DNA of 39,077 nt from an uncultured Bacteroidia bacterium (GTDB lineage Bacteria; Bacteroidota; Bacteroidia; Bacteroidales; Prolixibacteraceae). A model generated the notes under the pieces. That model saw only the letters and a program-made list of their open reading frames with translations. It was not told the DNA's origin and did not search any database. The stretch is from contig CAINLJ010000202.1 of assembly GCA_903850335.1 (NCBI GenBank), positions 1-39,077 of the forward strand, written 5' to 3'. Shown here piece by piece: positions 1 to 39,077 of this stretch (the stretch's first letter is position 1; each line of letters opens with the position of its first letter). Both the position numbers and the translations under genes were made by a program.

Positions 1-1493
1 ATGTCAAGCAATTGCTTTAAGGTCACAAGTCCAAAATGAAGCCCTCTGATTCCTGCACCTATAACCTTAATCTGATTATTATTAACCAAAATACGATAGG
101 ACTCATCGTTAGGGAATGTGAGATTTCGGGTCTCCTCAAAATCTTTTTGCAAGCCAAGAATGACAGATCCGTGTTCTGACTCTTCTGGTTTTTTAATCGA
201 TATATCTCCCCGAAACTGTTTTATACGCTCTAAGTCAGGGTTTAAACTTCCTTTTGTAAGATCAGTAAAGGTGAGCTTCTGAGTAAACAACGACTCGCCT
301 TTATCCAGTAGATTTATGCATTGAATTTCCGGAAATACCTTATGATAAGGTGACGGGGCGTTTTTTATTTTTTTGAGCCATTTTTCATAACGGTCGGTTA
401 TGTCTTTTTGTGTCCACGAATCCATTGCCTCAAGATTGCCAGCCTGAGCATCTTCTGCTAATTGGTATGACATGCATTTTGAGTTCTTAAGAGCCTGCTG
501 TCCGCTGAAAAATGTAGAATCGGGTAGTGGTATCTGAGTGAAACGCCGGTAGGTTTCCTTAATCTGAGGCGCCGTGCCAGCATAGATATAATTCCGAAGC
601 TGCATTTGTTTACCGGATGGCAATTGGATTGAACAGGAGACAGGGTGTATTCCTTCAATCAGGTTAAGACTGGATTTTTTGATTTTTAGTGTCTCTCCCA
701 GGTTTGCTCTGTATGATGCTGAAACATGATTCTCATCCTGATCCATGATTTGAATCAGAGCAGGTATTTTATGCCTTAGCAGTTCTATTTTATATCGCTG
801 ACCCGTAAAGATGATATATTCATCAGGAGTCTCACTGATCTCAGGACGGATATACAGATAAACACTCTCTTCGACACGACGGGCGGTCTCGTCCATATCC
901 AGAAACCTCAATTGAAAACTCCATTTCCCGAACCCCTGAGATATCTTAATACAAAAATGGTTATCTCCCTTTATTAATGTTACCGGGACGAGATCTCTGT
1001 CAGGTTCTTCAGAACCCATCGTATTATGTTCTAAGATACGTTCTCCGTTTTGATATATCCTTATTCCGTCGTTGGAAGTAACTGATAAAACAACTTTCCT
1101 TTCTTCTGAAGATTTTACGACACACGCGGCATACTCAACAGTCTGAACGTTTGGCTTGAGGAATTCACTTAGCGGAATAATTCCGAACGGATTTCTGTAT
1201 CGGGTCCATTTAACCTTGTGCCCGTCAGGGTGGTCAACTTCCATTCCCTCAACGGGACGTATCCTACCCTCACCTCCGTATTGAACAAGATAATCAATAT
1301 AGTGCCCAAGTGAAGTGGAATCAAACCTGTATGCATTGATACCATTGGGTAACGGATTGGGAAACGGACCACATAAAAGCCACTCGCGAAAGAATTCTCC
1401 GGCCTTTGGATCGTTGTAAACAACTGTATTATTTTGTGCCAATAAATTGGATACAAAAAATAGTAGCAGGATAAAAAAATTTGTCTTCTTCAT
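1..1493 (-). CDS. Partial GH20-type glycoside hydrolase-like protein (N-terminal 497 residues)
   Basis: The frame is open from an ATG at 1493 to the window edge, so the C-terminal part is missing. Residues 1-19 form a Sec signal peptide (MKKTNFFILLLFFVSNLLA, then Q). A GPFPNP motif at residues 42-47 opens a beta-sandwich/PA14-like region, in which a stretch of the type SNDGIRIYQNGERIL resembles a sugar-binding jelly roll. The last ~40 residues (SYRILVNNNQIKVIGAGIRG and following) match the small alpha/beta domain that precedes the TIM barrel in GH20 beta-hexosaminidases and in GH67/DUF4838-type enzymes. The catalytic barrel would lie outside the window, so specificity cannot be judged. The gene lies 15 bp downstream of the esterase-like gene and is probably the last visible member of the minus-strand operon. 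Family assignment is inferred from the N-terminal domain only. Confidence 0.75.
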   Translation of the reverse strand, partial: MKKTNFFILLLFFVSNLLAQNNTVVYNDPKAGEFFREWLLCGPFPNPLPNGINAYRFDSTSLGHYIDYLVQYGGEGRIRPVEGMEVDHPDGHKVKWTRYRNPFGIIPLSEFLKPNVQTVEYAACVVKSSEERKVVLSVTSNDGIRIYQNGERILEHNTMGSEEPDRDLVPVTLIKGDNHFCIKISQGFGKWSFQLRFLDMDETARRVEESVYLYIRPEISETPDEYIIFTGQRYKIELLRHKIPALIQIMDQDENHVSASYRANLGETLKIKKSSLNLIEGIHPVSCSIQLPSGKQMQLRNYIYAGTAPQIKETYRRFTQIPLPDSTFFSGQQALKNSKCMSYQLAEDAQAGNLEAMDSWTQKDITDRYEKWLKKIKNAPSPYHKVFPEIQCINLLDKGESLFTQKLTFTDLTKGSLNPDLERIKQFRGDISIKKPEESEHGSVILGLQKDFEETRNLTFPNDESYRILVNNNQIKVIGAGIRGLHFGLVTLKQLLD

Positions 1494-1508
1494 AGGTGCC
1501 CCATTTAG

Positions 1509-3614
1509 TTAGTCACTTACTTTAGTATCGGAATTGATAAATAAAGTATTTCCTAAGCATTTATTCATCTGTTTGATTCTATTATATTCAAGTTTGTATT
1601 GGTTCAATTCACTTTCGTCCAATTTATTCCCCGACATCGTTACAGGTGCAATAAAGGTAATAGTTGCATTACTTAAGGCCGCAGCCATTGAAAGATCACC
1701 CCAGTTTATTACTCCTGGAATATTGATGCCGTGACTAAAGAAATCAATTCCTTCACGGCTATCAAAAAGATAGCTTACAGGTGCATTGGTCAATATGAGA
1801 TTTTCTGAAGTGCCTCCCAAGGCACTCATAAACAGGGCTGCAATGGCAGACTCTTTGTCTGCGTTAATTGTATATTTCTGAATGCTGTACCTCGATTTAA
1901 GGAATTCAACTACCAAATTAAGTTCATTTACCCATTCGCCAATTACTGTTTTACCAAACCATAAAAGTGAACGCGATAAAATCAGCAAATTCCCGTTTCG
2001 ATTCGCAGAATTTGGTTTCGGGATTAATTCGCCAGTACCGCTAAGTTCAAGAATTGCAATTCCCTTGCCTGAAGTAACTAGCTTATCAATAACAATCTTA
2101 GGGATTTTTTCCTTCCCCTGCGGATTTGTAAGAATAACAAATTCGTTTGAATTATCTAAGGGTCTGCGCACTAAAAGCGGAATAACTTTGTTGTCTGTAG
2201 TCTCAATGTAAAAACGATTCCAATGATCAATGGGTTGAATTTCATGAATTGCCGTTAAAGATAATTTGGATTTAATACCCAAAAGGTCACTTAATTCATC
2301 TCTTTTATTCTGAAGATTGAACGATTTTAAATTTCTTAAATCAGTCTTTAGACGGTTCCCTTTGTTGATACAATAGGTTGCTGTTCCTATCACTTTCGGA
2401 TCTCTTTGTCCTTTTTTGAAGACCATTATTTTCTCAAAGGGTAGTATTTCAAAAGGGATTTCTTTTTTTGGTTCCCCCTTTCCTGTTCCTTTCAGATGCA
2501 GGTCAAACCATCCAAGCATGGCTTCCCTGTCCTGGGGGAAGTAACCATGCGGAAGATCGAAAAGGTTATAGCTGATATTGTTCCCTGCTCCGTACATTAC
2601 AAATACCGGTTTTGCATTCGTATAGGTACGGATCATCTCGTTAGGTCTGAATGCCTGATTATTATCTTTGAGATGATTGCATAATTTGACAGCTCTGGGC
2701 GCAATAAGGGAAATAATACCGGCTTCCTCTGTTAAATTTAAGCCGTTTTGCAGCACCTCACAAATACATGGTGTACCCATGACATAGGATTCAAAAGTTC
2801 CGGCGCTTACAACAGGTACAGCCGCTTTTATCCGCTCATCAATTGCCGCCAGCCACATGGTTTGGTTTCCACCACCGCTTGAACCAGTCGCTCCTATTTT
2901 CTTTGCATCAACATAGGCCAAGGAGCAAAGAAGATCGACTCCCCGGATGTTATCCGAGATCTCTAATCCCATCAATGGCTCACCAATATTCAACAATGCC
3001 GAACCAAGATTATTTTCATCACCATGGTCTTCAAAAACGCCATGAATAGTCGTCCTTTCACCCGATCCCCACGGATCGATACAAAGAGCAACATAACCGT
3101 TTAAAGCAAGTGTATGCCCAAGCGACTGGTATCTGTCGTCGAGTCGTCCTTTCTGAGAATGCCCCATCATTACGATAACTGCAGGAAATCTCCCCTTACC
3201 ATCAGGAACATACAAATTTGCCGTGGCATAGATCCCCGGTCGTGTCTGAAAATAAATATTCCGAACCGAGTAATTTCTCATTTGAATTACCCCTGTTTCC
3301 TTCACATCAAGTGGAAGCTCATGATTAAAAGCAATTTTTGTTTTAAGGATAATTTCAGCGATCAGGTTTTTCTTAAAGCCAATCCAGTCTTTCATTGTCT
3401 CCGGCATCCTGTGAAGTGCACAGAGTCGTGCCGCATCACTCTTCAGGTTTAAGTCTGCCTGATCCAAATGGGTATTGGATAGCACAATTGGCAAGGAATC
3501 TGCTACCTGTTCCTCAAATTTTGGTGACAAGCAATAATAACCATACGATTGACTCCTTGTCAAAAAAAATAAGCAAACAACTATTAAACAGAATTTAAGC
3601 CTGCTAATTCTCAT
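1509..3614 (-). CDS. Exported tandem alpha/beta-hydrolase (acetylxylan-esterase-like)
   Basis: A 701-residue protein. The ATG at 3614 is preferred over an in-frame TTG at 3647 because it starts a normal signal peptide (MRISRLKFCLIVVCLFFLT). The first hydrolase domain (about residues 140-400) has the oxyanion/strand motif FPAVIVMMGHSQKGR, a G-S-S-G-G nucleophile elbow with Ser246, and a candidate catalytic His356 in DLPHGY. This layout is seen in esterases of the acetylxylan-esterase/Abhydrolase group. Residues ~430-700 look like a second hydrolase fold with no G-x-S-x-G elbow; the equivalent region reads NADKESAIAA, so it is probably non-catalytic. By context it could remove acetyl or other ester groups from a glycan so that the neighbouring GH78/GH92 enzymes can act. 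The substrate is unknown. Confidence 0.82.
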   Translation of the reverse strand: MRISRLKFCLIVVCLFFLTRSQSYGYYCLSPKFEEQVADSLPIVLSNTHLDQADLNLKSDAARLCALHRMPETMKDWIGFKKNLIAEIILKTKIAFNHELPLDVKETGVIQMRNYSVRNIYFQTRPGIYATANLYVPDGKGRFPAVIVMMGHSQKGRLDDRYQSLGHTLALNGYVALCIDPWGSGERTTIHGVFEDHGDENNLGSALLNIGEPLMGLEISDNIRGVDLLCSLAYVDAKKIGATGSSGGGNQTMWLAAIDERIKAAVPVVSAGTFESYVMGTPCICEVLQNGLNLTEEAGIISLIAPRAVKLCNHLKDNNQAFRPNEMIRTYTNAKPVFVMYGAGNNISYNLFDLPHGYFPQDREAMLGWFDLHLKGTGKGEPKKEIPFEILPFEKIMVFKKGQRDPKVIGTATYCINKGNRLKTDLRNLKSFNLQNKRDELSDLLGIKSKLSLTAIHEIQPIDHWNRFYIETTDNKVIPLLVRRPLDNSNEFVILTNPQGKEKIPKIVIDKLVTSGKGIAILELSGTGELIPKPNSANRNGNLLILSRSLLWFGKTVIGEWVNELNLVVEFLKSRYSIQKYTINADKESAIAALFMSALGGTSENLILTNAPVSYLFDSREGIDFFSHGINIPGVINWGDLSMAAALSNATITFIAPVTMSGNKLDESELNQYKLEYNRIKQMNKCLGNTLFINSDTKVSD

Positions 3615-3661
3615 TTTGTAACTGTATTTGCCTGTGAATATCAACAATCCTTTTGAGTAAT

Positions 3662-6600
3662 CTATTTCTGAAAAAGAATCATGGCAGGAACCTCCTGTTT
3701 TACAATTCCGGGACCCGAATATTTCAATGACAGGTACATACCACCACCTGCCTGAAAATAACTGATCTTAATCGGGAAAGTACCCTTCGTTAATGTTATC
3801 ATTCCGCTCTTTTCGATATCTGCACCGTGCGGGCCGTCATGGTCGATAATCAGCTGATTATTAATAAATAACTTACTACCATCATTCGATTGAAGGTAGA
3901 ATAGATAATTCCCTTCCTCCCTGATCTGTATTTTCCCATCAAATGTAAGAGCAAACTCATCTCTTGTTGAGATTATATCATCCAGACTAAATTTATAGAC
4001 TCTGCCTGTTTTGGTCGGGGTGAGTGTCGAAAAATCAGGTATTTTCATCCAGGCTCCATCGTAATATTTATAGACCAATCCATTATATTCGGGATTGATA
4101 AAATCGATATAATTTGATTTTGCGAAACTCGATTCATATCCCTTTAGCATTGCCCTGGCCCGTAAAGTCGTCGGTTTTGAAATATAAAAAGGTTTTTCAA
4201 AGATAGTAGAAGCAGAATCAGGATCCATGCCATTAAGCGTATAACGGATATTTGCCCCGGCAACATCCGAAGTAATACTAACGAGTACAGAGTCATGCAT
4301 CTGCACAAGTGTGTCGCCCGGATGAATGACCGGATTGGAAAGTATTGTATTTTTAAGTAACCGCTTCGAACCCTTTGAAACGAAATTATATTCACCTGCC
4401 AGGATTTCAAATACAGAATACTTTCCTTCTGAACGGAGGTAATTTATTCCGGGATTCCTGCTTATATCACATCCTCCCTCGGTTATATTTTCCCCAACAC
4501 TTCCTGGAATATAGACAGTTGCCGAGCTATTAGCCGGAATAGATAACTTTTGAAGATAATCATCACCTTCAAACTTCCAATCCGATTTAATTGTTCCGTA
4601 AGGAGAATCATAAGAGCAGTTTACGAAGGTAAGACTACTTACAGGTGAAGGTTTGACAATGATGTGCTTAAATCCGGGGAATTTTGGATCAGGTGAAATC
4701 CCTCCCAGATGCTGATAAAACCAGGCACATACACTTCCGAACATTGGGTGACTATGAGAAACATCACCCTGAAAAGTCTCCCATATCGTTGTCGCCCCCT
4801 TCTCTATCATCCATCCAAAACCCGGGAAATCCCGCTGATTCATAAGGGTATAAGCCAGGTCAGCACGATCCATATTTGTAAGAACTTCGAGTAATAATGG
4901 AGTACCCAGAATTCCGGTATCAAAATGAACCTTATTATCCTTTATCACATTATTTGCAAGATTGTTAAACACAGCACCAGTATTACTGCTTTCAGCAATA
5001 CTGAAACCAAGGGGGTAGATATTGGCACCTTGCCTGCCTATCGAATAGGTCGATTTTTCGGTATTAAAATAGACCTTATTAATTGCTAACTTTGCTTTTT
5101 CATTTAAATCAGTAAAATATTTCTGTTCTGTCTTTTTGCCCAGTACATCTGACACTTTTGTCATAAGCTGACAGCAATACGAATAATAACAGCTGTTTAC
5201 GAAGTCAGCGGGGATATCAACAATCTCCGGTGGTACCCATTCACCGAGTCCCTGATTTGCCAGGATTCCATCCTTGTTAAGCTGACTTCTCATGTATTCT
5301 ATCCAATGTTTCATCCCTTCATAGTGGGTCTGAAGTATCCGGATATCTCCATAATAATTATACATATACCATGGAATGATCACGTATGCAGAGCCCCACG
5401 GAGTTCCTCCGCCACCATCCTGGTAGGGTGTGGTGTTGGGAACATAACCAGTCCTATGATTTTGACCATCGGCAATGTCATTGATCCATTTGGTATAAAA
5501 CTGAGCCATGTCAAAATTATATATAGCGGCCCGTGCTGAGATCTGCCCGTCTCCGGTGTATCCCCGCCGTTCGCGATGCGGACAGTCGCTGGGTACTCCA
5601 CCGTGAACATTACCAAGTTGAGTCCACTTATAGTTGTCGAGGATTTTATTGAAAAGAGCGTTCGAACATTCAAATGTACCGGTTTTTACGATGTCCGTAT
5701 TTACGACCCGTCCTTCGAGATTTTCGACAGTCAGTTTGGTTGGAGATCCAAAGACATCCACGTATCTGAAAGCATGCCAGGTAAACCGGGGCTCCCAGAT
5801 TTCGACACCTTCACCCTTCATAATATAGGTGTCTGTTTGATTATATGTTGGTCCAAACTCTTCTGTAAAGCGTAGTTTTATTTTCGTCCCTTTGGGTCCG
5901 CTAAGTCTTATTCTTGCCCATCCGGAGAATAGCCGTCCTAAATCGAACCTGTAAACACCTTTATCCGCTTCAATAATTGAAATGGGAAGAATCGTTTGGG
6001 TTACCCGGTCGGGAGCCGAAATCTGCCCTTTTAGCGCTCCTTCAGGAGGTCGTACAATCTCAGCTTTTACCCATTTTGAATCGTCAAAACCCGCTTCGTT
6101 CCACCCATTTTGTTCAAGTCTGGCGTCATAAATCTCGCCTGAATGAATCCCATTGTAAAGTATCGGACTTAAAGATGATTTCCATTGTTCGTTTGTTGTC
6201 AACAGTTCATGGGTTCCATCTTCATAATCAATTCTAAATTGCGCCAGTAAACGTGGAGTGTCATACCATAAAGAGGTGTCATTTGGCCTGTCTGCCTGAA
6301 GATACCAGCCATTTCCAAGAATTACTCCTAATGCATTTGCCCCTGCTTTTAATGAATTTGTAATATCAAAAGTTTCATACAAGACTGTTGAGGTCATATT
6401 CCCAATCCTTGACTCAGACCACTTCTGAACCTTCTGACGATCGTAATTTGTCTGATTCGGAGACAGCACATGATCACCTGTTTTCTTCCCGTTTATGTAT
6501 AATTCGTAGTAACCCAATCCGGTTATATACGCCCTCGCCTGCCTGATTTTTTTATTAATATTCAATTCTTTACGAAACAAAGGTGCTGCATTCTTACAGG

Positions 6601-7069
6601 TACCTGTGGTGAGGAAAGATGGAGCTCCAATCCATTTAGCCTGCCATTCCGAGGCACAAAGCAGACCCATCTCCCAGAAAGAAATAGAGCTCCAGGCTGA
6701 TTCGATATTACTCTCATCCCAAATCTGAATCTTCCAGTATACTTTCTTTCCCGGGGTTAGGGGTTTACCATTATAGCACACCTGAATGGACTGATCAGAC
6801 ATGATCTTTCCTGAATCCCACATATCCGGCTTACTTTTTGCCAGGTATTCTTCGGAGGTAGCTACCATTATGCGGTATGCTGTTTGCCTGGCTCCGACAG
6901 TATTTTTCCTCATTTGCCATGAAAGGCGTGGAAATGCAACATCCATACCAACAGGATTTTGAAGGTATTCACATCGAAGATTTATAACCTGTGGTTTAAC
7001 CTGTACTGGTGGAGTGCATCCGGAAATTCCTAGTATTAAAATGCTAATGAGGACGAACAGAATTTTCAT
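3662..7069 (-). CDS. GH78 alpha-L-rhamnosidase lipoprotein with C-terminal CHB_HEX_C-like and PA14 domains
   Basis: A 1135-residue lipoprotein (LGISGC lipobox, Cys18) expected to hydrolyse terminal alpha-L-rhamnose outside the cytoplasm. After two N-terminal beta domains, the (alpha/alpha)6 catalytic domain has the GH78 block DCPHRERRGYTGD: Asp495, Glu500 (general acid position) and Asp507, with the 5/12 spacing of the DCPHREK-type subgroup. The probable general base is Glu764 in ATTIWETFQGD. After the usual C-terminal beta domain there is a Fn3-like chitobiase C-terminal module (about 890-975, IRYTLNGMDPDSAS) and a PA14 module (about 985-1135, SNDGSKLFINNQLIIDHDG). These extend the protein well beyond a plain GH78 of about 900 residues and probably bind carbohydrate. 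The gene sits in the operon between the propeller fusion and the esterase-like gene. Rhamnosidase family assignment is firm; the natural substrate is not known. Confidence 0.93.
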   Translation of the reverse strand: MKILFVLISILILGISGCTPPVQVKPQVINLRCEYLQNPVGMDVAFPRLSWQMRKNTVGARQTAYRIMVATSEEYLAKSKPDMWDSGKIMSDQSIQVCYNGKPLTPGKKVYWKIQIWDESNIESAWSSISFWEMGLLCASEWQAKWIGAPSFLTTGTCKNAAPLFRKELNINKKIRQARAYITGLGYYELYINGKKTGDHVLSPNQTNYDRQKVQKWSESRIGNMTSTVLYETFDITNSLKAGANALGVILGNGWYLQADRPNDTSLWYDTPRLLAQFRIDYEDGTHELLTTNEQWKSSLSPILYNGIHSGEIYDARLEQNGWNEAGFDDSKWVKAEIVRPPEGALKGQISAPDRVTQTILPISIIEADKGVYRFDLGRLFSGWARIRLSGPKGTKIKLRFTEEFGPTYNQTDTYIMKGEGVEIWEPRFTWHAFRYVDVFGSPTKLTVENLEGRVVNTDIVKTGTFECSNALFNKILDNYKWTQLGNVHGGVPSDCPHRERRGYTGDGQISARAAIYNFDMAQFYTKWINDIADGQNHRTGYVPNTTPYQDGGGGTPWGSAYVIIPWYMYNYYGDIRILQTHYEGMKHWIEYMRSQLNKDGILANQGLGEWVPPEIVDIPADFVNSCYYSYCCQLMTKVSDVLGKKTEQKYFTDLNEKAKLAINKVYFNTEKSTYSIGRQGANIYPLGFSIAESSNTGAVFNNLANNVIKDNKVHFDTGILGTPLLLEVLTNMDRADLAYTLMNQRDFPGFGWMIEKGATTIWETFQGDVSHSHPMFGSVCAWFYQHLGGISPDPKFPGFKHIIVKPSPVSSLTFVNCSYDSPYGTIKSDWKFEGDDYLQKLSIPANSSATVYIPGSVGENITEGGCDISRNPGINYLRSEGKYSVFEILAGEYNFVSKGSKRLLKNTILSNPVIHPGDTLVQMHDSVLVSITSDVAGANIRYTLNGMDPDSASTIFEKPFYISKPTTLRARAMLKGYESSFAKSNYIDFINPEYNGLVYKYYDGAWMKIPDFSTLTPTKTGRVYKFSLDDIISTRDEFALTFDGKIQIREEGNYLFYLQSNDGSKLFINNQLIIDHDGPHGADIEKSGMITLTKGTFPIKISYFQAGGGMYLSLKYSGPGIVKQEVPAMILFQK

Positions 7070-7114
7070 GGATCAGAAATTTGGTATGGGATTAGTTCAT
7101 TTTATCAATGATTT

Positions 7115-9382
7115 TTATTGAATAATCTTCTGGTATCGCGACATCCAGTATGGCCACAACCAGAACACAGGTTCTCTGATCATTTTCAAGTCACCTTGTT
7201 TGGCTGCCCATGGATTCTTGTCCCATCGTACAGTAGCACGCTCGCTCGCCGGCGGGAGTTCTGAAATCTGCACCTCTTCCAAAATAGGGCTTCTTACTAT
7301 ATGGACATCTTCACGCAAAGTATGATCAATTGGCCAGTCCATCAAATCAAGCGGTGAATCTCTCAGAAAGTCAATTGTCTGCCGCATATTGACAACTTTA
7401 CCTGTGGCAAAAGTGTACATCAGGTTATTGATTAGATTTTCACCTTCAGGCTGATTGGACATCCATTCTTCAATTAATTGATTATAAAATGTTTTTAGCT
7501 TAGGATCAGTTTCATATCTCAATAAAATCGGGAATAGATAACCTTCAAGTGTCCTGTCGAAATAAATTTGCCATGCGGGATTTTTTTGATTCAAGTGAGA
7601 CACATTCTCAAGATATCCCTCTTTATCAATCAGCCGTCGGTATTCTTTTTCATATTTGTCATCGCCTGTAAGATGTCCGGCAAATTTGAGATAAGTGAGC
7701 AGTTCAAACGAATTGATACTTCTTTCAGAGGCCCATTCAGGATCCCGGTTAAGCTGGTCGGGTGCCCATATTGCCCAGTGGGTGGGTGTGCCGTCGATAT
7801 CCAGCAAATTATACTTCGTTTCAATAAGTCTGTCAATGATTTTCTTAACATGGTCCCGAATGAGTGCTTTCTCTTCCTGATTTGCCGCAAGTTCATAATA
7901 AAAGAAGTATGCCATCATGTGTCCGTCCATTTCATCGGTACTTGTGTCTCCTTTCCATAGCCATTTGCCATCTTTTGATTCTCTCCATCGGGTTTCAACC
8001 GGTTTAAAACGAGGATCTTTAACAAGATGATCAGCAACCTCCTGAGGGGTATAGGTTCTATTTGGGTCATTTACAGCAGCCCAGTCACGAGGGACGATAG
8101 AACGTGCAAAGAATCCTTCCGTACCTGTTACAGTCTGCAAATATTTGAGAAATTCAAATGCTTTACGCGCCTTTATTCTTGCATCTTCATCTTTGGTTAC
8201 AGAATAGCGAAAACTCTCCATAGCAAGATATCCACCTGTATACTCACCGTCATTGTCGTCATCCGAATTACGCCACGATGCTGTATCCCCCGCGACATCA
8301 AGTCTCAGAAATCCGCAGGTCCAGGGATCCCGCATATGCTTTTTCATGAGTTGTGAATAAAAATTATTTTTTTTATCCTCCAAAGTCATCCTTCCACGTT
8401 TAATCTCACTGACACCATCTGCAGTTCCGATCCACGCATTTCCTTCCTTATCAAAAGCAATTGAATTTACCTTATTATTCGTCAGCCATCGTTTACTAAA
8501 ACGCAATGAATGAGATCCATCCTTTGCATACCTTACTACACCCACATTTGTACCAACCCACATCATTCCATCGGGCGACTGACGGATGCAATTAACATGT
8601 GCGGAGGGAATTCCTTCCTGATCAGTTAGATTTCTAATCAATTCTTTGTCGTTCCTGATGGATACTCCACCCAAAACACCCGTCCAGATATTACCTTCAG
8701 GATCAAAAGAAACAGTCTGTGCAAAGCAACTTAACAAATCAGTGACCTCCTGAAAAAGTTTTGTCTTCCCATCTTTACATCTGTACAGACCCACGTTCGT
8801 GGCGATCCACAGGTTTCCATTACTATCGGTTTTCGCATCCCTTACTGTTCGCGCGATTGGATAATCCAGCCGGCTCCACTTATTTTCAACATAACGCCAA
8901 ATACCATAAGGACCCAAAGCATAATCATCTGATTTATCAGTACAAATTACAGAAACAGGCGGATTTACACCTTGCTCCCTGATTATTTTATTATCCTTGA
9001 AGCGATATAAACCATCCCAGGTTCCCATTAAGATATCATTATTTTCGCATAACGTAACAGCATATGCCGGTCCGGAGTTTTCTCCCGTTAGAATACTCTC
9101 CCATTCCCCCACACCCGACTTTTTGCAAAAGACTCCGGATGCAGTCGCTATCCAAATATTTTGGTCCCGATCCACTGTGATACTTCTAACTTCATTGTCA
9201 GCAGGATTTTTACCAATCTGATATGCAACATGACTCTCCTGAATAAATGAAACATCCTTGTAAACAGATACTTCAGGCACACGTTCATCTTTCTTATCAG
9301 ACAGTCTGCAAGAGAAACATAACAAAGTAAACAGGCATACCAGAGTAAGGTGAACTGAAAGCAATTGTTTTAAAATATACAT
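7115..9382 (-). CDS. Secreted two-component-regulator-type beta-propeller fused to an uncharacterised helical domain
   Basis: A 755-residue protein with an N-terminal hydrophobic segment ending in a possible lipobox (LCFSC, Cys25). Residues ~60-330 contain at least six propeller strands of the Reg_prop type (IWIATASGVFCKK, LWIATNVGLYRCKDG, MWVGTNVGVVRYAKDG, AWIGTADGVSEIKRG). In Bacteroidota such propellers usually form the sensor part of hybrid two-component systems, but this protein has no transmembrane helix after the propeller, no kinase and no DNA-binding domain. Residues ~335-755 form an aromatic-rich, mostly helical domain that suggests an (alpha/alpha)n toroid (for example DEMDGHMMAYFFYYELAAN). 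I do not recognise this family. It may be a glycan-binding or glycan-cleaving protein, which is inference from fold impression and from its position between the DHFR-family remnant and the lipoprotein rhamnosidase. Confidence 0.75.
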   Translation of the reverse strand: MYILKQLLSVHLTLVCLFTLLCFSCRLSDKKDERVPEVSVYKDVSFIQESHVAYQIGKNPADNEVRSITVDRDQNIWIATASGVFCKKSGVGEWESILTGENSGPAYAVTLCENNDILMGTWDGLYRFKDNKIIREQGVNPPVSVICTDKSDDYALGPYGIWRYVENKWSRLDYPIARTVRDAKTDSNGNLWIATNVGLYRCKDGKTKLFQEVTDLLSCFAQTVSFDPEGNIWTGVLGGVSIRNDKELIRNLTDQEGIPSAHVNCIRQSPDGMMWVGTNVGVVRYAKDGSHSLRFSKRWLTNNKVNSIAFDKEGNAWIGTADGVSEIKRGRMTLEDKKNNFYSQLMKKHMRDPWTCGFLRLDVAGDTASWRNSDDDNDGEYTGGYLAMESFRYSVTKDEDARIKARKAFEFLKYLQTVTGTEGFFARSIVPRDWAAVNDPNRTYTPQEVADHLVKDPRFKPVETRWRESKDGKWLWKGDTSTDEMDGHMMAYFFYYELAANQEEKALIRDHVKKIIDRLIETKYNLLDIDGTPTHWAIWAPDQLNRDPEWASERSINSFELLTYLKFAGHLTGDDKYEKEYRRLIDKEGYLENVSHLNQKNPAWQIYFDRTLEGYLFPILLRYETDPKLKTFYNQLIEEWMSNQPEGENLINNLMYTFATGKVVNMRQTIDFLRDSPLDLMDWPIDHTLREDVHIVRSPILEEVQISELPPASERATVRWDKNPWAAKQGDLKMIREPVFWLWPYWMSRYQKIIQ

Positions 9383-9405
9383 TAATTAAAATTTTGATTT
9401 GATTA

Positions 9406-9696
9406 CTATTTAAGATCTGGAACGATGGAATCACGCTCATAATGAAGCTGTACGAGTCCTTTTTCGAAGTGTACAGCATTAATGAGATTCAGCTTACCTT
9501 CGGGTCTGCCACTTTTAAATAAGGGAATTCCATCACCTAAAAGGATTGGAATAACAGAAATAATAAATTCAAAATAACCATAATCTTCTCCGGGCTTTTC
9601 AACCAAAGACAAAAAGCCTATATCATCATTCGATTTTGCAATATAACCATCAAGGCTCATTGCGATATATAATATTACCTTTCTGTTTGTACTCAT
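9406..9696 (-). pseudogene. Internally deleted dihydrofolate-reductase-family (RibD C-terminal) gene remnant
   Basis: A 96-residue open frame with a good ATG. Residues 1-43 match the N-terminus of DHFR-family proteins of the RibD_C type (VILYIAMSLDGYIAKSNDDI, then EKPGEDYGY). Residues 44-96 match their C-terminus (IISVIPILLGDGIPLFKSGR, then FEKGLVQLHY). Relatives are about 170-180 residues long, so roughly 80 central residues carrying the NADPH-binding core are absent. The two parts join in frame around 9562-9573 at a Glu-Phe pair, a dipeptide that normally occurs at both ends of the missing segment (YxEF and DEFIIS), which suggests deletion between short repeats. The frame is intact, so it may still be translated, but it is very unlikely to be an active reductase. 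It has no obvious link to glycan use and is probably a passenger in the operon. Confidence 0.75.
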
Positions 9697-9721
9697 ATCT
9701 TCTTTATATCTTTACTACTGA

Positions 9722-10318
9722 TCAAATAATCAGGTGATCCGCCCACACGCATGGTCCTGATTTTAAATTTGAAAATGTTACCTTAAAGCTGGATTTCAAA
9801 GGGCTGCAGGCGTATACACCAACTCTCGCAAATGCAATCGGATTATGCATATGAAAGATTCTCATCTGCATGAAAATATTCCCATCAGTAGAATTTTCGA
9901 TACAGAAGTCCTGTCCCCGCCGGCTTATCCTGTACCACATGGAACCGACCTCCGATGGGATATCGGTTGATGCCCAATCGGAATATCCAAGGTTTGTTAC
10001 GACAGATCCAAGGCGGGCAAATGACTTATTTTCATATTCCACCGAAGCCTTTAACCAGTTCCCACTATCCTGGTAAAGAATTATTCCGCATTGATCGTAT
10101 TGATTAAGGGCCTTAAAATCAGTTTTTACACTAAATGTAAAATCATCCTCAAATTCCTTTACAAAAACATGTCCATTATCGTTTTGAAAACCATAGTAGG
10201 TCTGTTGCCAAAAGTCAGTTTCCGGATCTGTAAATATCGTAAGCCCGTTGCTTTCGATTACAAATACAACTGGCTTATTGATCCAGAAAAATTCTGACAA
10301 ATTCACCTCTTTTCCCAT
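9722..10318 (-). CDS. DUF1349 family protein (concanavalin-A-like fold)
   Basis: A 198-residue protein with no signal peptide. The ATG at 10318 lies 2 bp after the GH92 stop codon, and an in-frame TTG at 10324 would overlap that stop, so the ATG is preferred. The sequence carries the DUF1349 signature: ESNGLTIFTDPETDFWQQTY near the start, DQCGIILYQDSGNWLKASVE in the middle (about 77-97), and VGVYACSPL near the end. The fold is a jelly-roll similar to concanavalin A. The yeast relative Ree1 is linked to enolase regulation, but bacterial members have no settled biochemical role. Tight coupling to GH92 and GH78 genes suggests sugar binding or a small cytoplasmic glycan-processing function (inference). 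Confidence 0.85.
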   Translation of the reverse strand: MGKEVNLSEFFWINKPVVFVIESNGLTIFTDPETDFWQQTYYGFQNDNGHVFVKEFEDDFTFSVKTDFKALNQYDQCGIILYQDSGNWLKASVEYENKSFARLGSVVTNLGYSDWASTDIPSEVGSMWYRISRRGQDFCIENSTDGNIFMQMRIFHMHNPIAFARVGVYACSPLKSSFKVTFSNLKSGPCVWADHLII

Positions 10319-10320
10319 AT

Positions 10321-12630
10321 TCAATTAATTTTATTTGTCATTTCAAATTCGAGTGTTCCACCTTTCTGAATCTCATCATAGGTGATATACAACCTGTTCA
10401 GCGGAAGGCCGTTTAATTTAGCCAATTTAAAATAGATGTTACCCTCCGAGACGTTTTTTGCCACAACTTTAAAAGTTTTTCCGTTGGGAAGGCCAATTGT
10501 CACATTTTCGAATTGAGGACTACCAAACCAATATTTTCCATCTACCGGATTCACAGGATACATTCCAATTGAACTAAAAACATACCATGCTGACATCTGT
10601 CCGCAGTCTTCGTTGCCACACAGCCCCTCCGGTGAATTCCGGTAGAGGGTTTTGATTATTCTATTTGTAAAATACTGTGATTTGTGAGGTTGATCAATAA
10701 AGTCGAACAAATATGCTGAATTATGGTCCGGCTCATTTCCCTGTGAATACTGGCCTATTAACCCAGTTACATCAGCGACATCTTCTCCAAGCAATTCGGA
10801 AGACTGGTTAAACAGGCTATCCAGCATCATGCCAAAATCTTTTTTTCCGCCCATTAACTTTATCAGACCCTCCATATCATGCGGTGCAAAGAATGAGTAT
10901 TGCCAGGTATTTCCTTCCACACAATGTGGATTACCATATTCAGCAAATCTGGGATCAAAAGGTGTAAACCAGTTCCCATCGCTATTTTTCCCTCGCATGA
11001 GGTGGTAAGACGGATCATATAAATTTTTGTAATAACCCGCTCGTTCCATAAACTTTTCATAGTCATTAGTTTTCCCAAGTTGTTTGGCTATCTGGCCTAT
11101 ACACCAATCGTCGTATGCATATTCCAGCGTCTTGGAAACGGTTCCTGCTTTTTCAAGATCTGCAGGAACAAAGTGATATTTTCTAAAATAGCCTAATCCC
11201 TTTCGGTTTGTATTAGAAACGGCTATCAGTGAATTAAAAATCTCCTCATTATCATATTTTCCAATCCCCTTAGCTAAAGCGTCAGCCATAAGAACCGCTG
11301 CATGGTAGCCAATCATCGAGCCACCCTCATTACCGGAGATCTCCCAGTAAGGTAACTCGCCTGTTTGCCTGTATTTGGAGATCATCGAATGTATGATGTC
11401 CTCTTCCACTTTAGGTTGCATGAGTGACAGAAGTGGATTTTCAGCTCTGAAGGTATCCCACAATGACAATAATGTGTAATGAGTATATCCTTCAGCCTTT
11501 GCCGGAATATGATTGAAATTCTTATAGAAACCATTTATATCCGAAAACCGGTATGGTGCCAGGTAACAATGATAGAGAGATGTATAAAATACTGTCCTGC
11601 CAGTTAGGTCGCTTGTTGCAATTCTAATTTTCGAAAGTTCGTTGTTCCATTTCTTACGTGTCGCATTGTGCATGCTCTTAAAGTCCCAGCCATATTTATC
11701 TGCAGTCTTAAGATTGGCCATAGCACCCTCCACGCTTACAGAGGAAATAGCAACTTTAATCAATAAATCTCTACTTTCTTTTGCATCAAATGAGAATGCT
11801 GCTGCCAGCCGTTTTCCTCTGGCATGATTGCCTGCAAAGATCGAATCGGCAAGAAACCATTTGTAATCTGATACCTTTCTGGAGAATTGCATGGCAAAAT
11901 ATACACGCTGAACATTGGCCTTTCCGGATGAAAACCTGTATCCGGTAACCATTTCAGGAGATTGGGCAGTCATCACTGCATCGGTAGTACGGTCACTGTT
12001 TGTAAACCCAAGGTTAACAACAAGATGCTGCTCATCCGACAATTTATTAAAATGATAATGATGCATTCCAACGAACTCTGAAGTTGTCAATTCGACATCA
12101 ATATTATCATCCTGAAGGTTGACAGCATAATATCCAGGAGAGGCACATTCGGTTTTGTGTGAAAATCCTGAGCTGTATTCAAGTAAAAAATGTTTGTCAA
12201 ATGGTCCGGTATGGCCATCCCGGTTGATAAAGCTATTCGGATTGAGACCTTTTTCTGAAATAATCTTATCTATAGTTGATTCACTTTGCTCAAAATATCT
12301 CCGCGATACAGGTTTGCTTGTTGGCATGACCGAAATGTCGCAATAATCCCCTACGCCTGTACCACTAAGGTGTGTATGCGAAAACCCCGCGATCAGGCTG
12401 TCAGCATAATGATAACCGGCTGAATACTGCCAACCCTGACCTCCATTGTCCGGACTGAGCTGGATCATTCCAAACGGGTATGCGGCACCCGGAAACATAT
12501 TACCAAACCCTGCTGTCATGTCACCGCCGGTACCTATGAATGGATTTACATAACGGGTAAAGTCTTCGGGCAGTTGAGCCGAAAGGTTCAATGTAGTTAA
12601 CAGGCACAGAAAAAATCCAACCAGTCGCAT
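10321..12630 (-). CDS. GH92 exo-alpha-mannosidase, secreted
   Basis: A 769-residue protein with a signal peptide (MRLVGFFLCLLTTLNLSA, then Q). GH92 enzymes are calcium-dependent inverting exo-alpha-mannosidases, mostly acting on alpha-1,2-, 1,3-, 1,4- or 1,6-mannosides of N-glycans and mannans. Family blocks are complete: NPFIGTGGDMTAGFG and PGAAYPFGMIQLSPDN at the N-terminus, ISGNEGGSMIGYHAA in the helical domain, GNEPDH (Glu633) and NEDCGQMSAWYVFSSIGMYP near the C-terminus. Length is normal for the family. It is 3 bp from the upstream rhamnosidase stop and 2 bp from the downstream DUF1349 gene, so the three are almost certainly co-transcribed. The linkage cannot be read from sequence alone. 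Confidence 0.94.
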   Translation of the reverse strand: MRLVGFFLCLLTTLNLSAQLPEDFTRYVNPFIGTGGDMTAGFGNMFPGAAYPFGMIQLSPDNGGQGWQYSAGYHYADSLIAGFSHTHLSGTGVGDYCDISVMPTSKPVSRRYFEQSESTIDKIISEKGLNPNSFINRDGHTGPFDKHFLLEYSSGFSHKTECASPGYYAVNLQDDNIDVELTTSEFVGMHHYHFNKLSDEQHLVVNLGFTNSDRTTDAVMTAQSPEMVTGYRFSSGKANVQRVYFAMQFSRKVSDYKWFLADSIFAGNHARGKRLAAAFSFDAKESRDLLIKVAISSVSVEGAMANLKTADKYGWDFKSMHNATRKKWNNELSKIRIATSDLTGRTVFYTSLYHCYLAPYRFSDINGFYKNFNHIPAKAEGYTHYTLLSLWDTFRAENPLLSLMQPKVEEDIIHSMISKYRQTGELPYWEISGNEGGSMIGYHAAVLMADALAKGIGKYDNEEIFNSLIAVSNTNRKGLGYFRKYHFVPADLEKAGTVSKTLEYAYDDWCIGQIAKQLGKTNDYEKFMERAGYYKNLYDPSYHLMRGKNSDGNWFTPFDPRFAEYGNPHCVEGNTWQYSFFAPHDMEGLIKLMGGKKDFGMMLDSLFNQSSELLGEDVADVTGLIGQYSQGNEPDHNSAYLFDFIDQPHKSQYFTNRIIKTLYRNSPEGLCGNEDCGQMSAWYVFSSIGMYPVNPVDGKYWFGSPQFENVTIGLPNGKTFKVVAKNVSEGNIYFKLAKLNGLPLNRLYITYDEIQKGGTLEFEMTNKIN

Positions 12631-12633
12631 AAT

Positions 12634-15513
12634 CTAATTTTTATTTACTGAAAATGAGTAATTTCCTGAAGGTACTTTAAAGATACGAGCCCCATCCTTA
12701 TATCCAAGCATCAGTATTTCAAGTGACATTCCAACTGGAACTCCACCTTCGCTTATTGATGCATTCTCATCAGCCGGAACATAAATTAAGGCAGAGGTAT
12801 TGAATGGAATTTTAACACTTAACGTTAAGATACCATTAGCTTTCTTCCATTCGGAGAAAATCTTACCCCGTAATGTTTCAATTTCACCCTTTACATATCC
12901 CAGACTGTCAGCAAGAAATGGCTTGATCTCAACCGAACTAAAGGCCAAGGATTGCTCCTGCTGTTGGATGCCTGCCAGATATTTATAAAACCATGCATCT
13001 ATACTTCCCATCATCACATGATTTTTCGATTGCTTCAAAGTCCAGAACTCACACATTGTTGTATATTTTTTCATCATATCATTCCATCCGGGAGAGGTCT
13101 TTTGATTAATTATGCTCCATGCTACATTCTTTCTCCCAAACTTAGCGAGGGCTTCCGGCATATACTTAGTTCCCAGGACACCCGTAGTAAGGTGTGTGTC
13201 ATTTTTCTTAACAATATCATATACAAGATTATCCATTATTTTTTTTTCTAAGGAATCAGGGACAATTCCAAGATAAAGCGGGAAGGAATTAGCCATCTGA
13301 CTTCCGTCATTGTAATTTCCTGTAACCGGGTTTAAATATGTATTATTGTATTTTTCTATGATCTTTACCGCCAGGTTTTTAAAATATTGCTCATCCGCCC
13401 CATTACCCGTAATACTGGCAACATCTGCCATTATTCTGGCATCGAGATAATAAAAAGCTGTCGGAACGGACGCTGGTTCGCCCTCCTTCCAGCCCTTTAC
13501 GAGGCTTCCCCAATCACCAATCCAGCCTTTGGGAAGTATCAAGTCGTTGGCATGTTTACAAAGAAAATCCATGTAACGTATCATAGCGCGATAATGCCTG
13601 CGCAAAATCTGCGTATCTCCATAGAATTTATAGTACTGCCATATCATTGTCAGATAGGTGCTGCTCCACTCGATACCCTCATCATAAATATAGGGACGTG
13701 GTGAAATGATTGGAATATCTCCGGTTTTAGCATCCTGATTATCTTTGATCCCTTCAAACCAGTTTTGATAAAACAATGCCATATCAAAATTAAACATTGC
13801 CTCTTCTGCAGTCACCTGAGCATCGCCAAACCAGCCGAGACGTTCGTCGCGCTGAGGACAATCCATCGGATAACCAATCATATTACTCTTCTGAGACCAG
13901 ACAGTTGCCTTATGAATCTTATTTACAAGCATATTATCGCATACAAACTCACCGGCAGGCTGATTATCCGAATAAATTGCATGTCCTTCTATATCTGAGA
14001 GATTTATGGGTCCACCTTGACTTGATATTTCAATATATCTGAATCCGAAGCAGGTGAATGCCGGTTCATAAGTTTCGGGGCCTCTTCCATTCATTCGGTA
14101 TTCTGCAGTTGCCCGGGCATTTTCATTACTTGCTATATCAATCGTTCCATCGGCATTGAGATCTTCAGCAAACCTCATTTTTATAATTGTATTCCTGTCA
14201 CCCTTAGCCTTTATTCGCACCCATCCCGCAAAATTCTGCCCCATATCAAAAACTCTTAGATTAGGGTTTAAACTCTTCACCTCAATTGGTTTGAAATGTT
14301 CTTTCACTCGAATGGGTGGCATTGTATGGGATATTAACCGGGCTTTTGGTTTATCAAAAACAGTAACCTTTTGCCATGACGAATCATTATAACCCGCTAC
14401 ATTCCAACCCTCATGCTTAAGGTTTGCATCAAATATCTCTCCATCATAAATACAATTGTAAATAACAGGTCCTTGTGCCTGTCGCCAGTCATTTCCTGTG
14501 CATATCGATGTTGTTGTGCCATCTGTATAAGTGATTATTAGCTGTGCGATAACTTTTTTAGATCCAAACCACTGCATTCTGTAATCATTCCACCATTTTT
14601 TATATGGATTATACCAGCCATTGCCCAAATGAATTCCAAAAGCATTTTTGCCTTCTTTCAGCAAGGTTAAAATATCATAAGTATCGTATAAGATATACTT
14701 GTGATATGGAGTCTTGGCCGGAGCAAGAACATGATCCCCAACGCGCTTTCCATTGATATAGAGTTCATAAATGCCGACTCCGGAAATGAAGGCTTTTGCA
14801 GTCCGGATTTTCTTGTTTAGATTAGCTTCATACCTTAATAACAATGAATTGCCATCATGCACAACGGTGTCGGACATCCCGGCTTGTTCTTTTACATTTT
14901 TATAAAATCCCTGCTCAGGAAGTGGCTCAGCAGCAAGGCCTTTTCCAATCCAGTCGGCCTTCCAATCCCCGGGCGAGAGAAAAGCGGTTTCAAATTTGGC
15001 AACAGGGCTTTCATGATTCTTCCCTTCTCTGTCTTTGACATATACTTTCCAGTAATAGGTGGAATTTGATTTAAGATTATCGGGTTCGTATCCACAATGA
15101 ATTGTCTCCGAAGATTTAATAAAACCTGAGTCCCACAAATCGCCCCTGTTTAGCTTCAAATTATTCAGCGAAGAAGCCACGACAATTTTACAGGAAGTCT
15201 GGACCTTATTTCTTCCTTCAGATTCTACTATCCATGAAAACCGTGGATGGGATTTATCGATATTAATCGGATTTTCGGCATACTCGACAAGCATCTTTCT
15301 GAAGGTGAAGCGAGGATCATTTACTGCGTAGCATGTGGAAGTATATATAATTACACATGAAATCAGAATATACAGAATACCCATCCTGGCAATTTTTGTG
15401 TAAAAATTGTGATTGATTTTCGAATTTAGATAAAGGCTCATCCCATTGCTAAGACGTTTTAGCAGTCCCTCTAGCCTATATCTGAAGGATGTAAATTGAT
15501 GATTTCTTCTCAT
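12634..15513 (-). CDS. GH78 alpha-L-rhamnosidase (second, DCPQRDER type)
   Basis: A 959-residue exported rhamnosidase. Catalytic block DCPQRDERLGWFGD gives Asp551, Glu557 (general acid position) and Asp564, the longer 6/13 spacing of the subgroup that includes Streptomyces SaRha78A. The likely base is Glu822 in TMCEFWTLK. Domain order is Bac_rhamnosid N-terminal Fn3-like and lectin-like domains (KAFISGVGIYELYINGKRVG), the helical catalytic domain, then a C-terminal beta domain (LTLSVKIPFNTSALIYVPAD). The start is uncertain. The longest frame puts about 43 residues before the hydrophobic signal segment (MGILYILISCVIIYTS); in-frame ATGs at 15441 and 15384 give more ordinary signal peptides. It is the first enzyme gene after the AraC regulator, separated by 171 bp that hold a C9 tract. 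Confidence 0.93.
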   Translation of the reverse strand: MRRNHQFTSFRYRLEGLLKRLSNGMSLYLNSKINHNFYTKIARMGILYILISCVIIYTSTCYAVNDPRFTFRKMLVEYAENPINIDKSHPRFSWIVESEGRNKVQTSCKIVVASSLNNLKLNRGDLWDSGFIKSSETIHCGYEPDNLKSNSTYYWKVYVKDREGKNHESPVAKFETAFLSPGDWKADWIGKGLAAEPLPEQGFYKNVKEQAGMSDTVVHDGNSLLLRYEANLNKKIRTAKAFISGVGIYELYINGKRVGDHVLAPAKTPYHKYILYDTYDILTLLKEGKNAFGIHLGNGWYNPYKKWWNDYRMQWFGSKKVIAQLIITYTDGTTTSICTGNDWRQAQGPVIYNCIYDGEIFDANLKHEGWNVAGYNDSSWQKVTVFDKPKARLISHTMPPIRVKEHFKPIEVKSLNPNLRVFDMGQNFAGWVRIKAKGDRNTIIKMRFAEDLNADGTIDIASNENARATAEYRMNGRGPETYEPAFTCFGFRYIEISSQGGPINLSDIEGHAIYSDNQPAGEFVCDNMLVNKIHKATVWSQKSNMIGYPMDCPQRDERLGWFGDAQVTAEEAMFNFDMALFYQNWFEGIKDNQDAKTGDIPIISPRPYIYDEGIEWSSTYLTMIWQYYKFYGDTQILRRHYRAMIRYMDFLCKHANDLILPKGWIGDWGSLVKGWKEGEPASVPTAFYYLDARIMADVASITGNGADEQYFKNLAVKIIEKYNNTYLNPVTGNYNDGSQMANSFPLYLGIVPDSLEKKIMDNLVYDIVKKNDTHLTTGVLGTKYMPEALAKFGRKNVAWSIINQKTSPGWNDMMKKYTTMCEFWTLKQSKNHVMMGSIDAWFYKYLAGIQQQEQSLAFSSVEIKPFLADSLGYVKGEIETLRGKIFSEWKKANGILTLSVKIPFNTSALIYVPADENASISEGGVPVGMSLEILMLGYKDGARIFKVPSGNYSFSVNKN

Positions 15514-15647
15514 TTATCCGGATTTTCAGGTTAATCAAAGAAACATCAGAAAATTGTATTTTATGTGTCAATTCTTGTCTGATTCCTAAACAATATTAAC
15601 CGCCACGAATGGATGTGGAAGATATACGAGGGACTAAAATCCACGTT

Positions 15648-15656
15648 CCCCCCCCC
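15648..15656. repeat. Nine-C homopolymer tract in the leader of the minus-strand operon
   Basis: Nine consecutive C residues on the plus strand (G9 on the transcribed-sense minus strand) lie between the AraC stop (15685) and the GH78 start (15513). The 171-bp gap is otherwise AT-rich and I see no convincing terminator or consensus promoter in it. Homopolymers of this length are prone to slippage, but the tract is not inside a coding frame. Confidence 0.6.
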
Positions 15657-15684
15657 GAAAAAGAAATTTAGAAAAATTACCGGA

Positions 15685-16536
15685 TTATTTAAATTCCTTC
15701 CGATATTCGGATGGTGTTTTATTCATAATAACCCTGAAATAATGATTAAAATTAGCGAGGTTATTATAACCGCATTCATAACATATCTGTGTTATCTGTT
15801 TATCAGTCTCTGCCAGTAACTTGGCAGCCATACCGATCCGAACATTCTTCACATAATCCATAAATGTCTGATTAGTCTTTTTCTTGAAATATCTGCAAAA
15901 AGAACCGGGCTCTTTATAAACCAATGCTGATGCCTCCTTGAGTTTAATTCCGGTCTGTATGTTATTGAAGACATATTCATATATCTTATTGATCTGATCC
16001 TGATCAGTTTCAAAAGAATTTGTTAGTGCCGAAGGCAATGCAAGGTTTTCACGTTCTTCAATCTGGAGTAACAGGTGGAAGACCTTTAACAGCTCGATAT
16101 AACGTTCGAGTCCTTTCAAGGCAACCATCTTTTTTAAAGTCTGTCCTACCTTTTCGGTCTTTTTTCCTTTAAACCAAATTCCATTACTGGCATTTTTAAG
16201 TAAATCAACCACTTGTTCGAGTTCCGGAATATTAAAGAAATCGGAACTGATGATGTTTTCATTGAAATGAGTAACGATACATTCTGCAATCGTATCCTGT
16301 TCGGTTTCCAAATTGTCCCAGCAATGTGGGATATTGGGTCCTAAGAGCACCAGATCACCCTTAGTATATCCGGAAATACTATTCCCAACGATTCTTTTCC
16401 CTGTCCCTGAGGCAATATAATTTAACTCAAAATTACGGTGTGAGTGTATCTTGGTTGAATTGGTTGCCAACTGCAACTTTCTGGTAATAAACGAATAGTT
16501 ATGAGAAACAAATATCTTCTCATAGATTATTTCCAT
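15685..16536 (-). CDS. AraC-family transcriptional regulator
   Basis: A 283-residue regulator. The ATG at 16536 is chosen because the sequence from MEIIYEKIFVSHNYS onward fits the family and a -7 promoter box lies 35 bp upstream; an upstream in-frame TTG (16611) would precede that box. The N-terminal half is a cupin sensor (HSHRNFELNYIASGTGKRIV, then GDLVLLGPNIPHCW), which in relatives binds a sugar or other small ligand. The C-terminal ~95 residues are the double helix-turn-helix, ending in QICYECGYNNLANFNHYFR and TPSEYRKEF. It is divergent from the lyase gene at 16752 and upstream of the rhamnosidase operon, so it is the natural candidate regulator of both arms. It is the only transcription factor seen in the window; the ligand is unknown. 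Confidence 0.93.
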   Translation of the reverse strand: MEIIYEKIFVSHNYSFITRKLQLATNSTKIHSHRNFELNYIASGTGKRIVGNSISGYTKGDLVLLGPNIPHCWDNLETEQDTIAECIVTHFNENIISSDFFNIPELEQVVDLLKNASNGIWFKGKKTEKVGQTLKKMVALKGLERYIELLKVFHLLLQIEERENLALPSALTNSFETDQDQINKIYEYVFNNIQTGIKLKEASALVYKEPGSFCRYFKKKTNQTFMDYVKNVRIGMAAKLLAETDKQITQICYECGYNNLANFNHYFRVIMNKTPSEYRKEFK

Positions 16537-16570
16537 TTTGTGCCGTTTTAATTTTTTTAACTTGAAAAGA

Positions 16571-16578
16571 CAAATATA
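16571..16578 (-). promoter_or_regulatory. Candidate -7 promoter element of the AraC regulator
   Basis: The minus strand reads TATATTTG, an exact match to the Bacteroidota sigma-A -7 consensus TAnnTTTG, 34 bp upstream of the AraC ATG. I see no clear TTTG at the -33 position, so the call rests on one box and its placement. Confidence 0.4.
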
Positions 16579-16650
16579 AATGATTAAAATCAGATAACAG
16601 TTAAAATTCAATGCAAATAGAACAAGATTATGGAAGTAAAAAAGAACACA

Positions 16651-16674
16651 ATCCTCTTTATTTGTAATAAGGAT
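16651..16674. promoter_or_regulatory. Imperfect palindrome in the divergent promoter region (candidate operator)
   Basis: Arms ATCC-(TCT)-TTATT and AATAAGGAT flank a TGT centre: nine paired bases on each side with a three-base bulge on the left. The inner part TTATT-TGT-AATAA is perfect. It covers a TTTG (16661-16664) that could be the -33 box for the plus-strand operon, followed 21 bp later by a degenerate -7 box (TAATCTTT, 16686-16693). The position suggests a regulator site or a leader hairpin. There is no binding evidence. Confidence 0.35.
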
Positions 16675-16751
16675 CTGAATTTTTATAATCTTTCTATACC
16701 GGATTTAAGAATAGCAACTACTTTATAAAAACATTTACATATTAATCAATT

Positions 16752-17657
16752 ATGAAACTACCATTAAGGGGGATAATTCCTCCCGTGATCACGCCGTTAT
16801 TGGATGACAATACGCTTGACGTTAAGGGTCTTGAGAATTTGGTGGAACATCTTATCACCGGAGGTGTGCATGGGTTGTTTATTTTAGGAACAACAGGAGA
16901 GGCTCCAAGTTTAAGTTATAAATTACGTAAGGAATTTATAAAAAAGACATGTGAACTAATCAGGAAACGGATACCTGTAATGGTAGGAATAACAGATACT
17001 TCAATTGAGGCTTCTCTTGAAATCGCCGAATATTCGAAAGAAGCCGGTGCTGACGCTGTTGTTGTGGCTCCCCCATTTTACCTGCCTATTACCCAGGCCG
17101 AATTAATAACATATTTTGAGAACCTAATTCCAAGGTCACCCCTACCATTGCTGCTTTATAATATGCCAAGTCATACTAAACTTCACATGGATATTGAGAC
17201 TGTGAAGATTGGCCAGCAACTTGGAGCAATAGGGATTAAGGACAGTTCGGGCGATATGTTTTACCAGACTAACCTGATTGATGCTTTTAAAGATAAACCT
17301 GAATTTGCAATCATCACCGGGACAGAGCTTTTTCTGCCTGAGACTATCCTTCAGGGTGGGCATGGAGCTATTGCAGGTGGTGCTAATATCTATCCAAGAT
17401 TGTTTGTTGACATTTATGAAGCCTCACTTGCCCGCGATTTTGAAAAGATTGATACGCTGCGGAAAATTAATATTCAGCTTTATAATACAATTTACGCTGT
17501 GACTCCACATAGTTCCCGATACATCAGAGGAATTAAATGTGTATTAAAAACTATGGGAATCTGTAATGACTTCCCGTCTTTGCCTCTCTCGAAATATGAA
17601 GGTGAGGAAAAAAGAATGATTGAGCAATACGTTGCAGAATTCAAAGGTATTATCTAA
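16752..17657 (+). CDS. Dihydrodipicolinate synthase / N-acetylneuraminate lyase family aldolase
   Basis: A 301-residue class I (Schiff-base) TIM-barrel lyase. The family residues are present: GTTGE at about 46-50, Tyr136 in LLYNMPS, and Schiff-base Lys163 in GIKDSSGD. The 27-residue Tyr-Lys spacing matches DapA/NanA enzymes. This family includes dihydrodipicolinate synthase, N-acetylneuraminate lyase, and 2-keto-3-deoxy sugar-acid aldolases and dehydratases. Being first in a catabolic plus-strand run argues against lysine synthesis and for cleavage or dehydration of a 2-keto-(3-deoxy) sugar acid, or of sialic acid given the sialidase-fold gene nearby. Sialic acid is weakened by the absence of NanE or NanK-type genes. 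The protein is cytoplasmic. Exact substrate is unknown. Confidence 0.92.
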   Translation: MKLPLRGIIPPVITPLLDDNTLDVKGLENLVEHLITGGVHGLFILGTTGEAPSLSYKLRKEFIKKTCELIRKRIPVMVGITDTSIEASLEIAEYSKEAGADAVVVAPPFYLPITQAELITYFENLIPRSPLPLLLYNMPSHTKLHMDIETVKIGQQLGAIGIKDSSGDMFYQTNLIDAFKDKPEFAIITGTELFLPETILQGGHGAIAGGANIYPRLFVDIYEASLARDFEKIDTLRKINIQLYNTIYAVTPHSSRYIRGIKCVLKTMGICNDFPSLPLSKYEGEEKRMIEQYVAEFKGII

Positions 17658-17702
17658 CAGATTTTACTGGGGATTTTTAATTTAACTAAATGACCCAATG
17701 AA

Positions 17703-19361
17703 ATGTTCAAAGGAAAATACAGTCCGACCATCCTTCTTTTCCCGGCAATAATTCTTTTTGGATGGCAGAATAACATAGAAAGAGAGGCCGATGTTATTGT
17801 ATATGGAGGCACTTCAGCTGCTGTTACCGCTGCAGTTCAGGTTGCAAGAATGGGCAGGACAGTATTGGTGGTTTCTCCTGACAGGCACATTGGAGGACTT
17901 ACCTCATCGGGTCTGGGCTTTACAGATACAGGAAACAAAGCCGTAATAGGTGGTTTGGCACGCGAGTTCTATCACCGGATCTATAATGCATATCAAAAGT
18001 CCGGAGCCTGGAAATGGCAAAAAAAAGAAGATTATGGTGGTGTTGGACAGGGATCACCTGCCATAGATGGTGAAAACCGAACAATGTGGATCTTTGAACC
18101 TCATGTTGCCGAACAAGTTTTTGAAGATTTTGTAAGGGAAAATCAGATTAAGATTTTTAGGGACGAAATACTGGACAGAGTATCCGGGGTAACACTAAAA
18201 GAAAGGAAAATACAATCTTTCAAGACACTTTCCGGAAATATTTATAAAGGGAAAATATTTATTGATGCTACCTACGAAGGGGATCTAATGGCCTCTTCAG
18301 AAATAAGTTACCAGGTCGGCCGCGAATCAGCCAGTGTTTACAATGAGGAATGGAACGGCGTTCAGACTGGAAATTTTGCTATTAAACACCATGATTTTCA
18401 AGGGATAAATATTAGTCCGTACCGTGTTGCCGGAGATCCTAAGAGTGGCATTCTTCCTCTGATCTCAGGCGAAGATCCAGGTAAAAGAGGATCAGGTGAT
18501 AAGAAAATACAGGCCTACTGTTTTAGAACTTGTTTAACAAAAAATCCGGATAACAGAATTCCTTTCTCCCGTCCCGCAGAATACGACTCCAGCCGTTATG
18601 AACTAATGATTCGTATTTTCGATGCAGGGTGGCGCAAAACATTCAATAAATTCGATCCGATACCAAATCTAAAAACAGATGTTAATAATCATGGTCCGCT
18701 AAGTTTTGATTATATCGGTATGAACTACGACTATCCTGAAGCATCCTGGGAAAGAAGAAAAAAGATCATCTCGGACCATGAAAATTACCAAAAAGGATTA
18801 CTATACTTCATCGCAACAGATCCACGTGTTCCCCGGGAAATAGGAACAGAAATGCAGAAATGGGGACTTGCCAAAGATGAATTTCAGGACAACGGGAATT
18901 GGCCATATCAGATTTATGTTAGAGAAGCCAGGAGAATGACCGGACAATCCGTTCTAACCGAAAATGAAATAAAAGGGAAAAACAAGATACAACATTCAAT
19001 AGGCATGGGGTCGTATAACATGGACTCTCACAACACTCAAAGGTATATTAAACCGGATGGATTCGTTGAAAATGAGGGAGATATTGAAGTACAGGTTCCA
19101 ATATATCAAATTGATCTGGGATCGATCATCCCCAAAAAAGAAGAATGCAAGAATCTGCTTGTGCCAGTCGCACTTTCAGCCTCCCATATCGCTTACGGTT
19201 CAATCCGCATGGAACCTGTATTTATGATTTTAGGACAATCAGCTGGAACTGTAGCTTCGATAGCATTAGAAAATAATAAAGAGATAAATGACCTGAAATA
19301 CGATCAGATAAGAACAAAACTTATTGAGGACGGCCAGGTATTGGAATACATAAATCATTAA
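17703..19361 (+). CDS. Exported FAD-dependent oxidoreductase (FAD_oxidored family)
   Basis: A 552-residue flavoprotein. The FAD Rossmann motif is DVIVYGGTSAA (30-40), followed by HIGGLTSSGLGFTD, and the C-terminal FAD contact region is IRMEPVFMILGQSAGTVA. These are hallmarks of PF12831-type proteins common in Bacteroidota and Planctomycetota carbohydrate loci. Residues ~8-21 (PTILLFPAIILFGW) form a hydrophobic N-terminal segment consistent with a signal peptide or anchor, so it probably acts in the periplasm; the cleavage site is unclear. It lies 45 bp after the lyase and 11 bp before the sialidase-fold gene. It may oxidise a sugar or sugar derivative, but no substrate is established for close relatives that I know of. 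Confidence 0.88.
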   Translation: MFKGKYSPTILLFPAIILFGWQNNIEREADVIVYGGTSAAVTAAVQVARMGRTVLVVSPDRHIGGLTSSGLGFTDTGNKAVIGGLAREFYHRIYNAYQKSGAWKWQKKEDYGGVGQGSPAIDGENRTMWIFEPHVAEQVFEDFVRENQIKIFRDEILDRVSGVTLKERKIQSFKTLSGNIYKGKIFIDATYEGDLMASSEISYQVGRESASVYNEEWNGVQTGNFAIKHHDFQGINISPYRVAGDPKSGILPLISGEDPGKRGSGDKKIQAYCFRTCLTKNPDNRIPFSRPAEYDSSRYELMIRIFDAGWRKTFNKFDPIPNLKTDVNNHGPLSFDYIGMNYDYPEASWERRKKIISDHENYQKGLLYFIATDPRVPREIGTEMQKWGLAKDEFQDNGNWPYQIYVREARRMTGQSVLTENEIKGKNKIQHSIGMGSYNMDSHNTQRYIKPDGFVENEGDIEVQVPIYQIDLGSIIPKKEECKNLLVPVALSASHIAYGSIRMEPVFMILGQSAGTVASIALENNKEINDLKYDQIRTKLIEDGQVLEYINH

Positions 19362-19372
19362 AATTTAATCAG

Positions 19373-20569
19373 ATGATCAAAATTTTTTCAATATTTTCTT
19401 TGCTTCTACTAACGATTACTCCGGCTTGCATGTCCCAGATCCGGAATGAAAAAAAAGCTATAATCAGTGAAGAGATCCTATTCCCACTACAAAAAGATCA
19501 TACACATGGGAGCAGCATAGTATTCCTTCCAAATGGTGATTTACTGGCTGCCTGGTTTCAGGGAAGTGGAGAACGAACGGCAGATGATGTTCGAATCATG
19601 GGTTCAAGGCTGAAAAAAGGGTTAAAATCCTGGAGTGCTCCATTTCTTATGGCTGACACAAAGGGTATTCCCGACTGTAATCCGGTTCTCTTTCTTAACC
19701 AAAATGGTAAACTCTTCCTTTTCTGGGTAGCAGTACAGGCAAATAAATGGGAAGATGCTATTCTACGCTTCCGGACTTCAACTAATTATAACGGTAATGA
19801 AGCTCCTGTGTGGGAATGGCAGGACAACATTCTTCTGAAACCTGATGACAATTTCGTAAAGGAAGTTGAAAAAAGATTTAGGGAGCTGCCTAAGACTGAA
19901 GCAGGCTGGGCTGCATATGCACCAAATTATGATTCAATGATTAAAGACGCAAGTAAGGATCTGCTAAAAAGGAGCATCGGCTGGATGACAAGAATCCATC
20001 CAATTACCCTTAAGTCCGGAAGAATACTCCTCCCTCTATACTCCGACGGTCTGAATTTTTCTTTAGTAGCTATTTCGGATGACGACGGAACAACCTGGAG
20101 ACCCAGCCTTCCAATTGTTGGCCGCGGGCCAATTCAGCCTGCCCTGGCAGTAAGGAAAAACGGAGATATTGTAGCCTTTATGCGTGACAGTGGAGATTCA
20201 CCTACGCGGGTCCAAAAGAGCACTTCAACAGACAATGGAGAATCGTGGAGTGTCTCACTAAAGACCGAAATTCCAAATGAAGCAAGCGTTGAAATTTGCG
20301 TTTTGAAAGAGGGACTCTGGGCCTTTGTGGGAAATGACAGTAATGACGGCAGATACCGGTTTTCAATATATCTATCTGACGATGAGGGGGCATCCTGGAA
20401 ATGGAAGGAACTCATTGAATATGATCCAAATAAAAAAGGCAGTTTTTCGTATCCATGTCTTATTCAAACTCCTGATGGATTGTTAAACATTTCTTATTCT
20501 TATTCAGAAGGGGATCATTTGGAAGCGATCAAACATGTAGTTATCGATCCTAAGAAAATCATAAAATAA
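19373..20569 (+). CDS. BNR-repeat / sialidase-superfamily exported protein
   Basis: A 398-residue protein with a signal peptide (MIKIFSIFSLLLLTITPAC region). It has a six-bladed propeller sequence with three clear Asp boxes at 50-residue spacing: SDDDGTTW (235-242), STDNGESW (285-292) and SDDEGASW (335-342). The N-terminal part (GSSIVFLPNGDLLAAWFQGS) matches BNR_2 (PF13088) proteins often named exo-alpha-sialidase. The classical sialidase FRIP/RIP motif is not seen near the N-terminus, so true GH33 activity is doubtful; related propellers include other glycoside hydrolases and lyases. It is probably a periplasmic glycan-cleaving or glycan-binding protein in the plus-strand operon, 11 bp after the FAD oxidoreductase. 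Confidence 0.85.
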   Translation: MIKIFSIFSLLLLTITPACMSQIRNEKKAIISEEILFPLQKDHTHGSSIVFLPNGDLLAAWFQGSGERTADDVRIMGSRLKKGLKSWSAPFLMADTKGIPDCNPVLFLNQNGKLFLFWVAVQANKWEDAILRFRTSTNYNGNEAPVWEWQDNILLKPDDNFVKEVEKRFRELPKTEAGWAAYAPNYDSMIKDASKDLLKRSIGWMTRIHPITLKSGRILLPLYSDGLNFSLVAISDDDGTTWRPSLPIVGRGPIQPALAVRKNGDIVAFMRDSGDSPTRVQKSTSTDNGESWSVSLKTEIPNEASVEICVLKEGLWAFVGNDSNDGRYRFSIYLSDDEGASWKWKELIEYDPNKKGSFSYPCLIQTPDGLLNISYSYSEGDHLEAIKHVVIDPKKIIK

Positions 20570-20636
20570 ACCGATAAACATTAAAAAATTTAAGGGTATA
20601 ACAGTCTTAAGAAGAACATTTAAAACAACTAAATAT

Positions 20637-21725
20637 ATGGAAAATTTTATTTCTCAACCAATTAAGAATTTGTTTTCAGGGTTAATTTCAAGAGTAAAAA
20701 ACTACTTAGGGACAGCATTTTCAATAATGGCTATAATCCTACTCCCCAATATAATAACCGCAAAAGGTCTAAGCATAAACGATTTGGGAAAGACAGCCAT
20801 TTCCACCTCCAATCCCGGGTCAGCGGAGCAAAACACAACATCGGCCGAGAGGCTTGGGTTTCCAAAGGGGAAGAAAATACTGCTCCTTCACATTGATGAT
20901 GCAGGGATGTGTCCTGAGGCAAATGCTGCGACCCAGCATTACATTGGCAATGGATTCCTTCATTCAGCGGCTGTTATGATGCCTTGTCCAAGTGCAGAGG
21001 CAATGATTGCATGGACGAGGAGTCATCGGGGCGAAGATATTGGACTTCATCTTACACTTACAAGTGAATGGTCGGAATATCGCTGGGGACCGGTCTCCAA
21101 TCCGGCACTCATCCCGGGACTTGTTGATCCTTTTGGAAAATTCTGGCATGAGGTACCGGATGTGGCGATGCATGCTTCGGCTAAGGAAGTAGAGACTGAA
21201 ATCAGGGCACAAATAGAAAAATCTATCTCGCTCGGTTACCGTCCCAGCCATATCGATACTCATATGGGTACTCTTTACGGAACCCCTGAATATGTTAAAG
21301 TTTTCTTACAAGTTGCTGAAGAATATCATATTCCGGCAAATGTGATTGATCTGACTTACCCCGAAGTAGCCGAAAAATTCAAGGCCATGGGTTACCCGGT
21401 AAATGATGCAGTGGTGAAGCTTGTTGCCTGTTATACAATGCCACGACTCGACAACTTTACAAGCGTACAAGAGGGGAAAACCTACGATGAAAAGAGATCG
21501 AATTTTTTCAAACTCGTTGAATCATTAAATCCAGGTTTAACTGAGATTATCTTTCATCCTTCCGTTCCAACGGAAAACATGAAATCAATTACAGGTACCT
21601 GGCAACAACGCGCATGGGAAGCCGAGCTGTTTTCTGATCCTGTAGTCATACAATATCTTAGGGATAAAGGAATAATCATAACCAACTGGAAGGAGATTAT
21701 GGCGCGCTTCGAACACAAAAAATAA
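20637..21725 (+). CDS. YdjC/ChbG-type carbohydrate deacetylase with N-terminal export signal
   Basis: A 362-residue protein whose catalytic part (about 78-360) has the YdjC-family blocks: LLLHIDDAGMC with Asp87 and Asp88, GLHLTLTSEW with His138, and SHIDTHMGT with His205 and His209. These make up the Asp/His/His metal site and catalytic aspartate. Family members remove the acetyl group from N-acetylated oligosaccharides (for example ChbG on chitooligosaccharides). The first ~45 residues contain a hydrophobic stretch (GTAFSIMAIILLPNIITAKG) after a long polar n-region, indicating export or membrane anchoring, whereas E. coli ChbG is cytoplasmic. The next gene encodes an acetyltransferase-like membrane protein. 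Substrate is inferred to be an N-acetylated amino-sugar glycan fragment. Confidence 0.88.
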   Translation: MENFISQPIKNLFSGLISRVKNYLGTAFSIMAIILLPNIITAKGLSINDLGKTAISTSNPGSAEQNTTSAERLGFPKGKKILLLHIDDAGMCPEANAATQHYIGNGFLHSAAVMMPCPSAEAMIAWTRSHRGEDIGLHLTLTSEWSEYRWGPVSNPALIPGLVDPFGKFWHEVPDVAMHASAKEVETEIRAQIEKSISLGYRPSHIDTHMGTLYGTPEYVKVFLQVAEEYHIPANVIDLTYPEVAEKFKAMGYPVNDAVVKLVACYTMPRLDNFTSVQEGKTYDEKRSNFFKLVESLNPGLTEIIFHPSVPTENMKSITGTWQQRAWEAELFSDPVVIQYLRDKGIIITNWKEIMARFEHKK

Positions 21726-21759
21726 CTTCGGAAAAGGAAGGTAAAAAAATTAAAAATTA

Positions 21760-22848
21760 ATGGACAATCAAAAAAGAATTCTTGCAATTGATATCTTCCG
21801 TGGACTTACAATGTCGATGATGATCCTTGTGAATTATCCGGGTGCCCGTAGTTACATATACCCCCCTCTCTCTCATGCAAAATGGAATGGAGCCACGCCA
21901 ACGGATTTTATCTTCCCATTCTTTATTTTTATTGTTGGAGTTTCAGTCGTACTCTCCCTCTCACGCCAGATTCATGCAGCTAAACCACGTAAGGAAATAG
22001 TGAAAAAGATTCTGATCAGAGGTATGAAAATTTATTTAATTGGATTTTTTTTACATTATCTTCCTGATTTTGATTTCAACAAGATTGATTTGTTTGGAGT
22101 ATTACAAAGGATATCAATTGTTTATGTAGCTTCGGCTGTACTTTACCTCTATACTTCATGGAAAACCCAATTATATATTGGGGGAATAATTCTCATAGGA
22201 TATTGGATTACATTGTCATTTATTCCAACGGACAGTTTTTTAGCAGGTACTATGGAGCCGGGAGTAAATTTTGCTGCATGGTTCGACAGGTTGTTCTTCT
22301 CAGCTGAAATGCTGGGTAAACATGGGTGGAATCCGGAAGGGATTTACAGTACTTTCCCCGCTATCGTAACCGGAATAACCGGAATGCTGGCAGGACGGTT
22401 AATTATTGTCGAAAAAATCACAGAAAAAACAATAATCTGGCTTTTTATTGCCGGAATTTCATGCATCCTGGCGGGTTCAATTTGGGACTGGCAATTCCCG
22501 ATCAACAAGAAACTATGGACAAGTTCATTTGTGCTTTATACCTCAGGCTGGGCTACAGTGGCTTTGGCATTTTCACTTTTTTTCTTTGATATCAGGAGCC
22601 ATAAAGATAATCCTATAGCCCGTTATGGAGTTATCTTTGGCAGTAATGCAATCGCAGTCTATGTATTAGCGGACCTCTTTGAGACAACTTATAAATACAC
22701 ATTTATTCACGACTTTGTATATGGAGGGTTGTCCGATCTGGGTGTCAGCGAAGTTAGTGCCTCGCTTGTATGGGCTTTATTCTCAGTAGGTTCCTGCTTT
22801 GTGGTAGCCTGGATTTTATATAAAAAACAACTGTTTTTTAAACTTTGA
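21760..22848 (+). CDS. NagX/HGSNAT-like multispanning membrane protein (DUF5009 acyltransferase)
   Basis: A 362-residue integral membrane protein with about ten predicted helices. The N-terminal signature AIDIFRGLTMSMMILVNYPG, followed by HAKWNGATPTDFIFPFFIF, is typical of the DUF5009 group related to human heparan-alpha-glucosaminide N-acetyltransferase and to NagX of bacterial GlcNAc loci. Human HGSNAT passes acetyl groups from cytoplasmic acetyl-CoA to terminal glucosamine on the other side of the membrane; the bacterial NagX role is not settled. Here it lies between an exported deacetylase and an exported oxidoreductase-like lipoprotein, with the next gene only 4 bp away, so it may handle acetyl groups of an amino sugar across the inner membrane (inference). 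Confidence 0.9.
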   Translation: MDNQKRILAIDIFRGLTMSMMILVNYPGARSYIYPPLSHAKWNGATPTDFIFPFFIFIVGVSVVLSLSRQIHAAKPRKEIVKKILIRGMKIYLIGFFLHYLPDFDFNKIDLFGVLQRISIVYVASAVLYLYTSWKTQLYIGGIILIGYWITLSFIPTDSFLAGTMEPGVNFAAWFDRLFFSAEMLGKHGWNPEGIYSTFPAIVTGITGMLAGRLIIVEKITEKTIIWLFIAGISCILAGSIWDWQFPINKKLWTSSFVLYTSGWATVALAFSLFFFDIRSHKDNPIARYGVIFGSNAIAVYVLADLFETTYKYTFIHDFVYGGLSDLGVSEVSASLVWALFSVGSCFVVAWILYKKQLFFKL

Positions 22849-22852
22849 CTTT

Positions 22853-24220
22853 ATGAAGATAGTTAGTGCAATTAAGATTTTTACAATTGTGTTTATTTTA
22901 CTCTGTTTCGCAGGATGTATTAACAATCCCGGCAACCAGCGGAAAGTGGCTGAATTCACAATTATCCAGCTTGATCCTACCCATGGTCATGCTGCAGCTG
23001 CTCAAAGTGAACAATTAAGTGGTTTGGATACAAATGTTTATGTCTATGCTCCTGATTTAACAGCTGTTGAACCATATTTACAACAGATAAATTCTTTCAA
23101 CCTGAGGAGCGATAATCCAACAAAATGGTTAGAAATACCCTATTACGGGCAGGATTATCTGGAAAAAATGGCTTCTGAGAAGAAGGGAAATATTGTTGTT
23201 CTTGCAGGTAACAACAGGGTTAAAATTGATTATATCGAAAAATCGATCCAGGCGGGGATGAATGTATTTTCGGATAAACCAATCGTAATTAACAAGGAAG
23301 GGTTTGACAGATTAAAGAGGGTTTATGAGCTTGCTACCGAAAAAGGGCTTGTACTTTTTGATATGATGACTGAGCGTTACAGCCTGATCAACAGAATACA
23401 GAAGTCACTTATGCAGGACAGTCTCCTGTTTGGCCATTTACTACCAGGGACTCCTGATCATCCATCCGTTATTGAGTCTAGTGTCCATCATTTCTATAGG
23501 GGTGGAAAGGGAACACGTCCTGCATGGTATTTCGATGTTCAGCAGCAGGGAGAAGGAATTGTTGATGTTACGACGCATTTGATTGATTTGTCGTTTTGGA
23601 AATCTTTTCCCGATCAAAGCATAGATTTTAATAGGGATGTGAATGTATTATCTGCAAGTCACTCACCCGTTATAATCACAAAAAGTGCATTCGCTGCTGC
23701 CACTTCGTTACCTGAAATTCCTTCATCATTAAACAATTACATGAAGGATTCAGTTCTGGAGGTATATGCCAACGGAAGTATAACCTATTGTGTAAAAGGG
23801 ATAAATACCCGTGTAAATGTTGAATGGCGTCCTGCCACACCCCCGGGGGGAAACGATCTGAGAAATGCATGCGCTGAAGGTACAAAATGTACACTAATTA
23901 TCAGTCAGGAGTTTGGACAGACAAGTCCAAAACTTTGTGTTCTAAAGGGCGAAAAAGTTACAGATCAGCAGTTTAAAATAGTCTTACAAAATGCTATTGG
24001 AAGCCTGCAAAATGAATATCCAGGCATATCATTAAGTGGCGATGGAAATCCAGTTCAAATTAATATTCCTTCAGGATTAAGAAGCTCTCATGACCCGACA
24101 TTTAAAGTATTTCTGGGTTTCCTGAAAAATAAGGATATGCCAAAATGGGAAGTTCCGAACACACTTGCAAAATACTATATCACGACTACAGCATTAGAAA
24201 TGGCTAAGCAGAAGAAATAA
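22853..24220 (+). CDS. Gfo/Idh/MocA-like lipoprotein (putative oxidoreductase C-terminal domain)
   Basis: A 455-residue lipoprotein (lipobox FAGC, Cys22). The fold is that of sugar dehydrogenases of the Gfo/Idh/MocA group: a DKP motif with Lys142 (usually EKP) ends the nucleotide-binding domain, and a long C-terminal region (SVHHFYRGGKGTRPAWYFDV, then GEGIVDVTTHLIDLSFW) matches the Oxidoreduct_C family (PF16490). The N-terminal glycine-rich loop expected for NAD(P) is replaced by QLDPTHGHAAAA, so cofactor binding is uncertain. With the Tat-exported relative 17 bp downstream it could form a periplasmic sugar oxidoreductase pair. Similar exported pairs occur in Bacteroidota clusters for glycoside oxidation; the substrate here is unknown. 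Confidence 0.87.
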   Translation: MKIVSAIKIFTIVFILLCFAGCINNPGNQRKVAEFTIIQLDPTHGHAAAAQSEQLSGLDTNVYVYAPDLTAVEPYLQQINSFNLRSDNPTKWLEIPYYGQDYLEKMASEKKGNIVVLAGNNRVKIDYIEKSIQAGMNVFSDKPIVINKEGFDRLKRVYELATEKGLVLFDMMTERYSLINRIQKSLMQDSLLFGHLLPGTPDHPSVIESSVHHFYRGGKGTRPAWYFDVQQQGEGIVDVTTHLIDLSFWKSFPDQSIDFNRDVNVLSASHSPVIITKSAFAAATSLPEIPSSLNNYMKDSVLEVYANGSITYCVKGINTRVNVEWRPATPPGGNDLRNACAEGTKCTLIISQEFGQTSPKLCVLKGEKVTDQQFKIVLQNAIGSLQNEYPGISLSGDGNPVQINIPSGLRSSHDPTFKVFLGFLKNKDMPKWEVPNTLAKYYITTTALEMAKQKK

Positions 24221-24237
24221 AACCAAATTAACTTATT

Positions 24238-25578
24238 ATGACAACGAGACGTGAAACTTTAAAAATAGCAGCTGCAGGATCCGCAGGAATAGCTTTGGGA
24301 GGTATCCTTCCCGGGTTTAGTGCAAAGAGTTACAATAGTATTATTGGGTCAAACGATCGTGTGAGGCTCTCTTTTATCGGAGTGAATTCGAGGGGATATT
24401 CTCTGGCACAGAACTTTGCGAAACTTAATACCTGCGAGGTCAAACACATTTGTGATGTTGATTCAAGAGCAATCGAAAAATGTGTTGTCAATATTGAGAA
24501 GATTTCCGGGACCAAACCAAAGGGGTTCAAGGATTTCAGGGAATCTCTGATGAGTAATGATGTTGATGCCGTAGTTATTGCGACCCCCGATAACTGGCAC
24601 GCTCCTGCGGCTATGCTTGCTATGAAGGCAGGGAAACATGTCTATCTGGAGAAACCCTGCAGTTACGCACCGGCTGAAGGTGAAATGCTTGTAGAGGGCG
24701 CGATAAAATATAACCGGGTAATGCAGATGGGAAACCAAAGAAGATCATGGCCAAATGTCATTCAGGGAATTAATGAGTTGAAGGACGGAGTTATCGGGCG
24801 TGTTTATTTCGCAAAGGGATGGTATGCAAATAACCGCAAATCAATTGGTATTGGCAAAGAAGCTCCGGTACCTGAATGGCTGGACTGGGATTTATGGCAG
24901 GGACCAGCCATCCGGAAACCATTCAAAGATAATTACGTTCATTATAACTGGCACTGGTTCTGGCATTGGGGCACCGGAGAGGCGCTAAATAATGGAACAC
25001 ATATGGCTGATCTTATGCGATGGGGACTTGGGGTTGACTTTGCTGGCAAAGTTAACTCAACAGGTGGCAGATACCGTTTCAAAGATGATTGGGAGACTCC
25101 CGATACCCAGGTAATCAGCATGGAATTTAACAACAATACGGCAATGACATGGGAAGGACGCAGCTGTAATCCTCATCTAATTGAAGGTGCTACAGTGGGG
25201 GTTACTTTCTATGGTGAAAATGGAACTTTGGTAACTCAGGGTGGTAACGACTATACAATCTATAGTATTGATGACAAAGTAATTAAAAGTGTAACAAGCG
25301 ATATTAAAATCGATTCTTCCAACCTGATGAATCCCGGAGAGAAACTCGATGCATTTCATTTGCAAAACTTCCTGGATGGGATAACTAAAGGAACTAAATT
25401 AAACTCCGACATTACAGGTGGCCATAAGAGTACACTCCTTGTTCAACTGGGAAATATTTCGCAAAGAGTTGGCAGAACATTAAATACAAACCCAAAGAAC
25501 GGTCATATACTGAACGACAATGAAGCAATGAAACTATGGTCACGTAAATATGAAAAAGGTTGGGAAATGACTGTGTGA
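24238..25578 (+). CDS. Tat-exported Gfo/Idh/MocA family oxidoreductase
   Basis: A 446-residue protein. A twin-arginine signal (TRRETLKIAAAGSAGIALGG) shows that it is exported folded, with its cofactor already bound. The nucleotide loop is FIGVNSRG, the EKP motif with Lys139 is in VYLEKPCSY, and the catalytic-type His255 lies in NNGTHMADLMRWGLG. These are standard Gfo/Idh/MocA features, and related exported members use a tightly bound NAD(H), as glucose-fructose oxidoreductase does. It probably oxidises, reduces or epimerises a sugar or glycoside in the periplasm. Its upstream neighbour is the lipoprotein paralogue; a 63-bp gap separates it from the 2-hydroxyacid dehydrogenase gene. Confidence 0.92.
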   Translation: MTTRRETLKIAAAGSAGIALGGILPGFSAKSYNSIIGSNDRVRLSFIGVNSRGYSLAQNFAKLNTCEVKHICDVDSRAIEKCVVNIEKISGTKPKGFKDFRESLMSNDVDAVVIATPDNWHAPAAMLAMKAGKHVYLEKPCSYAPAEGEMLVEGAIKYNRVMQMGNQRRSWPNVIQGINELKDGVIGRVYFAKGWYANNRKSIGIGKEAPVPEWLDWDLWQGPAIRKPFKDNYVHYNWHWFWHWGTGEALNNGTHMADLMRWGLGVDFAGKVNSTGGRYRFKDDWETPDTQVISMEFNNNTAMTWEGRSCNPHLIEGATVGVTFYGENGTLVTQGGNDYTIYSIDDKVIKSVTSDIKIDSSNLMNPGEKLDAFHLQNFLDGITKGTKLNSDITGGHKSTLLVQLGNISQRVGRTLNTNPKNGHILNDNEAMKLWSRKYEKGWEMTV

Positions 25579-25641
25579 TGATCTCTGAAAGTTTCATATT
25601 CAGTGTTATAAAAAATGAATTTAAACAAATAATTAAAAACA

Positions 25642-26607
25642 ATGAAAATAGTTGTACTCGACGGATACACTTTAAATCCGGGAGACCTTAGTTGGGAAGG
25701 AATAGGAAAATTTGGGGATTTAACTGTATATGACAGAACGGTTAAACAAGCTGATGAAATAATAAAAGCTATTGACAATGCCGAAATAATCTTTACAAAT
25801 AAAACACCATTGGCAAGAGAGGTGCTATACCAGTTACCATCTTTGAAATATATTGGCGTTTTAGCAACCGGCTATAATGTTGTGGATATCATCGCGGCCA
25901 GGGAGCTTGGAATAACTGTCACAAATATTCCGACTTACGGTACAACGGCAGTAGCACAATTTACTTTCGCTCTTATTCTTGAACTTTGCCATCATGTTGG
26001 AGATCACAGTCGTTCTGTTCAAAACGGTGAATGGAGCAGCTGTCCGGATTTCTGTTTCTGGAATACTCCTCTGATCGAACTGGCAGGAAAAACGCTGGGA
26101 ATTATCGGTTTTGGACGAATCGGTCAGGCAACAGCAAAAGTAGCCACGGCCTTTGGGTTGAATGTACTGTATAACGATGTAAATAATTCAGGAAAACTCG
26201 ACACTGATAATTGCCATTATACTGATTTGGATACTCTTTTTGCAAAGTCAGATATCATAAGTCTCCATTGTCCGCTTTTTGAAAGTACCCAGGGAATCAT
26301 TAATAGGGATAATATCTTAAAAATGAAAGATGGTGCGATGATTATAAATACATCACGGGGACCATTGGTCGTTGAGAAAGATCTTACTGAAGCATTAAAC
26401 AACGGAAAACTCGCTGGTGCTGCATTGGATGTGGTATCGACCGAACCCATAGAAAGAACTAATGAATTATTAAAAGCAAAAAACTGCATCCTAACTCCAC
26501 ATATTGCCTGGGCACCAACTGAATCACGTTTCAGACTGATGAATATGGCGGTTGAAAATTTAACTGCATTTTTAAAAGGAACTCCCAAAAATGTTGTAAA
26601 TCTTTGA
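25642..26607 (+). CDS. D-isomer-specific 2-hydroxyacid dehydrogenase (glycerate-dehydrogenase-like)
   Basis: A 321-residue cytoplasmic dehydrogenase. The NAD(H) loop is GIIGFGRIG, and the catalytic triad is Arg239 (TSRGP), Glu268 (STEPIE) and His287 (TPHIAWAP), with the 29- and 19-residue spacing normal for the family. It interconverts a 2-hydroxyacid and a 2-keto acid. With an RraA-like protein and an HpaI-type aldolase directly downstream, a likely job is reducing hydroxypyruvate, tartronate semialdehyde or another keto acid released from a sugar acid. Overall similarity is to hydroxypyruvate reductase/glycerate dehydrogenase, but that substrate is not proven by sequence. Confidence 0.92.
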   Translation: MKIVVLDGYTLNPGDLSWEGIGKFGDLTVYDRTVKQADEIIKAIDNAEIIFTNKTPLAREVLYQLPSLKYIGVLATGYNVVDIIAARELGITVTNIPTYGTTAVAQFTFALILELCHHVGDHSRSVQNGEWSSCPDFCFWNTPLIELAGKTLGIIGFGRIGQATAKVATAFGLNVLYNDVNNSGKLDTDNCHYTDLDTLFAKSDIISLHCPLFESTQGIINRDNILKMKDGAMIINTSRGPLVVEKDLTEALNNGKLAGAALDVVSTEPIERTNELLKAKNCILTPHIAWAPTESRFRLMNMAVENLTAFLKGTPKNVVNL

Positions 26608-26679
26608 GGCAGGTATTTTTTAAACCGCCAATAAAGAAAATGATGTCATAAATTCTGCTTATCTAAAATAGCCTCTAAC

Positions 26680-27417
26680 ATGTTAAATTTAAGTGAATTA
26701 TTAAAGCTTAAGCGTTGGAATACGCCTACTGTGTACAATGGGTGGGAGCAAATCACACAAAGAGAAAGGACTACAGGTTTCAACCTTGAAGAGACAAAAG
26801 ATTTCATGCCTGAATTCGGGCCGATGATTGGATATGCTGTTACCGTAACCATTAAACCCTCAAAACCAGGATCAAATCCTAATGCCTGGGCCGAATACAG
26901 AAATTATATTGCATCTCTGCCGGGTCCTAAGATTATTGTAATGCAAGATCTTGATAAGCCAAATGTTATAGGGTCCTTCTGGGGTGAGGTTAGTGCAAAT
27001 AATCATAAATCACTCGGTTGTGTTGGTGTTATTGTCGATGGAGCTATCCGTGATCTGGATGAGATGAAAAGTGCGGGATTTAAGGCCCTTGCGCGAAGGT
27101 TATGCGTAGGTCATGCCTATGCAACACCAATCAGCTGGGGTGAACCTGTGGAAGTATTTGGAACAAGGGTAAACACAGGAGATCTTATTCATGCAGACAA
27201 GCATGGGTTTCTCATCATTCCGGAAGAGGATCAGTCACGTATTCTCGAAGCCTCCCTGTTTATGGATAATAACGAGTGTAATACAGTTATTTCAGCTGCT
27301 TTAAAATTTGATGGGATTGATGAACAGATTAAAATCGCAGAAAAAATGAACTACGCTGCAAAAGAGTTTAGCCAGTCGGCAAATGCTGCTCTGGGAAGGG
27401 AAGGAGAATGGAAATAA
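26680..27417 (+). CDS. RraA-like family protein (possible 2-keto-acid aldolase)
   Basis: A 245-residue protein with the RraA/HMG-aldolase core GVIVDGAIRDLDEMKSAGF containing Arg124 and Asp125, preceded by a GEVSANNHKSLG segment and followed by GDLIHADKHGFLIIP. In the aldolases of this fold the Arg-Asp pair takes part in binding the divalent metal and pyruvate-type substrate. The alternative RNase E inhibitor role of true RraA is unlikely here because the protein is longer (about 160 residues in E. coli) and sits in a catabolic operon. Its stop codon overlaps the start of the HpaI-type aldolase gene (TAATG), so translation of the two is probably coupled. The substrate is likely a 4-hydroxy-2-keto acid (inference). 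Confidence 0.88.
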   Translation: MLNLSELLKLKRWNTPTVYNGWEQITQRERTTGFNLEETKDFMPEFGPMIGYAVTVTIKPSKPGSNPNAWAEYRNYIASLPGPKIIVMQDLDKPNVIGSFWGEVSANNHKSLGCVGVIVDGAIRDLDEMKSAGFKALARRLCVGHAYATPISWGEPVEVFGTRVNTGDLIHADKHGFLIIPEEDQSRILEASLFMDNNECNTVISAALKFDGIDEQIKIAEKMNYAAKEFSQSANAALGREGEWK

Positions 27418-28250
27418 TGACGGGACAGAAATTCAGAGACGCATTGCGCTCAGGAAAAAACGTTTTTGGAACAATGCTTACTTCCTCATCTCCAAAGATG
27501 TTCGATGTAACTTTAGGATTAAACCTCGATTACGTGTTTTTTTGCGATGAACATGTCGCATACAATCCGGAGACTTTAAGCTGGATGTGCCGTGCCTATA
27601 AAGCTGCGGGAATTAATCCAATCGTGAGAATCCTTGAACCAGACCCATTCCTTGCTACTAAGGCACTGGATGCTGGTGCTGGTGCAATACTTGTCCCGTA
27701 CATCGAAAAAGTTGAAGACGTTTATGACCTCGTTGGTGCGGTAAAATTCCGCCCGTTAAAGGGGGAAAAACTTAAAAGAATTCTTTATGGCAAGGAGACT
27801 CCATCTGCAGAATTAGTTGCTTACCTTAAAAATCATAATAAAAATCATACTTTACTGCTCAATATCGAAAGCCCTGCCGGAGTTGCAAATATGGAGGAAT
27901 TCTTTGCAATTAAATCAGTCGATGGTCCTGGTGTAGATGGAATTGTGATTGGTCCTCATGACCTCTCAACCTCCTACGACATGCCGGAACAATATATGAG
28001 TAAGGAATTTCTGGATCTAAGCTGCGGTATTATCAGAAAAGCCAGAGAATCAGGTGTTGCCGCGGGAGGTCATAACGGGTCGAGGGGTACTTTGGACCTT
28101 CAGATGGAATGGGCAAAAGCCGGGGCTACTATTATTATGCACAGTTCTGACATGTTCCATTTCGCTGATAAGTTGCAGGATGATATGAATCGGCTTCGTG
28201 AAATTAAAGGAGAAAAAACAGATTATTTAAAGTCGACCGAAAGTATTTGA
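27417..28250 (+). CDS. HpaI/HpcH-type class II aldolase (2-keto-3-deoxy sugar-acid aldolase-like)
   Basis: A 277-residue metal-dependent pyruvate aldolase. Key residues by family comparison are His46 (CDEHVAYN), Arg71 (PIVRI), metal ligand Glu151 (LNIESPAG) and Asp182 (IGPHDLS). The first three sit almost at HpaI numbering. Two ATGs are possible: 27408 and 27417. The later one overlaps the RraA-like stop (TAATG) and is about 10 bp from an AAGGAG, while the earlier is only 1 bp from it, so 27417 is preferred. Relatives include 2-keto-3-deoxy-L-rhamnonate aldolase (RhmA/YfaU), which yields pyruvate and lactaldehyde. That fits the two rhamnosidases across the divergent promoter, but no rhamnonate dehydratase is seen in the window. 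Confidence 0.9.
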   Translation: MTGQKFRDALRSGKNVFGTMLTSSSPKMFDVTLGLNLDYVFFCDEHVAYNPETLSWMCRAYKAAGINPIVRILEPDPFLATKALDAGAGAILVPYIEKVEDVYDLVGAVKFRPLKGEKLKRILYGKETPSAELVAYLKNHNKNHTLLLNIESPAGVANMEEFFAIKSVDGPGVDGIVIGPHDLSTSYDMPEQYMSKEFLDLSCGIIRKARESGVAAGGHNGSRGTLDLQMEWAKAGATIIMHSSDMFHFADKLQDDMNRLREIKGEKTDYLKSTESI

Positions 28251-28254
28251 TCAG

Positions 28255-30492
28255 ATGAAGAATTTACTGCTTCTCATTGGACTCATATTCGTTGTGTTTG
28301 GATGTAATAAGTCAAAATTAATCACTCTTGTTAGCGAGGGAAAAAGTCAGTATTATATCCTGATTCCATTGAAGGCTTCTGAACAGGAAAACCGGGCTGC
28401 AAAATTGATTCAAAAATATGTGAAGCAAATTTCGGGGTGCGAAATACCAATCAATCAAAAAATTATACCAGAAAGAAAAGCAATTAGCATCTGCGAAACC
28501 GAGGGGCTTAAGTATGACGGATATCGAATCCAAAATTCTGAAGATGGTACGATTAAAATCCGGGGAGGCAAACGCAAAGGATGTGTATATGGCGCAATTA
28601 CATTACTGGAGAAATATCTTGGCTGCCATTTATATAGCCCGGACTTTAAGGTTATCCCTTCAAATAAAACCCTGAATCTTCCGGTTGTATCACTTTCAGA
28701 TTCTTCTGTGAATAATTTCAGGATTGTCAATTATTTTTCACCAGCCTACCAAAATGATGAAGATCTCATGGACTGGAACCGTTTATTCAGTCATTATATC
28801 TTTGCGTCCCACTCCTTTGACTGGCTTGTTCCCTGGGAAACTTACTTCAAGACACATCCCGAATACTATGCATTACGGGAAGGGAAGCGACTGCCAACTC
28901 AATTATGCCTGACAAACAAAGACGTACTTAAAATTGCAATTGAGAAGTTAAGGAAGGAGACCACTGCGAACCCAACGCAAATCTACTGGTCAGTTGCACA
29001 AAATGATTATGGTAACCCCTGTCAATGCGACAAATGTCTTGAAATTGAAAAGATTGACAAGAGCCAATCGGGACCTGTTATCCATTTTGTGAACCAGATT
29101 GCAAAGGAATTTCCTGATAAGATGATCTGTACCTATGCTTATAATTATACCCAATCGGCACCTGCTGTAACTAAACCCATTGATAACGTACACATTACAC
29201 TCTGCTCTATCGAGACTGACCGCAGCAGACCCATTGCAACAGATATATCCAAATCAGCAATACAATTCAGAAAGGATATCGCTGATTGGGGGAAAATTTG
29301 TAAACATATTGCCACCTACGACTATACGATTAATTATCATCACTTTATCTCGCCCCATCCAAACTTGTTTGTTCTTCAACCCAATATTCAGTTATTTGTA
29401 AATAATAATGTTTTTGATCATTATCAACAATCAGATATTGCAGAAGGTCATGAGTTTGCAGAACTGAGACTTCATCTGATCTCCAAATTGCTATGGAATC
29501 CAAATATTGACGTGTCGTCAACAATGGATGAGTTTTTAAAAGGATTTTACGGTCCGGCATCACCCTGGATAAGAAAATATATTGATGAACTCCAGAACGA
29601 CCTTGTGAAATCGGGCGATCGGCTTAATATTTTTGGTCCTCCGTCCATCCATCAGAATACCTACCTTACCTCTGACAATCTTGAGAAATACTCAGGCTAT
29701 TTTGATAAAGCAGAAACAGTTACCAAGGATGATTCAACCTTTCTTCGTCATGTACAGGTGGCCCGTCTGCCATTAAGCTATGCGATTATTGAGATTGCCA
29801 AGACAAATGTTACAGGTCCAAGAGGTTGGTGGGATAAAACGGGGACAATAAAGTCCCAAAAGCTTGAAGCTATTTTGGAAAAATTTTATGAAGTGATGCT
29901 CCGTGAAAAGATTGGGGTTATGAGTGAGCATAATCTTACTGCGAAAGATTACTACGATATGAGCAGACAAACGGCACAAAAAGTTTATGTCCGAAATAAT
30001 CTTGCTTTCCATAAAAAGGTTGTAACCAAACCAATGCCTAACTCATTGAATAAATACAATCATGGGGATTTGTCTTTATTAACTGATGGAGGAATAGGTG
30101 ATCTAAACAAATCAAAACCTGCCTGGATTGGTTGGGAAGAGGAGCATGTTGAAATTATGACTGATCTGGATACCTGCACAAAAGCCTCTTCAATAGAAAT
30201 GACAACCCTTCTCGATACCAAAACCCGAAAAATTCTTCACCCTTCAATTGTAGAGTGCCTTGTTTCGGATCATCAGGATAAAGGGTTTATTTCAATTGGA
30301 AAAATTAAAGTCTTGGGTAATCAGGTGAATGAAAAAAGCTTCAGAACCTATAACTTTAAAATCCCGGTAAATGCCAAACCTTTTCGATTCGTGAAACTAC
30401 AGGTATATGGGAATAAGTTTATGCCACCTCCCTACCCTACCGTGGGTCAGAAAGCGCAAATTTATGTTGGTGAAATAGTGGTTAATAAGTAA
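28255..30492 (+). CDS. DUF4838 lipoprotein, GH163-related (possible endo-beta-N-acetylglucosaminidase)
   Basis: A 745-residue lipoprotein (lipobox VFGC, Cys17). The N-terminal domain (SEQENRAAKLIQKYVKQISG through RGGKRKGCVYGAITLLEKYL) is the GH20/GH67-type small domain. The TIM-barrel region carries the family-typical QNDYGNPCQCDKC (Asp251; Cys256, Cys258, Cys261) and SIETDRSRP. The C-terminal ~130 residues are a beta-sandwich (F5/8- or CHB-like). This matches DUF4838 (PF16126). The founding GH163 enzyme of Bacteroides thetaiotaomicron, an endo-beta-N-acetylglucosaminidase acting on complex N-glycans, belongs to that family (from memory of the literature). Whether this protein shares that activity cannot be told from sequence. 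It is 4 bp after the aldolase gene and 32 bp before the NagA-like gene, which fits amino-sugar glycan use. Confidence 0.85.
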   Translation: MKNLLLLIGLIFVVFGCNKSKLITLVSEGKSQYYILIPLKASEQENRAAKLIQKYVKQISGCEIPINQKIIPERKAISICETEGLKYDGYRIQNSEDGTIKIRGGKRKGCVYGAITLLEKYLGCHLYSPDFKVIPSNKTLNLPVVSLSDSSVNNFRIVNYFSPAYQNDEDLMDWNRLFSHYIFASHSFDWLVPWETYFKTHPEYYALREGKRLPTQLCLTNKDVLKIAIEKLRKETTANPTQIYWSVAQNDYGNPCQCDKCLEIEKIDKSQSGPVIHFVNQIAKEFPDKMICTYAYNYTQSAPAVTKPIDNVHITLCSIETDRSRPIATDISKSAIQFRKDIADWGKICKHIATYDYTINYHHFISPHPNLFVLQPNIQLFVNNNVFDHYQQSDIAEGHEFAELRLHLISKLLWNPNIDVSSTMDEFLKGFYGPASPWIRKYIDELQNDLVKSGDRLNIFGPPSIHQNTYLTSDNLEKYSGYFDKAETVTKDDSTFLRHVQVARLPLSYAIIEIAKTNVTGPRGWWDKTGTIKSQKLEAILEKFYEVMLREKIGVMSEHNLTAKDYYDMSRQTAQKVYVRNNLAFHKKVVTKPMPNSLNKYNHGDLSLLTDGGIGDLNKSKPAWIGWEEEHVEIMTDLDTCTKASSIEMTTLLDTKTRKILHPSIVECLVSDHQDKGFISIGKIKVLGNQVNEKSFRTYNFKIPVNAKPFRFVKLQVYGNKFMPPPYPTVGQKAQIYVGEIVVNK

Positions 30493-30524
30493 ATTGCCCA
30501 AATTAATCATAGAATTATAAGGTT

Positions 30525-31766
30525 ATGAAATTCATTTTTTTCTTTCGCTTTAAACTTTTAATCGTATTTAATTTGCTGATTCTCTTGAATAATTCGTACG
30601 CTCAAACCAGAATTGAAGGATTGTTATATCTCACCAATAAACCGGTGTCTATATTAATAAAAGAGGGGAAAATCATTCGTGTTCAGGCAATTGAAAAGCT
30701 TTCGGATGAAAGTCATCCTCTATTTGTTGCTCCCGGTCTCATTGATAATCAGGTTAACGGATTTGCCGGCATATCTTTTTGCTTTGCCGGAGGAGAGTTG
30801 ACTAATGAGGGAATATTAAAAGCTACACAGGAACTCTGGAAAAAAGGAATAACCACTTACCTGCCAACTCTTACATCGAACAGTAATGAAGTGATCTTAC
30901 GGAACCTTGCATTGCTGGCAACTGCCAAAATTAATCCTGCCCTACACGGATCCATCGCAGGATTCCATCTGGAGGGGCCTTACATCTCTGCTGTGGATGG
31001 CTACCGCGGTGCACACCCGCTAAAATATGTACGCAAACCAGACTGGCAGGAATTTATGGAGTGGTATAAATCTTCGCGCAGTAATATCAGGACAATTACT
31101 CTTGCCCCTGAAGTTGAAGGTTCAATGGAATTCATCAGAAAATGTACCGCCCTTGGCATCATTGTGGCCATTGGCCATCACAATGCTGACAAAAAAACTA
31201 TTGATGAGGCGGTTGAAAATGGGGCAAGGATCACTACCCATCTTGGAAATGGTTGCGCGAACATGATCAACCGACATCTGAATCCTCTATGGCCTCAACT
31301 TGCTAATGATAAACTCATGTCCAGTATTATTTGTGATGGTTTCCATTTGCGGGACGAAGAAATTTCAGTTTTTTATAAGGTCAAAGGTCCTGACAGGACA
31401 ATCATAACTTCAGATGTAACCAGCTTCGCATCATTACCCCCCGGAAATTACAAAAATGAAGAAGGAGAAACTATTGAACTCACCAGGGAAGGTATGCTTC
31501 GTTTACCTGTGCAAAATGTTCTTTATGGTTCGGCCTCTCCTATCTCAAGAGGCGTTGCCCGAATTATGAAAATTACAGGATGTTCTTTGGGTGAGGCAAT
31601 TAAGATGTCGAGTACAAATCCTGCAATGTTATATGGTTTAAAAGACAGGGGAAGAATTGAAAAAGGGATGCGTGCTGACCTTATATTATTTGAAATAGGG
31701 GATTCTGATCTTGTAATTAAAAAGACTTATGTTGAAGGTAATCTGGTTTATGAGGCAGGTAAATAG
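30525..31766 (+). CDS. nagA: N-acetylglucosamine-6-phosphate deacetylase-like amidohydrolase with signal peptide
   Basis: A 413-residue amidohydrolase. The active site follows NagA: Glu150 (HLEGPY), His218 (IGHHNAD), His239 (THLGNG), His274 (DGFHLR) and catalytic Asp297 (TSDVTS), with spacing nearly identical to E. coli NagA (E131, H195, H216, H251, D273). Arg250 lies at the spacing of the E. coli phosphate-contact Arg227, but THLYNAM is changed to THLGNGC. Unlike normal cytoplasmic NagA, residues 1-26 form a Sec signal peptide (LLIVFNLLILLNNSYA, then Q), and no later Met could replace the start. It should therefore act in the periplasm, where GlcNAc-6-phosphate is not expected, so an unphosphorylated or glycan-linked N-acetyl sugar is plausible. 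It ends the first plus-strand block. Confidence 0.88.
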   Translation: MKFIFFFRFKLLIVFNLLILLNNSYAQTRIEGLLYLTNKPVSILIKEGKIIRVQAIEKLSDESHPLFVAPGLIDNQVNGFAGISFCFAGGELTNEGILKATQELWKKGITTYLPTLTSNSNEVILRNLALLATAKINPALHGSIAGFHLEGPYISAVDGYRGAHPLKYVRKPDWQEFMEWYKSSRSNIRTITLAPEVEGSMEFIRKCTALGIIVAIGHHNADKKTIDEAVENGARITTHLGNGCANMINRHLNPLWPQLANDKLMSSIICDGFHLRDEEISVFYKVKGPDRTIITSDVTSFASLPPGNYKNEEGETIELTREGMLRLPVQNVLYGSASPISRGVARIMKITGCSLGEAIKMSSTNPAMLYGLKDRGRIEKGMRADLILFEIGDSDLVIKKTYVEGNLVYEAGK

Positions 31767-31844
31767 GCTATTCGGCTTTGGGGCTGTTCGGGGTTTCGGC
31801 TATTCGGGGTTAGGCGGATCGGAAATTCGGCTATTCGGGGTTTG
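31766..31844. repeat. Degenerate ~16-bp tandem repeat, five units
   Basis: Units begin at 31766, 31782, 31798, 31813 and 31829 with the theme GGCTATTCGGGGTTT. Units 1, 3 and 5 share GGCTATTCGG exactly, unit 2 has one change, and unit 4 is the most diverged. The array begins in the stop-codon region of the NagA-like gene and is visibly richer in G than its surroundings. An inverted partial copy, AGCCGAAAAGCC at 31952-31963, pairs with the first unit at 11 of 12 positions. Confidence 0.7.
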
Positions 31845-31887
31845 GGTTGATGAGCCGGACGAGGTATAGAGAGTTAGGGTTAGACTT

Positions 31888-31906
31888 ATTGTTGATCGAA
31901 AACAAT
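31888..31906. promoter_or_regulatory. Palindrome upstream of the MFS transporter (candidate operator)
   Basis: Perfect 6-bp arms ATTGTT and AACAAT flank GATCGAA. It ends 15 bp upstream of a consensus -7 box and would sit over the -33 region of that promoter, a usual place for a repressor or activator site. No other copy was noticed in the window. Confidence 0.4.
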
Positions 31907-31921
31907 GGGTAATAAAATATA

Positions 31922-31929
31922 TACCTTTG
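31922..31929 (+). promoter_or_regulatory. Candidate -7 promoter element for the MFS-nagB-GH92 block
   Basis: TACCTTTG is an exact match to the Bacteroidota -7 consensus TAnnTTTG, about 84 bp upstream of the MFS start, within the only long gap (246 bp) of the plus-strand arm. A consensus TTTG at -33 is not present; an operator-like palindrome lies there instead, which would fit an activated promoter. Confidence 0.45.
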
Positions 31930-32012
31930 TCTAAATCAGCAATACCCTGGCAGCCGAAAAGCCTAAAGGACTGAACGGTTTTCCGAAAATTAAAAACTAA
32001 TTTCTACACCAA

Positions 32013-33314
32013 ATGACAAACTTAACCAACAAAATGGGCACTTACCGTTACCGTATTCTTGCCCTGGTGTTTATGGCAACTACAATAAATTATTTCGACA
32101 GGAGTATTGTCGGAGTCATGGCACCTACGCTGCAAAAACTTTTCGACTGGAGTAATAAGGATTATGCAGCGATTATGGTCTCATTCAAAATAGCCTATGG
32201 TATTGGATTGCTATTTATGGGAGGTGTAATCGATAAACTGGGAACTAAAAAAGGATATACGCTTTCAATAGTGATATGGAGTATTTTTGGCATGTTACAT
32301 GCCGTGATCAGGCCTGCATTTAGTTTGGCAGGTTTTATTGCGGCACGGTTCGGTCTCGGAATAGGTGAATCCGGAAATTTTCCGGCAGCAATAAAAACAG
32401 TAGCAGAATGGTTTCCAAAGAGAGACCGAGCCTTTGCCACCGGGATTTTTGATGCTTCTACAAGCGTAGGTGCCATACTTGCTCCGTTTATCGTTGGTGC
32501 CATCGTTTCAGTTGAAGGTGCGAATTGGCAGATTCCTTTTCTGTTTACTGGGATTTTAAGTGCTTTGTGGGTATTTCTTTGGCTTAAAACTTATCAGAAA
32601 CCAGAGGATCATCCACGTCTAACCGAAAAGGAACTAGCCTATATAAACAGCGACTCAGCGGAGGAAAATACGGAAAGTATTCCCTGGATTAAACTTGTTC
32701 CCAAGCGGGAAACCTGGGCATTCGCACTGACAACAATCACTGATGGGGTATGGTGGTTTTACCTTTTTTGGGGTGCCAAGTTTCTGGCTGAACGTTTCGG
32801 CGTAGACATAAAGAACATAGGGCCGCCATTTCTGATCATCTTTATTATGGCTGATGCCGGAAGTCTTTTGGGCGGATATATTTCCGGTCTGCTAATCAAA
32901 CAGGGATGGTCTCTAAATAAAGCCAGAAAAATAACAATGCTTGTTTGTGCAATCATCATATTACCCGTATCCTTTGTACCGGTTATTACAAGTAAATGGA
33001 TCGCGGTCTTTCTAATTGGTCTGGGTGCGGCAGGCCATCAGTCATGGTCCATAAACAGTTACACACTTGTGCCGGATGTATTTCCCAAGAAAGCCGTTGC
33101 TTCCGTGATCGGGATTGGTAAAATGGTGGGAGTTGCAGTTGCGGTATTAGCCGATCTGGCACTCGGAGCAGTCCTTGATACTGCCGGCAATTCCGGATAT
33201 TTCTGGGCATTTGTTATTGCAGGATTATCGTATCTCACAATTTTAGGTTTTGTTCATCTTCTTATGCCAAAGATGACTCCCCTGGATGATAACCTGAATT
33301 ATATTTATGAATAA
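32013..33314 (+). CDS. MFS transporter, anion:cation symporter family (hexuronate/sugar-acid type)
   Basis: A 433-residue permease with about twelve transmembrane helices. The first helix region reads ATTINYFDRSIVGVMAPTLQ, helices 2-3 carry GGVIDKLGTKKG, and helix 4 begins GIGESGNFPAAIKTVAEWFP. This pattern is characteristic of the ACS family (ExuT, GudP and related proton-coupled carriers of sugar acids). It is the only transporter found in the window and presumably brings the released monosaccharide, sugar acid or amino sugar across the inner membrane. It lies 17 bp before the NagB-like gene. Substrate is inferred from the family and neighbours only. A second ATG seven codons in (MGTYRYRI) could also be the start. 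Confidence 0.92.
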   Translation: MTNLTNKMGTYRYRILALVFMATTINYFDRSIVGVMAPTLQKLFDWSNKDYAAIMVSFKIAYGIGLLFMGGVIDKLGTKKGYTLSIVIWSIFGMLHAVIRPAFSLAGFIAARFGLGIGESGNFPAAIKTVAEWFPKRDRAFATGIFDASTSVGAILAPFIVGAIVSVEGANWQIPFLFTGILSALWVFLWLKTYQKPEDHPRLTEKELAYINSDSAEENTESIPWIKLVPKRETWAFALTTITDGVWWFYLFWGAKFLAERFGVDIKNIGPPFLIIFIMADAGSLLGGYISGLLIKQGWSLNKARKITMLVCAIIILPVSFVPVITSKWIAVFLIGLGAAGHQSWSINSYTLVPDVFPKKAVASVIGIGKMVGVAVAVLADLALGAVLDTAGNSGYFWAFVIAGLSYLTILGFVHLLMPKMTPLDDNLNYIYE

Positions 33315-33331
33315 TTTAAATTGAGATAGTT

Positions 33332-34057
33332 ATGGAAATAGTCATTTCTGAATCCAAGCAGGAGCTTGGAAAAATTGCGGCGCAAACAGGAGCAGATTTA
33401 ATTCGTAAAGCGATCATTCAAAATGGAGAAGCTTTTATAATTGTAGCCACTGGAGCATCCCAGTTTGAGATGCTTGGCGAGCTTGTCAAAGAAGACCTGA
33501 ACTGGTCACTGGTTACTGCATTTCATCTGGATGAATATATCGGAATCTCTGATCAACATCCGGCCTCATTTCGGAAATACCTTAAGGAGAGATTTGCCGA
33601 CCTTGTTTTACCCCGCGAATTTAATTATGTCAATGGAGATGATGATCCTGACGCCGAATGCAAACGACTTGGCGATCTGATCAGCAAACAGCCGATTGAT
33701 GTGGCATTTGTTGGTATTGGTGAAAACGGTCATCTGGCCTTCAACGATCCACCGGCAGATTTCGAAATTGAAGACCCTTATCTTGTTGTAAATCTTAATG
33801 ATGCCTGCCGCCATCAGCAATTAGGCGAAGGTTGGTTTCCTACTTTTGATGACGTACCTAAAAAGGCGATAAGCATGTCCATCAGACAAATAATGAAATC
33901 GAAAGCAATAATCTGCAGTGTTCCGGATGACAGGAAAGCGCAGGCAGTATATGGCACCCTAAACAATGAGATTTCACCCGATTGCCCTGCTTCAATTCTT
34001 AGGAATCATCCAAATACAATATTATATCTCGACAAGCAATCTTCGTCATTATTATGA
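33332..34057 (+). CDS. nagB: Glucosamine-6-phosphate deaminase family protein (NagB-like)
   Basis: A 241-residue cytoplasmic sugar-phosphate isomerase/deaminase. FHLDEY holds Asp67 (equivalent of the general base Asp72 of E. coli NagB) and [13 protein letters not shown] holds His134 (equivalent of His143). The motif differs from E. coli GNDGHIAFNEP: the Asp141 position is Asn132 and the Glu148 position is Asp139. That marks a divergent NagB clade, so deamination of GlcN-6-P to fructose-6-P is likely but not certain. No GlcN or GlcNAc kinase is present in the window to supply the phosphate. Its TGA overlaps the ATG of the following GH92 gene (ATGA), implying translational coupling. Confidence 0.88.
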
Positions 34058-36309
34058 GATTCAACCTTAAAAAGCTTATATTTTCAGGAACTATACTGTT
34101 GTTTATGTGTGGTTTTAAGCCTGCAGACAACAAGAAACCCAACCTGGATTATGTTGATCCCTATATTGGAGGAATGGGACACCTGCTGCATCCTACCCGG
34201 CCTAATGTTCAATTGCCAAACCAGATGGTTCGAATGCATCCGTTACGGGCAGATTTTCTGGACGATCAGATTAGTTTCTTCCCACTGACAATGATATCGC
34301 ATCGTGCCGGTGAACTGTTCGGAATTCTACCCGGAATGGGAAAGCCGGAAGCAGGAACCTGGAAAGAGCGCCAGACCTATGATCATGATCTTGAGATTGT
34401 GCGTCCGTATTATTTCTCGACATACCTTATCGATGAAGATATTAAAACCGAATTTGTACCCGGGAACAAAGTGGGATTCTTTCGTTTTACCTTTCCCGTC
34501 AAAGGTGCCAAAAGACTACGCTTACAAATCAATCAGGAGGGACATTGGGATATAATCAATAAAAATGGAATTGCTGGTGAAGAACAGTTTTTTGGTATGA
34601 AGGCATTTGTGTATGGCGAGTTTAATCAGGATTGTAAAACAGTCCTGAAAACCGTGACTCGTCCTGTAAAGAAGACAAACAAAACCAGGCAGGAGCCAAC
34701 GGCATGGGTTGAATTCCAGGGTGATGATGATAGACCTGTAGAATTCAAGTATGCCATATCATTTATAAGCCCCGAACAGGCCAGGATAAATCTGAAAAAT
34801 GAGATTCCCCATTGGGATTTTGGATCACTGAAAGATAATGGGGAGAAGATCTGGACCGATGTTGTGAATCAAATCGAAGTAAAAGGGGCAACTGAAGCTC
34901 AGCGCCGTACCTTCTTTACTTCTTTGTATCGCACCTATGAACGCATGGTTAACATCAACGAATATGGAAATTATTACAGTGCGTATGATCACCGTATACA
35001 CAAATCAGAGCGTGATTTCTATATTGATGACTGGGTTTGGGATACATATCTGGCAAATCATCCTTTACGTATGATCCTTCAGCCCAAAAAGGAGTCCGAT
35101 ATGCTCGACTCCTACACAAAAATGTATGAGCAGGGAGGCTGGATGCCTCAGTTTCCGCTCCTATATATCGACAATCCTGCTATGAACGGGTTTCACTCAA
35201 CAATTGTGTTCCTCGATGCCTGGAGAAAAGGGATCAGGGGATTTGACGCGGATAAAGCGTATGAAGGGATTCGAAAAAACGGATATCAGGCAACAATGCT
35301 TCCATGGCGAAATGGCCCTCTGTGTTCGCTTGATACGTTTTACAGAAAGAATGGATATTATCCTGCATTAATGCCAGGAGAGGCTGAAACTGTGAAGGAG
35401 GTTGACAGTTTTGAGAAACGTCAGAGCGTTGCAGTCACGCTTGGGGCAAGTTATGATGACTGGGCACTGTCCGAAATGGCCCGGGAATTGGGGCATAAGG
35501 AAGATCAGCAATACTTCCGCAACCAATCAACCAACTACCGAAATTTATATCGTCCGGAGAAGAAGCTTATGTGGCCCAAAAATTCAAAGGGTGAATGGAT
35601 AGAAATTGATCCGAAATTCGATGGTGGCCCGGGGGGACGGGATTATTATGACGAAAATAACGGGTATACCTATCAGTGGCAGGTTCAGGAAGATATTCAC
35701 GGGCTGATCAAATTGATGGGGGGCAGGGAAAAATTTACTGCGAATCTCGACCAGCTATTTCGTGAGGATCTTGGCAGGACAAAGTTCCAGTTTTGGGCGA
35801 AGTTTGCAGACGCTACGGGTTTGGTTGGACAATATTCGATGGGAAATGAACCGAGTTTTCATATTCCATGGTTGTATAATTATTCCGGTGAACCATGGAA
35901 GACTCAGAAAAGAGTAAGGTTTTTGCTTGATGTCTGGTTTCAGGACAACATATTTGGAATCCCTGGAGATGAGGATGGAGGTGGCATGACTGCCTTTGTT
36001 GTCTTCGCTTCAATGGGTTTTTATCCGGTTACTCCCGGATTACCTGTTTATAATATTGGTAGTCCGGTCTTTGAAGAGGTAAAGATTAAGCTCAGTAATG
36101 GAAAAACATTCACAATAGTCGCGCATAATTATGCAAAAGGAAATAAATATATCCAGTCTGCCAAATTAAACGGCAAGCAATTAGATCGTCCCTGGTTCAC
36201 ACATACTGACTTGTTAAACGGAGCAACAATAGAATTGGAAATGGGAGCCTACCCAAACAAGAAATGGGGGTCATCGGTTGATGCTGCACCACCTTCTGAA
36301 ATTGAATAA
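34054..36309 (+). CDS. Divergent GH92-family glycoside hydrolase, exported
   Basis: A 751-residue protein with an N-terminal hydrophobic signal ([15 protein letters not shown]). GH92 blocks are recognisable: [43 protein letters not shown] with Glu599, and [21 protein letters not shown]. They differ from the standard pattern. The N-terminal block reads [21 protein letters not shown] instead of NPFIGTGG followed by PFGMVQLSPD, and EDCGQMSAWYVF is [12 protein letters not shown]. It is therefore a distant subgroup from the GH92 at 10321-12630 and may cleave another linkage or sugar. Overlap with the NagB-like gene suggests that its product feeds amino-sugar catabolism. Length is normal for the family. 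Confidence 0.88.
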
Positions 36310-36373
36310 TGATCATTTTGTAGAGACATAAATCTTTACCTCTCCATTGAATAATGTTTAAAACAGGGAGACT

Positions 36374-36613
36374 ATGAAAATCAAAAAAGATTTACCAGGG
36401 AAAAATAACAAATCGATTTACCTTTTGATACTTGGAATTTCCATGTGCTTGCTTTCCATTTTCTGGATCTTCGCAAGATTAGCAGAAAATGAATTGATAA
36501 AGCATTTCGATTGGATTTATTCCGGATTTTTTGCTTTGAGTGGCATAACTAATATTTTTTTAGGTCTTGGCTCTTCGATTGAACGAATTTTTGGAACAAG
36601 AAACCTGAAATAA
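36374..36613 (+). CDS. Small two-helix membrane protein, unknown
   Basis: A 79-residue protein with a polar, lysine-rich start and two predicted transmembrane helices (about 15-36, SIYLLILGISMCLLSIFWIF; and about 47-65, WIYSGFFALSGITNIFLGLG). I do not recognise a family. It lies 64 bp after the GH92 gene and 20 bp before the Tat-exported protein, on the same strand, with a GGGAG upstream of its ATG, which supports it being a real gene. Confidence 0.65.
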   Translation: MKIKKDLPGKNNKSIYLLILGISMCLLSIFWIFARLAENELIKHFDWIYSGFFALSGITNIFLGLGSSIERIFGTRNLK

Positions 36614-36633
36614 GTAGAAACTTAAAAACCTCT

Positions 36634-38418
36634 ATGAATAACCGCAGAGACTTCCTGAGGAAAGGCGCACTGGCTGGGATCCTTTTATCAGGAGCCACCG
36701 GGATAAGCGGAGATCTTGTCGCCCTGGATAAATCGGAATTAAAGAATGGCACGTTAACTAAGAATTCCGGCACGATCTTTAATTCAATCGCCTTTATCAC
36801 CTCAGAAAGTCCTGGGGTTCTCGCGGAAAAGGCAACGAGAATTTTCCTCAGGATTCTCAACGAGCGTACAGGTCTCGATTTCAGCGGAAGCGGGGGGAAC
36901 CACCTCACAATCCGGTTAAGGATTTTAGCCCGGACAATGCCCCCTGAGGCATTCCGGATAGAGAAACCGGAGGAAAACAGTATCATCCTTTCTGCCAGCG
37001 ATTCAAACGGTATCTTGTATGGATTGGGGAAACTGCTCCATATATCGGTCATCTCTGAGGCTGGATTTATTCCGGGAGAATGGCATGGGTTATCGGTCCC
37101 GGAGAAGTCACAGCGAAACATCTATTTCGCCACACATTTTCATAATTTCTACCACACAGCCCCGGTGGAAAAGGTGATAAACTATATTGAAGAGCTCGCA
37201 CTCTGGGGGTATAACAACATTGAGGTGTGGTTCGACATGCACGGTTTTGAGGGAATTAATGACCCTAAAGCTGGGGCTATGTTAGACCGGCTGACAATCA
37301 TTTTGAGAGCAGGCAAAGATGCCGGAATGAAAATCTCAATTTGCATGCTCGCCAATGAAGGTTACAATTCATCCCCAATTGAATTGCGGGCCCAACCTCC
37401 GAAACAGATCAGGCTGCGCGGGTGCTACGGGGTGGAAATCTGTCCTTCGCAACCGGGTGGAACCGAATTGATCCTGAAACAGATCGAAGAGGAACTCGAG
37501 GCCTTCAGCCTACGCGGTGTACTTGTCGATTTCATCGTTGTCTGGCCTTATGATCAGGGTGGTTGCGGATGCGACAGGTGTACTCCCTGGGGAAGCAACG
37601 GCTATCTGAAATTGTCAGGAAAAATAACAGAGCTCGCCCACCGAAAAATACCCGGTGTAAGGATTATCCTTTCAACCTGGCTGTTCGATTGTGTTGAAGA
37701 TGAAGGGGAATGGGCCGGAGTCGCCAAAGCTTTCAGGGATGAGAAACCGTGGGTTGACTTTATCCAGGCCGATTCCCATGAAGCATTTCCCAAATATCTC
37801 AAGAACAACCCGGTTCCGGGAGACCTTCCGCTGCTAAATTTCCCTGAAATTAGTATGTGGAATTCATGGCCATGGGGTGGATTTGGAGCAAATCCGCTAC
37901 CCCAAAGGTTTCAGGGATTGTGGGACGAAGTCAAGGACAAAGTTGCGGGTGGTGCACCTTATTCAGAGGGGATATTTGAAGATATCAACAAAGTCATTTA
38001 CAGTCAGTTTTATTGGACGGGTTCCAAGACTTCAATTCAAACAGTCAGGGAATATGTATCGTTTGAATTCTCTGCAGATCATGCAGAATCTATCATAAAG
38101 GCCATTGAAATCCTTGAAACAAACCATGGGTTAAGAGCAGGATTTAAACCAGGGTCTCCTCCCACCTTTAAAGTTCCCACAGAGGATTACGGGGCTGAGG
38201 AAGCATATAATTTGCTGAAAGAAGTGGATCACAATCTCCCGGAGAGAACAAGAATCAGCTGGCGGTGGAGGATATTATTTCTGCGGGCAATGTTTGATTA
38301 TAAATTGAGGAAAAATAAAGGATTTACAGACGAAACGGTTGAGGCCGGATTTCGGGAGTTAACTGAATTATATTATGCATATCAGGCAGATTTATCTGTC
38401 CAGCCACCACTAAAATAA
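36634..38418 (+). CDS. Tat-exported GH20/DUF4838-like TIM-barrel protein
   Basis: A 594-residue protein. A twin-arginine signal (NNRRDFLRKGALAGILLSG) directs export. Residues ~45-140 resemble the small N-terminal domain of GH20/GH67 enzymes (ASDSNGILYGLGKLLHIS). From about 160 on, a TIM-barrel-like region carries HFHNFYHTAPVEKVINYIEE, WGYNNIEVWFDMHGF, VVWPYDQGGCGCDRC (Asp307; Cys311, Cys313, Cys316) and QADSHEAFP. The C-x-C-D-x-C motif matches that of the DUF4838 protein at 28255-30492. I cannot name a characterised family. It is probably an uncharacterised glycoside hydrolase, and the Tat route suggests folding or metal loading before export. It is the last plus-strand gene; its stop is 34 bp from the convergent gene. 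Confidence 0.75.
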   Translation: MNNRRDFLRKGALAGILLSGATGISGDLVALDKSELKNGTLTKNSGTIFNSIAFITSESPGVLAEKATRIFLRILNERTGLDFSGSGGNHLTIRLRILARTMPPEAFRIEKPEENSIILSASDSNGILYGLGKLLHISVISEAGFIPGEWHGLSVPEKSQRNIYFATHFHNFYHTAPVEKVINYIEELALWGYNNIEVWFDMHGFEGINDPKAGAMLDRLTIILRAGKDAGMKISICMLANEGYNSSPIELRAQPPKQIRLRGCYGVEICPSQPGGTELILKQIEEELEAFSLRGVLVDFIVVWPYDQGGCGCDRCTPWGSNGYLKLSGKITELAHRKIPGVRIILSTWLFDCVEDEGEWAGVAKAFRDEKPWVDFIQADSHEAFPKYLKNNPVPGDLPLLNFPEISMWNSWPWGGFGANPLPQRFQGLWDEVKDKVAGGAPYSEGIFEDINKVIYSQFYWTGSKTSIQTVREYVSFEFSADHAESIIKAIEILETNHGLRAGFKPGSPPTFKVPTEDYGAEEAYNLLKEVDHNLPERTRISWRWRILFLRAMFDYKLRKNKGFTDETVEAGFRELTELYYAYQADLSVQPPLK

Positions 38419-38452
38419 TCAATAATCGTTAGATTACTAAAGACTTATCTGT

Positions 38453-38851
38453 TTATTTCGGATCTTTATCTGCAACAGGATGCCGAAAAAGTAAAACCCC
38501 AAAAGAGACTGCAAAAACACAATAAATAATGACCACTAGCCAAATAGCAATTGGAAATACCGGATCAGCTGTTATTCCTTTAGTCAGGGCAAGACCCGAA
38601 ATCATAAAGTGGGTAAAGTTCGCAGTAGCTATTGGACGGTTATAAATGCCTCCAATAAGACCGGATCTTGTCATCCAGTTCAGCATGGCAAAACCAAAAT
38701 AAAGACCTCCAAGTATTTGCAGAAGAAATTCCACCAATTTATTTCCGCCTATTCCCAATCCAACTGAGATTTCCTGGGGAATAAAGGTCAGAATTATACC
38801 TGAAATCCCAAGTATTACTGAAGAAGCAGTCATTAATATTTTTGTATTCAT
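38453..38851 (-). CDS. Small four-helix integral membrane protein, unknown
   Basis: A 132-residue protein with four predicted transmembrane helices (about 5-24, 38-58, 74-92 and 100-123; for example ILMTASSVILGISGIILTFI and IAIWLVVIIYCVFAVSFGVL). It has no catalytic motif that I recognise. It is convergent to the glycan locus and so probably outside it, forming the right boundary of the carbohydrate gene set. Confidence 0.72.
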   Translation of the reverse strand: MNTKILMTASSVILGISGIILTFIPQEISVGLGIGGNKLVEFLLQILGGLYFGFAMLNWMTRSGLIGGIYNRPIATANFTHFMISGLALTKGITADPVFPIAIWLVVIIYCVFAVSFGVLLFRHPVADKDPK

Positions 38852-38959
38852 TGGGACAAAATAAGCTATTTATAATAAATCTAAGTTTTGATGAAAGTAT
38901 AAAATAAATTTAATCTTCTGAATAATTGGGGGACCTTTTTTCCAATACTTCGGTAAATT

Positions 38960-39077
38960 TTAAGCGGCAATTTTGCCATAATTGAGTAGTTCTTTGACAA
39001 TTTTTTGATTTTTTGGTGTGTTTGGGTTTATAGCAAACATGCACATAAATCGTTCTGCGGTAAGTGTTGCATTGAAG
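38960..39077 (-). CDS. 3' end of an unidentified gene cut by the window edge
   Basis: On the minus strand the frame entering from the right edge is open for 38 codons and stops at TAA (38960-38962); the last residues read NQKIVKELLNYGKIAA. Basic, lysine-rich composition and the sharp end are consistent with a transposase or another DNA-binding protein, but nothing decisive is visible. The 108 bp between this stop and the membrane protein start are AT-rich without a recognisable feature apart from a GGGGGACC near 38930. Confidence 0.4.
   Translation of the reverse strand, partial: FNATLTAERFMCMFAINPNTPKNQKIVKELLNYGKIAA

Follow-up and report, generated by a model that had tools for sequence, protein, structure and literature searches.

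In related bacteria, the class of transporter encoded beside nagA follows the compartment assigned to the NagA-type enzyme, and this covariation is the strongest evidence of our analysis. The enzyme from which we started, P0001, is encoded at 30525-31766 of the window (the whole 39,077-nucleotide stretch of DNA analysed here) and, judged by its sequence, is a NagA-fold amidohydrolase with intact metal and catalytic residues and a predicted Sec-type signal. Because the carrier class follows the NagA signal, deacetylation before entry of the sugar is suggested. Chitin, peptidoglycan and glycoproteins supply amino sugars that are major sources of carbon and nitrogen, and in the textbook routes the N-acetyl sugar is imported, phosphorylated and only then deacetylated. 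In the pathway proposed here, the exported NagA-type enzyme would remove the N-acetyl group of an amino sugar in the periplasm, most likely from GlcNAc or a derivative of it released from glycans. The free amine would be imported by a dedicated carrier (an ACS-type MFS transporter in the window, an Nramp-like protein in many relatives), and a divergent NagB-like enzyme would deaminate and isomerise it in the cytoplasm. We regard this joint reading of periplasmic deacetylation, import of the free amine and deamination inside as probable, if well short of assured. If true, deacetylation first, outside the inner membrane, would alter pathway predictions for many Bacteroidota and perhaps for other phyla, would provide a testable substrate for an Nramp branch whose members are currently annotated as metal transporters, and would set right the names of genes now taken for ordinary nagA and nagB. 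Among the best matches in the open-licence literature, no title or abstract described export of a NagA, a phosphate-free NagB or an Nramp-like protein beside NagA/NagB, and the excerpted text of PMC9769791 mentions signal peptides only for outer-membrane proteins.

The argument is carried by the MFS and NagB-like genes just 3′ of nagA, which the preliminary description of this DNA did not cite. The features of this unit are as follows:

30525..31766, + strand, NagA-type amidohydrolase P0001, predicted exported (413 aa, ATG start)
30525..30602, + strand, signal peptide coding region of P0001, residues 1-26, predicted cut after SYA
32013..33314, + strand, ACS-type MFS transporter P0011 (PF07690), between nagA and the nagB-like gene, proposed importer of the deacetylated sugar
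33332..34057, + strand, NagB-like deaminase/isomerase P0012, with TGASQ and QQLGEGWF motifs

The N-terminus of P0001, MKFIFFFRFKLLIVFNLLILLNNSYAQ, opens with basic residues followed by a long hydrophobic core, and cleavage after SYA is plausible; signals in P0001 and its relatives were called by eye and with a hydropathy script. The AF2 model places a helix at residues 2-24 and a strand starting at 27, and its active-site loops are poor (mean pLDDT 73.6). These Sec-type features, together with the signals predicted in orthologs, support the signal peptide proposed in the preliminary description. It also states that P0001 has no alternative internal Met, and the first one does not occur until residue 178. 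There are, however, TTG codons at positions 17, 21 and 33 and one GTG at 41; a later start is argued against only because orthologs conserve the signal. These codons 3′ of the ATG, and the absence of the segment from some orthologs, would suit an uncleaved anchor or a mis-called start, P0001 then being an ordinary cytoplasmic NagA acting on GlcNAc-6-phosphate. We consider this very improbable, since signals recur, in three forms (Sec, lipobox and Tat), in records whose titles name several phyla, the carrier class follows them, and P0001 scored 209.7 bits against TIGR00221, the NCBI NagA equivalog, under the cut-off of 225.65.

Residues E150, H218, H239 and D297, together with H164 and H274, align with their counterparts in V. 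cholerae 3egj, T. maritima 1o12 and human 7nut, and the metal ligands and catalytic Asp of NagA are present in P0001. Against 3egj, the alignment is gap-free from TH239 to DGFH274, which bears out the earlier claim that the NagA catalytic and metal residues are in place with near-identical spacing. P0001 also exceeded the gathering cut-off of the amidohydrolase superfamily PF01979 (66 bits against 25), the solved structures closest to it are NagA enzymes (T. maritima 1o12, E 4.7e-42), and its first 33 Foldseek matches consist entirely of NagA enzymes and human AMDHD2. P0001 shares with NagA (TIGR00221; PDB 1o12, 2vhl, 3egj, 7nut) the fold, the metal and catalytic residues, and the Asn and Arg that contact phosphate. 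In contrast to cytoplasmic NagA, P0001 is predicted to be exported by a Sec-type signal, as are relatives; it is also linked to a different NagB, reads G-N-G where 3egj and 7nut have F-N-A, and carries an RHxNPxWxQ block. Searches of the source genome (95.6% complete) with P0001 at E 1e-5 and with TIGR00221 at E 1e-20 turned up no other NagA-like gene. A 246-bp gap with short repeats lies 3′ of nagA, and a short tandem repeat at 31766-31843 (period 16, 4.9 copies, GGCTATTCGGGGTTTC) is located between nagA and the MFS gene.

A scan of GTDB genomes yielded at least 559 confirmed relatives among at least 591 pattern matches, and the best 80 of these relatives were used as the 80 loci. By their record titles, these 80 best of at least 559 belong mostly to Bacteroidota, and the others to KSB1, Phycisphaerae, Calditrichia, Neomarinimicrobiota, Acidobacteriota and Balneolales; metagenome bins, in which contigs may be misplaced, make up many of them. 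Nearly all loci complete at the 5′ end encode a Sec-like or lipobox N-terminus, which is absent from L038, L073, L082, L089, L092, L093, L101 and L103. Among 115 non-redundant relatives, 77 were judged exported by a Sec, lipoprotein or Tat signal, a fraction biased upwards because the 80 loci were picked as the best matches of a profile that is itself mostly exported. Export was scored with the hydropathy script and by eye, rows absent from a hand-made cytosolic list being counted as exported, and for Tat and lipobox signals we relied on what we take to be their consensus. Three candidates for export were rejected and counted as cytosolic: the hydrophobic stretch of L236 overlaps the upstream carrier gene, and the first ATG read lies after the end of that gene; the sole start codon of L264 (ATG at 35) follows the hydrophobic stretch, and its relative L285 has the same start position; and the hydropathy score of L229 (1.73) came from its first beta strands. 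A class-wide sample gave matches in 6 of 395 genomes at E 1e-70 (at most 4 candidates scored per genome), and a phylum sample in 17 of 247 genomes at E 1e-60, about 7 of the 17 belonging to a GAQD-like group.

A supported branch splits the clade of P0001 relatives, with the signature RGAH ... THLGNG ... RHxNPxWxQ, from a second NagA group (GAQD), most of whose members are cytosolic. In the tree, the three PDB reference rows group with GAQD, a placement that is unsure because of their long branches. An exported clade of its own, which the preliminary description had raised as something that a family tree might reveal, was not recovered: on the best tree, export has to change 9 times, with strongly supported branches forcing 6 of these changes, and the second tree again requires 9. 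Truncated or masked sequences (L083, L110, L097, L040, L109 and L060) were left out of the first tree; the second excluded L002, the three PDB rows and near-copies (80% shared 5-mers). Very short NagA relatives were also seen in L238, L239, L241 and L242 (ORFs of 313-328 aa), in which the N-terminal strands that precede the PGxxD motif are missing.

Carriers were scored first in 99 loci with NagA, consisting of the 80 loci and 19 of 20 further regions (L243 being without NagA). For the second scoring, 40 more regions were added and near-copies removed, giving 115 rows, with both traits scorable in 76. All 48 exported NagAs with a scored carrier were accompanied by an Nramp-like carrier (36) or an ACS-type MFS of the window's kind (12), whereas all 28 cytosolic NagAs with a scored carrier were accompanied by another MFS (MFS_b or MFS_c; 13) or an SSF symporter (15), and none of the 76 rows was crossed. 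On the second tree, well-supported branches gave six independent contrasts, all in agreement (sign test, p 0.031), and there were seven contrasts when weak branches were allowed; on the first tree (99 rows), 5 of 5 agreed (p 0.0625). The carrier classes were fixed after the first 99 loci had been viewed. Of the 40 regions fetched after class definition, 18 were near-copies and 22 were not, and all 17 of the latter with a scored carrier agreed, these loci being all from the window's own family and several of them close kin. L260, L261, L262, L268 and L279 had no scored carrier, and L260 alone among the 22 lies outside the window's family.

The 39 rows without a scored carrier comprise 29 exported and 10 cytosolic NagAs. 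Two exported rows have a same-strand carrier outside the classes (CstA-like in L075, another MFS in L262), and in the exported L044, L104 and L233 the NagB-like gene is directly adjacent with no carrier seen. Of the 40 exported loci that have a NagB in reach, 33 place a carrier between nagA and the nagB-like gene (hydropathy identified it in 31, and an MFS was seen there in L090 and L091); of the 29 such cytosolic loci, 8 do so. The distant GAQD group repeats the export-carrier pattern: L240 pairs a Tat-type signal (NRREFLQ) with an Nramp-like carrier, L230 combines a Sec-type signal with an MFS whose closest match is the window's type (200 bits), and the cytosolic members with a scored carrier (5/5) have another MFS. 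L038, whose NagA is 74% identical to P0001, encodes no hydrophobic signal in three forward frames; its NagA frame starts 21 bases past the stop codon of the upstream gene, the NagB-like gene follows NagA within about 35 bases, and the contig is without an MFS gene. It stands outside the covariation test because there is no carrier to score. Orthologs without the hydrophobic segment, which the preliminary description had named as evidence against an exported enzyme, do exist, yet they fit the periplasmic reading because their scored carriers belong to the other kind. The joint change of signal peptide and carrier would amount to a natural experiment on moving a pathway step across the membrane.

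Within six genes of NagA, an Nramp-like carrier was found in 33 of the 80 loci (best 80 of at least 559) and the window's MFS type in 8. The carriers beside 36 of the 48 scored exported relatives belong to the same family as Nramp/MntH (PF01566), and all 38 non-identical copies beside NagA read YNIGTGS; in contrast to MntH, neither DPGN nor MPH occurred in any of the 38 (e.g. L047:11257-12492 and L058:11307-12539). The window's own nagA has no Nramp neighbour. We take DPGN and MPH to be the MntH motifs of Nramp metal transporters, and because both are absent, it appears unlikely that these proteins carry metal as MntH does; their substrate may be an organic cation such as glucosamine. NCBIfam names the one copy tested as a divalent metal transporter. 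As for P0011, its closest model is TIGR00893, named D-galactonate transporter (219.6 bits, below the cut-off of 395). Its ACS-type family consists, we presume, of organic-anion carriers, a point against import of a free amine in the window.

In P0001, the Asn and Arg by which NagA contacts the 6-phosphate are kept as N242 and R250, and each has an equivalent in 73 of 75 exported clade members. The residue before Asn242 is Gly in all 75 exported and all 29 cytosolic clade members and aromatic in 3egj and 7nut. According to excerpts of PMC6016474, the equivalents of Asn242 and Arg250 contact phosphate in mycobacterial NagA. Loss of the phosphate contacts, considered as proof of a non-phosphorylated substrate, was rejected since the contacts are kept, and their retention calls for caution about substrate and phosphorylation state. 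The same excerpts give two mycobacterial NagAs as having no activity on plain GlcNAc, which counts against our main reading, and as accepting GlcNAc-6-sulfate with a 7-fold higher Km. Exported NagA might accordingly act on a sugar with an anionic C6 group (sulfate, carboxylate or phosphodiester) held by the Asn and Arg, and the ACS-type MFS might import the resulting acidic amino sugar, in keeping with the resemblance of P0011 to the D-galactonate model. We rate this as quite unlikely: a Pfam scan of 18 window proteins found no sulfatase, and Nramp-like carriers outnumber the window's MFS type, both in the 80 best of at least 559 loci (33 against 8) and in the 48 exported rows (36 against 12).

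The NagB-like partner shares its fold and the GIGxNGH and DEY motifs with NagB (TIGR00502; PDB 2bkv, 2ri1), but P0012 reads TGASQ in the TGGTP-type loop, GEGWF for NARYF, with loss of its Arg, and FNDP for FNEP, and it scored 138.2 bits against TIGR00502, below the cut-off of 236.9. A NagB-like gene lies within six genes of NagA in 43 of the 80 loci (best 80 of at least 559), many of which are cut by contig ends. In all 43, xxEGWF replaces NARYF/NSRFF (41 by pattern, L072 and L082 by alignment), and in 42 SQ occupies the TGGTP/TGSTP loop position, L041 not being readable by pattern; TGxSQ and EGWF are invariant in an alignment of P0012 with 20 NagB-like neighbours. We take the TGGTP loop and the Arg of NARYF to be the phosphate-binding positions of NagB, although no paper listing these positions was found in the open literature. 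If they do bind phosphate, the linked enzyme appears to have lost the NagB phosphate site. Among 61 related genomes, 19 encode both a member of the NagA clade and a NagB-like protein, 4 NagA alone, 1 the NagB-like protein alone and 37 neither (Fisher p 5e-11, uncorrected for kinship). NagAs of the GAQD type (L226-L232, L191-L197) are often linked to another NagB-like subfamily, with AAPSQ / HMDEY / QQVNDGCF-type motifs, which is also without the canonical loop and Arg.

These motifs bear on whether the amine is phosphorylated before the NagB-like enzyme acts. Free glucosamine from an exported NagA could be imported, phosphorylated by a housekeeping hexokinase or ROK kinase and then deaminated, so that only the compartment of deacetylation would be new. 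A GlcN-6-phosphate role for the NagB-like enzyme would be unexpected because the motif positions are lost in the linked copies, provided that they bind phosphate as we assume, and no kinase was among the recurring neighbours in the clusters scanned. The kept phosphate-contact residues of NagA and ten ROK-family matches in the window's genome nevertheless leave room for such a step. That genome also encodes, separately, a canonical NagB with the original motifs (L143), and a Bacteroides hexokinase and ROK protein phosphorylate glucosamine, according to excerpts of PMC11300592. On balance, we find phosphorylation of imported glucosamine somewhat unlikely. Our preferred reading of periplasmic deacetylation, import and deamination can also be put in a stricter, kinase-free form, in which non-metal Nramp-like or ACS-MFS carriers import the cation, the NagB-like enzyme works without a phosphate site, and signal and carrier have been switched together across lineages; in this form it is a serious possibility, though we lean slightly against it.

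Upstream of the unit, four further genes were considered:

20637..21725, + strand, YdjC-type carbohydrate deacetylase P0002, with an N-terminal hydrophobic segment (PF04794, 179.7 bits)
21760..22848, + strand, NagX/HGSNAT-like membrane protein P0003, proposed acetyltransferase (PF07786)
22853..24220, + strand, lipoprotein-like Gfo/Idh oxidoreductase P0005 (PF16490)
24238..25578, + strand, Gfo/Idh oxidoreductase P0006, with a Tat-like N-terminus, relative of glycoside 3-dehydrogenases

The YdjC-type and NagX/HGSNAT-like genes are present as the preliminary description had reported (PF04794 and PF07786), P0003 scoring 172.1 bits against NF046061 (NagX), below the cut-off of 480. It had also taken them as partners in a periplasmic de-N-acetylation route, and this we rejected as a general rule: among the 80 best of at least 559 loci, a YdjC-type gene occurs anywhere in the locus in 6 and a NagX-like gene in 10, against 43 with a NagB-like gene. 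NagX is moreover proposed to acetylate periplasmic glucosamine, the opposite reaction, in excerpts of Price et al. 2022 (PMC9007349). In the NagX-NagP-NagK-NagA glucosamine pathway described there, acetylation takes place in the periplasm and deacetylation inside the cell, after phosphorylation. Both that pathway and ours begin with periplasmic amino-group chemistry followed by transport, whereas acetyl removal is here proposed to occur outside. The proposed route thus keeps its footing in the export signals of most relatives examined and in the carrier switch, and loses NagX and YdjC as support.

P0006 scored 147 bits against NF058561 (BT2158 glycoside 3-dehydrogenase), below the cut-off of 750, and its best solved matches are 8tdf (4e-24) and 8tdh (1.5e-23). 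A GH109-type glycosidase identity was rejected, GH109 proteins matching far more weakly (1.6e-10 and 1.3e-9). BT2158 of Bacteroides is a studied periplasmic glycoside 3-dehydrogenase, according to excerpts of PMC11300592; P0006, its relative in the gene run, differs in adjoining NagA and NagB-like genes. Within six genes of NagA, P0006-type proteins were found in 40 and a shorter Gfo/Idh in 27 of the 80 best of at least 559 loci. Relatives of P0005 are present in 8 of these 80 loci. A 594-aa protein with a Tat-like N-terminus, encoded at 36634-38418, has relatives in 5 of the same 80 best loci and had no Pfam match at E 0.001. All 16 assigned ORFs at 16752-38418 lie on the + strand, and this same-strand run around the NagA unit also encodes BNR-repeat, GH92, DUF4838, FAD oxidoreductase, DHDPS-family, RraA-like and HpcH-like proteins, which suggests a complex-glycan locus.
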